Positions 1-64,000 of a DNA stretch of 64,000 bases are shown here, piece by piece (within the stretch, counting starts at the first letter, position 1; each line of letters begins with the position of its first letter). Below the pieces are notes generated by a model that was given only the letters and a program-made list of their open reading frames with translations, searched no databases and was not told the origin of the DNA. The DNA comes from Anaerophaga thermohalophila DSM 12881. GTDB taxonomy: Bacteria > Bacteroidota > Bacteroidia > Bacteroidales > Marinilabiliaceae. The position numbers and the translations under genes are program-made. Location: the NCBI RefSeq assembly GCF_000191885.1, contig NZ_AEWI01000037.1, forward strand, positions 1-64,000, read 5' to 3'.

Positions 1-200
1 CACTGTAAATATTCTTTCTTTATACGGACAAACTGTTGCGTTGCATGGGGTTGGAAAAAAAAAGCTTAAACGCAAAGACGTATGTTGTGTTTATAATTCA
101 CACTACTGGCTAATGACTAAAAACTAATGACTAAATTACTTATATCTAAAAATCTGATAATCTATTAAGGCAATCTTTGCCATGCTCGTTTCAATAATTT
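1..200. repeat. Repeat D, copy 1 (left window edge)
   Basis: Non-coding. This stretch is the reverse complement of most of 34775-35045: the same run of purines around AAGCTTAAACGCAAAGACG, the same GTGTTTATAATTCACAC block, then short GACTAAAAACTAAT units, then ATCTAAAAATCTGATAATC and a CATGCTCGTTTCA end. A shorter copy lies at 19733-19825. This copy has about two of the tandem units, against about seven in the 34.8 kb copy. The remaining bases to 346 show no gene. Confidence 0.8.
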
Positions 201-346
201 TAAAATTTGCCGTTTTCTCCGTTGCTTTAATTTTTTTCATCTATTTTTGTTATTATAAACGCAGAAACGCAACAACGCAAACTTCTTGTTATGAGAAGGT
301 TATGATTTGCTTCAACGATTTGTGATGACCCAAAGAGATTTTCCTT

Positions 347-1285
347 ATGATTATTCAATTAGCACTTTTAACAGCCGTAATTCTGCAACTTGGAGCTTTT
401 TTCAAGACATTAGGCCTGATAAGAAAAACCCGTTTCAATGTATCCTGGATCACAATATCAATTGCTTTTTTCCTGATGGCCATCCGCAGAGTCAGCGAGT
501 TATTAGACTTCACCCAAAATGCAGAACTGAGCAGGATTGACTTATTCAACACCTGGGTGGCTGTATTTATCTCTCTGTTGATGTTTGTTGCTTCGTTTTA
601 CATTCGAAGAATTTTTAATTTGCAGGAAGAAATTGACAAGATGCGAAAACAAAATGAAGCCCGGGTTTTATCGGCAATTATCGATACCGAAGAAAAAGAA
701 CGCCAGTTGTTTGCCAGAGAATTACACGATGGACTCGGCCCCATCTTATCATCGGTGAAAATGGCCTTTTCGGCCATCAACAAAGAAGAGATAGGTGATA
801 AGAACAAGGTGATCATGGAAAGGACAGAAAAATCCGTTGACCATGCAGTGATGGCCGTCAGAGAAATTTCAAACAATCTGAGCCCCCATCTTTTGGACAC
901 ATTTGGATTACTTAAAGCCATTCGTTCGTTTTACAATGCTATTGCCATTACTAAAAAACCTGAACTCGATGTTGAAAACTGCTTTATTCCGCCTAAACTC
1001 CCTAAAAACATTGAAGTTATTCTTTATCGCATCCTGTGCGAGTTGATAAACAATACCCTGAAACATGCAGACGCATCAAAAATCAACATTGTTATTTTTG
1101 AGCAGTCGGGAATCCTGGAACTTAATTACAGCGACGACGGTTGTGGCTTTGACCTAAAGCAAAAAAAACATCAGGGCAACGGATTGGATAACATCTCTTC
1201 CAGAGTGAAATCATTAAATGGAAAAGTTCAAATGCACAGCAAAAGCAATAATGGTTTTTTTATTAAAATAAATATCCCGCTATGA
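347..1285 (+). CDS. Sensor histidine kinase, NarL/DesK (HisKA_3) type
   Basis: Membrane sensor kinase that would phosphorylate the adjacent response regulator. Three hydrophobic segments are visible (about residues 3-20, 33-48 and 68-87), with no large periplasmic sensor domain. A cytoplasmic HisKA_3 dimerisation helix follows, with the phosphoacceptor in ARELHDGLG (His127). The ATPase domain has an N-box at about 232-242 (ELINNTLKHA), a G1 box at 263-269 (DDGCGFD) and a G2 motif GNGLDNI. It overlaps the next gene by 4 bp (ATGA), so the two are translationally coupled. The signal it senses is not evident. The nearest downstream transporter is a phosphate permease, but the intervening 350 bp contains a mobile repeat, so a link is only a guess. 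Confidence 0.9.
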   Translation: MIIQLALLTAVILQLGAFFKTLGLIRKTRFNVSWITISIAFFLMAIRRVSELLDFTQNAELSRIDLFNTWVAVFISLLMFVASFYIRRIFNLQEEIDKMRKQNEARVLSAIIDTEEKERQLFARELHDGLGPILSSVKMAFSAINKEEIGDKNKVIMERTEKSVDHAVMAVREISNNLSPHLLDTFGLLKAIRSFYNAIAITKKPELDVENCFIPPKLPKNIEVILYRILCELINNTLKHADASKINIVIFEQSGILELNYSDDGCGFDLKQKKHQGNGLDNISSRVKSLNGKVQMHSKSNNGFFIKINIPL

Positions 1286-1914
1286 CACTATATATTGTTG
1301 ATGATCATCAGCTATTCCGTGAAGGACTCAAGTTTTTGTTGTCCGGATGGGATTTCATTTCAGAAATACATGAAGCCGAAAGCGGAGAAGCATTCTTAAA
1401 TATGATGGACAAAACAGAACAGGCAATTGTCCTTATGGACATCGAACTTTCGGGTATTAATGGTATTGAAACAACTGAAAAATGTCTTCAACAACATCCC
1501 GAATGGAAAATCATTGCACTCTCCATGTATGGCAATGAAAACTACTATTCAGGCATGATTGACGCGGGGGCCAGTGGATTTCTTTTAAAAAATTCAAAAC
1601 TGGAAGATGTTAAAAAGGCCATTTCGGAAGTAGCCGATGGCAATAATTATTTTTCTCCCGAAATCCTTTCCGGAATTATTCAAAACATCAACAAAAAGAA
1701 AAACGGCCCCAAAAACAGCGAGCTCACCGAAAGAGAAATTGAAGTGCTTTTCAATATTTGCAAAGGTCTTTCTAACCAGGAAATTGCAGAAACACTCAAT
1801 GTAAGCAAAAGAACCATTGATAAGCACCGGGAGAACATATTGCTGAAGACCGACTCGTCCAACACGGCACAGATGGTAGTTTATGCTATAAAGAACAAAA
1901 TTTTTGAAGTATAA
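1282..1914 (+). CDS. Response regulator, NarL/FixJ family
   Basis: Two-domain transcriptional regulator of 210 residues. The receiver domain has acidic residues DD at 7-8, the phosphoacceptor Asp53 in LMDIEL and a conserved Lys near 104 (LLKNSK). A LuxR-type helix-turn-helix fills about 145-205, with the usual LTEREIEVL and ISNQEIAETL-like pattern (here LSNQEIAETLNVSKRTIDKH). Its start codon overlaps the kinase stop codon, so the pair is one operon. Target genes cannot be read from the sequence. Confidence 0.92.
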   Translation: MTLYIVDDHQLFREGLKFLLSGWDFISEIHEAESGEAFLNMMDKTEQAIVLMDIELSGINGIETTEKCLQQHPEWKIIALSMYGNENYYSGMIDAGASGFLLKNSKLEDVKKAISEVADGNNYFSPEILSGIIQNINKKKNGPKNSELTEREIEVLFNICKGLSNQEIAETLNVSKRTIDKHRENILLKTDSSNTAQMVVYAIKNKIFEV

Positions 1915-1984
1915 AAAACGACTAAACGCAGAGACGCAAAAGCGCAAAGTTTTTATTATAGATCGTTAGATTTGCAGATATCTG

Positions 1985-2000
1985 CCTGTCTGCAGACAGG
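1985..2000. repeat. Perfect 16-bp palindrome
   Basis: CCTGTCTGCAGACAGG is a perfect self-complementary 16-mer just 3' of the response regulator gene and 14 bp before a MITE copy. There is no T tract, so it is not a classical terminator. Its role is unknown. Confidence 0.6.
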
Positions 2001-2014
2001 TTAGATGAATAAAT

Positions 2015-2155
2015 GAGTGCAGTATAAAAAGCATATTTTTGTCAAAATCAAGGCGTTTTAAATTTTTGCACCGGAGTTAACTTATTGTTAATGAGGATTC
2101 AAAAATTTAAAACAACAACGAGTTTGGCAACAAAGATGCTTTTTAGATTGGGCTC
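2015..2155 (+). mobile_element. 141-bp MITE, subfamily A, copy A1
   Basis: Imperfect palindrome with termini GAGTGCAGTATAAAAAGC and (reverse-complemented right end) GAGCCCAATCTAAAAAGC. The loop contains CCGGAGTTAAC and TTGTTAATGAGGAT. The flanks ATAAAT (2009-2014) and ATAAGT (2156-2161) match at 5 of 6 positions and read as a slightly decayed target-site duplication. It lies between the two-component pair and the phosphate permease. The rest of 1915-2262 holds no gene. Confidence 0.85.
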
Positions 2156-2262
2156 ATAAGTTTTCTACGTCTTTAAACGTATATCCCCGAATACGCTTTT
2201 GTACGGTTTTAAAGCAGCCGGGATTCAAACACTTTTGTCACCAAAATCCTATTATTTTAGCC

Positions 2263-3288
2263 ATGCTGATTCCTTTTCTAATACCATTTGTCATTGCCAT
2301 GTTTCTTGCAATAAACATGGGCGGTAGTGGCACAGCACCTTCTTTTTCGGCAGCCTATGGAACAAACTTGATAAAACAAAGTGCCATCCCGGGCTTGTTT
2401 GGGATCATGGTGTTTCTGGGCGCTATAATCGGTGGAAAAAACACAGCCTATACTGTAGGAAAAGGACTTATTCAACCGGAACTAATGACGTTCACCATCG
2501 TTTCCATAATTTTGATATCTGTAGCTTTCGCGCTTCTTATTGCCAACCTGTTCGGCATTCCCCAGTCAACCAGTCAGGCAACAGTGATGGCGGTCATTGC
2601 TCCGGCTGTATATTTCAACTCACTCAATACGCACAAACTTCTTTATGATGTTCTGCCCACCTGGTTTGTAATGCCGATATTCTCTTTTATCCTGGCATTT
2701 TTGATTGGTAAATACATCTACAAACCCATAAGAAAAAAAGGCTATACCATATCGAAAAAGTTAAATGACCATTTCATGTTTAAGGGTGGCATATTGATTA
2801 TGTCGATGTATGTGGCTTTCGCAATCGGCACAAACAATGTTGCCAACGCGGCGGGCCCCATAGCCATGATGGCGGTGAACGAGCTAAATATCAGTGACGA
2901 GTATTTCCTTCAGGTACTGATTCTGGCCACGCTCATCGTTGCTCCCAGTTTTGGTATAGGAAGTTCCATTTTCGGAAAAAAGATACTTCAAAACACGGGC
3001 AAGGAAATTGTTCTTTTTGGCAAAGTTGAAGCCGTTATTATTGCATTTATTTCGGCATCACTATTATTATTAGCATCGCTGATAAAAGGAATCCCCACTT
3101 CGTTGGTACAATTAAATGTATCTGCCATAATTGGTATAGGCGTGGCCAAACTCGGAGGCAAAAATATTTTTTTCAAAACCGAAGTGAACCGCTTTTTCAT
3201 TATGTGGATCATTGCACCCCTTATTGCTTTTCTGGTTTCTCTGTTACTGACATGGGGCGCTGACAGCTGGGGACTAATCAATATATAA
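2263..3288 (+). CDS. Inorganic phosphate transporter, PiT family
   Basis: Low-affinity phosphate permease of the inner membrane (PF01384), 341 residues with about ten hydrophobic helices. The C-terminal half carries the family signature as GTNNVANAAGP (about 188-198). The N-terminal half, where the family usually repeats a GANDxAN-type motif, reads INMGGSGTAPSFSAAYG instead. It stands alone between two intergenic repeats, in the same strand and region as the high-affinity Pst system, so this locus appears to carry both uptake routes. The ATG at 2263 gives an N-terminus that begins directly in the first membrane helix. Confidence 0.88.
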   Translation: MLIPFLIPFVIAMFLAINMGGSGTAPSFSAAYGTNLIKQSAIPGLFGIMVFLGAIIGGKNTAYTVGKGLIQPELMTFTIVSIILISVAFALLIANLFGIPQSTSQATVMAVIAPAVYFNSLNTHKLLYDVLPTWFVMPIFSFILAFLIGKYIYKPIRKKGYTISKKLNDHFMFKGGILIMSMYVAFAIGTNNVANAAGPIAMMAVNELNISDEYFLQVLILATLIVAPSFGIGSSIFGKKILQNTGKEIVLFGKVEAVIIAFISASLLLLASLIKGIPTSLVQLNVSAIIGIGVAKLGGKNIFFKTEVNRFFIMWIIAPLIAFLVSLLLTWGADSWGLINI

Positions 3289-3442
3289 CCTTCTGAATCA
3301 AAACAACTTACCTGAATCAAAAGATCGTTAGATTTTAAGATGTAAATCACTACTGACCGAGTAAAATAAAATGGATCTAATGAAGTCCTGTATTTATGTG
3401 CGTTCTGAATACTTTTACACAGTTCAGAATTAGGTTCGCATC

Positions 3443-3608
3443 AAAGAAATTCCGTTAAGAAAATCAGCTTGTTTTTCGTAAAGAAACGAGCTTGCGAGTT
3501 CACCGAATGCCTTTGAAAGCAAACACGATAATGAGGTAAATCCGAATTGTTTGAGCGAAGCGAGTTTTCGGATTTTAGAAAAACAATCTGATTTTTAGGA
3601 ATTTCTTT
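3443..3608. repeat. Large imperfect inverted repeat in a 950-bp gene-free stretch
   Basis: The left arm at about 3443-3485 (AAAGAAATTCC..AAAATCAG..TTGTTTTTC) is matched in reverse complement by about 3566-3608. Inside, GAGCTTGCGAG and GAGCGAAGCGAG are near copies. A second, weaker inverted pair follows (TCACTGCT..ACTTTTTTT at about 3676-3715 against AAAAAAAGT..AGCAGTGA at about 3773-3840). No reading frame of note exists between 3289 and 4242, so this looks like two decayed or structured non-coding elements. Confidence 0.6.
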
Positions 3609-3915
3609 GCGCGACGGCATTTTTTAGCATAGCTGAATTTTGCTGCGTTCGGCATTGACACAAACAAGTTTGGTCACTGCTCTCACTTAACGCAAAATTT
3701 GTTTACTTTTTTTTGCTGTAGAATTGGAGCGAAGCGTAAATCGTGAACGCCTTATAATTTTTATCTCGTGAACAAAAAAAGTAAAAGCCCGCGCGGCTTG
3801 AGCGCAAAAAATTAAATGCTTTTTTGTCGGACAGCAGTGATTGTAAATAATTCAAATTCAGTCAGCAATTTTCGGTCAGGTTCTTCATACAATAATGCTT
3901 ACCTATTTGATACTT

Positions 3916-4056
3916 GAGTGCAGTATAAAAAGCATATTTTTGTCAAAATCAAGGCGTTTTAAATTTTTGTTCCGGAGTTAACTTGTTGTTAATAAGGATG
4001 CAAAAATTTAAAACAACAACGAGTTTGGCAACAAAGATGCTTTTTATACCGTACTC
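3916..4056 (+). mobile_element. 141-bp MITE, subfamily A, copy A2
   Basis: Same 141-bp element as A1, nearly identical along its length, except that the right end reads TATACCGTACTC. The flanks ATACTT and ATGTTT agree at only 4 of 6 positions, so the duplication has decayed or the ends have drifted. Confidence 0.83.
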
Positions 4057-4242
4057 ATGTTTTAAATGAACAAATTTTTAAAATTAAGAACACGTTTTGA
4101 GATGAACCTTCAGTCAATAGTCAGTAGCACATGTTCTTTCCCTTCCATAAGTGTTAAAACGTAATCCAAAATTACGATTTAGAACTGTTTTCTTTAAAAC
4201 AGATATGTTCCAATTTTGCCATATAATCAATAACAACAAACC

Positions 4243-5067
4243 ATGGAGCAAATCAGGAACATTACGATTATTGGCGGCATTGATAAATCGGGGAAGCATG
4301 AAAATATCAAATGCTTCGATATCGCACAAGGTGAAATTATAGGCATTGTAGGCCCTACCGGAAGCGGGAAAAGTCAGCTGATTTCTGACATAGAACAGTT
4401 ATCTCAAAAAGACAGTTCTACACATCGCCAGATATTAATTAACGGTGAAATCCCTACGTCTGAACTGCGTAACAACCCCCGACAAAAAATGGTAGCTCAG
4501 CTGTCTCAGAACATGAACTTCCTGGCCGACATGAATGTCAAGGATTTTCTTTTACTGCATGCACAATGTCGGGGAAAAAGCATGAAAAACATCGATAAAA
4601 TTATCTACATGGCGAACCAGCTAACCGGTGAGCCAATAAAGCCCAATGATAATCTTACCATTTTAAGCGGGGGTCAAACACGTGCCCTGATGGTAGCCGA
4701 TGTGGCAGTAATTAGTGAATCACCCATTGTATTGATTGATGAAATCGAAAATGCAGGGATCAAAAAACACGAAGCTCTTGAACTGCTTTCCGGATATAAC
4801 AAACTCATACTCATTGTTACGCATGACCCGGTAATGGCTCTTAGTGCACAGAAAAGAATAATAATGAAAAACGGGGGAATGACAGACATTATTGATAGTT
4901 CTCCGGAAGAAAAAACAATTTCTTCGCAACTAAGCCAGGTTGATCAAACCATGCTTAAATTAAGAGAAATAATCCGGAATGGACAACATATCAAAGAAAA
5001 AGACATCAATCAGATATTTCCCGGGTCATCTGTCAATAAGGAAATAACAACATTGAACAATTATTAA
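4243..5067 (+). CDS. Stand-alone ABC-type ATPase (possible metallocofactor maturation ATPase)
   Basis: Soluble ABC ATPase of 274 residues with no permease gene nearby. Motifs seen: Walker A GPTGSGKS (37-44), Q-loop near 87-89, signature LSGGQ (141-145), Walker [10 protein letters not shown] (162-170) and H-loop His194. A short extra C-terminal region (about 215-274) follows. The Walker B acidic residue sits in DEIENAG rather than the importer-like DEPTSALD, and the lack of membrane partners argues against transport. It is followed after 9 bp by a GTPase gene and then by a 4Fe-4S protein gene, all on one strand. This suggests an ATP- and GTP-dependent machine acting on a metal or redox cofactor, comparable in concept to activation ATPases such as methyl-CoM reductase component A2. 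The specific role is inference. Confidence 0.7.
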
Positions 5068-5076
5068 AACTGATAT

Positions 5077-5778
5077 ATGAAGCTTGTAATTATTGCCGGA
5101 ACACCAGGAGCAGGTAAAACATCTATATTAATCAACACGATAAAAATATTGAAAGGTACAAACACAAAACCCGCCGTTGTGAAAGTAGATTGTCTTGCCA
5201 CGGACGATGATAAACGATTTGCCACTTTAGGAATACCAGTTCTTACCGGGCTGTCCCGTGATATGTGTCCAGATCATTTTTCAATCTATAATCTGGATGA
5301 AATGAAAAAATTTGCTGACACAAACAATGCCGATACACTTATCATGGAAACAGCCGGTCTTTGTCACCGATGCGCTCCCTATACAGATAATTGCCTTGGC
5401 ATTTGTGTCATTGATTCTACAAGTGGACCTAACAATCCCGGAAAAACAGGTCCCTTCCTGAGTTGTGCCGATATTGTAGTTGTCACCAAAGGCGACATGA
5501 TTTCGCAAGCCGAACGCGAAATATTCAGAGAAAAAATACTTGAAGCTAATCCCGGCTGCACAATTCTGGATGTCAATGGTCTTAATGGCCAGGGAGCCGC
5601 TGAACTGGCAAAGCACATCATGGCATCGGGTAAAAAAGTTACAAACGAAGAAAAACTCAGACACAATGCGCCTTTCTCTGTTTGTACACTATGTGTCGGT
5701 GAACAACGTGTAAGCAAAAAATACCATCGTGGATTACTTAGAAACATGAATGGTTTCCAGGAATATATCGGTGAATAG
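5077..5778 (+). CDS. HypB/CobW-like GTPase, cysteine-rich
   Basis: SIMIBI-class GTPase of 233 residues. G1/P-loop GTPGAGKTS (8-16), G3-like METAG (90-94) and G4 TKGD (137-140) are visible. It is rich in cysteines placed as in metal-handling GTPases: CHRC at 96-99, Cys106, Cys110, Cys130 and a CTLC pair at 203-206. Proteins of this class (HypB, UreG, CobW/NHA activators) insert or load metals, so metal delivery is the best guess, but no target enzyme is encoded nearby. Middle gene of the three-gene set, 9 bp after the ABC ATPase and 26 bp before the 4Fe-4S protein. Confidence 0.72.
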
Positions 5779-5804
5779 CTAACCCAAAAGTCAGACAAAA
5801 ATTT

Positions 5805-6488
5805 ATGCTGAAAAAAATAACAACCCTACTGCCGGATTTTAATTGCGGAAATTGCGGATACAGCCATTGTGAAGATTTTGCCGTATCTTTAATCAACGGA
5901 AAAGAAGAACCAGATGCCTGCCCCGTACTAAAGCGCCCGGCGTTTGCAGCCAATAAAACTTCTATTGAGAAGCTTATTCAGAAGCGAAATCGAGTTACCA
6001 CCCATAATAATATTACTATTACCGGGGTTATTGATAATTACAGGGCCGATATTGTCCTCAAACCCCTGAAAAACGAAAAAAGCTGCCGGGAAACCCTTTT
6101 ACCCTTATGTTCAATCGACCTGAAAACAGGAGATGTTATAAAATATCGCCCATTAGGTTGCCCGATAACACACATCGCCAAAATAGTTGAGCGCCAACAC
6201 TCCCTCATTACCGTGGTAATTACAGGCCCGGATAATGATCGAAATATCGAAAACAACGCAATTACAGATGTTGGTATTTGTATGGTACTTGCATTTCAGG
6301 GCAGATACGAAGGTAAAATACTAAAAGTCGGCGAAACGATACGTTTCCTTCCACATCATTGCATGATGCAAAAAATTCATAGTGGTGTCGTTGTTCAACT
6401 TGAAAAAGAAAACGTAAGAATTGAAATTATCGACCTGAAAGTATGGGGAATGCCGGAAGTAAATACCACCACTTACGTAACATATTAA
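5805..6488 (+). CDS. 4Fe-4S protein with RnfB/CFeSP-type N-terminal cluster
   Basis: 227 residues. The N-terminus carries Cys14, Cys17, Cys22 and Cys39 (C-x2-C-x4-C-x16-C, in FNCGNCGYSHCED). This is the pattern of the PF04060 Fe-S domain found in RnfB and in the large subunit of the corrinoid iron-sulfur protein. The remaining ~185 residues are not a domain I recognise, and contain a further Cys/His scatter (Cys84, Cys92, Cys109, HHCM near 188-191). It ends the three-gene set with the ABC ATPase and the GTPase. A role as electron donor or cluster carrier to a partner enzyme is inferred from the domain and context. Confidence 0.68.
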   Translation: MLKKITTLLPDFNCGNCGYSHCEDFAVSLINGKEEPDACPVLKRPAFAANKTSIEKLIQKRNRVTTHNNITITGVIDNYRADIVLKPLKNEKSCRETLLPLCSIDLKTGDVIKYRPLGCPITHIAKIVERQHSLITVVITGPDNDRNIENNAITDVGICMVLAFQGRYEGKILKVGETIRFLPHHCMMQKIHSGVVVQLEKENVRIEIIDLKVWGMPEVNTTTYVTY

Positions 6489-6572
6489 TTAGTGCCCCCT
6501 GTCTATAAAACCGAAAAAAATTGTCCCAAATTATGTGTCGGTTCAGATGGTACTTTATGGATAGACACTAAA
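6489..6572. repeat. Repeat E, intact copy
   Basis: About 84 bp with inverted ends: TTAGTGCCCCCTGTCTATAAA on the left and TACTTTATGGATAGACACTAA on the right. It starts two bases after the stop codon of the 4Fe-4S gene. Related right ends occur at about 20954, 21277 and 48830. The 21.1 and 48.4 kb copies carry MITE insertions. Confidence 0.6.
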
Positions 6573-6659
6573 TAAGTATTTTCACCTAAAAAAGATAGGT
6601 AAAAAGCCTGTTTTATATAACATCAGACAAACCCACTTTTGCTGAAAAAAATTTGAACT

Positions 6660-7925
6660 ATGAGTAAATTATCTTCAGCAATCCGGTTTTCTTTTTTTCT
6701 GATATGCTTTGCTTTTCCTTTTAATAAAGCATTTTCTCAACTAAAAGTAGATGCGCACTATCGTCCGCGCTTCGAAGTGCGCAACGGGTATCGTGAATTG
6801 ATTCCTAAAGACGCCGACCCTTCAATTATTGCCTCTCAACGCATGAGACTGTCACTGGTTTATGAAACGGAAAAACTGAAACTCAAATTTTCCCCGCAGG
6901 ATGTGCGCGTATGGGGTGATGAAAACCTTACCAGTTCAACGGGAGTTTACGGCAATGATGCATCGCTGGATTTATTTGAAGGATATGTGGAACTCAAACC
7001 CACTGGCAATTTAAGTCTTTCTGTGGGTCGCCAGACTTTGGTTTATGATAACCAGAGATTACTGGCCGAACGCAACTGGAACCAAAACGGCCTGGCCTAC
7101 GATGCCGTTGTATTGAAATGGAAACTTAACCAATGGAACCTGCATGCAGGAACCTCGTGGAACTCGCTAAAGGAAACAACATCCAATAATCTTTATCCGC
7201 CCGACAAAATTAAATCCCTCAATTTTTTGTGGCTGGAACATCAATTTTCCGACAAGCTTGATGTCTCATTTTTGCACATTGCTTCAGGGGTAACCGAAAC
7301 CGATACCACCAATACCCTGAATTTCCGCCAAACCTCAGGTGCTTACCTCAATTATACCTCCAATGCATTAAACGCAAAATCAAATGCTTACTTTCAATAT
7401 GGGAATAATGATGAAGGACAGAATGTCCGTGCTTTTCTTTTGGATGCCGATGTAGCTTTTAAAACTGGCCGTCTTTCCCCGGGACTTGGCATCAGCTATT
7501 TGTCGGGCAATGACGATGCCAGCGGAAGCACCGACCATTTGTTTGATGTTTTGTATGGAGCACGTCACCGTTTTTTTGGTCACATGGATTACTTCAGAAA
7601 CATCCCTTCACATACCAAAGAAGGTGGACTGACAGACATCTACGGATATCTCAACCTGAAAATTTCTCCCAAAATAAATCTGAAAAATACCGGGCACTTC
7701 TTTTCCCTGGCACAAACCAACCAAAATACGCCGACAGACAAATACCTCGGGTACGAGAATGAGTTGGAATTCAAATACAATTTCAACGAATGGGGCTCTA
7801 TAAAATCGGCATGGTTATTTTACCTGACCACCGATGCCTTTGAGCAGTTACAGAGAGTAAGCAGTCCGGCCTTTCCCCAATTTTTGTATGTGAGTCTTAC
7901 TGTCGATACCAGTCTTTTTGAATAA
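6660..7925 (+). CDS. Outer-membrane beta-barrel channel, alginate-export family-like
   Basis: 421 residues with an N-terminal signal peptide (hydrophobic 8-22, cleavage near AFS-QLK). The mature protein has the alternating strand pattern and the opening typical of alginate-export/AlgE-like porins of Bacteroidetes and Proteobacteria (LKVDAHYRPRFEVRNGY, then QRMRLSL and GRQTLVYDNQRLLAERNW). It ends in an aromatic Phe (SLFE close to the terminus). It lies 94 bp before pstS on the same strand, so it probably serves as the outer-membrane phosphate or anion channel of the Pst system. That function comes from context, not from the family name. Confidence 0.75.
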   Translation: MSKLSSAIRFSFFLICFAFPFNKAFSQLKVDAHYRPRFEVRNGYRELIPKDADPSIIASQRMRLSLVYETEKLKLKFSPQDVRVWGDENLTSSTGVYGNDASLDLFEGYVELKPTGNLSLSVGRQTLVYDNQRLLAERNWNQNGLAYDAVVLKWKLNQWNLHAGTSWNSLKETTSNNLYPPDKIKSLNFLWLEHQFSDKLDVSFLHIASGVTETDTTNTLNFRQTSGAYLNYTSNALNAKSNAYFQYGNNDEGQNVRAFLLDADVAFKTGRLSPGLGISYLSGNDDASGSTDHLFDVLYGARHRFFGHMDYFRNIPSHTKEGGLTDIYGYLNLKISPKINLKNTGHFFSLAQTNQNTPTDKYLGYENELEFKYNFNEWGSIKSAWLFYLTTDAFEQLQRVSSPAFPQFLYVSLTVDTSLFE

Positions 7926-8018
7926 TACGTCTTTTTACCTACCTCATTTTAAGTAAAAATACTGACGTATATCTTCCCTCAAGCAAATAGTTTTGTAACA
8001 ACAATAATTGCAGAAATC

Positions 8019-8954
8019 ATGAAAAAAACGGCATTGTATTGTATCACACTACTGATTCTACTTTCAGCCTGTGTTTCAAAAAAAGAGAAAGAAAACACCC
8101 TTAGCTTTTCAGGAGCTTTCGCACTCTACCCTTTGGTTATAAAATGGGCAGAAGTATATAAAGAGGAAAACCCTGAAGTCCGTTTCAACATATCTGCCGG
8201 TGGGGCTGGCAAAGGGATGGCCGACGCTCTCGCAGGAACAGTAGATTTAGGAATGTTCTCACGGGAAATCACCCAGGCCGAAAAAGACAAAGGTGTATGG
8301 TGGGTCGGACTATGCAAAGATGCAGTATTTCCCACCATCAGCGCCGATCATCCATATCTTGAACAACTAAAAAAACGCGGATTGACCAGGAAGGAATTTA
8401 AGTCCATATTTATTGATGGAACCATTACCAACTGGAATGCGCTTTTGGAAAATACAGAACCCTTGCAGATACAGGTTTACACCAGGTCCGATGCCTGTGG
8501 TGCTGCCGGAACCTGGGCAAAATACCTGGACGGAAAGCAGGAAGACCTGAAAGGTGTGGGAATTCACGGGGATCCCGGCCTTGCCGAAGCTGTTAGCAAA
8601 GACCCCACAGCCATCGGATATAACAACACAGCTTTTATTTATGATATCAACACTGGCAGGAAACATCCGGGTATTGAAGTTGTTCCCATTGACCTGAATG
8701 AAAATGGCCGGATTGATCCGGAAGAAAATTTTTATGAGGAATTCGACAATGCGCTAAAAGCCATTGCCGACAAAGTTTATCCCTCGCCTCCTGCCCGCGA
8801 ATTGTACTTCGTCGCCAAAGGGAAACCGGAAAAACAAACCACTCTGGATTTTATCAAGTGGACCTTGACATCAGGACAGGATTACGTGAAATCAGCCGGA
8901 TATGTGCCTATTTCAGATGAAAAGCTTAAAGATTACCTGAAAAAAGTGAATTAA
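8019..8954 (+). CDS. pstS: Phosphate ABC transporter substrate-binding lipoprotein
   Basis: Periplasmic phosphate receptor of the Pst importer, 311 residues. The N-terminus is a lipoprotein signal with lipobox LLSAC (Cys18). PBP-like phosphate-binding features follow: SFSGAFALYPL, SAGGAGKGMADAL and RSDACGAAGTWAKYL, which correspond to the phosphate-contacting loops of PstS. First gene of pstSCAB, with 68 bp to pstC. The absence of phoU, phoB or phoR here means any phosphate-starvation control is encoded elsewhere. Confidence 0.93.
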   Translation: MKKTALYCITLLILLSACVSKKEKENTLSFSGAFALYPLVIKWAEVYKEENPEVRFNISAGGAGKGMADALAGTVDLGMFSREITQAEKDKGVWWVGLCKDAVFPTISADHPYLEQLKKRGLTRKEFKSIFIDGTITNWNALLENTEPLQIQVYTRSDACGAAGTWAKYLDGKQEDLKGVGIHGDPGLAEAVSKDPTAIGYNNTAFIYDINTGRKHPGIEVVPIDLNENGRIDPEENFYEEFDNALKAIADKVYPSPPARELYFVAKGKPEKQTTLDFIKWTLTSGQDYVKSAGYVPISDEKLKDYLKKVN

Positions 8955-9022
8955 AAAATTCCTCGAAACAACCTGGAGGCAGGGAAAATTCTGTCACTTT
9001 ACATATTAACATCAATTCACCA

Positions 9023-9913
9023 ATGACAAGCAGAGAGTTACGATCAAAAATAACCGGCAACTGGATGCTTTCGACCCTGGCACTCATCCTCCTTTTTCCA
9101 CTCCTGATTGGAGTGGCGCTGCTTATCAAATCCATTCCTCTGCTTAATGTCGACTCATTAACCAACCTTTTGTTTTCGGCTAACTGGGCACCCAGTAGCG
9201 GAAAGTTTGGTTTCTGGCCATTTATTTTCAGCTCATTATATGTAACGGTTTTGTCATTTATTTTCTCGGCCCCTTTATGCTTACTGGCAGCCATTTATCT
9301 CACCGAATTTGCATCCGAACGACTTATCAGGATAATGCATCCGGTCATTGACATACTGGCAGGCATTCCTTCAGTGATTTACGGCATGTGGGGAATTCTG
9401 GTCATTGTCCCTCTCGTGGGAGACTATCTGGCCCCTATGTTTGGGAAAAACTCGTCAGGGTATTCCATTCTGGCGGGAGGAATTGTTTTAGCCATCATGT
9501 GCATTCCATATATGCTGAATATGCTGATAGAAACCTTCAAGTCGGTTCCGTACGGCCTCAAAGAGGCCGGTTTTTCACTGGGAGCTACACACTGGGAAAC
9601 CATAAAGCACATTGTTATCAGGAAAAGCAGGCCGGGCATCATCTCAGCTTTCGGACTGGGTATGGCTAAAGCTTTCGGGGAAACACTTGCAGTGATGATG
9701 GTGGTAGGAAATATTGCCCGTATTACCGCTAATCCATTCGAGGCGGGATATCCGCTTCCGGCCCTGATAGCCAATAATTACGGTGAAATGCTTTCCATTC
9801 CGCTATACGACTCGGCCCTTATGTTCGCTGCACTGGTTCTTTTTGTTGTGGTGTTATTGATCAACATTGTCTTCCGGTACCTTATTATAGCCAGCAATCC
9901 GGAAAAAGGATAA
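9023..9913 (+). CDS. pstC: Phosphate ABC transporter permease PstC
   Basis: Inner-membrane permease of 296 residues with six predicted helices. The cytoplasmic loop that contacts the ATPase reads EAGFSLGATHWETIKHIVI (about 179-197), the EAA-type loop of phosphate permeases, followed by GMAKAFGETLAVMMVVGN. It pairs with PstA encoded 22 bp downstream to form the channel of the PstSCAB importer. Confidence 0.93.
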   Translation: MTSRELRSKITGNWMLSTLALILLFPLLIGVALLIKSIPLLNVDSLTNLLFSANWAPSSGKFGFWPFIFSSLYVTVLSFIFSAPLCLLAAIYLTEFASERLIRIMHPVIDILAGIPSVIYGMWGILVIVPLVGDYLAPMFGKNSSGYSILAGGIVLAIMCIPYMLNMLIETFKSVPYGLKEAGFSLGATHWETIKHIVIRKSRPGIISAFGLGMAKAFGETLAVMMVVGNIARITANPFEAGYPLPALIANNYGEMLSIPLYDSALMFAALVLFVVVLLINIVFRYLIIASNPEKG

Positions 9914-9935
9914 AACCAGTCAAAAAAATCCTGTC

Positions 9936-10790
9936 ATGCAGAAAAGAAAAAATGTAGAAGAAAGAGTATTCAAAATACTGACCGGAGTGGCTTGCTACTC
10001 TCTGATAGGCATACTCGGCTACATCATTTTCATCATCTTCAACAAAGGGTTCGGCTCTCTTACCCTGGAGATGATAACGCAATTACCCTCAGGAGGCTAT
10101 TACTACGGCGGCGAAGGAGGTGTGTTAAATGCCATTGTCGGTTCGCTTTATATTGCAGGAGGGGCCACAGTGATAGCCATTATTCTTGGCGTTCCTGCAG
10201 CCCTTTATATCAATTCACACCTCATCCGTTACAAACGGACTCAAAATACCGTCAGATACATTCTGGATTCCCTGTGGGGAGTCCCCTCTATCGTTTACGG
10301 TGCTTTTGGCTTCACGTTAATGATCTGGCTTGGAATGAGTGCTTCATTACTTGCCGGAATCATAACCGTGGCCCTTTTGATTACCCCGATTGTAATCCGG
10401 TCTTTCGACGAGGTCCTCAGCACAATCCCTATAGGTCTGCAGGAAGCCGCCCTTTCGTTGGGTTCCACCAAGTCACAAACGGCTTTTAAAGTACTCCTGA
10501 AGCAGGGATTTTCAGGATTAGTTACAGCCATTCTTCTGGCGTTCGGAAGAGGCATTGGGGATGCAGCATCGGTTCTATTTACAGCAGGATATACCGATTT
10601 GATACCCACCAACCTGGATGAACCGGCAGCTACCCTGCCATTATCCATTTTTTTCCAGCTTAGCTCCCCCATTCCGGCGGTACGGGAACGCGCTTATGCC
10701 GCAGCAGCTATCCTTACCATAATCATTTTAATTATCAGTCTGTCTGCCCGGTATTTTGCCAAACAATATTCAAAAGAAAACTTAAAATAA
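9936..10790 (+). CDS. pstA: Phosphate ABC transporter permease PstA
   Basis: Second membrane subunit of the Pst importer, 284 residues with six predicted helices. The EAA loop is QEAALSLGSTKSQTAFKVLL (about 169-188), followed by the family-typical AFGRGIGDAASVLFTAGY. PstB follows after 7 bp. Length and motif order match PstA rather than a duplicate PstC. Confidence 0.93.
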   Translation: MQKRKNVEERVFKILTGVACYSLIGILGYIIFIIFNKGFGSLTLEMITQLPSGGYYYGGEGGVLNAIVGSLYIAGGATVIAIILGVPAALYINSHLIRYKRTQNTVRYILDSLWGVPSIVYGAFGFTLMIWLGMSASLLAGIITVALLITPIVIRSFDEVLSTIPIGLQEAALSLGSTKSQTAFKVLLKQGFSGLVTAILLAFGRGIGDAASVLFTAGYTDLIPTNLDEPAATLPLSIFFQLSSPIPAVRERAYAAAAILTIIILIISLSARYFAKQYSKENLK

Positions 10791-10797
10791 AGGGAAA

Positions 10798-11616
10798 ATG
10801 CACACACTTATAAAAGAAAATCCCGACACATTTATGGAATCAAATGCTGTCCGAAAAACAGAAACCGAATCAGCCATTTCCATAAAAAACCTGAATGTAT
10901 ACGCGGGAAATCACCATATCCTGAACAACATCAATCTTGAAATTCCCAAAAACAAAGTTACTGTTTTATTGGGGCCGTCGGGTTGCGGAAAAACCACCTT
11001 GCTCAAATCACTGAACAAGCTAACCGATCTTTACAGAGAATTGAAGGTGTCGGGAAGTGTTTTTATCGGACAGGACGATATTCTTAATTCCAATCACAAC
11101 GTGCCGGCAATTAGACAAAAAATGGGACTGCTCTCTCAAAAACCCTATCCCCTGCCTGTTTCCATTTTTAAAAATGTTGCTTACGGTATAAAACTGAAAG
11201 GCGTGAAAGATAAAAAACTCATCGCATGGAATGTTGAGCAAAAGTTGAAAGAAGTGGGCTTATGGAACGAAGTAAAAGACCGCCTTCATTCATCTGCCGA
11301 CAGTTTATCCATCGGTCAGCAACAACGCCTTTGCCTGGCCCGGGGACTTGCCGTTAAGCCACAAATTATCCTGGCTGATGAACCTACTTCTGCTTTAGAC
11401 CCTGTGTCGAGCAAAATTATTGAAGACCGCTTCAGGGAACTGAAAAAGCATTATACCATTGTGATTGTTACTCATATTCTCCGGCAAGCTCAGCGCCTGG
11501 CCGACAATGTGGTTTTTATGCACTATGGAAAAATTATTGAACAGGGAGCACCGGAAACCGTAATAAAAAATCCGCAAAGTCCTCAATTGAAAGAATATCT
11601 TGTGGATGGATTTTGA
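10798..11616 (+). CDS. pstB: Phosphate ABC transporter ATPase PstB
   Basis: Energising subunit of the importer, 272 residues. Walker A is GPSGCGKTT, the Q-loop is LLSQKPYPLP, Walker B is IILADEPTSALDP, and the switch His is in IVTHILRQA. The ABC signature reads LSIGQQQRL, with Ile in place of the first Gly of LSGGQ. The first ~28 residues before SISIKNLNVY are not conserved, so the Met at residue 13 is another possible start. Last gene of pstSCAB, with no phoU after it. A weak hairpin (ATTTTGG/CCAAAAT, 11618-11639) follows the stop but lacks a T run. Confidence 0.92.
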   Translation: MHTLIKENPDTFMESNAVRKTETESAISIKNLNVYAGNHHILNNINLEIPKNKVTVLLGPSGCGKTTLLKSLNKLTDLYRELKVSGSVFIGQDDILNSNHNVPAIRQKMGLLSQKPYPLPVSIFKNVAYGIKLKGVKDKKLIAWNVEQKLKEVGLWNEVKDRLHSSADSLSIGQQQRLCLARGLAVKPQIILADEPTSALDPVSSKIIEDRFRELKKHYTIVIVTHILRQAQRLADNVVFMHYGKIIEQGAPETVIKNPQSPQLKEYLVDGF

Positions 11617-11754
11617 CATTTTGGGACAACCGCCAAAATCCTAAGAAACTCAAATATTAATCCTCACCACACTGACCAGGGAAAGCGGTGTTCGTTATCG
11701 CTCGTCGGCAAGTTTAATGCCAGCCCGTGCGGTCTTTTTAACACTCCTGTTTTA

Positions 11755-12786
11755 TTAATATTTCCACCTATTGGCCAACGCTACAAGCGACAGCATCACC
11801 GGAACTTCAACCAGTACCCCCACCACGGTTACAAGTGCCGCAGGCGATTGCAGGCCAAACAATGAAATAGCCACTGCCACAGCCAATTCAAAAAAATTGC
11901 TGGCCCCGATCATGGCAGCCGGGGAACATATCGAATGTGGCAACTTCAACTTTTTCCCGGCAAACCAGGTGATGAAAAAGATGAAATAAGTCTGAATAAT
12001 AAGCGGAACAGCTGCCAATAAAATAATAAGCGGATTATTCACAATATTTTGTCCCTGAAAAGCAAAAAGCAAAACCAGCGTTACCAGAAGCGCAATAATG
12101 CTAACAGGCTTGAGTTTTGGCAAAAAAACATTCTTAAACCATTCTTCACCACGTCGTTTTAACAGAATTTTTTGGGTGATTACACCAGCCACAAGAGGAA
12201 TAACGACAAATGTTACAATGCTTGCAATTAGCGTGTTGTAAGGGATGGAAATATTGGTAATTCCCAGCAGCAGCCCAACAATGGGCACAAAAGCCACCAA
12301 AATAATCAGATCGTTTATGGAAACCTGTACCAACGTATAGTTGGGATCGCCGTTGGTCAGATACGACCACACAAATACCATGGCCGTACAAGGGGCAGCT
12401 CCCAGAATAATGGCGCCGGCAATGTATTCCCCGGCCATCCCGGGATCAATCCACGCCTGGTAAAGTTGTGAAAAAAATAACCAGGCAAAAAAGGCCATGG
12501 TAAAAGGTTTTATAAGCCAGTTGACAATCAATGTTAATATCACGCCTTTGGGGCGTTTCCCGATTTTTTTGATACTCGAGAAATCGACCTGCAACATCAT
12601 AGGGTAGATCATCAACCAGATGAGAATGGCAACCGGAATGTTGACTTTGGCTATTTCCAGACTGCTGATAACTTCAATGGAATCGCCGGCCAGATGACCG
12701 ATGCCGATTCCTCCGAGAATGCCAAGGGCTACCCAGAGGGTGAGGTATTTTTCGAAGAAACCTATCTTTCTTTTTTCCGTGTTCAT
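11755..12786 (-). CDS. acr3: Arsenite efflux permease, ACR3 family
   Basis: As(III)/H+ antiporter of the inner membrane, 343 residues with about ten hydrophobic helices. The conserved cysteine sits in helix 4 ([12 protein letters not shown]), and the family-typical opening is present ([20 protein letters not shown]). Last gene of the minus-strand arsenic cluster, separated from arsM by about 350 bp that contains a MITE. This is the export step for arsenite produced by ArsC. Confidence 0.93.
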
Positions 12787-12914
12787 AAAATGATATTTAA
12801 ACGCAAAGACGCTAAGCAGAGTTAATTTGATATTTATTAATATATAGATTGTCAGATTTTTAGATATAAGATATAAGATGATTCATGTTTTATTGAAAAT
12901 ATGCATTTCCCAAA

Positions 12915-13056
12915 GAGTGTAGTATAAAAAGCCTTCAAACTTCTGATTTTTACCATTTTTACCCCTGACCCCTAAAGTGGAACTGCTAAAAATCAGCAGT
13001 TTGAAAAAGTCACCTTTAGGGGATTTAGGGGTCAAAAGGCTTTTTAGACTGCACTC
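12915..13056 (+). mobile_element. 142-bp MITE, subfamily B, copy B1
   Basis: Termini GAGTGTAGTATAAAAAGC and (reverse complement of the right end) GAGTGCAGTCTAAAAAGC are nearly the same as in subfamily A. The core is unrelated: it contains CTGATTTTTA/TAAAAATCAG arms and nested CCCCTAAA/TTTAGGGG motifs. The flanks CCCAAA and ATCAAA share 4 of 6 bases. It fills most of the gap between arsM and acr3, and no gene is present in 12787-13138. Confidence 0.85.
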
Positions 13057-13138
13057 ATCAAAACAACCTGTTACATATAACCAGTTGAATTTAAAGTGTT
13101 TGTAAAACTATAACGGACTATTTTGGTAATATTAATAA

Positions 13139-13939
13139 CTATCCCATCTTCTCAGCAAATAACGTAATGCTGAAAATTCCGTTTCCCGATTGCTTAAACT
13201 CTTCCAGCTCCTCAGGACTGATATGATTCAACAGTGTTTCATCCGACAGGACGATTTCTTTTTCCTTCTGAACTGCTATATTAGAAAAACCTTGCTGTTC
13301 AACAATGGAAATGTATTCATTCTTGTCGATAGCTCCTGAGACACAGCCGGCATACATCTCAGCATCTTTCTTCAGTCCTTCGGGCAGGTTCCCAACAATC
13401 ACCACATCAGAAATTGAAAAATGACCACCAGGTTTCAGCACCCTGAAAATCTCCGAAAAGGCCTTTTGCTTGTCAGGTACCAGGTTTAACACACAGTTGC
13501 TGATGACCACATCAAATGATGCATCAGGCAGTGGCATCTCTTCAATATCACCTTGTATAAATTCTATGTTCTTAAAACCTGTCTTCTCCAGATTCTTGTT
13601 GGCCTTTTTGATCATCGCTTCGGTAAAGTCCAGGCCTGTCACTTTTCCTGCATCACCGGTTTGAGTTCTGGCTACAAAGCAGTCATTACCGGCACCACTT
13701 CCCAGGTCTAACACATGGTCGCCTTCTTTTATTCCTGCAAACTCTGTGGGCAGTCCACAGCCCAAACCAAGGTCAGCGTCTTTGTTGTAACCTTGCTGCC
13801 CGGAGTAATCGTCACTGAAAATGCTATAATCCACCGAAGAGCAACAGGTGTCACCCCCACAGCATGACTTCTGTCCTTTAGCTATCTGCCCGTATTTGTC
13901 CTGAACAATCAGTTTTAAATCTTGTGGTTTTGGTTTCAT
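13139..13939 (-). CDS. arsM: Arsenite S-adenosylmethionine methyltransferase
   Basis: Methylates As(III) using SAM, 266 residues. The SAM-binding motif I is VLDLGSGAGNDCFVA (about 77-91), followed by LDFTEAMIKKAN and the post-motif FDVVISNCVLNLVPDK. The arsenite-binding cysteines of ArsM are represented by Cys61 (LGLGCGLP), the Cys in SNCVLN and the Cys in MYAGCVSG. An additional Cys-rich N-terminal stretch (SCCGGDTCC, 25-33) is present. The product, methylarsenite, fits export by the ArsP-type permease of the same cluster. Its ATG lies at the edge of a repeat-C remnant. Confidence 0.93.
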   Translation of the reverse strand: MKPKPQDLKLIVQDKYGQIAKGQKSCCGGDTCCSSVDYSIFSDDYSGQQGYNKDADLGLGCGLPTEFAGIKEGDHVLDLGSGAGNDCFVARTQTGDAGKVTGLDFTEAMIKKANKNLEKTGFKNIEFIQGDIEEMPLPDASFDVVISNCVLNLVPDKQKAFSEIFRVLKPGGHFSISDVVIVGNLPEGLKKDAEMYAGCVSGAIDKNEYISIVEQQGFSNIAVQKEKEIVLSDETLLNHISPEELEEFKQSGNGIFSITLFAEKMG

Positions 13940-13942
13940 TGG

Positions 13943-14151
13943 TATATAATTTATTTAAGTTATTGGTGGAATAGAACTCATCCTGCTGGTGCGGATTTTT
14001 AATCCGCACCTCCTTAATAGTGGATTTCTAATCCACCGTTAACTTCCGATTATTTTAATCCGTATAAAATTTATTTATTAAGGTCGAATAGAACTCGCAT
14101 GCAAGGACTTATACATATTCTGTAGTGACACTTTTGTCATGTTCATTTCAT
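13943..14151. repeat. Repeat C remnant plus full copy C4, with two small hairpins between
   Basis: A fragment of repeat C (TATAATTTATTTAAGTTATTGG) directly adjoins the arsM start codon. A fuller copy follows at 14058-14151 (CCGTATAAAATTTATTT to GTTCATTTCAT). Between them lie perfect hairpins GGTGCGGATT/AATCCGCACC (13988-14010) and GTGGATT/AATCCAC (14020-14036), which share a GGATT..AATCC centre. No gene is present in 13940-14422. Confidence 0.6.
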
Positions 14152-14226
14152 CTTAAATCTAAAAATCTGATAATCTATTAAGACAAACTTTGTCATGCGT
14201 TTCATAAAATTAATTTTAAAATAAAT

Positions 14227-14367
14227 GAGTGCGGTATAAAAAGCATATTTTTGTCAAAATCAAGGCGTTTTAAATTTTTGTACCGGAGTTAACTCGTTGT
14301 TAATGAGGATGCAAAAATTTAAAACAACAACGAGTTTGGCAACAAAGATGCTTTTTAGACCGGGCTC
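14227..14367 (+). mobile_element. 141-bp MITE, subfamily A, copy A3
   Basis: Full-length subfamily A element with termini GAGTGCGGTATAAAAAGC and (reverse complement of the right end) GAGCCCGGTCTAAAAAGC. The flanks ATAAAT (14221-14226) and ATAATT (14368-14373) match at 5 of 6 bases. It lies between arsC and arsM. Confidence 0.85.
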
Positions 14368-14422
14368 ATAATTCGATTTGAAAATACCTCAAACTACCGC
14401 TTAAGTCCTGATAATGTTCAAA

Positions 14423-14848
14423 TTATAATTCGGGTTCAATTTCTTCTTTGTAAAATTTAGAAAAAGCATCTTTTATCTCGTCACGTACACGTATGTATTC
14501 GCTCCATATAAACTCATCACTGCCGGTGGCATCTGAAGGGTCATCAAATCCCATGTGTAAACGATGCTTTACTTTGCCCATAAATACAGGGCAGTTTTCG
14601 TTAGCCCCACCACAAACGGTGATAACGTAATCCCACTCATCGCCCAGATATTGATCCACCGGATCAGAAGTATGGTGACTGATATCAATCCCGATCTCTT
14701 TCATGGCTTTTACAGCATGGGGGTTGAGTTTCCCTGATGCTTCGGTTCCGGCCGAACGCACATAAAGATCTTTGTTGAACGATTGCATGAAACCATGCGC
14801 CATTTGGCTGCGACAACTGTTGCCGGTGCATAAAATGAGTATTTTCAT
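14423..14848 (-). CDS. arsC: Arsenate reductase, thioredoxin-coupled type
   Basis: Reduces arsenate to arsenite, 141 residues with the low-molecular-weight phosphatase fold. The anion-binding P-loop is CTGNSCRS with nucleophile Cys7. The redox cysteines Cys79 and Cys86 are in VCGGANENC, the pattern of the S. aureus pI258-like ArsC that uses thioredoxin. Arsenite made here would be handled by Acr3 and ArsM. It lies between arsM and the ArsP-type permease. Confidence 0.93.
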   Translation of the reverse strand: MKILILCTGNSCRSQMAHGFMQSFNKDLYVRSAGTEASGKLNPHAVKAMKEIGIDISHHTSDPVDQYLGDEWDYVITVCGGANENCPVFMGKVKHRLHMGFDDPSDATGSDEFIWSEYIRVRDEIKDAFSKFYKEEIEPEL

Positions 14849-15055
14849 GGCATTGGTTTTCAGTAGTTAGTTTTTAGTTTTTAGTTTTTAGTAATTTGCT
14901 TTTAGATGATCAGTTAAATTCAGGTTCATTATATGATTCAATATTCTGCTAAAATTTTACAATATCTGGTAATTATATATAGTCAACGACATAATAAAAA
15001 CAAATTCTCATATTAAAAACATTGCGTCTGTTTTTATGCCTTTTTAACCATCTAT

Positions 15056-15196
15056 GATTGCAGTATAAAAGCCTTCAAACTGCTGATTTTTACCATTTTT
15101 ACCTCTGACCCCTAAAAGAGAACTGCTAAAAATCAGCAGTTTGAAAAAGTCCCCTTTAGGGGATTTAGGGGTCAAAAGGCTTTTTAGACTGCACTC
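15056..15196 (+). mobile_element. 141-bp MITE, subfamily B, copy B2
   Basis: Subfamily B element with termini GATTGCAGTATAAAAGCC and (reverse complement of the right end) GAGTGCAGTCTAAAAAGC. It has a perfect 6-bp target duplication, ATCTAT, at 15050-15055 and 15197-15202. It lies between the permease gene and arsC. The rest of 14849-15222 holds no gene, only a TAGTTTTTAGTTTTTAG run just upstream of arsC. Confidence 0.9.
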
Positions 15197-15222
15197 ATCT
15201 ATTGCTCTAACAGACTTTTGTT

Positions 15223-16542
15223 CTAATAGAAACTACCGAAAATAAGTCCTGAAGCAGTAGCCATTACCACAACCAGTGAGATATATACCAAAGTTTTTTG
15301 CGTTCCCATCACTCCGCGAATAACCAGCATATTTGGCAATGACAAAGACGGGCCGGCCAACAGCAATGCCAATGCCGGACCTTTTCCCATTCCGGCAGCC
15401 ATCAGTCCCTGAAGAATGGGAACTTCAGTCAGGGTGGCAAAATACATGAATGCGCCTACAATTGAAGCAAAAAAGTTAGAAAATACAGAATTACCGCCAA
15501 CGAGCGACGTAATCAGGTTTTCGGGAATAATCCCGGCCATTGCAGTGTCGCCATGTGTAGAGCCAAGTAAAAATCCGGCCGCCATAACCCCAATTGCCAA
15601 AAGCGGCATAATTTGTTTGGTAAAATCCCAGGCCGACAATGTCCACTCCCGGTTTTCATCATGTTTTTTATCAGTAAGGGTAATAATACTCAAAGCTGCG
15701 ATACCAACAACCATTGGCACAAGCGGAGAAGCTGCGAAAAATGCTGACGCTGCGGTAACAATTGCCCCAAGAACCACATACTGCCATTTCAGTTTTAAAA
15801 TAAAAATGAGTGAGAAAACCAATAAGACAGAAAACAAAGAAGTAAGGTACCACTTATTGACCCACAACCAGTAAAATCCGCCACTGGTCACGTCGTCACC
15901 CGGTTTTCCCCAATTGGCAAAAACCAATATCAGCACCAGAGTAAAAAAGTGAATAGCGGTTTGCCACATGGGTCGCGCTTCAGGCACATCCGGAAAGTTC
16001 AACTGCTCTTCGCGTTTGGCTTTTTCCTCTTTACGATAAATGAGCGACATAGCTGAACCAATAACCACTGCAAAAACAACAGCTCCAATGATTCGGGCAA
16101 TGCCCATCTCAATCCCTAAAATTCGGGCGGTAAGAATAATGGCCAGAATATTTATGGCAGGACCGCTGTACAAAAAAGCAATGGCAGGCCCCAGACCAGC
16201 ACCCCGCCTATGGATACTGGAAAAAAGCGGCAGAATGGTGCAACTGCAAACCGCCAGAATGGTTCCGGAAACGGATGCCACCGAGTAGGCCACCCACTTT
16301 TTTGCCCTGGCACCAAAATACTTCATCACCGCACCCTGACTGACGAATACGGCTATAACTCCGGCAATAAAAAAGGCAGGCAACAAACATAGAATAACAT
16401 GCTCCCGTGCATACCACCTGGTCAGATCGAAGGTGGCCATAATGGCTTCCTGAAAACGCGCACTTTCCAATGGCATGAAAAAGGCAAAAAGGAATATTGC
16501 GATTATCCAGCCTAATATTTTTAATTCTTTTTTTAGTTCCAT
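15223..16542 (-). CDS. Permease of the ArsP/DUF318 family
   Basis: Inner-membrane permease (PF03773), 439 residues from the chosen ATG at 16542. The diagnostic segment is AVCSCTILPLFSSIHRRGAG followed by LGPAIAFLYSGPAINI. A second repeat of the fold carries LLLAGPSLSLPNMLVIRGVMG. ArsP proteins export trivalent organoarsenicals, which fits the neighbouring ArsM and ArsE/F/G-like genes. The open frame continues upstream to 16680, but those 46 residues (PKLRTQN repeats) are only the translation of a TTCTGAGTTTTGGG-type tandem repeat, so the start at MELKKELKILG is preferred. Confidence 0.82.
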   Translation of the reverse strand: MELKKELKILGWIIAIFLFAFFMPLESARFQEAIMATFDLTRWYAREHVILCLLPAFFIAGVIAVFVSQGAVMKYFGARAKKWVAYSVASVSGTILAVCSCTILPLFSSIHRRGAGLGPAIAFLYSGPAINILAIILTARILGIEMGIARIIGAVVFAVVIGSAMSLIYRKEEKAKREEQLNFPDVPEARPMWQTAIHFFTLVLILVFANWGKPGDDVTSGGFYWLWVNKWYLTSLFSVLLVFSLIFILKLKWQYVVLGAIVTAASAFFAASPLVPMVVGIAALSIITLTDKKHDENREWTLSAWDFTKQIMPLLAIGVMAAGFLLGSTHGDTAMAGIIPENLITSLVGGNSVFSNFFASIVGAFMYFATLTEVPILQGLMAAGMGKGPALALLLAGPSLSLPNMLVIRGVMGTQKTLVYISLVVVMATASGLIFGSFY

Positions 16543-16548
16543 TATTGT

Positions 16549-16650
16549 ATTGAGTTCTGGGTTCTGAGTTCTGAGTTTTGGGTTTTGGGTTCTGAGTTTT
16601 GGGTTTTGGGTTCTGGGTTTTGGGTTCTGAGTCTGGGTTTCCGGGTTCCG
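16549..16650. repeat. Imperfect tandem repeat, GGTTCTGAGTTTTGGG type
   Basis: Seven to ten imperfect units of about 7-14 bp built from GGTTCTGA and GTTTTGGG, immediately 5' of the permease start codon. The array is open in the permease frame and would add a repetitive N-terminus if an upstream start were used. Confidence 0.75.
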
Positions 16651-16713
16651 GGCTTTGTTAATTGGTTCCCTGTTTCTCATTGCTTGCTAAGAATATGTAA
16701 AATCTGTGGTGCC

Positions 16714-16752
16714 CCTCAACCTCAACCTCAACCTCAACCTCAACCTCAACCT
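16714..16752. repeat. CTCAAC hexamer microsatellite
   Basis: About six and a half perfect copies of CTCAAC, located between the arsG-like gene and the permease, close to a candidate ArsR operator. Confidence 0.9.
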
Positions 16753-16765
16753 ATAACTCCCAGTC

Positions 16766-16783
16766 ATTCGTAAAAATACGAAC
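16766..16783 (-). promoter_or_regulatory. Candidate ArsR operator 2, before the permease gene
   Basis: ATTCGTAAAAATACGAAC, an inverted repeat with TTCGT/ACGAA half-sites. It differs at 3 of 18 positions from the site at 18274-18291. On the minus strand it directly follows TTATATTG (16783-16790), a weak match to the Bacteroidetes -7 box. The location fits regulation of the permease gene, and no third copy was found in front of arsC, arsM or acr3. Confidence 0.5.
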
Positions 16784-16813
16784 AATATAAATTAAAAAAA
16801 GGGATGCCCCGTC

Positions 16814-17512
16814 TTACAGCAATAACAAAACCGTATAATAAACCCCCACACCGATAAACAAAACAGCGACTACCCCGCGAAACCAAAATTCAAAAGTCTT
16901 CAGTTTGTTGTATGCACTGCCTATCGATCCCACCGAAAATGCAATAAGCCAGGCAAAAATGATGACAGGAATACCGGTTCCGAGAGCAAAAATGATTGGT
17001 AAATAAAGTCCGCTCACACTTGAAACAGTCATGGGAATAAGCATACCAAAATAGAGTACGCCGCTGTAAGGACAAAATGCCAGTGCAAATACAATTCCCA
17101 GCAGCAAAACACCAAGGAAACCTTTTCCCGACTGATCCTGCATTTTATCAGAAATAGAACCAATACCGGGAATCTTAATATTAATAACACCGAGCATCAG
17201 AAGACCTATAATAATAAGCAACGGGCCAATTATTTTTTCGCCCCATTCCTGAATAAAACCGGCAACCTTAAACTGACTGGCTCCGAAAAAAAACAGCAAT
17301 CCGATTGCGGTATATGAAACACTTCGACCAAGTGTATAAATCAATCCATTAATAAAAACCTGCTTCTGGCTCTCCATATCTTTACTGATAAACCCGATGG
17401 CAGTAATGTTCGTAGCCAAAGGACAAGGGCTGATGGCAGTCATCAGCCCGAGCAAAAAGGCGGTCAGAAACGGAACCTCGGTATTTTCAAGCAGATTTTG
17501 TAAGAATTCCAT
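16814..17512 (-). CDS. arsG: ArsG-like membrane permease (CcdA/DsbD-type fold)
   Basis: Membrane protein of 232 residues with about six helices in the cytochrome-c-biogenesis (DsbD/CcdA) fold. Helix 1 carries the AISPCPLATN motif and helix 4 carries FCPYSG, the two cysteine-proline positions of the family. In the arsEFG system of Shewanella, ArsG is an efflux permease for trivalent aminobenzyl arsenicals made by the ArsE/ArsF nitroreductase. The same three-gene order occurs here, so the assignment rests on family plus synteny. An alternative is a generic thiol-electron carrier. Confidence 0.75.
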   Translation of the reverse strand: MEFLQNLLENTEVPFLTAFLLGLMTAISPCPLATNITAIGFISKDMESQKQVFINGLIYTLGRSVSYTAIGLLFFFGASQFKVAGFIQEWGEKIIGPLLIIIGLLMLGVINIKIPGIGSISDKMQDQSGKGFLGVLLLGIVFALAFCPYSGVLYFGMLIPMTVSSVSGLYLPIIFALGTGIPVIIFAWLIAFSVGSIGSAYNKLKTFEFWFRGVVAVLFIGVGVYYTVLLLL

Positions 17513-17524
17513 GAAAGAACTTTT

Positions 17525-17956
17525 TTACAACGATTCGATGGTTTCTTCGATTTTGCTTTTCAGTTTGTCCGGATTAGTCCGTGCATTCATAAAGGCATAA
17601 TTGGTGAGATTTTCCGCCTTATCACCTTTTATAATGAGCAAAGTCTGACCACTAACATTGTGTTTTTCTATCAACGGATGATTCTTTTTCTCTTCGAGGT
17701 TGATGGATTCAAAAGAAACGGCATCGCCATACTTTTCAGCCAGAGCTTCTTTTGTAACTTTTTCAACGGCCTGACAGGTGGCACATCGCCGTGTAGCATG
17801 GAAATAATAAACTTTAACGTCCGATGCTTTGGTTACTTCTTCTTGTTGACTTTGGCTGCTGTCGCTTTTTTGGGCAGATGAATTGCAGCATTGTGCTGTC
17901 ACCGAAACCACTGCAAGCAACATAAAAAAGGTAAGTGTACTTAGTGCTTTCTTCAT
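17525..17956 (-). CDS. arsF: ArsF-like thioredoxin-fold protein
   Basis: 143 residues with an N-terminal signal peptide ending near AQCCNSS and a Ser/Gln-rich linker (to about 45). A thioredoxin-like domain follows, with the active-site pair RRCATC (Cys58, Cys61). ArsF proteins act with ArsE to reduce nitro groups of aromatic arsenicals such as roxarsone. It lies 12 bp upstream of the arsG-like gene and about 50 bp after the arsE-like gene. A simpler periplasmic thiol-redox function remains possible. Confidence 0.72.
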   Translation of the reverse strand: MKKALSTLTFFMLLAVVSVTAQCCNSSAQKSDSSQSQQEEVTKASDVKVYYFHATRRCATCQAVEKVTKEALAEKYGDAVSFESINLEEKKNHPLIEKHNVSGQTLLIIKGDKAENLTNYAFMNARTNPDKLKSKIEETIESL

Positions 17957-18007
17957 AATCGTTGTTATTTAAAATTCAAGATTATGTTTTTCAATAACAT
18001 TATGTAC

Positions 18008-18238
18008 TCAGCTCAGCATCTTCTTCAACGCATCATAAGAAGGCACATTTCCTTTGACGACAATTCTGCCGTCTACAATCAGTGCCGGAGTCTTCGCAAC
18101 ATTATATTGCATAATTTCCATGATGTCCTCCACCTTTGAAATATTGGCATCAATTCCCAGTTCTTCTACCGCGTCACGGGTCAGTTTTTCAAGGGTTCTG
18201 CACTTTGGGCACCCTGTGCCCAATACTTTTATATCCAT
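18008..18238 (-). CDS. arsE: ArsE-like small thioredoxin/glutaredoxin-like protein
   Basis: 76-residue soluble protein with the active-site pair GTGCPKC (Cys10, Cys13) and the cis-proline segment VAKTPALIVDG, as in the MTH895/TM0996 redox family. It is the first gene after the putative ArsR-controlled promoter. Because arsF- and arsG-like genes follow on the same strand, it is read as the ArsE component. Homologues also occur outside arsenic loci as general thiol carriers, so the gene name is provisional. Confidence 0.7.
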   Translation of the reverse strand: MDIKVLGTGCPKCRTLEKLTRDAVEELGIDANISKVEDIMEIMQYNVAKTPALIVDGRIVVKGNVPSYDALKKMLS

Positions 18239-18273
18239 AGTTTTTTGTTTTACATAAACGCTAATAGTTCGTA

Positions 18274-18291
18274 GTTCGTAAAATCACGAAC
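18274..18291 (-). promoter_or_regulatory. Candidate ArsR operator 1, before the arsE-like gene
   Basis: GTTCGTAAAATCACGAAC is an 18-bp inverted repeat (GTTCGT/ACGAAC). On the minus strand it begins at the -7 box TATATTTG, so a bound repressor would cover the transcription start. A near-identical palindrome precedes the permease gene (16766-16783). Confidence 0.55.
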
Positions 18292-18319
18292 AAATATATA
18301 AAAAATCAAAGCGACCAAA
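18291..18319 (-). promoter_or_regulatory. Candidate promoter for arsE-arsF-arsG
   Basis: On the minus strand, TTTG (18316-18319) is followed after 17 bp by TATATTTG (18291-18298). This fits the Bacteroidetes TTTG / TAnnTTTG promoter pattern, although the spacing is at the short end. It lies across the 3' end of arsR. Confidence 0.45.
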
Positions 18320-18617
18320 AATCTTTAAACAATTTTTTGGCTTCTTCCCAATTCTCGCTGTTAACACAATACTTAATCCGGGGCGCTTCAATCTGCCCCT
18401 GAATCAGTCCGCTCTCTTTCAGTTCTTTAAGGTGTTGAGATAAAGTTGATTTTGCAATGGGAAGCTCCTGCGAAAGATCGCCACTGTAACAACACGATTG
18501 GCTGGACAGCAACTGCATAATATAAACTCTTACCGGATGCCCGAGTGCTTTAGCGTAACGAGCCATCTTTTGCTGCTCTTTTGAAGGAACGATTTGTTTA
18601 ATTCCTTGTATTTTCAT
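18306..18617 (-). CDS. arsR: ArsR-family metalloregulatory repressor
   Basis: 103-residue winged-helix regulator of the SmtB/ArsR family. The recognition region is PIAKSTLSQHLKELKESGLI (about 53-72). Candidate As(III) ligands are the adjacent Cys42-Cys43 (QSCCYSGDL) and Cys84. This differs from the classical CxC/ELCVCDL site of E. coli-type ArsR. The gene overlaps the preceding unknown gene by 20 bp and is followed by the TTCGT palindrome it probably binds. It is expected to de-repress the ars genes when arsenite is bound. Confidence 0.9.
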   Translation of the reverse strand: MKIQGIKQIVPSKEQQKMARYAKALGHPVRVYIMQLLSSQSCCYSGDLSQELPIAKSTLSQHLKELKESGLIQGQIEAPRIKYCVNSENWEEAKKLFKDFWSL

Positions 18618-19497
18618 GTTTAATGGTCACTTCATTTTTTGAGACTTTGTGCGGTAAACATTTCACAAATTTATCAAACAAATCCGATTTGGTAATATAT
18701 TGAATGGAATCAATCCAAATACCTTCCGTTTTTATTTCTATCAACCCGAAATAATCTAAAAACCGATTAAACGTTCTTAATGAATAACATTTTGCTGCAT
18801 ATTCATCCAATGAGCCATACGATGACTCAATAACATCCATTAATCTGGGAAATGCTTCAAAGTATTTCCCGGCATAAAAAAAATCCCGGTGTTCTTTGTT
18901 TCCGTACTTCGACAAAAGAATCAATGTAAATCCGTAACCAAGTTGTCCTATGCTATTATCGCCATATCCATCAAAGTATGCCCAGTTTAATTTGGTTCCG
19001 AATACTTCAAAAAGGGTTCTCAGCAATTTATCATTGTCTGATACTAATTTTTCACCATTCTTTGTCAGACTCATTTTCCCGTTTCTTTTCTTCACAATTC
19101 CTGAAAGTTCCACCAATAATCTTGTCAGATGAACGGTCATAGAATCCTTTTCCTTATACAACTTCACAATTCCTTTTTCTATGGGATAATCGGTAAGATA
19201 TCCCTGTCCATATAAGTCTGATACAACTTTTACAGGCAGAAAACCCTTCGTAGTAAGCTTAAGTTCTCCCTTTCTGGAAATAACATCCGCCAAATATTTG
19301 ATTTGATTAAGTATAGGTATCTTCCTATATTCATCGTCTGATAATTTTTGCAATTGAATGGGACTTTTCGGGCCAAATGTAAAATGCAATATCTGATGCA
19401 TTTCATTAGGAGAATAACCTTCAAATTCAGGAATCGGACTGTTGTTTCTCTCAAACATTATTTTGTCCAATTGTTTTTGTATGTCGCTTAAGTCCAT
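18598..19497 (-). CDS. Protein of unknown function upstream of and overlapping arsR
   Basis: 299 residues from the ATG at 19497. The frame is open to 19566, but the extra residues look non-conserved. No signal peptide or membrane segment is seen. The opening MDLSDIQKQLDKIMFERNN and the segment GYSPNEMHQILHFTFGPKSPI resemble uncharacterised Bacteroidetes proteins, but I cannot name a domain. A region around 150-165 (GKMSLTKNGEKLV) has a winged-helix-like look (T-K-G spacing), also seen near residue 80 (KLTTKGFLPV). It overlaps arsR by 20 bp, so it may be co-transcribed with the arsenic genes. Its part in arsenic biology is unknown. Confidence 0.6.
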   Translation of the reverse strand: MDLSDIQKQLDKIMFERNNSPIPEFEGYSPNEMHQILHFTFGPKSPIQLQKLSDDEYRKIPILNQIKYLADVISRKGELKLTTKGFLPVKVVSDLYGQGYLTDYPIEKGIVKLYKEKDSMTVHLTRLLVELSGIVKKRNGKMSLTKNGEKLVSDNDKLLRTLFEVFGTKLNWAYFDGYGDNSIGQLGYGFTLILLSKYGNKEHRDFFYAGKYFEAFPRLMDVIESSYGSLDEYAAKCYSLRTFNRFLDYFGLIEIKTEGIWIDSIQYITKSDLFDKFVKCLPHKVSKNEVTIKHENTRN

Positions 19498-19571
19498 GAT
19501 TGAATTGTTTAAAAATATGAGCCCGCTATATGTTGCCAAACTTAAATATATTTTCGAAACACTCAAATTTT

Positions 19572-19637
19572 GAGCCTGTCCCTAAAAGGAGCTATTTGAC
19601 AAGTCTTGGTAAATTTGAAAAAACAAAGCTTCAATGC
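19572..19637. repeat. Remnant of the MITE superfamily (subfamily G left end)
   Basis: It begins GAGCCTGTCCCTAAAAGG and GAGCTATTTGACAAG, as in the 141-bp copy at 29437, but stops matching after about 50 bp. A GCTC near 19634-19637 may be the other end of an internally deleted copy. The remainder up to 19732 holds no gene. Confidence 0.45.
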
Positions 19638-19732
19638 TCATTTTATGCACCTGTTCATTTCTTTGAATGCTCACAACAATGTTAGAAAAAGATTAACTGT
19701 TTTCCAAAACTAAAATCGATGTATTCATCCGT

Positions 19733-19825
19733 TTATAATTCACACTACTGACTAAAAACTAATGACTAAATTACTTATATCTAAAAATCTGATAATCTAT
19801 TACGGCAATCTTTGTCATGCTCGTT
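19733..19825. repeat. Repeat D, copy 3 (partial)
   Basis: Same blocks as repeat D at 1-200: TTTATAATTCACACTACTG, GACTAAAAACTAATGACTAA, ATCTAAAAATCTGATAATC and CATGCTCGTTTCAT, in the same orientation as copy 1. Confidence 0.7.
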
Positions 19826-19916
19826 TCATTCCTAAAAGTCTCTTTTTTCCCATATTTGTAATCACACAACTAACATAAACAGATTACAAAGGCTCAATAA
19901 CTCACACTTATTCGAT

Positions 19917-20915
19917 ATGAAACTTTTCAAATTATTGTCAGTACTTCCACTGATGCTCGTTTTTGTTTCGGAAGCCGATGCTTCCTATAGGACTAAAATC
20001 ACCGTTGCCAAAGACGGAAGTGGCGACTACACTTCGCTTCAGGAGGCGATTTATGACACGAAAGCGTTTCCCGACAAACGCATCACCATTTACGTGAAGA
20101 AAGGGACCTACAAAGAAAAAGTGAATATCCCGGCTTTCAACACTCACCTTTCAATCATTGGAGAGGACCCGGAAAAAACCATCATTACCTGGGACGATCA
20201 TTTTAAAAAGATTGACAAGGGGCGCAACAGCACATTTTACACTTACACGATGAAAGTGGAAGCCAACGATTTCTATGCAGAGAATCTGACCATTCAAAAC
20301 ACGGCAGGAGATGTGGGGCAAGCCGTGGCCCTTCACTTAACAGGCGACAGGGTTGTATTCCGAAATTGCCGCATACTCGGACACCAGGATACCTTTTATG
20401 GTGCGGGGGAAAGCAGCCGCCAATACTTTAGCCAGTGCTATTTTGAAGGAACAACCGACTTTATTTTTGGAGATGCCACCGTATTGTTCGAAGATTGTGA
20501 AATCCACAGCCTGGCCAATTCATACATTACAGCCGCCAGCACACCTGCATGGAAAGATTTCGGCTTTGTTTTCCTGGATTGCAATCTTACTGCCGGTGAA
20601 GCGGTTAAGGAGGTATATCTGGGCAGGCCATGGCGCGATTATGCCAAAGTAGCATTCCTGAATTGTTATATGGGCAATCACATTCATCCTCAGGGCTGGG
20701 CAAACTGGAAAGGCACAGACCGTGACCGGACCGCCAACTTTTCTGAATACGGAAATACCGGCCCTGGCTCCAAACTAAGCAACAGAATTACCTGGATGCA
20801 TCGTCTGACAGATGAGCAGGCGCAGCAATATAAAATTGAAATCATACTGGCTACCGTCTGCAACAAAGAGGCAGGCCTTGAAATGTGGATATCCAGAAGA
20901 GCTGAGAGTGAATAA
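19917..20915 (+). CDS. Pectinesterase, carbohydrate esterase family 8
   Basis: Secreted or periplasmic enzyme that removes methyl esters from homogalacturonan, 332 residues with a signal peptide (cleavage near 22, EADA-SYR). CE8 active-site motifs are intact: GHQDTFYG (Asp158), TTDFIFGDA (Asp181) and LGRPW (Arg237), on a right-handed beta-helix scaffold. The C-terminus after about 310 does not match the usual family end. It is a single gene, without a polysaccharide lyase, SusCD pair or other pectin gene nearby, so it is not part of a recognisable PUL here. Confidence 0.9.
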   Translation: MKLFKLLSVLPLMLVFVSEADASYRTKITVAKDGSGDYTSLQEAIYDTKAFPDKRITIYVKKGTYKEKVNIPAFNTHLSIIGEDPEKTIITWDDHFKKIDKGRNSTFYTYTMKVEANDFYAENLTIQNTAGDVGQAVALHLTGDRVVFRNCRILGHQDTFYGAGESSRQYFSQCYFEGTTDFIFGDATVLFEDCEIHSLANSYITAASTPAWKDFGFVFLDCNLTAGEAVKEVYLGRPWRDYAKVAFLNCYMGNHIHPQGWANWKGTDRDRTANFSEYGNTGPGSKLSNRITWMHRLTDEQAQQYKIEIILATVCNKEAGLEMWISRRAESE

Positions 20916-21068
20916 TCATCCGGCACTTCGGGAATAAATATTTAACACAGCAAATGGTACTTTATGGACTGATACCACTTAGCCTGCTTTTGAATTTGAA
21001 AGCGGTTGCCCGCATGTCTCAAAGTTTTTGTATTTTCGCAGCTTTAATAATGGCATAATAAGCGAATT

Positions 21069-21297
21069 GAGTCTGTCCCTGAAGGAGCTGTTTTCGACAA
21101 GGTCGAAGCACAAGAATTTTTGAAATGGTGAGTGCGGTATAAAAAGCATATTTTTGTCAAAATCAAGGCGTTTTAAATTTTTGTACCGGAGTTAACTCAT
21201 TGTTAATGAGGATGCAAAAATTTAAAACAACACTGAGTTTGGCAACAAAGATGCTTTTTAGACCGGGCTCAATGGTATTTTATGGACAGACACTAAA
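21069..21297. repeat. Repeat E/G-like element interrupted by MITE A4
   Basis: The left part (GAGTCTGTCCCTGAAGG, 21069 on) and the right part (TTTATGGACAGACACTAAAT, to 21297) resemble intergenic repeats at 29437, 6489 and 48830. The MITE at 21130-21270 splits it. Uninterrupted relatives read AAATGGTACTTTATG at 20951 and 48827, giving an empty-site comparison. The stretch 20916-21068 has another fragment of the same right end and no gene. Confidence 0.6.
21130..21270 (+). mobile_element. 141-bp MITE, subfamily A, copy A4, with perfect target duplication
   Basis: Full-length subfamily A copy. AATGGT occurs immediately on both sides (21124-21129 and 21271-21276). Related sequences without the insert have a single copy of this hexamer, so it is a genuine 6-bp duplication made on insertion. 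Confidence 0.93.
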
Positions 21298-21315
21298 TAC
21301 TATATAGATAACACC

Positions 21316-24105
21316 ATGGAGTACAATTTTAAAGAGATCGAAAAAAAGTGGCAAAAATACTGGAAAGACCAGAAAACCTATAAGGTTGATATTGACAAAA
21401 ACCGGCCAAAATACTATGTTCTTGACATGTTTCCCTACCCTTCGGGAGCAGGGTTACACGTGGGACATCCGCTGGGATATATAGCATCCGATATTTTCAG
21501 CCGGTACAAAAGATCTTCCGGATTTAATGTACTTCACCCCATGGGATACGATGCTTATGGCCTCCCGGCCGAACAGTATGCTATTCAAACCGGACAACAT
21601 CCGGCGATAACCACCGAAAACAATATTAAAAGATACCGTGAACAGCTCGACAAAATAGGTTTCTCTTATGACTGGGACCGTGAAGTAAAAACCTGTGATC
21701 CCAAATACTATCACTGGACCCAGTGGGCTTTTATTAAAATGTTCCATCACTATTACGACAAAAAAGCCGATAAAGCACTGCCAATTGAAGAACTGATTAA
21801 TAAATTTAATACTTCCGGTACAAAGGATGTAGATGCTGCATGTTCTCAATCGCTCAGTTTTTCTGCCGAAGAGTGGAAAAAAATGAGCGAGAAAGAACAA
21901 CAGGAAGTACTGCTTAATTATCGCATTGCCTACCTGGCAGATACGATGGTAAACTGGTGCCCGGCACTCGGAACTGTATTGGCCAACGATGAAGTAAAGG
22001 ATGGAGTGTCTCTTCGTGGAGGCCACCCGGTCGAACAAAAAGTGATGCGCCAGTGGTCACTCAGAGTTTCTGCTTATGCAGAACGATTGCTCAAAGGCCT
22101 GGACACTATTGACTGGACAGAATCGCTCAAAGAAATCCAGAAGAACTGGATAGGCCGCTCCGAAGGTGCTGAAATGGTTTTCCCCGTAAAAAATTCAGAT
22201 GTGGAAATGAAAATTTTCACCACCCGGCCCGACACAGTATTCGGGGTCACTTTTATGGTACTGGCCCCTGAAAGTGAATTGGTTGATAAAATAGTTACGT
22301 CCGACAAAAAAGCCGAAGTTGACCAATATATTAAGGATGCCAGGAAACGCACCGAAAGGGAAAGAATGTCGGAAGTAAAAAAAATGACCGGCGTTTTTAC
22401 AGGAGCTTATGCCATTAATCCGCTGAACAATGAAGAAGTTCCCGTATGGGTGAGTGACTATGTCCTGGCCGGTTACGGAACAGGAGCCATTATGGCGGTT
22501 CCGGCACACGACAGTCGCGATTTTGCTTTTGCCCGCACCTTTGATCTGCCCATCGTTCAGGTTGTCGTTCCCCGGGGAGAAGAGCCCGGCGATATAAACA
22601 AATGGGACGATGCAAAAGATTCCAAAGAAGGCTACATGATCAATTCAGGATTCCTGAATGATCTGAATGTTCCCGAAGCCATCGTAAAGATCAACGAATA
22701 CATCCGCGAAAAAGGCCTTGGTGAAGTAAAAGTAAATTACCGCCTCCGCGATGCTATTTTCAGCCGTCAACGTTATTGGGGCGAACCATTCCCCATTTAT
22801 TACAAGGACGGAATGCCCTACACGCTTGATGAGTCGGAACTTCCCCTTGAACTTCCGGATGTTGACAAATATCTGCCCACCGACAAAGGTGAGCCGCCGC
22901 TGGGGCGCGCCAAAAACTGGAAAACCAAAGAAGGATATCCCCTTGAATTAAACACCATGCCCGGCTTTGCCGGATCATCAGCCTATTACCTGCGCTACAT
23001 GGACCCCCATAATGATCAGATGCTGGTCAGCCCCGAAGCCAACCAGTACTGGCAGAATGTTGACCTCTATATCGGTGGTACCGAACATGCAACAGGACAT
23101 CTCATCTACTCCCGTTTCTGGAACAAGTTCCTTTACGACCTTGGGTTGGTTTGCAAACCGGAACCTTTCCGGAAGCTCATCAACCAGGGAATGATACAGG
23201 GGCGATCCAATTTTGTTTACAGAATCAAAGGGACCAATACCTTTGTGTCTTACAACCTTAAAAATGATTATGATGTTACTCCCATTCACGTGGATGTAAA
23301 TATCGTACATAACGATATCCTCGATATCGATGCCTTCAAAAAATGGAATCCCGAGTACAAAGATGCCGAATTCATCCTCGAGGAAGGCGATAAATATGTA
23401 TGCGGATGGGCGGTTGAAAAAATGTCTAAATCAATGTTCAACGTGGTTAATCCCGACGACATCATTGAGCAATACGGTGCTGACACCCTTCGCCTCTATG
23501 AAATGTTCCTTGGCCCCCTGGAGCAATCCAAACCCTGGGATACCAACGGCATTGACGGTGTACATAAATTCCTTCGCAAAACCTGGAGACTCTTTACCGA
23601 CCGGGATGATAACGTACTCGTAACCGACGAGACACCTTCAAAAGCAGAGCTTAAAGTATTGCACCGAACCATTTCAAAAGTCACTGACGATATCGAGCGC
23701 TTTTCCTTTAATACCTGTGTCAGCGCTTTCATGATATGTGTTAACGAACTCAGCGACCTGAAATGCCATAAACGGGCCATCCTGGAGCCGCTGCTGGTTC
23801 TTCTTTCGCCATTTGCTCCACACATGACGGAAGAACTCTGGCACTTATCGGGACACAACGATTCAATTGTTGATGCTACCTGGCCTGAAGCAGAAGAAAA
23901 CTATCTGAAAGATGACACCGTGATCTACCCTGTTTCTTTCAACGGCAAAATGCGGTTTAAACTGGAAATGCCTGCCGGAGCAGACCATGCTGAAATAGAA
24001 AAAGCCGCCCTGGAACATGAGGGGGCCGCCAAATGGATAGAAGGAAAAACCATCCGAAAAGTGATTATTGTTCCAGGCAAGATCATAAACATTGTTGTGT
24101 CGTAA
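21316..24105 (+). CDS. leuS: Leucyl-tRNA synthetase
   Basis: Class I synthetase charging tRNA-Leu, 929 residues. The HIGH motif is HVGH (48-51) in [16 protein letters not shown], and the KMSKS motif is intact (702-706). Between them lies the CP1 editing domain, with [18 protein letters not shown] and [16 protein letters not shown], the T-rich and aspartate-containing editing sites. The C-terminal anticodon-binding region includes [16 protein letters not shown]. Length is normal for Bacteroidetes LeuS. A MITE lies just upstream of the promoter region. Confidence 0.97.
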
Positions 24106-24152
24106 AAATGAATCACGCAAGTTCAATTAGACCAACAACTTAAACTAATTTC

Positions 24153-25079
24153 ATGCTAATGAATAGAGAATACCTCTGGAAAGAGATTCGATCTTATATA
24201 ATCATCACGACCGGTTTAGCAATGGGTTCCATAGGCTGGACCGGGTTCATTATCCCCAGTGAGATTGTAGGTGGCGGTCTCACCGGTATTTCCAGTATTC
24301 TCTTTTTCCTTTTCGACATAGATGTGGGTTTAAGCAGCCTTTTGATCAATGCTGCCCTTATTCTCATTGCCATAAAATCTATTGGCGCCTCGTTTGGAAT
24401 AAAAACCATTTATAGTGTCGTTGTATTTTCAGGCTTTCTCTCTTTCTTTAGCAACATATTCACCAGCGAACCCCTCGTAGGCGAAAAGATGATGGCAGCC
24501 TTAACCGGCGGCATTTTAAGCGGAATTGGCGGAGGACTTGTCTTTTCCTACGGTGGAAGTGCCGGCGGTACCGACATTATTGCCAGTATCATCAACAAAT
24601 ATTACAACATCAGCATGGGCCGACTTCTGCTGGCAATGGATGCCATCATAATAGTGTCGGCCTACCCTATCTTCCGTTCCATAGAAACCATGGTTTATGG
24701 CTTTATGACCATGGCTGTTATTGCTTATGCCATCGACCTGGTAATTTCGGGTAACAAACAAACCGTACAGTTCTTTATTTTTTCCAGAAAACATAAAGAA
24801 CTTGCCGAACAAATTGTCTATACCGGGAAAAAAGGACTCACTATTATTCCGGCTATTGGCGGTTATACGGGAGAAGAAATTAAAGTACTTATGGTTTATG
24901 CACGAAAAAAAGAGTCATCCATAATATTCCGAATTATAAAAAGTGTCGATCCTGAGGCATTCATTACAATGGGTAATGTAATGGGCATTTTCGGAGAAGG
25001 GTACGACCGTTTAAAAATACGTGAGAAGAAACGTAAGCCCCTGACCCAAATTGAAGCAGAATTAACCGACCGAAATTGA
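24153..25079 (+). CDS. YitT family membrane protein
   Basis: 308 residues. The N-terminal two-thirds has five to six hydrophobic helices of the DUF161/YitT type (GWTGFIIPSEIVGGGLTGIS, GGGLVFSYGGSAGGTDIIA). A cytoplasmic DUF2179 domain (about 215-300) has the motif GYTGEEIKVLMVYARKKE. Function of the family is not established; it is often described as a putative transporter. It lies 47 bp after leuS and 15 bp before the M23 peptidase, all on one strand. Confidence 0.85.
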   Translation: MLMNREYLWKEIRSYIIITTGLAMGSIGWTGFIIPSEIVGGGLTGISSILFFLFDIDVGLSSLLINAALILIAIKSIGASFGIKTIYSVVVFSGFLSFFSNIFTSEPLVGEKMMAALTGGILSGIGGGLVFSYGGSAGGTDIIASIINKYYNISMGRLLLAMDAIIIVSAYPIFRSIETMVYGFMTMAVIAYAIDLVISGNKQTVQFFIFSRKHKELAEQIVYTGKKGLTIIPAIGGYTGEEIKVLMVYARKKESSIIFRIIKSVDPEAFITMGNVMGIFGEGYDRLKIREKKRKPLTQIEAELTDRN

Positions 25080-25094
25080 ACCAGGGAAAAAAGC

Positions 25095-26505
25095 ATGAAG
25101 AAAAAGTACATAATCGGCCTTATCGTATTATCCATTCTGGGCTTCTCAACATTTTGGTGTTATCGCCATTTCAGTGGTATCACAACGCCTGACACTGCAT
25201 TACTTATGGATACCATCAACCTTGAAGTTATTCCTCCCCCGCCTCCCGAAAAATTATACGGAATAGAAAAAGATTCTTTCATTATCGAAAACGGAGTAGT
25301 TCGTTATGCACAAAACCTTGCCACAATACTGTCTGAACACAACGTCGATTATTCCGTGATACATAACCTGGCACAGGCATCGAAGACTGTTTTCGATGTG
25401 AGGAAGATGAAAGCAGGCAACCCTTACACCATTTTTTTTCGACGAAAAAGACTCTCTGAAAATACCGGTATGGTTTGTTTACGAAATCGATCCCATTGAA
25501 TATATGGTCATGTCACTTCGCGGAGACACAATTATTTATCGCGACCGTAAAGAGGTGACGTATAAAAGGAAAACGACGGTAGGTGTTATCGAAACCTCTT
25601 TATGGAATACCATTTCTGACAACGCCCTAAATCCAAATCTCGCACTCGATCTTTCCGATATTTTTGCCTGGACAGTTGACTTCTTCGGGCTGGAAAAGGG
25701 CGACCATTTTACGGTAATCTATGACGAACAATATGTTGACAGTATCTCCATAGGTATTGGCCCCATACATGCCGCCTACTTTCACCACAGGGGTAATCCT
25801 TTTTACGCCTTTCGTTATGAGCAGGATAGTGTGATGAGTTTCTTTGATGAAAAAGGCGAAAGCCTGAGAAAAGCGTTTCTGAAAGCACCACTTAAATTTT
25901 CGCGCATCAGCAGCAGATTTAGCCACAGTCGTTTGCATCCCGTGCTAAAAATCAGACGTCCTCATCACGGGGTTGATTATGCCGCTGCAGCAGGCACACC
26001 CGTCTATGCTCTGGGTGATGGTCGCATCACCCATAAAGGCTGGGATACCAAAGGAGGCGGAAATTACATAAAAATTCGTCACAACAGTGTTTACACCACT
26101 GTTTACATGCACCTTTCGGGGTTTGCCAAAGGGGTCAGGAAAAACATGATGGTAACTCAGGGGCAGCTTATCGGCTATGTCGGTTCAACAGGTCTTGCAA
26201 CTGGCCCGCACCTCGATTTCAGGGTTTACAAAAACGGAAAAGCCATTGACCCCCTCACCATTGAAGCACCACCGGTAGATCCTGTTAAAGAAGAACAACT
26301 GCCTGAATATCTGGAATACATTAAACCCTGGAAACAAAAGCTCGACAGCCTTACCAGAGCACACTTTTTCAACCGGGACTCTGCCGCTTCTCAAGAATCC
26401 GGGCAATCACCCGCGGATAGTGTTCATACTCCAGCCGGTGAACCCGCTCTGCCAGAGTCTCAGGAGTATCCCCTTCCAGTACCGGACAACGTGCCTGAAA
26501 GATGA
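25095..26505 (+). CDS. M23 family metallopeptidase, split by a frameshift
   Basis: Cell-wall endopeptidase in two frames: 25095-25499 and 25504-26505. Removing one T from the T8 run at 25432-25439 joins them as ..NPYTIFFDEKDSLKIPVWFVYEIDPIEYMVMSL.., restoring one protein of about 470 residues. The N-terminus is a membrane anchor (about 5-24). The LytM domain has HHGVDYAAAAGTPVYA, YMHLSG and GPHLDFRVY, the H-x3-D and HxH zinc ligands (the second reading HLD), so the first His of the HxH pair is clear and the last ligand is altered. The C-terminal Ser/Pro/Glu-rich tail overlaps the 3' end of purN by 137 bp in antisense. Sequencing error is the simplest cause of the break. Confidence 0.8.
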
Positions 26506-26956
26506 TATCACCATCATCGTATTTGTCGTTCACATAATGAATGGTGATACCGGATTCTTTTTCGCCGTTTTCAATTACCGCCCTGTGCACGTGCCGCCCG
26601 TACATGCCTTTACCCCCGTATTTAGGCAGTAAGGCCGGATGAATATTAATGATCCGGCCGGGAAAAGCTTCAACAATTTTTTGGGGTACAAGCCAGAGAA
26701 AACCTGCCAGTACAATCAAATCGGGAGATAATTCCTTCAAAAAATAAAGCACCTTATCCGAATGAAAAAACATCTCTTTGTCAAACACTTTTGTTTTGAT
26801 ATTCAGTTTTTTTGCCCGTTGAAGAACCCCGGCATCCGAACGATTGGACAAAATATACGAAACTTTAACCCCGGGGCGGTTTTTAAAAAAAAGAGCAATA
26901 TTTTCGGCGTTGGAGCCGGCTCCGGAAGCAAACAAAACAATATTCTTCATTCCCAA
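26369..26956 (-). CDS. purN: Phosphoribosylglycinamide formyltransferase
   Basis: Third step of purine synthesis, transferring formyl from 10-formyl-THF to GAR; 195 residues. The phosphate-binding loop is ASGAGSNAENI. The catalytic triad is present as Asn104 and His106 (IINIHPALLPKYGG) and Asp144 (IHYVNDKYDDGDI). ATGs at 26956 and 26950 are both possible starts. It is transcribed divergently from acpP and converges on the M23 gene, whose tail it overlaps by 137 bp. Confidence 0.94.
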   Translation of the reverse strand: MGMKNIVLFASGAGSNAENIALFFKNRPGVKVSYILSNRSDAGVLQRAKKLNIKTKVFDKEMFFHSDKVLYFLKELSPDLIVLAGFLWLVPQKIVEAFPGRIINIHPALLPKYGGKGMYGRHVHRAVIENGEKESGITIHYVNDKYDDGDIIFQARCPVLEGDTPETLAERVHRLEYEHYPRVIARILEKRQSPG

Positions 26957-27040
26957 ATTTTTATCTTACAAAATTTTAGTACTTTTGCCCCGTTAAAATT
27001 AGAAAAAAGAGGCCTGAAAACTAATTTCTTTTGAGGAATA

Positions 27041-27072
27041 TTTGATTTATTTTGGGCAAATCTTTTTCTTTG
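27041..27072 (+). promoter_or_regulatory. Candidate promoter of acpP-fabF-rnc
   Basis: TTTG (27041-27044) followed after 20 bp by TTTCTTTG (27065-27072), a one-mismatch fit to the Bacteroidetes TTTG / TAnnTTTG promoter. It lies about 50 bp upstream of the acpP start. Confidence 0.4.
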
Positions 27073-27123
27073 CACAGTTGTTTTAAAACCAAATTATCTA
27101 TTATTAACTTAAAATTTAAAGCT

Positions 27124-27360
27124 ATGTCAGACATTGCATCAAGAGTTAAGGCAATTATTGTAGACAAGTTGGGCGTTGACGAAACAGAAGTAACCAACGA
27201 AGCCAGCTTCACCAACGATTTGGGTGCTGACTCTCTTGACACTGTAGAGCTGATCATGGAATTCGAAAAAGAATTCAACATTGCAATTCCGGATGATCAG
27301 GCAGAAAACATCGGCACAGTGGGTGACGCTATTGCTTACATCGAAGAAAATGCAAAGTAA
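27124..27360 (+). CDS. acpP: Acyl carrier protein
   Basis: 78-residue acidic carrier of fatty-acid synthesis. The phosphopantetheine site is Ser37 in [11 protein letters not shown]. The frame is open upstream to 27052, but the start at [12 protein letters not shown] matches the family. It is followed after 38 bp by fabF and then rnc, the usual Bacteroidetes order. Confidence 0.97.
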
Positions 27361-27398
27361 TCAGTAAAAAAAAGTAGAGTTATACTTTAAAAGCAGTT

Positions 27399-28650
27399 AT
27401 GGAGTTAAAAAGAGTAGTAGTTACAGGGTTGGGTACCATTAATCCGATAGGTAAAACCATCGAAGAGTATTGGGACAACCTGAAAAAAGGAGTAAGTGGT
27501 GCTGCACCCATTACTCGATTTGACGCCACCCATTTTAAAACAAAATTTGCTTGCGAGGTAAAAGACTACAATCCTACCGATTACTTCGATCGCAAAGAGG
27601 CAAGAAAAATGGACATGTTTGCTCAGTTTGCCATGATCGCGGCTGAGCAAGCATTCCGGGATGCTCAAATTGATCCCCAGGCCATAGACCAGGATATGGC
27701 AGGCGTCATCTGGGGTACGGGCATCGGTGGTATCATCACTTTCCTCGACGAAACGCGTTCTTTTGTAAAGAACAATGAAGTACCCCGTTTTAATCCATTC
27801 TTCATTCCAAAAATGATCTCTGATATGGCAGCAGGTCATATATCCATGAAGTACGGATTCAGGGGACCCAATTTTGGAACGGTATCGGCTTGTGCGTCTT
27901 CAACTCATGCAATTGCAAGCGCTTTAGACCTCATCAGACTCGGGAAGGCTGAAATGTTTATTACAGGAGGTTCGGAAGCTGCAATTAATGAAGCAGGAGT
28001 AGGCGGATTTAACGCTATGCAGGCAATTTCTACCCGCAACGACGACCCTGCCACAGCCTCACGACCTTTCGACAAGGACAGAGATGGCTTTGTAATAGGA
28101 GAAGGTGCGGGTGCCCTGGTTCTTGAAGAATATGAACACGCTGTGAAACGTGGTGCAAAAAATCTATTGCGAACTGGCAGGGTCAGGTATGACCGCCGAT
28201 GCCTATCACATGACAGCTCCCGACCCGGAAGGGAAAGGTGCTGAAAAAGTAATGATCAATGCCCTGAAAGATGGAAATATCCGTCCCGATGAAGTGGATT
28301 ACATCAACGTTCACGGCACTTCCACCCCGCTGGGAGACATCACTGAACCACGTGCCATTCAAAAGGTATTTGGAGACCACGCGTATAAGCTGAGCATCAG
28401 CTCCACAAAATCAATGACCGGACACCTGCTGGGTGCTGCCGGGGCTGTAGAGAGCATTGCATCGATTTTGGCAATGAAAAACAGCATTGTTCCTCCTACC
28501 ATTAATCTTTTTGAGCTCGATCCAGAAATTGATTCAAGACTCAATTTAACAGCCGGAAACGCTCAGGAAAGAAAAATAAAAGTGGTAATGTCGAATAATT
28601 TCGGTTTTGGGGGCCACAATGCTTGTGTGGTATTTAAAGCAGTAGAGTAA
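27399..28650 (+). CDS. fabF: Beta-ketoacyl-ACP synthase II, split by a frameshift
   Basis: Elongating condensing enzyme of fatty-acid synthesis, in two frames (27399-28244 and 28150-28650). Deleting one A from the A6 run at 28157-28162 joins ..EHAVKRGAK to [18 protein letters not shown] and gives a normal protein of about 417 residues. The active-site Cys165 (SACASSTHA) is in the first part. The two catalytic histidines ([11 protein letters not shown] and [12 protein letters not shown]) and [10 protein letters not shown] are in the second. Since fabF is a core gene and the break is a homopolymer, a base-calling error is more likely than a true pseudogene. Confidence 0.9.
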
Positions 28651-28653
28651 GTT

Positions 28654-29391
28654 GTGTTTATACCGCTTTTCAAATCTATAAAACTTTTTTCCCGTAAGGG
28701 AAGAAAGTTTTATAAATTTATAAATTCAATAACCGGGATTCGACCCGGCAATATTGACCTGTATCACCAGGCAGTGGTGCATAAATCTGTTATCAGACGA
28801 AACAGAAGAAAACCTTTTAACAACGAACGACTCGAATATCTGGGAGATGCCATTCTCGGAGCCGTAGTTGCTCAGGAATTATATCTTCTCTACCCAAACG
28901 AAGACGAAGGATTTCTTACAAAAACCCGCTCCCGGATTGTGAGCCGGGCCAATCTTAATCAAATCGCCCTGGACATGGGCCTTCAGGAATGGATACAATT
29001 CCATCCTCCCGGAGACATATCACAAACACACATCCTTGGCGATGCACTCGAAGCCATTATAGGCGCTATCTTTCTTGATAAGGGTTACGGAAGTTCACGA
29101 AAATTCATCCGAAACCGCATTCTCACCAAATACCTTGATTTAAAACAAATCGTTGAAAATGATACCAATTACAAGTCGATATTAATCGAGTGGGGACAAA
29201 AAAATAAGCACCCGGTTCATTTCATCACCGAAGAATACCCGGTAACTGAAGATAACGGTCCTGTTTTTATAGCCAGAGCTATTGTTAATGAAAAAATATC
29301 CGGAATGGGGACAGGCAATTCAAAAAAGGAGGCAGAACAAAAAGCTGCGAATGAAGCCTTAGAAAATGTCCAGACAGATACACCTTCATAA
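28654..29391 (+). CDS. rnc: Ribonuclease III
   Basis: Double-strand-specific RNase acting in rRNA and mRNA processing, 245 residues. The signature NERLEYLGDAILGAVV (57-72) and the second acidic site GDALEAIIGAIFLDKG are intact. A C-terminal dsRNA-binding domain (about 165-240) ends in GTGNSKKEAEQKAANEAL. The start is GTG at 28654, only 3 bp after the fabF stop, so the genes are translationally coupled. Confidence 0.95.
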   Translation: MFIPLFKSIKLFSRKGRKFYKFINSITGIRPGNIDLYHQAVVHKSVIRRNRRKPFNNERLEYLGDAILGAVVAQELYLLYPNEDEGFLTKTRSRIVSRANLNQIALDMGLQEWIQFHPPGDISQTHILGDALEAIIGAIFLDKGYGSSRKFIRNRILTKYLDLKQIVENDTNYKSILIEWGQKNKHPVHFITEEYPVTEDNGPVFIARAIVNEKISGMGTGNSKKEAEQKAANEALENVQTDTPS

Positions 29392-29436
29392 ATCATCAGG
29401 CAAAGTCTTGTGACGCTGATTTCGATAAAAAACAGT

Positions 29437-29577
29437 GAGTCTGATCCTAAAAGAGCTATTTTTGTCAAAGTCGAGGCACAGGAAATTCTTGAACCGAAAT
29501 TAACTAAATGTTTATGAGAATTTAAAAATTTACTACACCTATGAGATTGACAAAAAGAAACTTTCTGAAGTAGACTC
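29437..29577 (+). mobile_element. 141-bp MITE, diverged subfamily G
   Basis: Exactly 141 bp, with termini GAGTCTGATCCTAAAAG and (reverse complement of the right end) GAGTCTACTTCAGAAAG. It is flanked by a perfect 6-bp duplication, AACAGT (29431-29436 and 29578-29583). The interior aligns with subfamily A: ATTTTTGTCAAAGTCGAGGC, TTGAACCGAAATTAAC, TTATGAGAATTTAAAAATT. It lies between rnc and rprX. Confidence 0.88.
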
Positions 29578-29690
29578 AACAGTTGATTTCTTCCCTTAGT
29601 TGATAAAGCTTTATTAACTGAATATCAAGGTTTAAAGTTAATTATTGTTAATCGCAGTGATTTTCGAAATCAACCCATTATTTTTGTAGT

Positions 29691-31292
29691 ATGAGCAGGA
29701 AATTCATTTGGGTATTGACCATTATTATAGCTTTTACTCTGGCGGGACTGATCTATATCCAGACCCTGTGGATAAAAAATGCTACGAAAATAAAGGAGGA
29801 CCATTTCGATCAGACGGTACGGCAAGTGATGGATCAGGTTATTACCCGTCTTGAAATGAATGAAACATCGAGATTAGGTGCTCAGCTTAAATTAAACCCC
29901 ATCAACAATCTGCCCGAAAATCTTCGCAAAGAAAACAAATATTTCTCAGGCCAAAGCCACCAACCCCGGAGTGAAGAAGACCCGCAACTCGACATTACCT
30001 TTGATTTCTTTATCCAGGGTTCGAAAATGGATACCGAGTTTTCAACCTACAAAAAGGATTCATTGGTTTTTTCCTATCGGGAAACCACTCCGATGATATT
30101 CAATAAATCGGAGGTAACGGACCCGCTGGAAATTGCTTTCAACAACATCCAGCATCAGGTTCGCAATAAGATGGAAGAACAACGGAAAAGACTTCTTAAA
30201 GACCTTTTTGATGATGTGCCGATAGAGCAACGAGTGGATCGTGAACTGATTGATGCTTTTCTGCTAAAAGAATTTGAAGAAAAAGGCATAAAACTGCCTT
30301 ACGAGTTTTCGATTGTGGATTCGCGCGGCAAACGTGTAATGTCAACAGTTGGTTTCGATGAAAGTAAGGCCAATAAAATTCACCAGAAATACCTGTTCCC
30401 AAACGATTTGCACCCTAAAGCCAACCACATACAGCTCTATTTTCCCGAACGGCCTAACTACATCATGGATTCGATGGGAATGGTAATACCAAGCGCTGTT
30501 TTTACATTAATTATGGTACTGGCCTCTATCCTGACACTGATAATCATTGTCCGGCAAAAAAGGCTTGATGAGATAAAAAACGATTTCATCAACAACATGA
30601 CCCATGAATTTAAGACACCAATTTCCACAATATCGTTGGCATCACAAATGTTAAAAGATGGCTCGATAGCGAAAAGTCCTGATAGTCTGAAACATATATC
30701 AAGTGTGATACAGGACGAAAGCAAAAGATTGAGTTTTCAGGTTGAAAAAGTCCTGCAAATGGCTATCTTTGAAAAAGGAAGTGCCGGTTTAAAGATCAAA
30801 AAGGTGAATATTAACGAGCTTATTGCCAAAGTCACCAATAACTTTAAGCTGAAGGTAGAAAACAAAGACGGGCAGATCATTGAAAAACTGGAAGCCAAGA
30901 ATCCGACGGTTTACGTGGACGAAGTACATTTTACAAACGTTATTCATAACCTGCTCGACAATGCACTGAAATACCGCCGTGGAAAGCCGGTTTTTTATGT
31001 AAAAACATGGAACCGTCCGAAAAATGGTGTTGTAATATCCATAGAAGATAACGGCATGGGTATTTCAAAAGAAAATATAAAGCGTATCTTTGAAAAGTTT
31101 TACCGGGTACCCACCGGCAACATACACAACGTAAAAGGATTTGGTCTTGGGCTTGCTTATGTCAAAAAGATTGTAGAAGACCATGGCGGGACTATTACTG
31201 TTGAAAGTGAATTAAATACAGGTACGAAATTTGAAATTTTTTTACCCTTTAAAAATACCAAGGAATGGAAAAAGAATATAAAATTCTCCTGA
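29691..31292 (+). CDS. rprX: Sensor histidine kinase RprX-like
   Basis: 533 residues. TM1 (about 5-25) and TM2 (about 260-283) bracket a ~235-residue periplasmic sensor region. The H-box is NMTHEFKTPIS (His305), followed by N-, G1- (EDNGMGIS) and G2-boxes (GFGLGLAYV). Size, topology and pairing match RprX of Bacteroides. The gene overlaps the response-regulator gene by 28 bp. The stimulus is unknown. TATTTTTG just 5 bp before the ATG could be a -7 box, but no good -33 box is at the right distance. Confidence 0.88.
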   Translation: MSRKFIWVLTIIIAFTLAGLIYIQTLWIKNATKIKEDHFDQTVRQVMDQVITRLEMNETSRLGAQLKLNPINNLPENLRKENKYFSGQSHQPRSEEDPQLDITFDFFIQGSKMDTEFSTYKKDSLVFSYRETTPMIFNKSEVTDPLEIAFNNIQHQVRNKMEEQRKRLLKDLFDDVPIEQRVDRELIDAFLLKEFEEKGIKLPYEFSIVDSRGKRVMSTVGFDESKANKIHQKYLFPNDLHPKANHIQLYFPERPNYIMDSMGMVIPSAVFTLIMVLASILTLIIIVRQKRLDEIKNDFINNMTHEFKTPISTISLASQMLKDGSIAKSPDSLKHISSVIQDESKRLSFQVEKVLQMAIFEKGSAGLKIKKVNINELIAKVTNNFKLKVENKDGQIIEKLEAKNPTVYVDEVHFTNVIHNLLDNALKYRRGKPVFYVKTWNRPKNGVVISIEDNGMGISKENIKRIFEKFYRVPTGNIHNVKGFGLGLAYVKKIVEDHGGTITVESELNTGTKFEIFLPFKNTKEWKKNIKFS

Positions 31293-31948
31293 CCGAAGAC
31301 GACGAGAACTTAGGCATGCTGCTTCGCGAATATCTTGAAGCCAAAGGTTATGAAACCGATCTTGTACCGGATGGCGAACAAGGTTATGATGCATTCATGA
31401 ACAAAAAATACGATGTATGTATTTTTGATGTCATGATGCCTAAAAAAGACGGATTTACTCTCGCCAAAGAGATCCGAATGGTAAATACTGATGTACCCAT
31501 TATTTTCCTCACTGCCAAATCAATGAAGGAAGATATTTTTCAGGGGTTCAAGATCGGCGCTGACGATTACATCGCCAAGCCATTCAGTATGGAAGAGCTG
31601 CTTTTCCGTATTGAAGCTATTTTGCGTCGTACAAAAGGCGGGCTTGCCAATCAGGAAGTCTTCCAGCTTGGGAAGTACAAATTCGACACCCAAAAGCAAC
31701 AACTGATCGATGGTGACAAGGTGGTTAAACTAACTACCAAGGAATCCGAATTACTGAAATTGCTTTGTAACAATGCCAACAAGGTATTGGAACGTAATTT
31801 CGCCCTCAAAACAATCTGGGTGGACGACAATTACTTCAATGCCCGAAGCATGGACGTGTACATCACCAAGCTCAGGAAGCACCTGAAGGATGAACCTTCC
31901 GTTGAGATTATCAACGTGCATGGTAAAGGTTACAAGCTGGTTCTCTGA
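31265..31948 (+). CDS. rprY: Response regulator RprY-like, OmpR family
   Basis: 227 residues: receiver domain with Glu/Asp 11-13 and phosphoacceptor Asp55 (IFDVMMPKKDG), then an OmpR/PhoB winged helix (about 130-225) with TTKESELLKLL and RSMDVYITKLRKHL. It overlaps rprX by 28 bp, a strong sign of co-expression as a two-component system. In Bacteroides the RprXY pair was linked to tetracycline-resistance transfer and stress control; the targets here cannot be inferred. Confidence 0.9.
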   Translation: MEKEYKILLTEDDENLGMLLREYLEAKGYETDLVPDGEQGYDAFMNKKYDVCIFDVMMPKKDGFTLAKEIRMVNTDVPIIFLTAKSMKEDIFQGFKIGADDYIAKPFSMEELLFRIEAILRRTKGGLANQEVFQLGKYKFDTQKQQLIDGDKVVKLTTKESELLKLLCNNANKVLERNFALKTIWVDDNYFNARSMDVYITKLRKHLKDEPSVEIINVHGKGYKLVL

Positions 31949-31976
31949 TTTATCCGCGGTCAGGAAAAGCAGAATC

Positions 31977-32032
31977 AATAATATCTGCCGGCCCGATAAG
32001 GAAAATTATACCGGGCCGGGATATTATTTTTT
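31977..32032. terminator. Bidirectional rho-independent terminator
   Basis: Long hairpin with AATAATATC..CCGGCCCG on the left and CGGGCCGG.ATATTATT on the right, followed by a T run. It separates the convergent rprY and beta-barrel genes and, with A-rich sequence on the other side, could serve both. Confidence 0.8.
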
Positions 32033-32049
32033 GTCCCATTTTTATATGA

Positions 32050-32634
32050 TTACTTCTTCCGGGAGCTACGAAAACTAACGGCCAGACCGATTTCCAACCA
32101 GCCCGATCTCATATCCTCGGCATCTTCACTGTTCGAATGCAGATTATAATGATATCTTCCTTCGAGAGATAGTCTCATGTTTCCTAACAGAAAACCGTAA
32201 TCAATCCCTCCTGCCAGTCCGAAAAGCGTCCTTCTGTCAAAAACAACATCATCCTGATGGTCAAGCACCATCTGTAAATAGGAGCCGACATTCAATCCAA
32301 TATCATGCTTTCTTCCCAACGGAAATCTTACCCGCGTCATAAAAGGAGTGTGAATAAAGCTGTACGAATAATCTGTTCCTTCCGAGCTGAACGACAACCG
32401 GTTATAATTCACCTCCATCAAAAAACCCATATTTTTTGTCTGCATGTGAAGGTACCGGACGCCGACCACGGGGCCTGCAAAGTTACTTCCCACATCGTCA
32501 TCCGATATGTATGCCTTGGCAAAACTTGCCGAAGATTTAACCCCCATTTCAAAAAACGGGGTGAATTCGCTTTGAGCAAACATGCCGGCATTTAACAGCA
32601 AAAAGGCAGAAACAAAAAAAAGCAGTTGTCTCAT
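32050..32634 (-). CDS. Small outer-membrane beta-barrel protein, PorT/OmpX-like
   Basis: 194 residues with a signal peptide (about 1-20, MFA-QSEFTPF) and alternating amphipathic strands (GVRYLHMQTKNMGFLMEVNYNRLSF, GGIDYGFLLGNMRLSLEGRYHYNL). The final stretch LEIGLAVSFRSSRKK would be the last strand. This is the general Bacteroidetes outer-membrane beta-barrel (PF13568-like) class, whose roles vary. It sits downstream of lepA on the same strand with a 52-bp gap, but there is no functional link. Confidence 0.7.
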   Translation of the reverse strand: MRQLLFFVSAFLLLNAGMFAQSEFTPFFEMGVKSSASFAKAYISDDDVGSNFAGPVVGVRYLHMQTKNMGFLMEVNYNRLSFSSEGTDYSYSFIHTPFMTRVRFPLGRKHDIGLNVGSYLQMVLDHQDDVVFDRRTLFGLAGGIDYGFLLGNMRLSLEGRYHYNLHSNSEDAEDMRSGWLEIGLAVSFRSSRKK

Positions 32635-32686
32635 ATATAGATTATTGGATTTTCAGATATCAGATGGTTAACCTCCGGCATTTTTA

Positions 32687-34474
32687 TTAATCGAGTTTCA
32701 GTACTTCAAGAAAAGCCTTTTGAGGCACTTCAACATTCCCGACCTGTTTCATCCGTTTTTTCCCTCTTTTCTGTTTTTCCAACAGTTTCCGTTTTCGTGT
32801 AATATCGCCGCCATAACATTTGGCTGTAACATCTTTGCGGAGTGCTTTAACCGTTTCGCGTGCAATAATCTTTGATCCGATAGCCGCCTGAATGGCCACA
32901 TCAAACTGCTGTCGTGGTATTAACTCTTTCAGCTTTTCGCACATACGGCGTCCCAAAGGGTAGGCATTGTCGATATGCGTCAGTGTCGAAAGTGCATCAA
33001 CCGGCTCGCCGTTCAGAAGCACATCCAGACGTGCCAGTTTTGATGCACGATAACCCGTTGTATAATAATCAAACGAAGCATATCCTTTGGAGATACTTTT
33101 CAATTTGTCATAGAAATCAAAAACAATTTCGGCCAGTGGCATATCAAAACTCAACTCCACTCTGTTGGAAGTAAGGTAGTGCTGGTTGACCAATTCTCCC
33201 CTTTTACTTAAACACAAAGTCATTATAGGGCCGATAAAATCGGATCTGGAAATAATCTGAGCACGAATATAAGGTTCTTCCACATGATCGATAACCGTTG
33301 GCTCAGGTAACCCCGAGGGATTGTGAACTTCGAGCACTTCCCCTTGTCTCGTATGAACCTGATACGGAACGTTGGGTACGGTTGTAATCACATCCATATC
33401 GAATTCCCGGTCGAGTCGTTCCTGAACAATCTCCATGTGAAGCATTCCGAGGAACCCGCACCGGAATCCAAAGCCGAGTGCCACAGACGATTCCGGTTGA
33501 AATGTCAGGGATGCATCGTTGAGTTGGAGTTTTTCGATGGCTGCGCGCAAATCTTCATAGTCATCCGTATCAATGGGATAAACGCCCGCAAAGACCATTG
33601 GTTTAACTTCCTCGAAGCCCGATATAGCTTTCGAGCAGGGACGGGCAACGTGAGTGATGGTATCGCCGACCTTAACTTCCTTACTCGTTTTAATGCCTGA
33701 GATGATATACCCAACGTCACCGGTGCTGAGCACATCACGAGGAACCATTCCAAGTTTCAGGACGCCAATTTCTTCGGCTTCATATTGACGGCCCGTATTC
33801 ACAAATTTTACTTTATCCCCTTTACGTATCTCGCCGTTGAACACTTTAAAATAGGCAATAATTCCCCTGAAATTATTAAATACCGAGTCAAAGATAAGAG
33901 CCTGAAGAGGTGCATTAGGATCGCCGACCGGTGGAGGTATCCGTTCCACTATGGCATCGAGTATCTCTTCGGCACCCATCCCGGTTTTACCGCTTGCACG
34001 TATGATATCACTCCTGTCGCAGCCTATCAGGTCAATAATCTGATCCTCCACTTCTTCGGGCATTGCACTCTCCATATCCATTTTGTTAAGTACAGGAATT
34101 ATGGTAAGATTGTGGTCGACAGCCAGATACAAATTACTTATGGTTTGCGCCTGAATTCCCTGTGTGGCATCCACAATCAAAAGCGCTCCTTCACAAGAGG
34201 CGATTGAACGCGATACTTCATAAGAAAAATCAACATGTCCGGGAGTATCTATCAAATTCAATGTAAAAATTTCATCTCCTTTAGGATATTGCATCTGTAT
34301 GGCATGACTCTTAATGGTAATTCCCCGCTCCCGCTCCAGATCCATACTGTCCAGGGTTTGTTCGAGCAATTCGCGATCGGTCACTGTTTTGGTTCGTTCC
34401 AGTAACCTGTCAGCCAAAGTACTCTTACCGTGGTCGATATGGGCAATGATGCAAAAGTTCCTTATATTCTTCAT
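32687..34474 (-). CDS. lepA: Elongation factor 4
   Basis: Ribosomal back-translocating GTPase, 595 residues from the ATG at 34474. The open frame extends to 34522, but [20 protein letters not shown] is the conserved N-terminus. G1 is [10 protein letters not shown]3 is DTPGHVDF, and G4 is NKMD. EF-G-like domains and the LepA-specific C-terminal domain follow ([36 protein letters not shown]). Length is normal. Confidence 0.96.
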
Positions 34475-34751
34475 GTATAAATATGTTTTCTGTGATCTGC
34501 TGTTGTATTGCCAAATGCTCATGATCCGGATTCACGTTTGCAAAGATATTTAAATAATGGATTATTACATTGGCTGTTTCAATATCTTTAGTCTTATTGC
34601 TGTAACAGGGTTAAACATTACCCAAATTATTGCAAGCAATGTGTCCGAACGGCTCTGTCGCTTTGCTAAGGAATAAGCAAAAACCGACGCCGAAAGTGTC
34701 GTATATTAATGACAAAAGCGCAAATTGGAAAAGATAAACAACATAAATCCC

Positions 34752-35045
34752 GGTGAAACGAGCATGACAAGGTTTGCCTTAATAGATTATCAGATTTTTA
34801 GATATAAGTAATTTAGTCATTAGTTTTTAGTCAGTAGTTTTTAGTCAGTAGTTTTTAGTCAGTAGTTTTTAGTCAGTAGTTTTTAGTCAGTAGTTTTTAG
34901 TCAGTAGTTTTTAGTCAGTAGCCAGTAGTGTGAATTATAAACACAACATACGTCTTTGCGTTTAAGCTTTTTTTTTCCAACCCCATGCAACACAACAGTT
35001 TGTCCGTATAAAGAAAAAATATTTATAGTGAAACGAGCATGACAA
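34752..35045. repeat. Repeat D, copy 2, with a 14-bp VNTR
   Basis: Inverted copy of the window's first ~200 bp, bounded on each side by GTGAAACGAGCATGACAA. It contains about seven perfect tandem copies of TAGTTTTTAGTCAG (34821-34924), against about two in copy 1 and one to two in copy 3. Part of the 1.65-kb gene-free stretch 34475-36128, which is made of several repeat families. Confidence 0.85.
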
Positions 35046-35104
35046 AGTTTGTCTCAAAAAAACATGTATAATTAACCTCTAATCATCAAAGAAACCAAAA
35101 ACAG

Positions 35105-35315
35105 GTAACAGATTCTTCGTCGTTACCTCCTCAGAATGACATTAGACAGTCTGTCATTCTGAGCGGAGCGAAAAATCTCATAAGTGGCAAAGATTCTTTG
35201 AATGATAAAAAACGACGAAAGGAACGTGTTGTAACAAGAGAAAGATTCTTCGTCGTGCCTCCTCAGAATGACACTGACCGCTCTGTCATTCTGAGCGAAG
35301 CGAAGAATCTACTGT
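35105..35315. repeat. Two palindromic repeats of the CATTCTGAGCGAAGCGAAGAATCT type
   Basis: Two elements, at about 35110-35180 and 35248-35312, each with AGATTCTTCGTCG at the left, TCAGAATGACA and TGTCATTCTGAGCG around the centre, and CGAAGAATCT or CGAAAAATCT at the right. A third lies at 41968-42055. This palindrome is widespread in Bacteroidetes and some other phyla. Confidence 0.75.
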
Positions 35316-35395
35316 CAATTAAAATATGATAAGTTGCATCATTTCAATAACTTAAATATATTTTATACGGATAAAATGAGCATGGGCAAAAATTG

Positions 35396-35552
35396 TTATA
35401 AAATTGTTAGGACTGTTAGATTGTTAGGACTGTTAAATTGTTAGATTGTTAGGATTGTTAGCTAATGTAATAAAACTTATAACATTCTAATAACTAACAC
35501 ATTAACAATTCTAACAATTCTAACAGCCGTAACAATTTATTAAATGTAAGAT
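35396..35552. repeat. TTGTTAGAT-type array and inverted copy of the 41.5 kb repeat
   Basis: Runs of TTGTTAGGA/TTGTTAGAT are followed by a ~90-bp segment that is the reverse complement of 41462-41553 (ATAAAACTTATAACATTC, AACAGCCGTAACAATTTATT). MITE A5 is inserted at its right border. Confidence 0.75.
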
Positions 35553-35693
35553 GAGTGCAGTATAAAAAGCATATTTTTGTCAAAATCAAGGCGTTTTAAA
35601 TTTTTGTACCGGAGTTAACTTGTTGTTAATGAGGATGCAAAAATTTAAAACAACACCGAGTTTGGCAACAAAGATGCTTTTTAGACTGGGCTC
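35553..35693 (+). mobile_element. 141-bp MITE, subfamily A, copy A5, with perfect target duplication
   Basis: Full-length copy flanked by TAAGAT on both sides (35547-35552 and 35694-35699). The homologous repeat at 41.46 kb has a single copy of this hexamer (ATCTTA, 41462-41467, reverse strand) and no insert, which is a second empty-site proof of mobility. Confidence 0.94.
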
Positions 35694-35767
35694 TAAGATG
35701 AAATGAACACAGATAGGGGTTCTTTTTTGGTCAATGCCAAAAAGAACAATGGAAAATAAATTTGAAA

Positions 35768-35795
35768 CAGGCTGCTGACTTTTTCAGCAGCCTCT
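35768..35795. repeat. Hairpin GGCTGCTGA/TCAGCAGCC
   Basis: A 9-bp stem around CTTTT within the gene-free stretch. Such GCTGCTGA palindromes are common at the ends of decayed insertion sequences or as terminators. No gene is recognisable on either side. Confidence 0.5.
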
Positions 35796-35965
35796 ACGTA
35801 GAGTTCTTATTTTGAGAAATCTGAAAAGTTTTGGCCCGGAATACAGGATGATTATGATTTGGAAAAAAGAAAAATAACCCAAAGGGAAATTGCAGATAAT
35901 TAAAAAATAATCCGGTTTTGCCTTGAAATTGGTCTAAAAATCGCGTAAAATAGCACCCTTAAAAA

Positions 35966-36128
35966 TCATACGGATGAAACGAGCATGAAAAGTTTGCCTT
36001 AATAGATTATCAGATTTTTAGATATAAGATTTAAGATGAAATGAACATAGATAGGTTTTCCACAATAAGAATATGGATAAATCTTTCATGCGAGTTCCAT
36101 CCGACCTTAATAAATAAATTTTATACGG
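35966..36128 (-). repeat. Repeat C, long composite copy ending on a start codon
   Basis: It runs from ATACGGATGAAACGAGCATG through TTATCAGATTTTTAGATATAAG to CATGCGAGTTCCATCCGACC and AAATAAATTTTATACGG. The next base pair is the ATG of the epimerase gene. The octamer ATACGGAT occurs at both ends. Confidence 0.7.
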
Positions 36129-37097
36129 ATGAATAAAATAATTGTAACCGGCTGTGCCGGATTTATCGGTTCCCATTTATCAGAAACATTACTAAAAGAA
36201 GGGCATAAAGTTATTGGCATCGATAATTTCGACTCCTATTACAGTCCTGCCATAAAAAGAGACAATCTGAAGAATTGTTTGTCTGACAAAAATTTTCTGT
36301 TTTTTGAGAAAGATTTAAGAGATGAAGCTTCTGTTCACAAAATCTTCTCCGAAGGCGCTGATATCGTCGTTCATCTTGCAGGGAAAGCCGGTGTACGTCC
36401 AAGTATTGAAGCCCCGCAAAGTTATATCGACCATAACATTACATCGACAAGAGTTGTGCTCGATGCTATGAAAAAAAACAACATTACTAAACTGGCTTTT
36501 GCAAGCTCTTCGTCGGTATATGGTAACAATCCGCAAACGCCGTGGCACGAGGACATAAATGTTGACAACCCCGTCTCGCCTTACGCATTCTCAAAAAAAT
36601 CGTGCGAACTTTTAAATTACACCTGGCATCATTTATACAAATTCGACATCATTAATATGCGGTTCTTTACGGTATACGGGCCCCGTCAGCGTCCCGACCT
36701 GGCCATTCATAAATTTACTCGTATGATGTTCGAAAATGTTCCGCTTACCTTGTTCGGCGATGGCAGTTCAGCCAGAGATTACACCTACGTTTCGGATACC
36801 GTGAGCGGAATACTTGGGGTTATCAGTTACCTGATGTCGCACAATTCTGTATTCGAGATAGTAAATCTGGGCAACAATCATCCGGTAACTTTAAAAGAGC
36901 TCGTTCAAAAGATAAGCCAGGTCACGGGCATAGACCCCAAAATTGAAAGGTTACCTGTACAGCCCGGTGATGTCGATATCACTTATGCCGATATCAGGAA
37001 AGCCAAACGGATGATTGGTTATCAGCCTCAGGTAAAGCTTGAAGACGGCCTGACAAATTTCGTGGAATGGTTCAAAAAGAAAAAGGCTGCCCTTTAA
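36129..37097 (+). CDS. Nucleotide-sugar epimerase (UDP-glucuronate 4-epimerase-like)
   Basis: Extended SDR enzyme, 322 residues. The NAD-binding motif is VTGCAGFIGSHL (GxxGxxG at 8-14), and the catalytic set is Ser/Tyr-Lys in SSSSVYG and YAFSKKSCE. FTVYGPRQRPDLAIHKFT and RDYTYVSDTVSGI are typical of UDP-GlcA 4-epimerases, which supply UDP-galacturonate for capsule or LPS. No other polysaccharide genes adjoin it. Start ATG directly abuts repeat C. Confidence 0.87.
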   Translation: MNKIIVTGCAGFIGSHLSETLLKEGHKVIGIDNFDSYYSPAIKRDNLKNCLSDKNFLFFEKDLRDEASVHKIFSEGADIVVHLAGKAGVRPSIEAPQSYIDHNITSTRVVLDAMKKNNITKLAFASSSSVYGNNPQTPWHEDINVDNPVSPYAFSKKSCELLNYTWHHLYKFDIINMRFFTVYGPRQRPDLAIHKFTRMMFENVPLTLFGDGSSARDYTYVSDTVSGILGVISYLMSHNSVFEIVNLGNNHPVTLKELVQKISQVTGIDPKIERLPVQPGDVDITYADIRKAKRMIGYQPQVKLEDGLTNFVEWFKKKKAAL

Positions 37098-37108
37098 AGA
37101 CAGCCTTT
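37083..37108. terminator. Terminator hairpin between epimerase and groEL
   Basis: AAAGGCTG / CAGCCTTT, with the epimerase stop codon inside the loop. Pairing plus the flanking A and T runs would let it act on both convergent transcripts. Confidence 0.65.
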
Positions 37109-37140
37109 CCTAATGTTATGCTCAGTTTATGTTTTACTGA

Positions 37141-38790
<1,650 letters not shown>

Positions 38791-38813
38791 TTAGTAATGT
38801 TTTTAAGTTAAAA

Positions 38814-39092
38814 TTACGCAATGTAAAGAATGTCATTCTGCGAGATGAGCAAATAATCCTCACCGTCGATGTTCAGTTCGGTTCCGGCGTATTTTCCATA
38901 CAATACCACATCCCCGGGTTTTACCTGCATAGGTTCATCTTTTTTGTCAGCACCAACTAAAACCACTTCTCCTTTTTGCGGTTTCTCCTTAGCTGAATCA
39001 GGGATGATTATTCCACTTGAAGTCTTTTCTTCGGCTGCCTGTGGTTTTACCAAAACCTTGCCGGCAAGAATTTTTCCTTTCAATGTTGACAT
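38814..39092 (-). CDS. groES: Co-chaperonin GroES
   Basis: 10-kDa lid protein of the chaperonin, 92 residues. The mobile loop is KPQAAEEKTSSGIIIPDSAKEK (about 17-38), and the dome hairpin is VLYGKYAGTEL. First gene of groESL. The upstream secG transcript is cut off by a terminator, so groESL has its own promoter. Confidence 0.97.
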   Translation of the reverse strand: MSTLKGKILAGKVLVKPQAAEEKTSSGIIIPDSAKEKPQKGEVVLVGADKKDEPMQVKPGDVVLYGKYAGTELNIDGEDYLLISQNDILYIA

Positions 39093-39115
39093 TTCTATTT
39101 TATTTAGACGTTAAA

Positions 39116-39123
39116 CAAAATTA
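39116..39123 (-). promoter_or_regulatory. Candidate -7 box of groESL
   Basis: TAATTTTG on the minus strand, a full match to TAnnTTTG, 24 bp before the groES start codon. TTTG elements occur upstream, but none is at the ideal distance. No CIRCE element (TTAGCACTC-N9-GAGTGCTAA) was seen. Confidence 0.4.
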
Positions 39124-39336
39124 ATTATTCCGCCCACCATTCATTCACAAACTATGCCAAAGCCAGGGAAGCACTAAAAAAGAAGGAAAGGAGGACATTT
39201 TTACAGCATAGCCAAAAATTGTCGTAAAAATCAAAATCCACAAAACTTTTATAAAGCCCTGGTTTCGATACTCCGATAAAACTCCAGACATATTATATAT
39301 CAGCCTTTTAAAAGCAGAAGCCCTTTGAAAGCAGGC

Positions 39337-39366
39337 AAAAAAAAAGTGTCAGCGGTTGCTGACACT
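39337..39366 (-). terminator. Rho-independent terminator of the secG operon
   Basis: On the minus strand, AGTGTCAGC / GCTGACACT with a 4-base loop is followed by nine T. It lies 30 bp after the secG stop and isolates secG from groESL. Confidence 0.92.
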
Positions 39367-39395
39367 CTGTCATTTTTCTTGTCAGTAATATTTTC

Positions 39396-39752
39396 TCAGA
39401 GGCTGTCACCTACAGTTCCCCCCGAGGGTGTTGCTTCTCCTTCACCAACGCCAAAATCAGGAAGCTCCTGTGTAGGTGCGGTCATATTTTGAATCTCTTC
39501 ATCAATCGCAGAACCTGACTGCATCTGCCCTTTTGGTAATACCATAACAGATACGAATGACAGAACCAATAGAGCGCCGGCAAGCGTCCATGTTGCTTTT
39601 TCCAGAAAATCGGCAGTTTTTCGAACACCCATCACCTGGTTGGAGGCTGAAAAATTTGAGGCCAGTCCGCCACCTTTGGAATTCTGAACCAGAACTATCA
39701 GTATCAGTAAAATACTGACCAGAATGACCAAAACCGAAACAAATTGATACAT
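39396..39752 (-). CDS. secG: Preprotein translocase subunit SecG
   Basis: 118 residues with two membrane helices (about 3-22 and 55-75) joined by the conserved LVQNSKGGGLASNF loop, as in SecG. A ~40-residue acidic, Pro/Gly-rich C-terminal tail is usual in Bacteroidetes. It lies 11 bp after the TPR gene on the same strand, and ends in a strong terminator. Confidence 0.93.
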   Translation of the reverse strand: MYQFVSVLVILVSILLILIVLVQNSKGGGLASNFSASNQVMGVRKTADFLEKATWTLAGALLVLSFVSVMVLPKGQMQSGSAIDEEIQNMTAPTQELPDFGVGEGEATPSGGTVGDSL

Positions 39753-39763
39753 ATCTTTCTAAA

Positions 39764-40828
39764 TTACTGTTTATTAATAAGCTCTTCCATTTCTTCAATA
39801 CGACCTGCAAAGTAAACACTTTTTTCGGGATATTTCAAGCGCAAACGTTCGAATATCTCTATCGCCTTTTGATAACGGCCCTGTTTGATATGAATGTTTG
39901 CCAGCGTTTCGGTCATCAGATCATCATTCTCCTCAAAACTTTTCACGGAAAAATCTTTGTCAGAGACCGAATTATTGTTTGATGGCACAATTCGCGTTTG
40001 ACTGCCTGCATTATTGAGAAAGTTGTCTATAAGCTCCATTTTGCCACCTTGTTTTGATTTTGAAGTTTGCTCTTTCTCAGCATTTGTGCCTTTATCCACG
40101 GGCTGATGTCTTAACAGATAAAGCCACTCCGAAAACGAATGATTTTCATTAAAATCAACGGGAGGCTTGGATACTTCAGACTCGAGAGAATAGGCAGATG
40201 AATAAGCTTCTTTCTCATAATCAAGCAAGTCGGCAGCAGGTAACACAAGATCGGGATTGTGCTCTTTCCTGCCGGAGGCTTCTTCTTCGGCATCTGCCTT
40301 TTCATCGCCGCTTTCCTCATCAATACCTGAGAAGTTTATCTGTTCGCCATTTGCAGATGTAATGGTATCATCAACCTCAAAATAATTGGCATCATCGCCC
40401 ACTATCAACTCCAGACTCGAGGACCGGTGGTCAGCTTCTTCCCTGCCCTGCTCATGGGAAAGAATTTCAACAGATGGAGTCTCTCTCTGATCTCCGCTTA
40501 CTCTTTCAGCCGCTGAAAGATTCTGATCGGCTGTTTCATCCTTATCAGAAGATGTGCCGTCAATGCGGGACTTCTCTGTAGATGCCATTGAAGAAAACAC
40601 ATCGTTTATCAGGAAAAACAACTTCGACCGATCGGGAATATAAGCAGCAGCCAGTTTGAGTTCACTATTAAACCGTATGTGGTCAAGCTTGTGAAGATTT
40701 TTGATCCACAGCATCCTCCCTGCCTGAAAAAACGGATAGGTATCAAGAACTTCCTTAAGCGTCTCAAGAGTTTGTTCATCCAGCATTTCAGGGGCTGATA
40801 CCAGATCAATTAGTCGCATACGGCCCAT
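39764..40828 (-). CDS. Tetratricopeptide-like protein of unknown function
   Basis: 354 residues from ATG 40828, which gives an 11-bp gap after lptE. The frame is open to a TTG at 40846. The N-terminal ~90 residues (LIDLVSAPEMLDEQTLETLKEVLDTYPFFQAGRMLWIKNLHKL) are conserved in Bacteroidetes. A long acidic, low-complexity middle (about 100-265) follows. The C-terminal ~45 residues form a TPR (ETLANIHIKQGRYQKAIEIFERLRLKYPEKS). Position between lptE and secG is conserved in the phylum, but no biochemical role is known to me. Confidence 0.75.
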   Translation of the reverse strand: MGRMRLIDLVSAPEMLDEQTLETLKEVLDTYPFFQAGRMLWIKNLHKLDHIRFNSELKLAAAYIPDRSKLFFLINDVFSSMASTEKSRIDGTSSDKDETADQNLSAAERVSGDQRETPSVEILSHEQGREEADHRSSSLELIVGDDANYFEVDDTITSANGEQINFSGIDEESGDEKADAEEEASGRKEHNPDLVLPAADLLDYEKEAYSSAYSLESEVSKPPVDFNENHSFSEWLYLLRHQPVDKGTNAEKEQTSKSKQGGKMELIDNFLNNAGSQTRIVPSNNNSVSDKDFSVKSFEENDDLMTETLANIHIKQGRYQKAIEIFERLRLKYPEKSVYFAGRIEEMEELINKQ

Positions 40829-40839
40829 AACATACAATT

Positions 40840-41367
40840 TTACCAATCGGCAAACGCTTTGTTAAAAATATTCTCGGTGAGCTCTTCCACAATCTCACTA
40901 ACCAACTGATCCTCGATGGCTGTAATGTTTTGCTCACTCGGAAAATCGCGATATGCCGAAAACGAAGATTCCCAACTTTTTTCGGGGTCTTTAAAGTTTT
41001 CGTATCGAACATTAATTCTTACGGTCAAACGTGTTTCGGCCGAAACAGCATCTGCCTGAATGGCAAGTGGTTCTGTTTCGTAACCCGTTATTTCTCCTGA
41101 AAAGTCAACATCTCCCGTTTCTTCAGCAAGTATAAGCCTCGAACCGTTAATAACCCTGTCTTTCAGGGCTTCGGTAAGGGTCTGGCTTAAAACAGGATTT
41201 ATATATGGTGCTCTGTTGTCGAACGTCTGAACAGATGCAGTTCTCACATTTTCGGGAATGGATGCCCCGTCGAATGTCATCTGAATGGCACATCCCTGCA
41301 TCAGAAAGGCCACAACTAAAACACACGCACCTTTTGTTATGATATTCTTTATCTGATGTTTATTCAT
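40840..41367 (-). CDS. lptE: LPS assembly lipoprotein LptE-like
   Basis: 175-residue lipoprotein with lipobox LMQGC (Cys26), followed by QMTFDGASIPENVRTASVQTFDNRAPY, typical of Bacteroidetes LptE, the outer-membrane plug partner of LptD. The family is diverged from the E. coli protein, so naming relies on size, lipobox and synteny. The start codon lies exactly at the edge of repeat C1, and the sigma-54 regulator gene lies upstream. Confidence 0.82.
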   Translation of the reverse strand: MNKHQIKNIITKGACVLVVAFLMQGCAIQMTFDGASIPENVRTASVQTFDNRAPYINPVLSQTLTEALKDRVINGSRLILAEETGDVDFSGEITGYETEPLAIQADAVSAETRLTVRINVRYENFKDPEKSWESSFSAYRDFPSEQNITAIEDQLVSEIVEELTENIFNKAFADW

Positions 41368-41463
41368 CCGTATAAAATTTATTTAAGTTATTGGTCGAAT
41401 GGAACTCGCATGATTGATTATATACATCAACTTTTGTGACAATCTTTGTCATGCCCGTTTCAT
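41365..41463 (-). repeat. Repeat C, copy C1, directly upstream of lptE
   Basis: From the lptE start codon outward: CCGTATAAAATTTATTTAAG, TTGGTCGAATGGAACTCGCATG, then GACAATCTTTGTCATGCCCG and TTTCAT. It reads into the lptE ATG as TTTTATACGG-ATGAATAAA, the same junction as at the epimerase gene. Part of the gene-free stretch 41368-42202. Confidence 0.75.
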
Positions 41464-41640
41464 CTTACATTTAATAAATTGTTACGGCTGTTAGAATTGT
41501 TAAAGTTGTTGATGTGTTAGTTGTTAGAATGTTATAAGTTTTATCACATTAGCTAACAATCTAACAATCTAACAATCTAATGACCTAATTACCTAATTAC
41601 CTAATTACCTATTAAGGCAATCTTTGTCATGCTCGTTTCA
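41462..41640. repeat. TTGTTAGAT/CTAACAATCTAA array, copy with empty MITE site
   Basis: Inverted counterpart of 35396-35552. It contains the unoccupied hexamer ATCTTA (41462-41467) where A5 sits in the other copy, then CTAACAATCTAACAATCTAA and CCTAATTACCTAATTA tandem units. Confidence 0.75.
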
Positions 41641-41762
41641 TCCGTATAAAATTAGTATATGTTGTTGGTCGGATACAACTCACGGTGAATCGTAAGATCG
41701 GCGTTAGCCATTTTGTTCATGCCTTCTTGAAAAATTAGCCCTCCGAAATTCATGTTCGTTTC

Positions 41763-41817
41763 AAAAATTTAAAACAACAATGAGTTTGGCAACAAAGATG
41801 CTTTTTAGACCGGGCTC
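41763..41817 (+). mobile_element. Right-half fragment of a subfamily A MITE
   Basis: Begins at AAAAATTTAAAACAACAATG and ends ACCGGGCTC, and is otherwise identical to the right 55 bp of full copies. The left half is missing and is replaced by sequence ending in a repeat-C-like TTCGTTTC. Confidence 0.75.
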
Positions 41818-41967
41818 AATCATATAATCTATATCTTAATGCATAAATCTCGTTCCAGTATTTCGTCAGGTTCTCAATATCGCCGCGGAACTGAATTCTG
41901 GATTCTTAGGTTTTGAGTCGGGTTCTGGTTGCTCAACCTTAGCCTTAGTCTTAAGGCTTCATTGCCT

Positions 41968-42055
41968 ATTGAACAGATTCTTCGTCGTGCCTCTTCAGAA
42001 TAACATTTATCTGTCATTCTGATTATCTGTCATTCTGAGCGAAGCGAAGAATCTA
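41968..42055. repeat. Palindromic repeat of the CATTCTGAGCGAAGCGAAGAATCT type
   Basis: Third copy of the family at 35105-35315, with an internal duplication of CTGTCATTCTGA. A half-copy (AGATTCTTCGTTG) follows at about 42071. Confidence 0.7.
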
Positions 42056-42202
42056 CACGTCCATTGGGAAAGATTCTTCGTTGTACCTCCCGTCTCTATC
42101 CTTTCAACTTTTCACCCCTTCAATCCTTCAATCCTTCTACCTTCTCACCTTTCTACCTTTACTCCATATCCTTGGCCCCATACTTCTGCCTGTCAACCAC
42201 TT

Positions 42203-43480
42203 TTAGCCTTCAATATTGTGTTCCTTAATTTTACGATACAAAGTACGCTCCGAAATTCCCAACTCTTTGGCTGCCTGTTTCCGTTTTCCACTATGCTTCT
42301 CAAGGGCTTTCTTTATGAGTTCCACCTCTTTTTCTTCGAGGGAGAGCGACTCTTCAACAAACTCTTCGGTATCTTCGATATTATGGTGTTCTTCGGTAGC
42401 AGTATTGTTCTGTCTGCTCTGACTGAAAGGAACAATGGTTCCATCTTTGAGTAGCTGGGGATTGGTCAAATCCTGCGCGGTATCCTGATAAAGGTTTTGG
42501 ATAATTTCGGCATTATCACCTTTTAGGCTGACGTCATTCCCGTGTTGCAAAATTTCCAGCACAAGCTTTTTCAGGTCGTTCATGTCCCTTTTCATATCAA
42601 AAAGCACCTTGTAAAGGATTTCGCGCTCGTTAGAGAAATCAGTGCCACCAAATTGATGTTCCCGGTCGCCAATCAAAGCAGGCAGACTATCTCCTTCGTG
42701 ATAAGGCAGATATTTTTGCAGATCACTGGCTGTCAGTACTCTTTCTTTTTCAATAATAGAAATTTGTTCGGTAATATTTTTCAATTGCCTGATGTTCCCC
42801 GGCCACCGGTACCGTTCCAGCATTTCACGGGCGCTCTGGTCGAGCTTAACCGCCGGCATCCGGTAGCGGTCGGCAAAATCGGCAGCAAATTTTCTGAACA
42901 ACAGATAAATATCCTCAACACGTTCACGAAGGGGCGGAATATTGATGGGAACACTGTTCAAACGATAGAACAGGTCTTCACGAAATTTCCCTTCTTTAAT
43001 AGCTTTTTCGAGGTTGACATTGGTTGCTGCCACTACCCGGACATTGGTTTTCAATATCCTTGACGAACCCACGCGCATAAATTCGCCGGACTCGAGTACC
43101 CTAAGCAGTCGAACCTGCGTGGCAAGAGGAAGTTCTCCTATTTCGTCCAGAAAAATGGTACCTTCATTGGCTTCCTCAAAATATCCTTTACGGTCGGAAT
43201 AGGCCCCGGTAAAAGCACCCTTTTCGTGACCAAACAATTCGGAGTCGATGGTGCCTTCGGGAATAGCGCCACAGTTAACAGCTACATACGAACCATGTTT
43301 ACGAATACTATGCTGATGAATAATCTGAGGAAACACCTCCTTACCCGTCCCGCTTTCGCCTGTTATTAGAACCGATAAATCGGTAGGAGCCACCTGAACA
43401 GCGACATCAATAGCCCTGTTAAGTGCCTCAGAATTTCCTATAATACCATAACGTTGCTTGATTTGCTGTATATTGACCAT
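42203..43480 (-). CDS. Sigma-54-dependent transcriptional activator, Fis-type HTH
   Basis: AAA+ enhancer-binding protein, 425 residues. Walker A is GESGTGKE (about 42-49), the sigma-54-contacting GAFTGA loop is intact (about 88-93), Walker B is GTIFLDEIGEL, and the arginine-finger region is RLNSVPINIPPLRER. A C-terminal Fis-type HTH is at about 385-420 (KRKQAAKELGISERTLYRKI). There is no N-terminal receiver domain, so it is not the usual phosphorylated type. The phylum-conserved position upstream of lptE-TPR-secG suggests shared transcription. Confidence 0.92.
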   Translation of the reverse strand: MVNIQQIKQRYGIIGNSEALNRAIDVAVQVAPTDLSVLITGESGTGKEVFPQIIHQHSIRKHGSYVAVNCGAIPEGTIDSELFGHEKGAFTGAYSDRKGYFEEANEGTIFLDEIGELPLATQVRLLRVLESGEFMRVGSSRILKTNVRVVAATNVNLEKAIKEGKFREDLFYRLNSVPINIPPLRERVEDIYLLFRKFAADFADRYRMPAVKLDQSAREMLERYRWPGNIRQLKNITEQISIIEKERVLTASDLQKYLPYHEGDSLPALIGDREHQFGGTDFSNEREILYKVLFDMKRDMNDLKKLVLEILQHGNDVSLKGDNAEIIQNLYQDTAQDLTNPQLLKDGTIVPFSQSRQNNTATEEHHNIEDTEEFVEESLSLEEKEVELIKKALEKHSGKRKQAAKELGISERTLYRKIKEHNIEG

Positions 43481-43577
43481 AAACCAACTGCTATTTTTTC
43501 AGTACTGACTGACAAAGTTACTATTCTTTGTCTGTTTTTCCATTTTACGCATCGATAAAATATAAAAATCCGGGCAA

Positions 43578-43751
43578 AATATTATTTTGAGGTGCTATAA
43601 GTTTTGTCTATTTTTATTCCACGCTGAGAACCCAAAAATTAAGGAACGCTAAAATCGCGAAGAAAAGACTTTATCGTCTTTTGTGACTTTTGCGTGCTAA
43701 TATTTTGCGGCTTTTGCGTGGAAAATTTTACCAGCACCTCAAAATAATATT
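43578..43751. repeat. Perfect 19-bp inverted repeat pair next to MITE B3
   Basis: AATATTATTTTGAGGTGCT (43578-43596) and its exact reverse complement (43733-43751) bound a ~174-bp gene-free segment. B3 is inserted directly against the right arm. The gap 43481-44083 holds no gene. Confidence 0.75.
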
Positions 43752-43892
43752 GAGTGCAGTCTAAAAAGCCTTTTGACCCCTAAATCCCCTAAAGGGGACT
43801 TTTTCAAACTGCTGATTTTTAGCAGTTCCCCTTTAGAGGTCAGGGGTAAAAATGTAAAAATCAGCAGTTTGAAGGCTTTTTATACTACACTC
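43752..43892 (-). mobile_element. 141-bp MITE, subfamily B, copy B3
   Basis: Same core as B1 and B2 in the opposite orientation, with termini GAGTGCAGTCTAAAAAGC and (reverse complement of the right end) GAGTGTAGTATAAAAAGC. The flanks AATATT and AATTAT share 4 of 6 bases. Confidence 0.85.
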
Positions 43893-44083
43893 AATTATTT
43901 ACCCAAAATCCGAGAACAAAATCATATTTTAGATGCATGATTGCTGAAAAAATCAGTGGTGGTGGGTCAAAATCGCTTAGTAATTGTACACGTAAAGTGG
44001 CAAAAGATTTCTAATCCATACTTTTTGTATAATACGATACCGAAATCCTTTTAAAATTTTTATCAACATTTTATGGCAATCAT

Positions 44084-44842
44084 ATGAAAACAGAAGATAT
44101 ACTCGGAATTATACCTGCAAGGTACGCATCAACCAGATTTCCAGGAAAGCCGCTTGCCGATATTGGTGGAAAACCGATGATACAGCGTGTATATGAACAA
44201 GCCTCGAAAGCGTTAACGCAGCTTGTCGTAGCAACCGATGACACCAGAATTATGGAAGCTGTTAAAAATTTCGGTGGCGTGTGTGTAATGACTTCCGACA
44301 AGCACCGCAGCGGAACTGACCGCTGCACTGAAGCGCTTGACAAAACCGAGGCATTAAACAATCGTCAATATCAGGTGGTTGTGAACATTCAGGGAGATGA
44401 ACCATTCATCGATCCACGGCAAATTGAAAAACTTGTTATGTGTTTCTACAATGCCGAAACCGAAATTGCAACACTGGTAAAGCCACTGAAAAACAATAAT
44501 GATCTATTCGATCCGAACAAACCCAAAGTTGTTTTGAACAGCAGCTCACAGGCATTATATTTCAGTCGTTCGCCCATCCCCCATCTGCGAAATTTCCCTA
44601 AAGAGGAATGGCATCAGCACCACAATTATTATATACATATCGGACTCTACGCGTATCGTACCGATGTGCTTAGGGAAATAACCCTCCTCAAGCCCGCTCC
44701 CCTGGAAATAGCCGAGTCACTGGAACAACTGAGGTGGCTCGAAAACGGATATGCAATTACTACCCGCAAAACTGAATTTGAAAGCTGGTCCATAGACAGC
44801 CCTATGGACATTGATGAACTCAAGAGTAAAGGAATATTTTAA
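44084..44842 (+). CDS. kdsB: 3-deoxy-manno-octulosonate cytidylyltransferase
   Basis: Activates KDO to CMP-KDO for lipid A/LPS core synthesis, 252 residues. The nucleotide-binding start is IIPARYASTRFPGKPL (about 8-23). VVNIQGDEPFIDP (the metal/CTP site) and YFSRSPIP follow, all in family order. Single gene, plus strand. Confidence 0.95.
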   Translation: MKTEDILGIIPARYASTRFPGKPLADIGGKPMIQRVYEQASKALTQLVVATDDTRIMEAVKNFGGVCVMTSDKHRSGTDRCTEALDKTEALNNRQYQVVVNIQGDEPFIDPRQIEKLVMCFYNAETEIATLVKPLKNNNDLFDPNKPKVVLNSSSQALYFSRSPIPHLRNFPKEEWHQHHNYYIHIGLYAYRTDVLREITLLKPAPLEIAESLEQLRWLENGYAITTRKTEFESWSIDSPMDIDELKSKGIF

Positions 44843-44999
44843 AACTTCACCCATCAGAAGCAGAGACGTAATAACGCGAAGTTTTTATTATGACAGAGTT
44901 ATGATCGTTTTCCCAAATTTCATAAACAATTGACCAACATGATTTGTATAAATTTAACGAAGTATTGTATAAATACTGGAAACCAAATACTTAACATCT

Positions 45000-45842
45000 A
45001 TGAAGACTAAAGTCATAATACTAATTGTCACAGCCATTTTCTTCATAACATTCAACACCAATTCGGAAGAGGTCTCAACAAAAAGCGGAACTTTTAACAC
45101 AGAGAAAGACCTGCTGCTGATACAATTTGATTGTAAGACCGATGTCGATGACATCCACACTATGGCAGCCCTGGCCACGCTGATGTCAGAAGAAAATTTT
45201 TCAGAAGTAAATTACCATGTTGTTACCGGTGCTTATGGCATTCAAGAGGGGCTTTACGTTCCTCCAAATGACTTACTCCAACTTGCTTTTCGTGATAACT
45301 GGACAGATGCACATAAAAGTTTTGAATCGGCTGTTAATAAAGTAAAAGAAATAGTTAAAACAACCCTTAAAAATCAAGGTAATGTATGGATTGCAGATGC
45401 CGGGCAGTCGGATTTTACCGCTGAAGTAGTTAAAGCAGTCAAAGCTGATATCCCGGAAATAAACACTTCACAACGCATTCATGTAGTGCAACATGCAAAC
45501 TGGAATGAAGAAGTGACTTCCCCCCTGCGTCTGAGATATGTAAAAGATAATACCTGTTATCATAAAATACCTGACGGAAACGCCGTTGGAAATGGTTCAC
45601 CGGGATTTCGTTCTCCTGATTATACACACTGGCAAGATAAAGTTACTGACCCCCGATTGGTGGAAATATGGCAGCTTGCCATTGAAATAGCGAACAAATA
45701 CAATGGGAAAGACGGACGCTACAATAACAAAACCATCTCAGCCGGTGGTTTGGACTTCTCTGATCTCTCCGAAGTTTGTTGGATATTGGGATTAAATGAC
45801 ATAAAAGATACTGAAGAATTCTTTAATTTTATTTCTGATTAG
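45000..45842 (+). CDS. Secreted protein, possible nucleoside hydrolase-like fold
   Basis: 280 residues with a signal peptide (hydrophobic 5-18, cut near NTNS-EE). The mature protein begins LLLIQFDCKTDVDDIHTMAALATL. Its Asp spacing resembles the DxDPGxDD calcium-binding motif of inosine-uridine nucleoside hydrolases, without being a clear match. NVWIADAGQSDFTAEVV and RIHVVQHANWNEE fit a Rossmann-like nucleoside-hydrolase layout. The substrate is unknown. It has no operon partner. Confidence 0.5.
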   Translation: MKTKVIILIVTAIFFITFNTNSEEVSTKSGTFNTEKDLLLIQFDCKTDVDDIHTMAALATLMSEENFSEVNYHVVTGAYGIQEGLYVPPNDLLQLAFRDNWTDAHKSFESAVNKVKEIVKTTLKNQGNVWIADAGQSDFTAEVVKAVKADIPEINTSQRIHVVQHANWNEEVTSPLRLRYVKDNTCYHKIPDGNAVGNGSPGFRSPDYTHWQDKVTDPRLVEIWQLAIEIANKYNGKDGRYNNKTISAGGLDFSDLSEVCWILGLNDIKDTEEFFNFISD

Positions 45843-45875
45843 TGCGTTGACAAAACCCTATATGCAGGCGGCGGA

Positions 45876-45928
45876 TTCTTTGCAGTGCAAAGCAGTCACC
45901 CGGCTATGCCGCTTTGCACTGCAAAGAA
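45876..45928. repeat. 18-bp perfect inverted repeat (hairpin)
   Basis: TTCTTTGCAGTGCAAAGC (45876-45893) and its exact reverse complement (45911-45928) with a 17-base loop. The outer flanks also pair weakly (GGCGGATT / AATCTGCC). There is no T tract. It is 34 bp after the preceding stop codon. Confidence 0.75.
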
Positions 45929-46091
45929 AGCCGAACGTAATCTGCCGTACCGAAGATGGTTCTGCCATTGAACCGGGCAGGTGAGTTAATTTTTCCTATT
46001 CTGAAATTTGAAACGAATGATCTATTTCAGGTTGTTTGTGCACTTCACCCGACTACTGAATGTTGACTATAAACAACTATTTACTTACTTT

Positions 46092-46191
46092 CATCAGTAT
46101 AAAACAAGTCTAAGTTATTGGCCTGATGGAACTCGCATGAATGAGATTTATACATGTTCTTATGTGACAATTTTTGTCATGCTCGTTTCAT
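46092..46191. repeat. Repeat C, copy C2
   Basis: CATCAGTATAAAACAAGTC, GATGGAACTCGCATGAATG, ACATGTTCTTATGTGACAA and CATGCTCGTTTCATT, the same family as C1, C3 and C4. No gene starts at its edge. 45843-46386 holds no gene otherwise. Confidence 0.7.
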
Positions 46192-46251
46192 TCGGAGGCA
46201 ATAATATTGTCCCGATTCTGTTTCTTTCCCTTTATTTTTCTTATATTGTGT

Positions 46252-46292
46252 ACAATGAGTTTGACAACAAAGATGCTTTTTATACCCTACTC
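46252..46292 (+). mobile_element. Right-end fragment of a subfamily A MITE
   Basis: AATGAGTTTGACAACAAAG followed by ATGCTTTTTATACCCTACTC, the last ~41 bp of the element. The rest is absent. Confidence 0.6.
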
Positions 46293-46386
46293 ATTGATTG
46301 CAAACGTGCATTTCAATACGAATAACCAAATGGCTTCGTGATATTAAAAAACTTTGACAATTACTGGTATATAAAAAACGAATTCG

Positions 46387-48405
46387 ATGAAAAAACTTCC
46401 ACTTATAGAAAAGGACGGCTGGCTGGAACCCTTTGCGCCTGCCCTTGAATCTACATATACTGAATACGCTGACCTTTTGGACGAAATCAACGATACCAGT
46501 GACGGGATTGTAAATTTTGCCGGCAATCATCTGTTCTTTGGACTGCATCCCTACAACGACGGATGGGTATTTCGCGAATGGGCTCCCAACGCCGAAAAAA
46601 TATACATAGTCGGAGATTTTTCAAACTGGAAACCGCAAGAATCTTTCCGGCTACAGAAAAAGGACCATGGGATATGGGAAATATATCTTTCCGGCTCCAC
46701 TTTAAAACATCAGGATTATTTTAAACTATTCGTGGAGTGGGATACCGGTTCGGGATTTCGAATTCCCGCCTATGCCAACCGTGTCATTCAGGATCCCTCC
46801 ACATTGCTCTTTAGTGCCCAGGTTTGGTGTCCCGATAGAGCATTTCAATGGAACGACCATAACTTTCATCCCGATTTCAAGCACCCGCTCATTTATGAAG
46901 CGCATGTTGGCATGGCCCATGAAGAAGAAAGAGTCGGGACATTCAAAGAATTTACAGAAGACATTTTGCCCCGGATTCAAAAGGCAGGATACAACGTCGT
47001 ACAACTCATGGCCATTCAGGAACATCCATATTACGGAAGTTTTGGCTATCATGTTTCCAACTTTTTTGCACCCAGCAGTCGATTCGGAACACCAGAGGAA
47101 TTAAAATCACTGATCAACCGCGCCCACGAAATGGGAATGGCTGTAATCATGGATATCGTACATTCGCACGCCGTAAAGAATGAAGAGGAAGGATTGAGTC
47201 GCTTTGACGGTACCCTGGATCAATATTTTTACCCGGGCGAACGGGGCTTTCATCCAGCCTGGGATTCGAGGTGCTTCGACTACGGGAAAAAAGAGGTAAT
47301 GATGTTTTTGCTGTCCAACTGCAGATACTGGATCGACGAATATCATTTCGACGGTTTCCGGTTCGACGGAGTAACCAGTATGCTATATACACATCACGGT
47401 CTCGAAAAAGCATTTACCAGCTACCATGATTATTTTGACGGCAGCCGCGACCAAAATGCTCTGGTCTATCTGATGCTGGCCAATCATCTCATCCATAAAA
47501 TCAAGCCCGGTGCCATCACCATTGCCGAAGAAATGAGTGGCTATCCCGGTACGGGAGCTCCTCCCGAAGATGGAGGACTGGGATTCAACTTTCGCTTATC
47601 GATGGGCGTGCCTGATTTTTGGATAAAACTTATCAAAGAGTTTCCGGATGAAGACTGGAACATGGGAACAATATTTCACGAGTTAACCCAACACCGTCCT
47701 GAAGAACGTACCATTTCCTATGCAGAATCGCACGACCAGGCGCTTGTTGGCGATAAAACCATTATTTTCCGGCTGGCCGACAAAGAGATGTATGATTTCA
47801 TGAGCAAAGACAAGCCAAGCCTGATCATCGACAGGGCCATAGCTTTGCATAAAATAATACGGCTGGTTACCATCACTACAGCCAACGGAGGATATCTCAA
47901 TTTCATGGGCAACGAATTCGGTCATCCCGAGTGGATAGACTTTCCACGTGCAGGAAACAATTGGTCGTACAAATATGCCCGTCGCCAATGGCACCTTGCC
48001 GATGATAAAACCCTGAAATATGAGTGGCTTGGAGCTTTCGATCAGGCCATGGTCAGGACTGTTAACGAAGAAAATATTCTAAGCCCTCTGCCGGTTTATC
48101 TAAACCTGGCGAACGAAAGTGACAAAATACTCGTTTTCAACAGGGGCAACTTTCTGATGGTCTTCAATTTCCATCCCACACGGTCGTTCCCCGATTATGG
48201 AATACCGGTTGCACCCGGAAAATACAAGATCATTCTTAACTCCGACAGGCCTGAATTCGGGGGCTTCGACCGGATTGACCAGCAGCAACTCTATTTTGCC
48301 CAACCGGTTGGAGAGAATCCGCGCAACGGCTATCAGCTTAAACTTTATCTGCCCAACCGGACAGGACTGGTGTTGAAAAAAATTCCAACGCCCAGCGTAC
48401 ACTAA
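46387..48405 (+). CDS. glgB: 1,4-alpha-glucan branching enzyme-like GH13 protein
   Basis: 672 residues, about the size of eukaryote-like branching enzymes. The N-terminal CBM48-type domain is WVFREWAPNAEKIYIVGDFSNW (about 58-79). The GH13 barrel has the usual four regions: DIVHSHAVKN, GFRFDGVTSML (catalytic Asp near 327), AEEMSG (acid Glu near 381) and YAESHDQALVGDKT. A C-terminal all-beta domain follows. It forms branches in glycogen, next to synthase, phosphorylase and debranching genes on the opposite strand. Confidence 0.9.
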   Translation: MKKLPLIEKDGWLEPFAPALESTYTEYADLLDEINDTSDGIVNFAGNHLFFGLHPYNDGWVFREWAPNAEKIYIVGDFSNWKPQESFRLQKKDHGIWEIYLSGSTLKHQDYFKLFVEWDTGSGFRIPAYANRVIQDPSTLLFSAQVWCPDRAFQWNDHNFHPDFKHPLIYEAHVGMAHEEERVGTFKEFTEDILPRIQKAGYNVVQLMAIQEHPYYGSFGYHVSNFFAPSSRFGTPEELKSLINRAHEMGMAVIMDIVHSHAVKNEEEGLSRFDGTLDQYFYPGERGFHPAWDSRCFDYGKKEVMMFLLSNCRYWIDEYHFDGFRFDGVTSMLYTHHGLEKAFTSYHDYFDGSRDQNALVYLMLANHLIHKIKPGAITIAEEMSGYPGTGAPPEDGGLGFNFRLSMGVPDFWIKLIKEFPDEDWNMGTIFHELTQHRPEERTISYAESHDQALVGDKTIIFRLADKEMYDFMSKDKPSLIIDRAIALHKIIRLVTITTANGGYLNFMGNEFGHPEWIDFPRAGNNWSYKYARRQWHLADDKTLKYEWLGAFDQAMVRTVNEENILSPLPVYLNLANESDKILVFNRGNFLMVFNFHPTRSFPDYGIPVAPGKYKIILNSDRPEFGGFDRIDQQQLYFAQPVGENPRNGYQLKLYLPNRTGLVLKKIPTPSVH

Positions 48406-48469
48406 ATAGTGCCCGTCAACAAAGTCGGAAAAAATTGTGTCTGTTCAGAAAGTGTCATTTACAAGGCTT

Positions 48470-48610
48470 GAGAGCAGTATAAAAAGCATATTTTTGTCAA
48501 AATCAAGGCGCTTTAAATTTTTGTACCGGAGTTAACTTGCTGTTAATGAGGATGCAAAAATTTAAAACAACAACGAGTTTGGCAACAAAGATGCTTTTTA
48601 GACTGGGCTC
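48470..48610 (+). mobile_element. 141-bp MITE, subfamily A, copy A6, with 7-bp duplication
   Basis: Full-length copy with left end GAGAGCAGTATAAAAAGC. It is flanked by AAGGCTT on both sides (48463-48469 and 48611-48617), a perfect 7-bp target duplication. Confidence 0.92.
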
Positions 48611-48656
48611 AAGGCTTGCAAAGCCGCCAAAACCGAGTCCCGAGTATGCTTTTTAT

Positions 48657-48755
48657 TCATCAGTATAAAATTAGTCTAAGTTACTGGTCTGATGGAACTC
48701 ACATGATTGATTATATACATGTTCTTTTGTGACAATCTTTGTCATGCTCGTTTCA
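48657..48755. repeat. Repeat C, copy C3
   Basis: TCATCAGTATAAAATTAGTC through GATGGAACTCACATGATTG to CTTTGTCATGCTCGTTTCA, over 80 percent alike to C2 by eye. It lies between glgB and the fusion gene, within repeat E. Confidence 0.7.
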
Positions 48756-48863
48756 TTGGTTTTTTTGAAAAAACCTTACAAAAGCTACCCTGGGATAAGT
48801 ATTTTGGCGGCAAGCTGTAACGCAGCAAATGGTACTTTATGAACAGACACTAAGTAAATCAGT

Positions 48864-51800
48864 TTAGAACCATCTTACCAGGGCGAAGTCCTGCTGATGA
48901 GGCAGATATTCGTTTTTTGGGAACATCCTGATGCCAAACTTGAAGGAACCCGGCAGATTAAGTTTGTACTTCATCTCGTAATAAACCACCGAACCTTCTT
49001 TCTTAATCACTTTAAACGGCTCTTTATGCAGAATTGGCGGAAAGTCATCCTCTGTTGATTCCACAATAAGCATTTCGAGGCCAACATCAATATCCTCCAG
49101 TTGTTTAAGATCAAGCTTAACCCCGATAATATAATCATCACCAATCCCTAACTCCTGTCGGGCTATATCGGGCATATTAACCTCAAGAAGCTCGATATCA
49201 TTCCATCCCGACATCACTCTTCGTTTCCATGAAGCAATGTTATGAACCAGTTGGCAATCGTCGGCGCACAATGTCTTCAACCGGTTGTGCATAGGCTGAT
49301 AAAACCGGGACAGATAATCATCAATCATCCGTCGGGTTGTAAAACGAGGTGCTATATGTGCGATTGAGTTTTTGATGTAACGGACCCATCCAACCGGAAC
49401 CTCATCTTCATTCACATCATAGAAAAGAGGTACAATTTCATTCTCGAGAATACTGTAAATGGTTGCAGCATCCAAATCGTCCTGAAAATCCTGATTATCG
49501 AATGATTTTTTCTCGGTAAGACTCCAGCCGGCTTCCTCTTCAAACCCCTCGTACCACCATCCGTCGAGAACACTAAAATTGAGAACCCCGTTAAGTTCAG
49601 CCTTCTGACCACTCGTTCCAGACGCCTCGAGCGGCCGGGTAGGTGTGTTTAGCCACACATCAACGCCACTCACCAGCCGCTTGGCCAGTTCCATGTCATA
49701 GTTTTCCAGGAAAATGATTTTACCTATAAATTCGGGTTGTTTGGAAATATCAATAATGTGTTTGATAAGGGCTTTCCCTTCCTCATCGGCCGGATGTGCT
49801 TTGCCGGCAAAAATGAACTGAACGGGGCGCTCAGAATCGTTCACAATTTCGGACAACCGTTCAAGGTCCCTGAAAAGCAGGTAAGCGCGCTTATAGGTAG
49901 CAAATCGCCGGGCAAATCCAATGGTCAGTGCGTCCTCATTAAGCATATCTAACACCTCCACTATATGACCAGGTGAATCGTGACGCCTGGACATGCTGCT
50001 TTCGAGGCGCTGACGCACAAAATCCATCAGCTTCTTCCTCAACACATGCCTTACTTCCCATATTTTCCTGTCAGGAACATCATAAATTCGTTTCCAGTAT
50101 TCGGTATTGGAAACATCTGACAGAAACTCAGTACCAAACATCTCTTTATAAAATTCCTGCCACTCCGAAACTGTCCATGTCCCATAATGGACACCGTTGG
50201 TTACATGCCCGATATGAAGTTCGTCGGGAAAATAGCCACTCCACAGGTTACGGAACATTCTTCGTGTAACACTACCGTGAAGTTCACTCACGCCATTCAT
50301 TTCCTGCGACGTTTTAGCAGCCAGAACACTCATTGAGAACATTTCATCGGCCCCCGCATGTTCGCGACCAAGGTCCATAAACTCATCCCATGAGATTTTA
50401 AGTTTTTCGGGGATATGGCGCAGATAAATACGGAACATATCCTCATCGAATTTATCATGCCCTGCAGGAACCGGTGTATGGGTAGTAAACAGAGAAGAGG
50501 CCCTGACAATTTCAAGTGCCTCAGCATAGCTGTACTTTTTTTCAACCAGGTCCACCAGACGTTCTACATTAATCAGAGCCGCGTGTCCTTCATTGATATG
50601 AAATATGTCCACCTGGGCATTCAATTCCTCTAAAAGTCTGATTCCTCCAATTCCGAGTAATATCTCCTGCTTCAGTCTGTTTTCCCAGTCACCTCCATAT
50701 AACTGGTGCGTAATCTGACGGTCGGCCGGCACATTACGTTCCACATCGGCATCAAGCAGATACAAAGAAACTCTTCCCACCTGAGTCTTCCAAACCTTCG
50801 CGTACAGACTGCGCCCCGGTAGTTCAATGGAAATATAAAGCGGATGGCCATCCTGGTCACGAATCTCTTTTAGCGGAAGGAGTGAAAAATCCTGAGCTTC
50901 ATAATTAGCTGTCTGTTCGCCATTGACCGAAAGCGTCTGGCTAAAATAACCGAAGCGGTAAAGCAGCCCGACAGCAACCATTTTCACGCCTCTGTCGCTG
51001 GCTTCCTTCAGATAGTCGCCAGCAAGGATTCCAAGACCCCCCGAATAAATTTTAAGTATGTTACTTAACCCATATTCCATGCTGAAATATGCTACGCGGA
51101 CATCGTCAGAAAAATCTCTGTCCATATAAGCTCTGAATTCCCCGTAAACAGCATCCAGTCTGGCAACAAAATCATCATCGGCAGCCAGTTCGCTGAGGCG
51201 CTCATAAGATACTTTATCGAGAAGCTGCACCGGATTTTTTCCAACCTTTTCCCAAATTTCCGGACTCACGGTCTCAAACAAATCCATCAGTTTGTAGTTC
51301 CATGTCCACCAAAGATTTCGGGTGAGTTCATGAAGTACTTTAATCCGCCCGGGTAACCTTGATTTTACCACCAGTTTTTTCCATCCCGGAACCGGACTGG
51401 TTTGAGGTACCAGTTTAATACGTGCTTCTCTTTTTACTGCTGTAAATTTATCCCGACGATTGTTGACTTCTTTCAGTGCAATATCATAAGCCTTGTAGTA
51501 ATTTTTAATCAGATTATCCCACTCGAGCAATCCAGCAAGCTCCCTGGCATTCTGCCGAATCGCATCGACCTGTCCGGGGGACTTTTCTGCAAAATCCTCC
51601 ACCTGCTTTGCAATAGTCTCTACGACCTGAAAATAGTTTTCGTCATCACGCGGAATCACAGCCACGCCTTCGTCGATACCTTTTGAGTGACGTGAAGCCC
51701 AAAGTCCGAATCCGGAAAGAGTAGTCGTAACAGAAGGAATGCCATAAGCTACACTTTCATGAAGGGTATATCCCCAAGGTTCATAATAGGAAGGAAACAC

Positions 51801-53093
51801 GCCGATATCCATTCCTATCAGCAGATCATGATATGGAATATTAAAAATGCCATCATCCCCATTCAGATAACAAGGCACAAATATCAGTTTGACTCTTTCG
51901 GACAATTCATTGCTAAGATGGATTTCCTGTATCTTATTGATAATGGGATCGTATCCAATATCGTTTAATCCGTGAGTAAGAAAGGGATTGGGAAGTGGGC
52001 CGTCGCTCTCCCCTTTTTTCAGCCGGGCAACAAGGTCTTTCCGCGGGCCGTAAGTATTAGCCGGGATCAGGACAAAGGCAAGAATCTCTCTTTTATTGCT
52101 GCCATGTTCGTTGAGATGTTTTAAAACATCGAGAAACACATCCGTGCCTTTGTTTCTGTATTCATAACGGCCGCTGTTAACAACAAAGAGCGCATCATCA
52201 CTAATACTTCCACCAAGCAAAGCGGAGGCCACTGAAGTAAGTTTCTGCCTTGCCTGCTCTCTTTTGCTGAGGTAATCCTGACCGGTTGGAACTATACTGT
52301 TGTCAAAGCCGTTAGGTGTTACAACGTCCACTTCGCGAGAGAGGAACCTGGCGCACTCCCTGGCAGAAAGTTCGGAAACGGTAGTAAAACAATCCACATT
52401 ACATGCGGTGGTCTTTTCCATTGAATGCTTTGATACCACATTGAAATCGACGGCTTTGGCATCGGCATCATACTCATCAAGACGCTGATAAAGAGGCTCG
52501 TTATGCCAGCCCAAAGCTCTTCCAACCACAGTAGCATGCGCAGTAAAGATGGTACCTACCTGAAGCAAATGCTCTCTTAAATAAAGGGCCCCACTACCAG
52601 TCATCCACTCATTAAAATGAGCCACCACCTTTTCCGTTTCCGAAATGTAAAACTGATAAAAACTTTCAATCACCATCCCGGCGGCATAACCAAACAGGGC
52701 AGGTTCCACGTAGTCCCATTGACCAGAAAGGCTGTCGAGCTTAAAACGCTCCCATAGTTTGGCAAAGATTTCATTCTTCTTAACCACCAAGGGACTGAAA
52801 TCAACCAGGAAAGCCACGGGCTGCCCCGGAATGCTCCAGCGTCCGATTTTTACTCTCAGTCCATCGCGATGCAACATTTCCTGCCATTCGCCAAAAAGAT
52901 TGGGATCAGGAATAAACTCAGGGTTTTCCCGGGGACCTCTCCAAACATCCGGACCAATAAAGATTAAATTGTCCTTGAATTGCTCAATTAGTGTAGTGGC
53001 TTTAGAGGCCAGCACTGTATGTATTCCGCCTGTTTTATTGCAAACTTCCCAACTTGTTTCAAAAACAATGTCCGGCTTTAGATAACTATCCAT
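48864..53093 (-). CDS. Fused glycogen synthase (GT3) and alpha-glucan phosphorylase (GT35)
   Basis: Bifunctional protein of 1409 residues. Residues about 1-550 are a GT3-type (animal/fungal-like) glycogen synthase (ETSWEVCNKTGGIHTVLASKA, then SYYEPWGYTLHESVAYGIPSVTT). Residues about 575-690 are DUF3417 (RIKVLHELTRNLWWTWNYK), and the remainder is a short-type alpha-glucan phosphorylase. It has the PLP-lysine motif EASGTSGQKAELNGVLN (about 1160; Q replaces the common M). Such fusions are known in Bacteroidetes, joining synthesis and phosphorolysis in one chain. It ends the glycogen operon, 33 bp after the GH57 gene. Confidence 0.88.
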   Translation of the reverse strand: MDSYLKPDIVFETSWEVCNKTGGIHTVLASKATTLIEQFKDNLIFIGPDVWRGPRENPEFIPDPNLFGEWQEMLHRDGLRVKIGRWSIPGQPVAFLVDFSPLVVKKNEIFAKLWERFKLDSLSGQWDYVEPALFGYAAGMVIESFYQFYISETEKVVAHFNEWMTGSGALYLREHLLQVGTIFTAHATVVGRALGWHNEPLYQRLDEYDADAKAVDFNVVSKHSMEKTTACNVDCFTTVSELSARECARFLSREVDVVTPNGFDNSIVPTGQDYLSKREQARQKLTSVASALLGGSISDDALFVVNSGRYEYRNKGTDVFLDVLKHLNEHGSNKREILAFVLIPANTYGPRKDLVARLKKGESDGPLPNPFLTHGLNDIGYDPIINKIQEIHLSNELSERVKLIFVPCYLNGDDGIFNIPYHDLLIGMDIGVFPSYYEPWGYTLHESVAYGIPSVTTTLSGFGLWASRHSKGIDEGVAVIPRDDENYFQVVETIAKQVEDFAEKSPGQVDAIRQNARELAGLLEWDNLIKNYYKAYDIALKEVNNRRDKFTAVKREARIKLVPQTSPVPGWKKLVVKSRLPGRIKVLHELTRNLWWTWNYKLMDLFETVSPEIWEKVGKNPVQLLDKVSYERLSELAADDDFVARLDAVYGEFRAYMDRDFSDDVRVAYFSMEYGLSNILKIYSGGLGILAGDYLKEASDRGVKMVAVGLLYRFGYFSQTLSVNGEQTANYEAQDFSLLPLKEIRDQDGHPLYISIELPGRSLYAKVWKTQVGRVSLYLLDADVERNVPADRQITHQLYGGDWENRLKQEILLGIGGIRLLEELNAQVDIFHINEGHAALINVERLVDLVEKKYSYAEALEIVRASSLFTTHTPVPAGHDKFDEDMFRIYLRHIPEKLKISWDEFMDLGREHAGADEMFSMSVLAAKTSQEMNGVSELHGSVTRRMFRNLWSGYFPDELHIGHVTNGVHYGTWTVSEWQEFYKEMFGTEFLSDVSNTEYWKRIYDVPDRKIWEVRHVLRKKLMDFVRQRLESSMSRRHDSPGHIVEVLDMLNEDALTIGFARRFATYKRAYLLFRDLERLSEIVNDSERPVQFIFAGKAHPADEEGKALIKHIIDISKQPEFIGKIIFLENYDMELAKRLVSGVDVWLNTPTRPLEASGTSGQKAELNGVLNFSVLDGWWYEGFEEEAGWSLTEKKSFDNQDFQDDLDAATIYSILENEIVPLFYDVNEDEVPVGWVRYIKNSIAHIAPRFTTRRMIDDYLSRFYQPMHNRLKTLCADDCQLVHNIASWKRRVMSGWNDIELLEVNMPDIARQELGIGDDYIIGVKLDLKQLEDIDVGLEMLIVESTEDDFPPILHKEPFKVIKKEGSVVYYEMKYKLNLPGSFKFGIRMFPKNEYLPHQQDFALVRWF

Positions 53094-53125
53094 TATTATG
53101 TTTTGGTTTTATTATTCAACTTTAA

Positions 53126-54595
53126 CTACTTTGAATCTTTGCTCTTCTTTACTGAACTTTTCTTGGCTGCAGCTTTTTTCTTCCCTGTCGATGTTTTTGT
53201 TGCAGATTTGGTTTTTGTACCTGATTTGATTTCAGACCCGTCTGTAGTAGCTGCAGTAACTGTCTTTTTCGCCGGTTCCTTTTTCAGGCTGCTGTTTCGT
53301 CGCCGGCTTCTGAGCTTACGTAATTCTTCTTCCAGCTTTTTGATCTTAGTATCCTTGTCTTCCAGGATACTGGTCAGATTTGCCAATTCTTTCTCCTCTG
53401 AACTATATGGTACAGCGGCATTCAGCCGGATGGAAAAATCACTCAGAATATTCATATAATTAATAAAAGCATCATACGGGGTTTCATACGGATTGAAATA
53501 AGCATGCACATCCCCGTCGGAAAAGAATTTTGTGCACATATAATACAGATGATCGCTACACTGCAAATAATTCCAGTCTTTCTGTAACCTGGAATCGGTG
53601 CATTTGTTCATCTTGGGCAACAATGAATACAATTTATCAAAGGCTTCCTGTTGCATTTCATTGCCAAGCCATGCCGTCAGGTCACGCTCTTCATCGGCCC
53701 ATGATATCGGATTGGGTACATGAACGGGTGCCACCACCTGATGTTCGGCTACTATTTCGGATGGTGTACCAAACCGGAGCGACTTGTGTTTAAGAATATC
53801 ACCCGGCAGGTGTTCAAGAAACTCGAAAATACCTGTTTCTTTAGGTTGATGCTCACCAAAGGTCTCATAATCCATAAACAGGTTTACAATTTCTTCCTTT
53901 TTATCGAGCTGGTTTAGCCATCCGGCAAATTTATTACTTGTGAGCGGCCATTCGCTCCACCCTTTGTCGCCAAACCTAAAAGCTATATCATCACTTAATT
54001 TAAAATTTTTAAGAAGCACTTTCAGCCTGGGATTTAAAGCATTACAATACAAAAAATTCGGACTCTTCCATCCAAGCACGTGTTTAGCCCCTTCGGTTAA
54101 CATGGCTTTGAATCCCATACGCCCAACCATATCTCCAATTTGATCGGAATAGACCAATTCGGTGTTCCTGAAAACAGAAGGACGCTGTCCAAACAGTTCT
54201 TCCATCAGATCGGAATGCGCTTTCACCTGGCTGACAAAAGCTTCTTCATTCTTTAACGAAACAAGTGAATGAGGATAAGTTTCTGCCAGGAACTCCACCT
54301 GCCCCGTGGAAGCTAACGCGCGAAAACTTTCCAGCACTTCGGGAGCATATAGTTTAAACTGTTCAATGGCCACCCCTGTTATGCTAAAGGTAACCTTGAA
54401 CTTTCCTTTATATTTGCTGATAAGTTTTAGCAGCAAATTATTGGTTGGCAGGTAACAGTTAGCCGCTATTTTGTTGAGAACAGATTCATTGGTATAATCA
54501 TCGAAATAATAATGATCGTTACCAATATCGAAAAACCGATATCTTCGAAATCGGAAAGGTTGATGAACCTGGAAGTAGAAACATATTGTCTTCAT
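53126..54595 (-). CDS. Glycoside hydrolase family 57 protein with Lys-rich tail
   Basis: 489 residues. The GH57 catalytic barrel (about 1-300) has FLAETYPHSL (nucleophile Glu region) and LFMDYETFGEHQ (acid Asp region). A helical segment (about 300-400) is followed by a short coiled coil (LEDKDTKIKKLEEELRKLRS). The last ~65 residues are a Lys/Ala/Ser/Thr-rich tail like histone H1. GH57 enzymes act on alpha-1,4-glucans, here most likely amylase or glucanotransferase activity in glycogen metabolism. Third gene of the operon. Confidence 0.87.
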   Translation of the reverse strand: MKTICFYFQVHQPFRFRRYRFFDIGNDHYYFDDYTNESVLNKIAANCYLPTNNLLLKLISKYKGKFKVTFSITGVAIEQFKLYAPEVLESFRALASTGQVEFLAETYPHSLVSLKNEEAFVSQVKAHSDLMEELFGQRPSVFRNTELVYSDQIGDMVGRMGFKAMLTEGAKHVLGWKSPNFLYCNALNPRLKVLLKNFKLSDDIAFRFGDKGWSEWPLTSNKFAGWLNQLDKKEEIVNLFMDYETFGEHQPKETGIFEFLEHLPGDILKHKSLRFGTPSEIVAEHQVVAPVHVPNPISWADEERDLTAWLGNEMQQEAFDKLYSLLPKMNKCTDSRLQKDWNYLQCSDHLYYMCTKFFSDGDVHAYFNPYETPYDAFINYMNILSDFSIRLNAAVPYSSEEKELANLTSILEDKDTKIKKLEEELRKLRSRRRNSSLKKEPAKKTVTAATTDGSEIKSGTKTKSATKTSTGKKKAAAKKSSVKKSKDSK

Positions 54596-54624
54596 ATCTT
54601 GCTTTTTTATCAGGATTAAGCCTA

Positions 54625-55926
54625 TTAGCGATAGAACTCCTTCAAAACGCTATCGTATACTTTTTTAACGTCAAGGGCTGATTTCTCCCACTTAAGAGAA
54701 TCAACTTCCTTTTTCCCGTATTTTACAAACATTTTAGAAAGAGCGGGATATTTCAGAACGCCATAGATTGCATCGGCCATGGCATCCACATCCCAGAAAT
54801 TGGTCTTAATGGCGTAGGTAAGTATTTCGGCAACACCCGACTGATGAGATATCAACACAGGGACATTGCTCTGCATGGCTTCTAATGGTGAAATGCCAAA
54901 AGGTTCGGATACCGAAGGCATCACGTAAAGATCACTCATTGCCAGCATGGAAAAGACCTCTTCCCCCCTGAGAAAACCTGTGAAATGAAATTTATCCATA
55001 ATTTTCAGCTGGGCAGCACGCCGTATCATCCGATGCATCATATCGCCACTGCCTGCCATGACGAATCGTACGTTATCGATTTTTTGTAATACCCGGTGTG
55101 CTGCTTCAACAAAATACTCAGGGCCCTTTTGCATGGTAATCCTTCCGAGAAAAGTCACCAGCTTTTCATTGGTACCCTTTTTGAAAACCGGTTTCTCTCT
55201 GTTTTCGAGGGGCTCTACGGCATTGTATACTGTAATTACCTTTTCTTCAGGGATACCATATTTTTCAATAACGGTATGCCGGGTAAAGTTACTCACCGTA
55301 ATCACCTTATCGGCAGCTTCCATTCCCCGTTTTTCAATATCAAAAACCACAGGATTGACACTTCCCCCGCTCCGGTCGAAATCAGTAGCATGCACATGCA
55401 CTATCAATGGCTTTCCGGTAGCTTCTTTTGCTGCAATACCGGCAGGATAGGTCAGCCAGTCGTGAGCATGAATCAGATCAAACGAATAATCCTGGGCAAT
55501 CACATTGGCCACCAGAGCATAATTGTGAATCTCCCGAAGAAGGTCTTCACCGTAAACTCCGGAAAATGGAATTCGCCCATACTCATCGGTTTGGATGTAT
55601 TGAAAGGGACGCTTCTCTGTTCGCGTTTTTTTATGGTAAAAATATTCATCCGGATCGGTATAGGGCATCAATTTGGCACCTACTTCGATATAATCGAGTT
55701 TGTCATTAAAATATTTCAGGTTAAGCTTACGATGTCGTACCGGAATATTATTGGCACCGACCAGACTTATACCATGCTGCTCTTCATCTCCGAAAGCTTT
55801 GGGGACGACAAACAATACCTGAAGATCAGAAATACATGACAACCCCTTGGTAAGGCCAAAACAGGCGGTACCAAGGCCTCCGGATATATGTGGCGGAAAT
55901 TCCCACCCGAACATTAATACCCTCAT
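54625..55926 (-). CDS. Glycosyltransferase family 4 / glycogen synthase-like
   Basis: 433 residues with the GT-B fold. The N-terminal glycine-rich start is MRVLMFGWEFPPHISGGLGTACFGL, and the C-terminal nucleotide-sugar domain has VTFLGRITMQKGPEYFVEAA and the EX7E-type motif EPFGISPLEAMQSNVPVLIS. It overlaps the GDE gene by 4 bp. In this Bacteroidetes operon context it is probably a glucan-building enzyme; the donor is unproved. Confidence 0.85.
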   Translation of the reverse strand: MRVLMFGWEFPPHISGGLGTACFGLTKGLSCISDLQVLFVVPKAFGDEEQHGISLVGANNIPVRHRKLNLKYFNDKLDYIEVGAKLMPYTDPDEYFYHKKTRTEKRPFQYIQTDEYGRIPFSGVYGEDLLREIHNYALVANVIAQDYSFDLIHAHDWLTYPAGIAAKEATGKPLIVHVHATDFDRSGGSVNPVVFDIEKRGMEAADKVITVSNFTRHTVIEKYGIPEEKVITVYNAVEPLENREKPVFKKGTNEKLVTFLGRITMQKGPEYFVEAAHRVLQKIDNVRFVMAGSGDMMHRMIRRAAQLKIMDKFHFTGFLRGEEVFSMLAMSDLYVMPSVSEPFGISPLEAMQSNVPVLISHQSGVAEILTYAIKTNFWDVDAMADAIYGVLKYPALSKMFVKYGKKEVDSLKWEKSALDVKKVYDSVLKEFYR

Positions 55927-57860
55927 ACGTTACTGTATTTTTCGATTAGTTTAATAATATGAAGCACACCAGCCACGTTCCAGGCCATTGAAACAGCTCC
56001 TTTCCCCTCATGAGGCGGATTCCCGTTGAAACATTCGGAAATGGTCCCGATACAATGGTTCCCCATCTCTTCTTCAAATCCATCCAGCATACTTTTCACG
56101 AACGACAGCCCACCCTGTTTATGGATGTCGAGGTAGGCATCGGCAAAAAAGGCAGCCAGCCAGGGAAATACTGTTCCCTGATGTAGCGCTTTATCACGTT
56201 GGGTCTGATCTCCTTCGAAAACACCTTTGTATTTTGGATCCTGGGGTGACAGTGTTCGAAGACCCCGGGGTGTCAACAATTCTTTTTTTACAACATCAAC
56301 GATGGCTTTTCGTTCTTCAATGCTGAGCGGAGAAAAAGGAAAAGCAGCGGCAAATATCTGATTAGGCCGGATAGAGGCATCTTTTTCATCCCCGTCAACA
56401 TAATCATAAAGACACTCATCCCCGGCGTTCCAGAAAACATGTCCGAAAGCTTCCTTAACATTTTGGGCCAGCTGCAAATAAGGTTCAGCAATTTTTTCCT
56501 GCCCTGAATCCGCTGCCAATGTAGCAAAATACATAAGGGCATTATACCATAAAGCGTTCAGTTCCACGGTATATCCCGGACGCCATGTCACAGGTTTGCC
56601 CTCTGCCATGGCCTCCATCCATGTCAAAGGCACGCCTTCCTTTTTGGCATACAACAGGCCCGAATCATCCATTCGCATGGTTGGTTCATTAAGGCTACGA
56701 TAATGATCAAGGATTGCTTTCATCACCTGGCCGTATTTCTTCCATACATCAAGATCGTTGCAAATAGAAGCAAACTCCTTCACTGTCCAGAAAAACCAGA
56801 GCGGCACATCAATATCACGGTTCAGAAGACTCTTGTTCGATGACAGGTATTTCTTTTCAATTTCGCCGGAAATATAGTCAAGGATACTTCTATAGGCAGA
56901 GCGGTCTTCCTGATAGGCAGCCAGGCCGGGTAAAGCCAGAAGAGTGTCGCGATGACGTTCTCCATACCAATGATAACCTGCTATCAGGCGGGTTACCGAA
57001 CCCCTTTTCATCAGAAACTGCTGTCCCGAATTAAGAAGGTTATTGATCATGCTGTCGCGGGGTATGCGTTTTTTCTTCTCACGGGTAAATTTCGCTTTGA
57101 GCCCGCCTGTTTTGGCTTCAGAGGTCCCTGCTGCCATCACGATACTTTCACCGGTCTTAATTCCGGTTTCGAAATATCCGGGAACAAAAAGATCTTCCTG
57201 ATAAGGAAATCCCCTGTTTTGTTCCTTCAGATATTCAATGCCCAGGTACCAATCGGGAACCGGTATAAACTCAATATCTTTACTGGATTGAAGATAAAGG
57301 GCGGGAAACCCTTCATACAACTGAAGGGCAATCCCTTTCTCAACCTGCCTGTAACGGGTATTCGCCATCATATTCCGGTATGTCAGTTCATGAACATTTC
57401 TGAAAGCAAGAAACGGCTTGAATCTGATCATTGTTTCAGAATGCGCTTCTTCCAGAGTAACTTTATACAAAAGCTGCTCTTCCTCCTGTGCAAGCAGCAT
57501 CTCTGTCGAAAGAACAACTCCGCCAACCCTGTAGTACCTTTTGGGGATATCGTCCACCTCAAGGCGGGTAAGATACCTATGTCCTTTGGGATCATAATGA
57601 CTACCCCGGTATTTATGTATACCCAGGTTAAAGACCTGATCGTGTTGTACAATCGAGATATCAAGCGCTGACAAGAGAACATGATGTTCTCCCCCAAACT
57701 GTTCGAGCGGACAAACCAAAAGCCCGTGATATTTCCGGGTGTTACACCCTATTATCGTTGTGCTGCAATACGACCCGGCCCGGTTTGTACGCAAAATTTC
57801 CCTGTATAAAGAATACTCAAGGTTGACAAGCCGCGCCTTATCCAATTCATAGTAAGCCAT
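55923..57860 (-). CDS. Glycogen debranching enzyme, amylo-alpha-1,6-glucosidase type (GH133)
   Basis: 645 residues. The N-terminal GDE_N-like region (about 15-230) is RAGSYCSTTIIGCNTRKYHGLLV. The C-terminal (alpha/alpha) barrel (about 260-640) has DIDVPLWFFWTVKEF, RPGYTVELNALWYNAL and GTVFPWLAAFFADAY. It removes alpha-1,6 branch stubs from glycogen. First gene of the operon GDE, GT4, GH57, fusion. Confidence 0.9.
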   Translation of the reverse strand: MAYYELDKARLVNLEYSLYREILRTNRAGSYCSTTIIGCNTRKYHGLLVCPLEQFGGEHHVLLSALDISIVQHDQVFNLGIHKYRGSHYDPKGHRYLTRLEVDDIPKRYYRVGGVVLSTEMLLAQEEEQLLYKVTLEEAHSETMIRFKPFLAFRNVHELTYRNMMANTRYRQVEKGIALQLYEGFPALYLQSSKDIEFIPVPDWYLGIEYLKEQNRGFPYQEDLFVPGYFETGIKTGESIVMAAGTSEAKTGGLKAKFTREKKKRIPRDSMINNLLNSGQQFLMKRGSVTRLIAGYHWYGERHRDTLLALPGLAAYQEDRSAYRSILDYISGEIEKKYLSSNKSLLNRDIDVPLWFFWTVKEFASICNDLDVWKKYGQVMKAILDHYRSLNEPTMRMDDSGLLYAKKEGVPLTWMEAMAEGKPVTWRPGYTVELNALWYNALMYFATLAADSGQEKIAEPYLQLAQNVKEAFGHVFWNAGDECLYDYVDGDEKDASIRPNQIFAAAFPFSPLSIEERKAIVDVVKKELLTPRGLRTLSPQDPKYKGVFEGDQTQRDKALHQGTVFPWLAAFFADAYLDIHKQGGLSFVKSMLDGFEEEMGNHCIGTISECFNGNPPHEGKGAVSMAWNVAGVLHIIKLIEKYSNV

Positions 57861-57941
57861 ATAATAATTTTTAGGTTAGTTTATAATATCGTGTAACCCT
57901 GCTATAAGTTAATGAGAAACCTGTCAAAAAGCAATCTGCAA

Positions 57942-58075
57942 GAACTTTCTTAAAAGTGTTTTTTGTCAGGAACAGGGTAAAAGGCACTTTAAACCGGAGT
58001 TAACCGATTGTTCGTGTGGATTTAAACGATTCCTGTGCAATAAATCGGCAAAAAGAGACTTTTTGGATTGAACTC
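57942..58075 (+). mobile_element. Decayed copy of the MITE superfamily
   Basis: 134 bp with diverged ends GAACTTTCTTAAAAG and (reverse complement of the right end) GAGTTCAATCCAAAAAG, the conserved loop ACCGGAGTTAAC and TTGTTCGTGTGGATT. No target duplication remains. 57861-58313 holds no gene. Confidence 0.6.
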
Positions 58076-58313
58076 TTTATCGTTTGATATGAAAAAATCT
58101 TAAGACAAAGCTGCCTCCTGTCCTTGACCTTATCAACGACCGCTTCCAATAATGTCAACCAGGATCACAACAGGCTGTTTAAACCTAAAAGACCCGGTAA
58201 CCTAAGACTCTCTTTATAAAAGATTATTTCACCCCAAACGTCACCAACTCCGAAGGAATTCCTTTTCTAAGATAAAAAATAATTTTCAAAATCTAAAATT
58301 TTTATCAATTAAA

Positions 58314-59300
58314 TTAAACAAACCCTTCAAAATATCGTTTATCCTCTGTCAAATCCACTTCTTCAAACTCATTTTCAATATCATGAATAATTTCCAGTAC
58401 CGTTGACGCAAAATGACTCTGAACGATATGATCGGGATTTATAAAACGGTGGTTTCTTGCACGTTTCACTTTTTCAATTCTTTTCAGGAATTTAATGGCC
58501 CTGGGAGTAAACAGTGCCTCAGTAAATCGCATCCAGATATAATTAACGGCACTAACAGAAGGATTTAGCATTTTTTCATCATAGAAACGATAATCCCGCA
58601 AATCATCCATAACTATTTCATAAGCAGGAAAATACCATGTTTTTTCAAACAACTCACACAATTTATCAATGGTAAGAAACAAGGCTGCTTTACTTACCTG
58701 ATTCCCATGTGCCCCGTCTTTCCAATGTCTGACGGGACTAACGGTAAGAATTATTTTCAGATCGGGATTAAAAACCCGTAAAGAAACGATAAGTTCTTTA
58801 TATATGGAAATCATCTCGTCTGGTTCAAGACGGTATCGTGAAAAATAGTCGTCTGGAAATTTGTGACAATTGGCCACTATTTCAGATGTGTCGTTACGCT
58901 CATAGACGAAAGAAGTGCCGAACGTAAGTAACAGAAAGTCGGCCGATTCCAAAAAGTCGATCGCTTCCTCAATCGTTTTGTTAATTCTTTCACAAACTTC
59001 ATCTTTTACATAACCACTAAATTTCCCATGGAAATCGAAATGGTGCCAAAGACCGTCATGTCTGACAAGTTCTTCGGGCAGGCAATATTGATGATTTATG
59101 ACACGATTGAGTAGCCGGGCAATGGAGACAGGGTTGTAAATAATTCCGAAAGGATTAACCAGACTCTTAAACCGGTTTTCAACAAACCTGGAACCTATAT
59201 TGTCGGTAAAACAAGAACCAATAAGCATCACCTTTGATCCAACATCTATTGCTGCATCAAATTTGCCCGGTTCAACGATGGTTCTGAATTCATACGGCAT
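58314..59300 (-). CDS. GSCFA domain-containing protein
   Basis: 328 residues (PF08885), with the defining motif MLIGSCFTDNIGSRF (about 26-40) and LLTFGTSFVYERN, an SGNH-hydrolase-like arrangement (catalytic Ser in GSC). VSPVRHWKDGAHGNQVSKA supplies the downstream His-containing block. The family is common in Bacteroidetes, with function not established. The start overlaps the alpha/beta hydrolase gene by 11 bp, so the two are coupled. Confidence 0.88.
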   Translation of the reverse strand: MPYEFRTIVEPGKFDAAIDVGSKVMLIGSCFTDNIGSRFVENRFKSLVNPFGIIYNPVSIARLLNRVINHQYCLPEELVRHDGLWHHFDFHGKFSGYVKDEVCERINKTIEEAIDFLESADFLLLTFGTSFVYERNDTSEIVANCHKFPDDYFSRYRLEPDEMISIYKELIVSLRVFNPDLKIILTVSPVRHWKDGAHGNQVSKAALFLTIDKLCELFEKTWYFPAYEIVMDDLRDYRFYDEKMLNPSVSAVNYIWMRFTEALFTPRAIKFLKRIEKVKRARNHRFINPDHIVQSHFASTVLEIIHDIENEFEEVDLTEDKRYFEGFV

Positions 59301-60141
59301 GTTCCAAATACTTCAATGATTTTTCCATCCATAAAGATATCTCTGAAAAAAGCTCATTTGCTCCTGGTTCGTTATGTATTTCGTGGCGTGCACCCTGAAC
59401 TTTGTAAAAAGTGGCATTTCCCCCGATTTTCTCTGCCAGTTGTTGAGTGGTTCCGATATCGGTAATGTCATCATCGGTGCCGTGTGCCAGAAATACAGGA
59501 ATTGTTATACGCGCTGCCTTGCCAAAAACTTCATCAGCACCACGTGACAATTCAAAAAACAAACGTAACGAAATTTTGTGGTGCATGAGCGGGTCGCGGT
59601 CACTTTCGACCTGTGTTTTTTCCACACATGTAAGTTGAGATGATTTGATCCCGGTATTCAACCTGAGTCCCGGCATAAAGTGATCTGCCAAAGCTGCCGT
59701 TCTCAAAACAATTTCAGAGGGAGGATGTTTCAGTTTTAACCAGGGTGAACTTATGACTGCTCCGGAAAAATCCTGACGTTTCCTCAGCAAAAAATTCAGC
59801 ACAAGATTGCCGCCCATACTGTGACCATACAAAAAGACAGGAAGTTCGTCCCAGTTATGTTTCACCCGCTTTACCAGACTGCCAATATCGTCGAGGAAAT
59901 CAGACAATCGGGAAATGTGACCTCTGCGTCCTTCTGATAACCCGTGCCCTCTTAAATCGACAGAATATACCATAATTCCCTGCTCAGTAAAGCGCCGTGC
60001 CCAATTATCATAACGTCCGGAGTGTTCACCAATCCCGTGTACCAGGCAAACAACAGCATGTGGTGCTGTATCCGGTTTCCAGAACCGCCCAATGAGAAAT
60101 GTCCCATCACTGGTAACAAGATTGAAGTCCTTGTTTTGCAT
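59290..60141 (-). CDS. Alpha/beta hydrolase, monoacylglycerol lipase-like
   Basis: 283 residues. The oxyanion-hole motif HGIGEHSGRY (35-44) and nucleophile elbow GHSMGG (Ser108) are clear. The acid is probably Asp in FLAHGTDDDITD, and the His is in GARHEIHNEPG. The opening and lid region (DLRGHGLSEGRRGHI) match the Hydrolase_4/monoglyceride lipase group. The substrate is not certain. It is cotranscribed with the GSCFA gene. Confidence 0.88.
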   Translation of the reverse strand: MQNKDFNLVTSDGTFLIGRFWKPDTAPHAVVCLVHGIGEHSGRYDNWARRFTEQGIMVYSVDLRGHGLSEGRRGHISRLSDFLDDIGSLVKRVKHNWDELPVFLYGHSMGGNLVLNFLLRKRQDFSGAVISSPWLKLKHPPSEIVLRTAALADHFMPGLRLNTGIKSSQLTCVEKTQVESDRDPLMHHKISLRLFFELSRGADEVFGKAARITIPVFLAHGTDDDITDIGTTQQLAEKIGGNATFYKVQGARHEIHNEPGANELFSEISLWMEKSLKYLEHAV

Positions 60142-60399
60142 ATTATTCTAATAAAAACTTCGCATCATTGCTTTTCGTCTTTTTTAACGGGCTATATAAT
60201 AACTAATTACACGGAAATAAAGTTCACAAACAGACAACTTCCGTTTATCTGTGTTAAAGCAAAAAAGACGACATTTAATATGCTAAAAATAGTTAATTTC
60301 TGAAAAATTTCAAAAATACAACAACTACTTTTTACAATGATTTTGAGGAATTTCATACAATGATTTATTTTGCCTTGCAAAATCCAGAAAACATCAAGA

Positions 60400-60813
60400 A
60401 TGATGCAAAAAACGATAATCATTACCACACACAGTCATGATCAGTTGGTTGACATCACCCGTCAGGTTGAGGCATTTGTTGCTCAATGTAAGATTCAGAC
60501 GGGCCTGGCAAATGTTTATGTTCAGGGGGCAACGGCCGGCATAATGATTCAGGAAAATTGGGACGAGTCGGTACAAACCGATGTTTTAAACTGGCTTCGA
60601 AAGATGATCCCGCATGGCGTATGGCAACATGATGCTCAGGACAACAACGGTGATTCTCATCTCAAGGCCGGATTTACTGGCCCTTCTGAAACCATTCCTA
60701 TTGTTGAAGGACGGTTAGGATTATCTACATGGCAAAATATCTTTTTGTGTGAATTTGATGGTCCAAGAAGTGAAAGACGGGTAGTCATTACCGTTTATGA
60801 CACTGAAAAATGA
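60400..60813 (+). CDS. YjbQ-family protein (UPF0047)
   Basis: 137 residues starting at ATG 60400 or 60403; the TTG-initiated 30-bp extension upstream is unlikely. The YjbQ/UPF0047 fold carries VQGATAGIMIQENWD, HGVWQHDAQDNNGDSHLKAG and TWQNIFLCEFDGPR, with histidines of the active site. Members have thiamin phosphate synthase-like activity in vitro; the physiological role is unclear. It converges on queG with a 10-bp gap. Confidence 0.88.
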   Translation: MMQKTIIITTHSHDQLVDITRQVEAFVAQCKIQTGLANVYVQGATAGIMIQENWDESVQTDVLNWLRKMIPHGVWQHDAQDNNGDSHLKAGFTGPSETIPIVEGRLGLSTWQNIFLCEFDGPRSERRVVITVYDTEK

Positions 60814-60823
60814 CAATAATCCT

Positions 60824-61777
60824 TTAACAAGGCGGCTGAGATTGATCCTCTGTAACAAATTTCAAATTTCGCTTTATTCCCGAAAATCCGGCACGTCTAA
60901 TGGGACTACCTTTGAATATGTCATCAAAAATATTTTCATCCATTGTCATCCATTCTTCACGTGTCATATCGCGAAATTCAGTCCGGAGACTAAAGTCGGG
61001 GTCTTTGTGTGGACGTGCTTTCCAGTTCCGGGGACAAACATCCTGGCAGATATCACAACCAAAGAACCACCCGTCGAATCGGCCCTTAAAGGATTCGGGA
61101 ATATCACCTTTGTTTTCAATTGTGAGATACGAAATGCACCGGTTGGCATCGAGCTGGTATGGAGACATCAGGGCATTGGTCGGGCAGGCATCGATACATC
61201 GTGAACATCCCCCGCAGGCATCTTTTACCGGTTTGCCCGTAGGAAGTTCAATATTCAGAATTATTTCGCCAATAAAAACAAAAGAACCAAGGCGTGGATG
61301 AATGAGGCTGGTATTCTTGCCCCGCCAGCCAAGACCGGCACGGATTGCCAGCGAACGTTCGAGGACAGGAGCCGAATCAACAAAGAAACGCCCTTCTGCA
61401 GCGGTATCCACATCCGACTGAATAAAAGACATCAGTTTTTTTAGTCGCTTCTTCATTACTTTATGATAGTCGCGACCGTAAGCATATTTTGCCAGTTTTA
61501 GTCCTGATTCTAATTTTTCGTTGCGGGGGGGCATATAATTCTGAAGGACAACAACAACGGATTTTGCTCCTTCGACCAACTTACGCGGATCAGTACGTTT
61601 CGCTACATTCCGGGCCATATAATCCATCCCGGCATGATACCCTCTCCCAAGCCATCGTTTGAAATGACCGGCCTCTTCTCCAATCTCTTCAGCAGGGGCA
61701 AAACCCACATCATCAAAACCAAGGCGAAGGGCTTCCTGCCTTATTAACTGCCCGCGTTCGACGGCCACTAAATCCAT
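60824..61777 (-). CDS. queG: Epoxyqueuosine reductase
   Basis: Last step of queuosine synthesis in tRNA, 317 residues. The N-terminal cobalamin-binding region includes WLGRGYHAGMDYM. The catalytic segment is FVDSAPVLERSLAIRAGLGWRGKN. Two 4Fe-4S motifs follow, CGGCSRCIDACP and CDICQDVCP, separated by the QueG-type spacer. Normal length for Bacteroidetes QueG. Confidence 0.95.
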   Translation of the reverse strand: MDLVAVERGQLIRQEALRLGFDDVGFAPAEEIGEEAGHFKRWLGRGYHAGMDYMARNVAKRTDPRKLVEGAKSVVVVLQNYMPPRNEKLESGLKLAKYAYGRDYHKVMKKRLKKLMSFIQSDVDTAAEGRFFVDSAPVLERSLAIRAGLGWRGKNTSLIHPRLGSFVFIGEIILNIELPTGKPVKDACGGCSRCIDACPTNALMSPYQLDANRCISYLTIENKGDIPESFKGRFDGWFFGCDICQDVCPRNWKARPHKDPDFSLRTEFRDMTREEWMTMDENIFDDIFKGSPIRRAGFSGIKRNLKFVTEDQSQPPC

Positions 61778-61832
61778 AAATATTACCCATTATGCATCCA
61801 CTACCAAAAGATTCTTTCAGAAACAAACTCGA

Positions 61833-62150
61833 TTATAAAAGTCCCAGTTCAAGCATGGCCTCTTCAGAAAGCATGTCTTTCGACCAGGGTGGATCAAAAG
61901 TGAGATGCAACTCCACATCGTTTACCCCGTCCACAGCAAGCACTTTTTCGTAAACTTCTTCCGGAAGCGACTCGGCAACAGGACAATTGGGAGACGTAAG
62001 TGTCATCACAATTTTAACCTTACCTTCATCGCGCACTTCGATCTCGTAAATCAGTCCCAGATCATAAATATTGACCGGAATTTCCGGGTCATAAACAGTT
62101 TTCAGAACTTTTACAATATCACTTTCTATATTTAAGAATTCTTTTTCCAT
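61833..62150 (-). CDS. DUF59 / MIP18-type iron-sulfur assembly protein
   Basis: 105 residues, with the family block TVYDPEIPVNIYDLGLIYEI (about 19-38) and conserved Cys56 in TSPNCPVAESLPEEV. In Bacteroidetes this SufT/PaaD-like gene commonly ends the suf operon, as here after sufE. A carrier or regulatory role in Fe-S maturation is the usual view. Confidence 0.9.
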   Translation of the reverse strand: MEKEFLNIESDIVKVLKTVYDPEIPVNIYDLGLIYEIEVRDEGKVKIVMTLTSPNCPVAESLPEEVYEKVLAVDGVNDVELHLTFDPPWSKDMLSEEAMLELGLL

Positions 62151-62157
62151 AACAACA

Positions 62158-62285
62158 GATTGTTAGATTGTTAGATGTTAGATTGTTAGATGTTAGATTG
62201 TTAGATTGTTAGATGTTAGATGTTAGATTGTTAGATTGTTAGATGTTAGATGTTAGGTTGTTAGGTTGTTAGGTTGTTAGATATT
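62158..62285. repeat. GTTAGATTGTTAGAT tandem array
   Basis: About fifteen units of 7-8 bp in two lengths (TTAGATTG and TTAGATG), drifting to TTAGGTTG at the right. Just upstream of the DUF59 gene and ended by MITE A7. Same unit type as at 35.4 and 41.5 kb. Confidence 0.85.
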
Positions 62286-62301
62286 AGATAAAACAATTGA
62301 T

Positions 62302-62441
62302 GAGCCCGGTCTAAAAAGCATCTTTGTTGCCAAACTCGTTGTTGTTTTAAATTTTGCATCCTCATTAACAACAAGTTAACTCCGTTACAAGAATTTAAAA
62401 CGCCTTGATTTTGACAAAAATATGCTTTTTATACTGCACTC
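62302..62441 (-). mobile_element. 140-bp MITE, subfamily A, copy A7 (inverted)
   Basis: Reverse-orientation subfamily A copy. The flanks ATTGAT (62296-62301) and ATTCAT (62442-62447) match at 5 of 6 positions. It lies between sufE and the DUF59 gene. 62151-62603 holds no gene. Confidence 0.87.
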
Positions 62442-62603
62442 ATTCATATAATAGTGATAATCTAATTTTTACAACAAATCAAAACTAACATTTCTCATAA
62501 CAAAAACTTTGGGTATCCCGGAATCCGTAGCTTTAGCACAGGATCACAGGGAGTTTATGAATTCAGACTCTTTTTACGGAGTATTGCTAAACAATACCAA
62601 ACA

Positions 62604-63026
62604 TCAGTTCTGCTTCACTTTAAAAGCAAGAGCATAGGCTTTTATTTGTTTTATCATGGCCACCAGCCCGTTGCTCCTGGTAGGCGACAAATGTTCTTTT
62701 AGCCCGATTTTATCTATAAAATAAAGATCGGCATCCAGAATTTCATCGGGTGTATGTCCTGAAAGAACGCGCAGCAAAAGTGCTACAATACCTTTCACAA
62801 TAATGGCATCACTATCTCCCTGAAATTCTATTTTCCCGTCGTTCAACTCTGCATGCAGCCAAACTTTTGACTGGCATCCTTCTATCAGGTTCTGGTCTTT
62901 CCGGTGTGCTTCATCGAACGAATCCAGTTCGTTTCCCATCTCAATAAGAAGGGAATATTTATCCATCCAGTCGTCAAAGGCAGAAAATTCCTCTATTATT
63001 TCGTCTTGTTTTTCGTTTATCGTCAT
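62604..63026 (-). CDS. sufE: Sulfur acceptor protein SufE
   Basis: 140-residue partner that takes persulfide sulfur from SufS. The acceptor Cys51 is in NLIEGCQSKVWL, and the C-terminal GLVAMIKQIKAYA helix follows. It lies 48 bp after sufS on the same strand, and a MITE and a tandem array separate it from the DUF59 gene. Confidence 0.93.
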   Translation of the reverse strand: MTINEKQDEIIEEFSAFDDWMDKYSLLIEMGNELDSFDEAHRKDQNLIEGCQSKVWLHAELNDGKIEFQGDSDAIIVKGIVALLLRVLSGHTPDEILDADLYFIDKIGLKEHLSPTRSNGLVAMIKQIKAYALAFKVKQN

Positions 63027-63074
63027 GATTCTTTTTTTACAAAGATAAGAACTTCATACGAATGCCCCGATACA

Positions 63075-64000
63075 CTATTCAAGCATTGTACCTACCCGGT
63101 TCAAAGCCCCGACAAGACGGTCGATTTCGTCGCGGGTATTGTAAAAAGCAAAAGAGGCTCTGACCGTTCCCGGAATACCAAAACGATCCATCAGAGGCTG
63201 CGCACAATGATGGCCGGTGCGCAATGCAAATCCCAGTTTATCGAGCAGTGTTCCCACATCAAACGGATGAGCTTTCCCCAAAAGGAATGAAATAACACTG
63301 GTATGATCTGAAGCTTGCCCAATCAGACGAATGCCCGGAACAGCCTTCATTTTCTTCATGCCATATTCGAAAAGATCGTGTTCATAATCCCAAATATCAT
63401 TAAGGTTTTTGCTTTCCAGGTATTCCAGAGCTGCCCCAAGTGCTATAACGCCCGCAAAATTTGGGGTGCCGGCCTCAAATTTATAGGGCAATTCATTGAA
63501 TGTTGTCCCGGAAAATGAAACCTTGTCAATCATCTCCCCGCCACCCTGGTATGGTTCCATTTTTTCGAGCCACTCACGTTTTCCGTAAAGAATCCCCACA
63601 CCTGTGGGCCCATACATTTTATGTGCACTGAACACATAAAAATCGCAATCGAGTTTCTGCACATCAACAGGAAGATGATGAATGGCCTGGGCCCCGTCAA
63701 TGATCACCGGAACATCAAAAGCATGGGCTTTTTCTATCATTTTCCCAACCGGATTGATTGTTCCCATAACATTGCTAATGTGGGTTACGGAAACAATTTT
63801 TGTTTTGCCTGAAAAGAGTTTCCCGAAAGCATCCATATCCAGTTCACCATCATCGGTAACGGGGACAACCTTTATATGTATCCCTTTTCGTTTCTGTAAT
63901 AATTGCCAGGGCACAATATTGGAATGATGCTCCATTTCTGTCAGAATCACCTCATCGCCCTCCGAAAAAAGATGCTCCCCTAACGAAGTGGCTAAAAGAT
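63075..64000 (-). CDS. sufS: Cysteine desulfurase SufS (5'-partial)
   Basis: PLP enzyme releasing sulfur from cysteine for the Suf system. The frame stays open to the window edge at 64000, adding LLATSLGEHLFSEGDE before the first usable start, so the N-terminal ~100 residues are missing. The PLP lysine is in FSAHKMYGPTGVG, preceded by DGAQAIHHLPVD. The conserved EMEHHSNIVPWQ and the active-site Cys loop RTGHHCAQPLMDRF are present. Class II (SufS) rather than IscS type. It heads the visible suf genes (sufS, sufE, DUF59). Confidence 0.95.
   Translation of the reverse strand, partial: LLATSLGEHLFSEGDEVILTEMEHHSNIVPWQLLQKRKGIHIKVVPVTDDGELDMDAFGKLFSGKTKIVSVTHISNVMGTINPVGKMIEKAHAFDVPVIIDGAQAIHHLPVDVQKLDCDFYVFSAHKMYGPTGVGILYGKREWLEKMEPYQGGGEMIDKVSFSGTTFNELPYKFEAGTPNFAGVIALGAALEYLESKNLNDIWDYEHDLFEYGMKKMKAVPGIRLIGQASDHTSVISFLLGKAHPFDVGTLLDKLGFALRTGHHCAQPLMDRFGIPGTVRASFAFYNTRDEIDRLVGALNRVGTMLE

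Follow-up and report, generated by a model that had tools for sequence, protein, structure and literature searches.

The 141-bp sequence at positions 21130-21270 of the 64,000-nucleotide stretch of DNA analysed here (the window), which we refer to as copy A4, is very probably one member of a high-copy, non-autonomous and palindromic family of MITE type, presumably moved in trans, that duplicated 6 bp (in other copies also 7 and once 8 bp) of its target. We show that A4 is present here upstream of a putative leuS gene and that the orthologous locus in Anaerophaga thermohalophila Valhall lacks it. The family has the defining MITE features of a non-coding length below 500 bp, inverted repeats, direct repeats and a multicopy, AT-rich, intergenic stem-loop. 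The locus is made up of the following parts.

21130-21270, forward strand: element copy A4, 141 bp, GAGTGC...GGGCTC, a near full-length palindrome of 35% G+C
21124-21129, forward strand: left target-site duplication AATGGT of A4
21271-21276, forward strand: right target-site duplication AATGGT of A4
21129-21162, forward strand: left outer inverted-repeat arm of A4, 34 nt, 76% complementary to 21238-21271
21238-21271, forward strand: right outer inverted-repeat arm of A4
21170-21196, forward strand: inner left arm of A4, 27 nt, 78% complementary to 21202-21228
21202-21228, forward strand: inner right arm of A4
21071-21083, forward strand: remnant of an inverted repeat smaller and older than A4, left end, pairing with 21279-21291 (85% complementary)
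21271-21296, forward strand: right-end repeat AATGGTATTTTATGGACAGACACTAA, resembling the right end of family B
21316-24105, forward strand: ORF of 929 aa, by eye a leucyl-tRNA synthetase (leuS)

The palindrome of A4 consists of two nested pairs of inverted arms, its G+C content is 35% against 41.7% for the window, and its predicted fold as single-stranded DNA reaches -39.1 kcal/mol compared with -12.75 +/- 2.61 for shuffled sequences (z -10.1). None of the seven ORFs of at least 80 aa listed for 19500-22500 overlaps 21130-21270, and Rfam returned nothing at gathering score within the window. A4 seems to interrupt the older inverted-repeat remnant, whose end at 21071-21083 resembles, by eye only, the left arm of the old relative at 29437-29577. 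In a stricter search for family B (E 1e-6) A4 was not flagged as adjoining that family. Between the element and the ATG of the 929-aa ORF, which we take by eye to be leuS, there are 45 bases, and an effect of A4 on expression of this putative gene is possible.

A4 belongs to a family (family A) with several further copies in the window.

2015-2155, forward strand: full copy
3916-4056, forward strand: full copy
14227-14367, forward strand: full copy
29437-29577, forward strand: old divergent relative, 141 bp, AACAGT on both sides, 75% identity to A4 over 117 bp
35553-35693, forward strand: full copy, duplication TAAGAT/TAAGAT
48470-48610, forward strand: full copy beside the left end of family B, 7-bp duplication AAGGCTT
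62302-62441, reverse strand: full copy, 140 bp

The genome carrying the window (G000; 4.32 Mb in 211 contigs) was sampled over 1,589,449 bases or 36.8%, where 86 full-length copies and 172 matches in total make up 1.15% of the sequence; scaled to the whole genome this would amount to roughly 230 full-length copies and a similar number of partial copies, from a sample possibly biased upward. Densities in the sample may be slightly high since some stretches were picked near known matches and contig C4 repeats part of contig C211. The latter follows from a long element variant that L053:301-676 (C211) and L302:4417-4792 (C4) have in common together with its flank, which is identical over the 138 bases compared; a portion of G000 is thus assembled twice. 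A pattern for the left end matched 408 times at up to two mismatches (reversed-pattern control: 0), a figure that overstates copy number because two mismatches are enough for the consensus right end to fit the pattern as well. As judged against mechanically picked ORFs of at least 100 aa, 52 of 54 copies are intergenic and two overlap an ORF in part, compared with 13.4% intergenic for random placements. By sequence, the family occurs in 7 of the 71 genomes searched from the Marinilabiliaceae, to which host and congener belong (G000 included), and in 2 of 21 genera. One hairpin of 51 pairs fits 12 sequences from two genera, with 8 pairs showing a two-sided change that is kept in at least one sequence, although the covariation term is weak (-0.61 of -29.93 kcal/mol). 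At 48437-48610 the left end of family B (GTGTCTGTTCAGAAAGTGTCATTTACAAGG...) stops at the element copy 48470-48610, and an uninterrupted family-B relative in the congener's genome (G002) reads through as TTTACAAGGCTTGCG.

Target duplication was profiled in copies aligned to within three bases of the query's left end and two of its right, provided that the border resembled GAG/CTC and that 12 or more flanking bases were available; after removal of same-flank copies this left 130, of which 95 belong to family A, 33 to family D and 2 are old. Family D has the ends of A around a different interior with CCCCTAAATCCCCTAAAGGGGACTTT (window 43752-43893; L039:3394-3597; L042:6934-7129). In a first sample, left and right 6-mers were identical in 28 of 54 full copies (52%) but in 1.26% of mispaired flanks. 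Among the 95 non-redundant A copies from G000 and G002, 60 have exact duplications, and the 6-bp length that the sequence-only reading of this DNA had read off A4 holds for 49 of them, the others being 7 bp (10 copies) and 8 bp (1 copy); in the remaining 35 an exact duplication of at least 5 bp is absent. Mispaired flanks of A copies matched in 1.49%, a control that applies to 6 bp only. Exact duplications were also found in 18 of the 33 D copies (14 of six, 3 of seven and 1 of eight bp; mispaired 0.95%). The duplications mostly take the form A-N4-T or A-N5-T, 57 of the 60 in family A beginning with A and 59 ending with T.

This form bears directly on where the element ends. That A4 by itself fixes the borders to the base, as had been claimed, is overstated, since its hexamer is of the form A-NNNN-T and an element of 143 bp (T-GAG...CTC-A) that inserts into A-NNNN-T and duplicates 4 bp gives occupied and empty sites identical to those of the 6-bp model. 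Such a longer element would also account for the T that precedes GAG in 53 of 54 copies and for the A that follows CTC in 52 of 54. We nonetheless regard it as very improbable. Four of the 60 exact A copies have TAAGAT, TTTGAT, TTCTAT or ATAAAA in both flanks; among the 18 exact D copies, six likewise depart from A...T (AATAAA twice, ATTATA, TTATAT, TTTTATT and AAACATGC); in each case the odd outer base is duplicated in both flanks, as expected of target sequence, which favours the 6-bp model. Moreover, an A at the start and a T at the end are likewise found in all ten 7-bp duplications of family A. On the strength of the both-sided exceptions a 4-bp duplication was rejected, and the data place the outer A and T in the duplicated target rather than in the element.

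An insertion at A4 had originally been argued from paralogous sequences in the window, on the grounds that A4 interrupts a repeat whose intact relatives at 20951 and 48827 read AAATGGTACTTTATG. The 141-bp insert at 21130-21270 does have AATGGT on both sides, and the relatives' sequence is found exactly at 48827-48841, although the other one lies at 20952-20966, one base off from where it had been placed. The regions that concern us here, including a third copy of the right-end repeat that had gone unmentioned, are these.

20953-20975, forward strand: first claimed empty relative, resembling the right flank of A4 only
48828-48853, forward strand: second claimed empty relative, resembling the right flank of A4 only
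6547-6574, forward strand: third copy of A4's right-end repeat

After the hexamer A4 matches the two relatives at 15/20 and 18/20 positions. Before it the matches drop to 4/20 and 6/20, which is chance level (random 20-mers, 5.3 +/- 2.0), and there the relatives match each other at 12/20. What the relatives have in common with the interrupted sequence is its right half alone, and on the left the similarity is too short, which is the condition for refutation that the sequence-only reading had itself set; these paralogous loci therefore prove no empty site, and they were rejected as such. A search of the joined A4 flanks against their own genome (40 of 120 first-look candidates scored) gives a similar picture: two of the 43 matches listed are pieces of the A4 locus, and each of the remaining 41 starts either with AAATGGT or no more than two bases into it. 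Both the dissimilar left flank and the uniform start of these matches would suit a mosaic, in which recombination had brought the element and the right-end repeat together, instead of the element having inserted into one pre-existing sequence. What makes a mosaic very improbable is the orthologous locus in G002, the sole congener among the 71 family genomes searched, which we take to be A. thermohalophila Valhall. The A4 region is collinear between the two genomes, and at the Valhall locus, which has no A4, the same left flank runs straight into AAATGGCGCTTTATG, so left and right are contiguous without the element. The left flanks agree at 9 of the 10 bases beside the hexamer, at 11/20 without gaps and at 73% over about 300 bases (BLAST).

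The Valhall site carries an unrelated insert of about 118 bp (L140; contig C190 of G002, about 29970-30095) with ends CAATAG...CTATTG and TTTATG on both sides, which begins right after TTTATG, 10 bases past the end region of the hexamer. With this different insert a few bases off the position of A4, the site is not a pristine empty one. At three other positions the orthologous site is cleanly empty, with an overlap of exactly 6 bp between the flanks. The window's element at 29437-29577 (AACAGT) is occupied with L140 empty, L060:3428-3570 (ATAATT) is occupied with L222 empty and, in the reverse direction, L222:1068-1208 of Valhall is occupied (ATAGAT left, ACAGAT right) with L060 empty. These come from a comparison that started with 158 full copies from G000 (redundant loci included) and 66 from G002 and kept those with both 300-bp flanks matching the other genome within 1.5 kb, copies less than 320 bases from a stretch end being excluded. 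Its 20 rows divide into the 3 clean 6-bp cases, 3 rows (two loci) with a shared insertion and 14 that are unshared and more complex. Flanks at the two shared-insertion loci are 99.7-100% identical. Identity of 99.7-100% between G000 and A. thermohalophila is seen in the flanks of L161/L224 and L196/L116, compared with 73-94% in the window's collinear blocks; these near-identical loci may reflect recent exchange or assembly contamination, the contamination figure for the G000 genome being 5.39%. Taken together, a MITE insertion with a 6-bp duplication at A4 turns out to be the right conclusion, albeit by way of the Valhall locus, the three clean empty sites and the statistics of the 95 copies.

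REP/REPIN sequences have a Y1 transposase (RAYT) as partner and no target duplication. That family A is a palindrome of this type spread by a Y1 (HUH) transposase, with hexamers due to chance, would fit its numerous, palindromic and intergenic copies, yet is hardly credible given identical 6-mers in about half of the copies of the first sample (28/54 against 1.26% mispaired) and exactly 6 bp in common at three orthologous sites; with target duplication present we rejected assignment to the REP/REPIN class.

Under the preferred reading of A4 as a MITE-type copy moved in trans, a transposase would bind the ends GAGYNCRGTMTAAAAAGC common to A and D, cut the target with a stagger of 6-7 bases and join the element, and gap repair would then yield the duplication; such an enzyme would presumably be of DDE type. 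That two interiors, A and D, share their ends is what mobilisation in trans predicts. No family in the IS family table is known to combine a start in GAG with a duplication of 6-7 bp. It is conceivable, though on balance rather unlikely, that A and D are moved by a transposase group new to MITEs, characterised by GAGYNCRGTMTAAAAAG ends, A-N4/5-T targets and a 6-7-base stagger, whose source has been lost or is unassembled.

No autonomous element with the ends of the family emerged from end-guided scans of 36.8% of G000 and 60 kb of G002. These scans (1.59 Mb of G000) gave 15 rows of end pairs with exact 6- or 7-bp duplications. Seven of these are element variants of 196-473 bp, L053 and L302 being one locus. 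The other eight (974-3919 bp, with 5-9 summed end mismatches) were rejected, as their ORFs by eye were host genes or none and no transposase was recognised among them; for the window pair at 44816-46292 there is, in addition, collinearity with A. thermohalophila over most of its length. Eight PF01609 and three PF00872 loci in G000 were considered as parents and dismissed, their own ends being different or unclear; L172 and L175 have inverted repeats without duplication, and the PF00872 locus L306 is partial. PF12762 and PF13612, the latter of which we take to stand for IS982, had 0 matches in G000, G002 and G039. Around lone GAG-type ends in G036, G037, G039 and G000 no long elements were found. 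In L177 a GAG-type end lies near an IS, outside that IS's own ends. L304 holds an element of IS256 type (PF00872); its ends are GAGACTGTAAAG... and it is flanked on either side by an 8-bp match, TAGTCTTT. A fragment of the right end of an A element lies upstream of this IS, outside its ends. L176, L178 and L299 carry IS1634-like elements with a 543-aa transposase, ends CGGAACTTCCTRTCT and 6-bp duplications. Those of L176 and L178 (TTAAAG and TTGGAT) agree in length with the duplications of the present family but are not of the A...T form, and the ends CGGAACTTCCTRTCT are unrelated to the family ends GAGYNCRGTMTAAAAAG; with terminal inverted repeats that differ, derivation as a MITE of the genome's own IS1634-like elements was rejected.

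In both L039 and L042, a D element appears to be fused to the right-hand part of an A element inside one common duplication. In five paired cases element position 87-89 is followed by family-C modules (TTCATC...GCTCGTTTCA) of about 100 bp, one to three of them by eye.

Loci with C modules: L043:2916-3388, L053:439-676, L060:7070-7339, L040:16169-16532 and L052:16437-16767, and in the window about 48650-48775

Family C also stands alone; with a conserved start TTCAT and end TTTCAT, it has 256 matches in 36.8% of the genome, and 22 of 243 C matches adjoin an element arm. This suggests that family C is a separate mobile repeat, perhaps, by analogy, of IS200/IS605 or REP type. A scan for end pairs with duplications gave 44 in the real sequence and 2 in shuffled sequence. 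Mini-elements of 36, 35, 37 and 39 bp lie at L069:9259-9294, in L185 near 2225 and 9808, and in L192 near 3925, with exact 6-bp duplications AATCAT, ATAAGT, ATATAA and ATTATT. The one in L069 is a close match to the final 36 bp of A, so that deletion between GAGT repeats of a full copy is just as likely an origin as transposition.

Elements of IS5 type duplicate 2-4 bp. The nearest published Bacteroidota cases we found are BrickBuilt and MITECca01. BrickBuilt or MITEPgRS (MITE464) of Porphyromonas gingivalis is always intergenic, with 19 copies in one strain and internal tandem repeats, and its ends GAGACCTTTGCA match ISPg elements of the IS5 family; its copies are flanked by CT, GAAA, AAAAA or, in four copies, no repeat (PMC4596501). 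Like the present family it is found in Bacteroidota and has ends starting with GAG and internal repeats, which are comparable to our modules of about 100 bp (PMC4596501). Our family differs in its ends GAGYNCRGTMTAAAAAGC, its duplication of mostly 6-7 bp and its copy number, with 86 full copies within the 36.8% of the genome sampled. An IS5-derived MITE of the BrickBuilt type was therefore rejected, the duplication being mostly 6-7 bp and only GAG agreeing with the ends given in PMC4596501. MITECca01, from the Cardinium endosymbiont of Oedothorax gibbosus, has 169 copies (3.5% of the chromosome) that are mostly intergenic and inside other mobile elements (PMC9769881). It resembles our family as a high-copy, mostly intergenic MITE; however, its parent has been identified in the IS982 family (PMC9769881), and PF13612 has 0 matches in our three genomes. 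Further afield, the review PMC10969869 gives 39-400 bp for Coxiella QMITE1 and 711 copies for ERIC in Photorhabdus, and describes nesting of repeat families for pneumococcal BOX, RUP and SPRITE. QMITE1/QMITE2 and ERIC are like our family, by description only, in size range, stem-loop and hundreds of copies, and differ in their hosts (PMC10969869). Searches of open-licence PMC papers turned up no description of the present family.

Two lessons extend beyond A4, namely that empty-site arguments built on paralogous repeats need checking on both flanks, and that duplications bounded by A...T make the border of an element ambiguous. The family described here is a high-copy bacterial MITE whose ends and target duplication rule have been measured and whose insertions differ between two congeners, of which one is a named strain; one of its copies, A4, lies 45 bases ahead of the gene we read as leuS.
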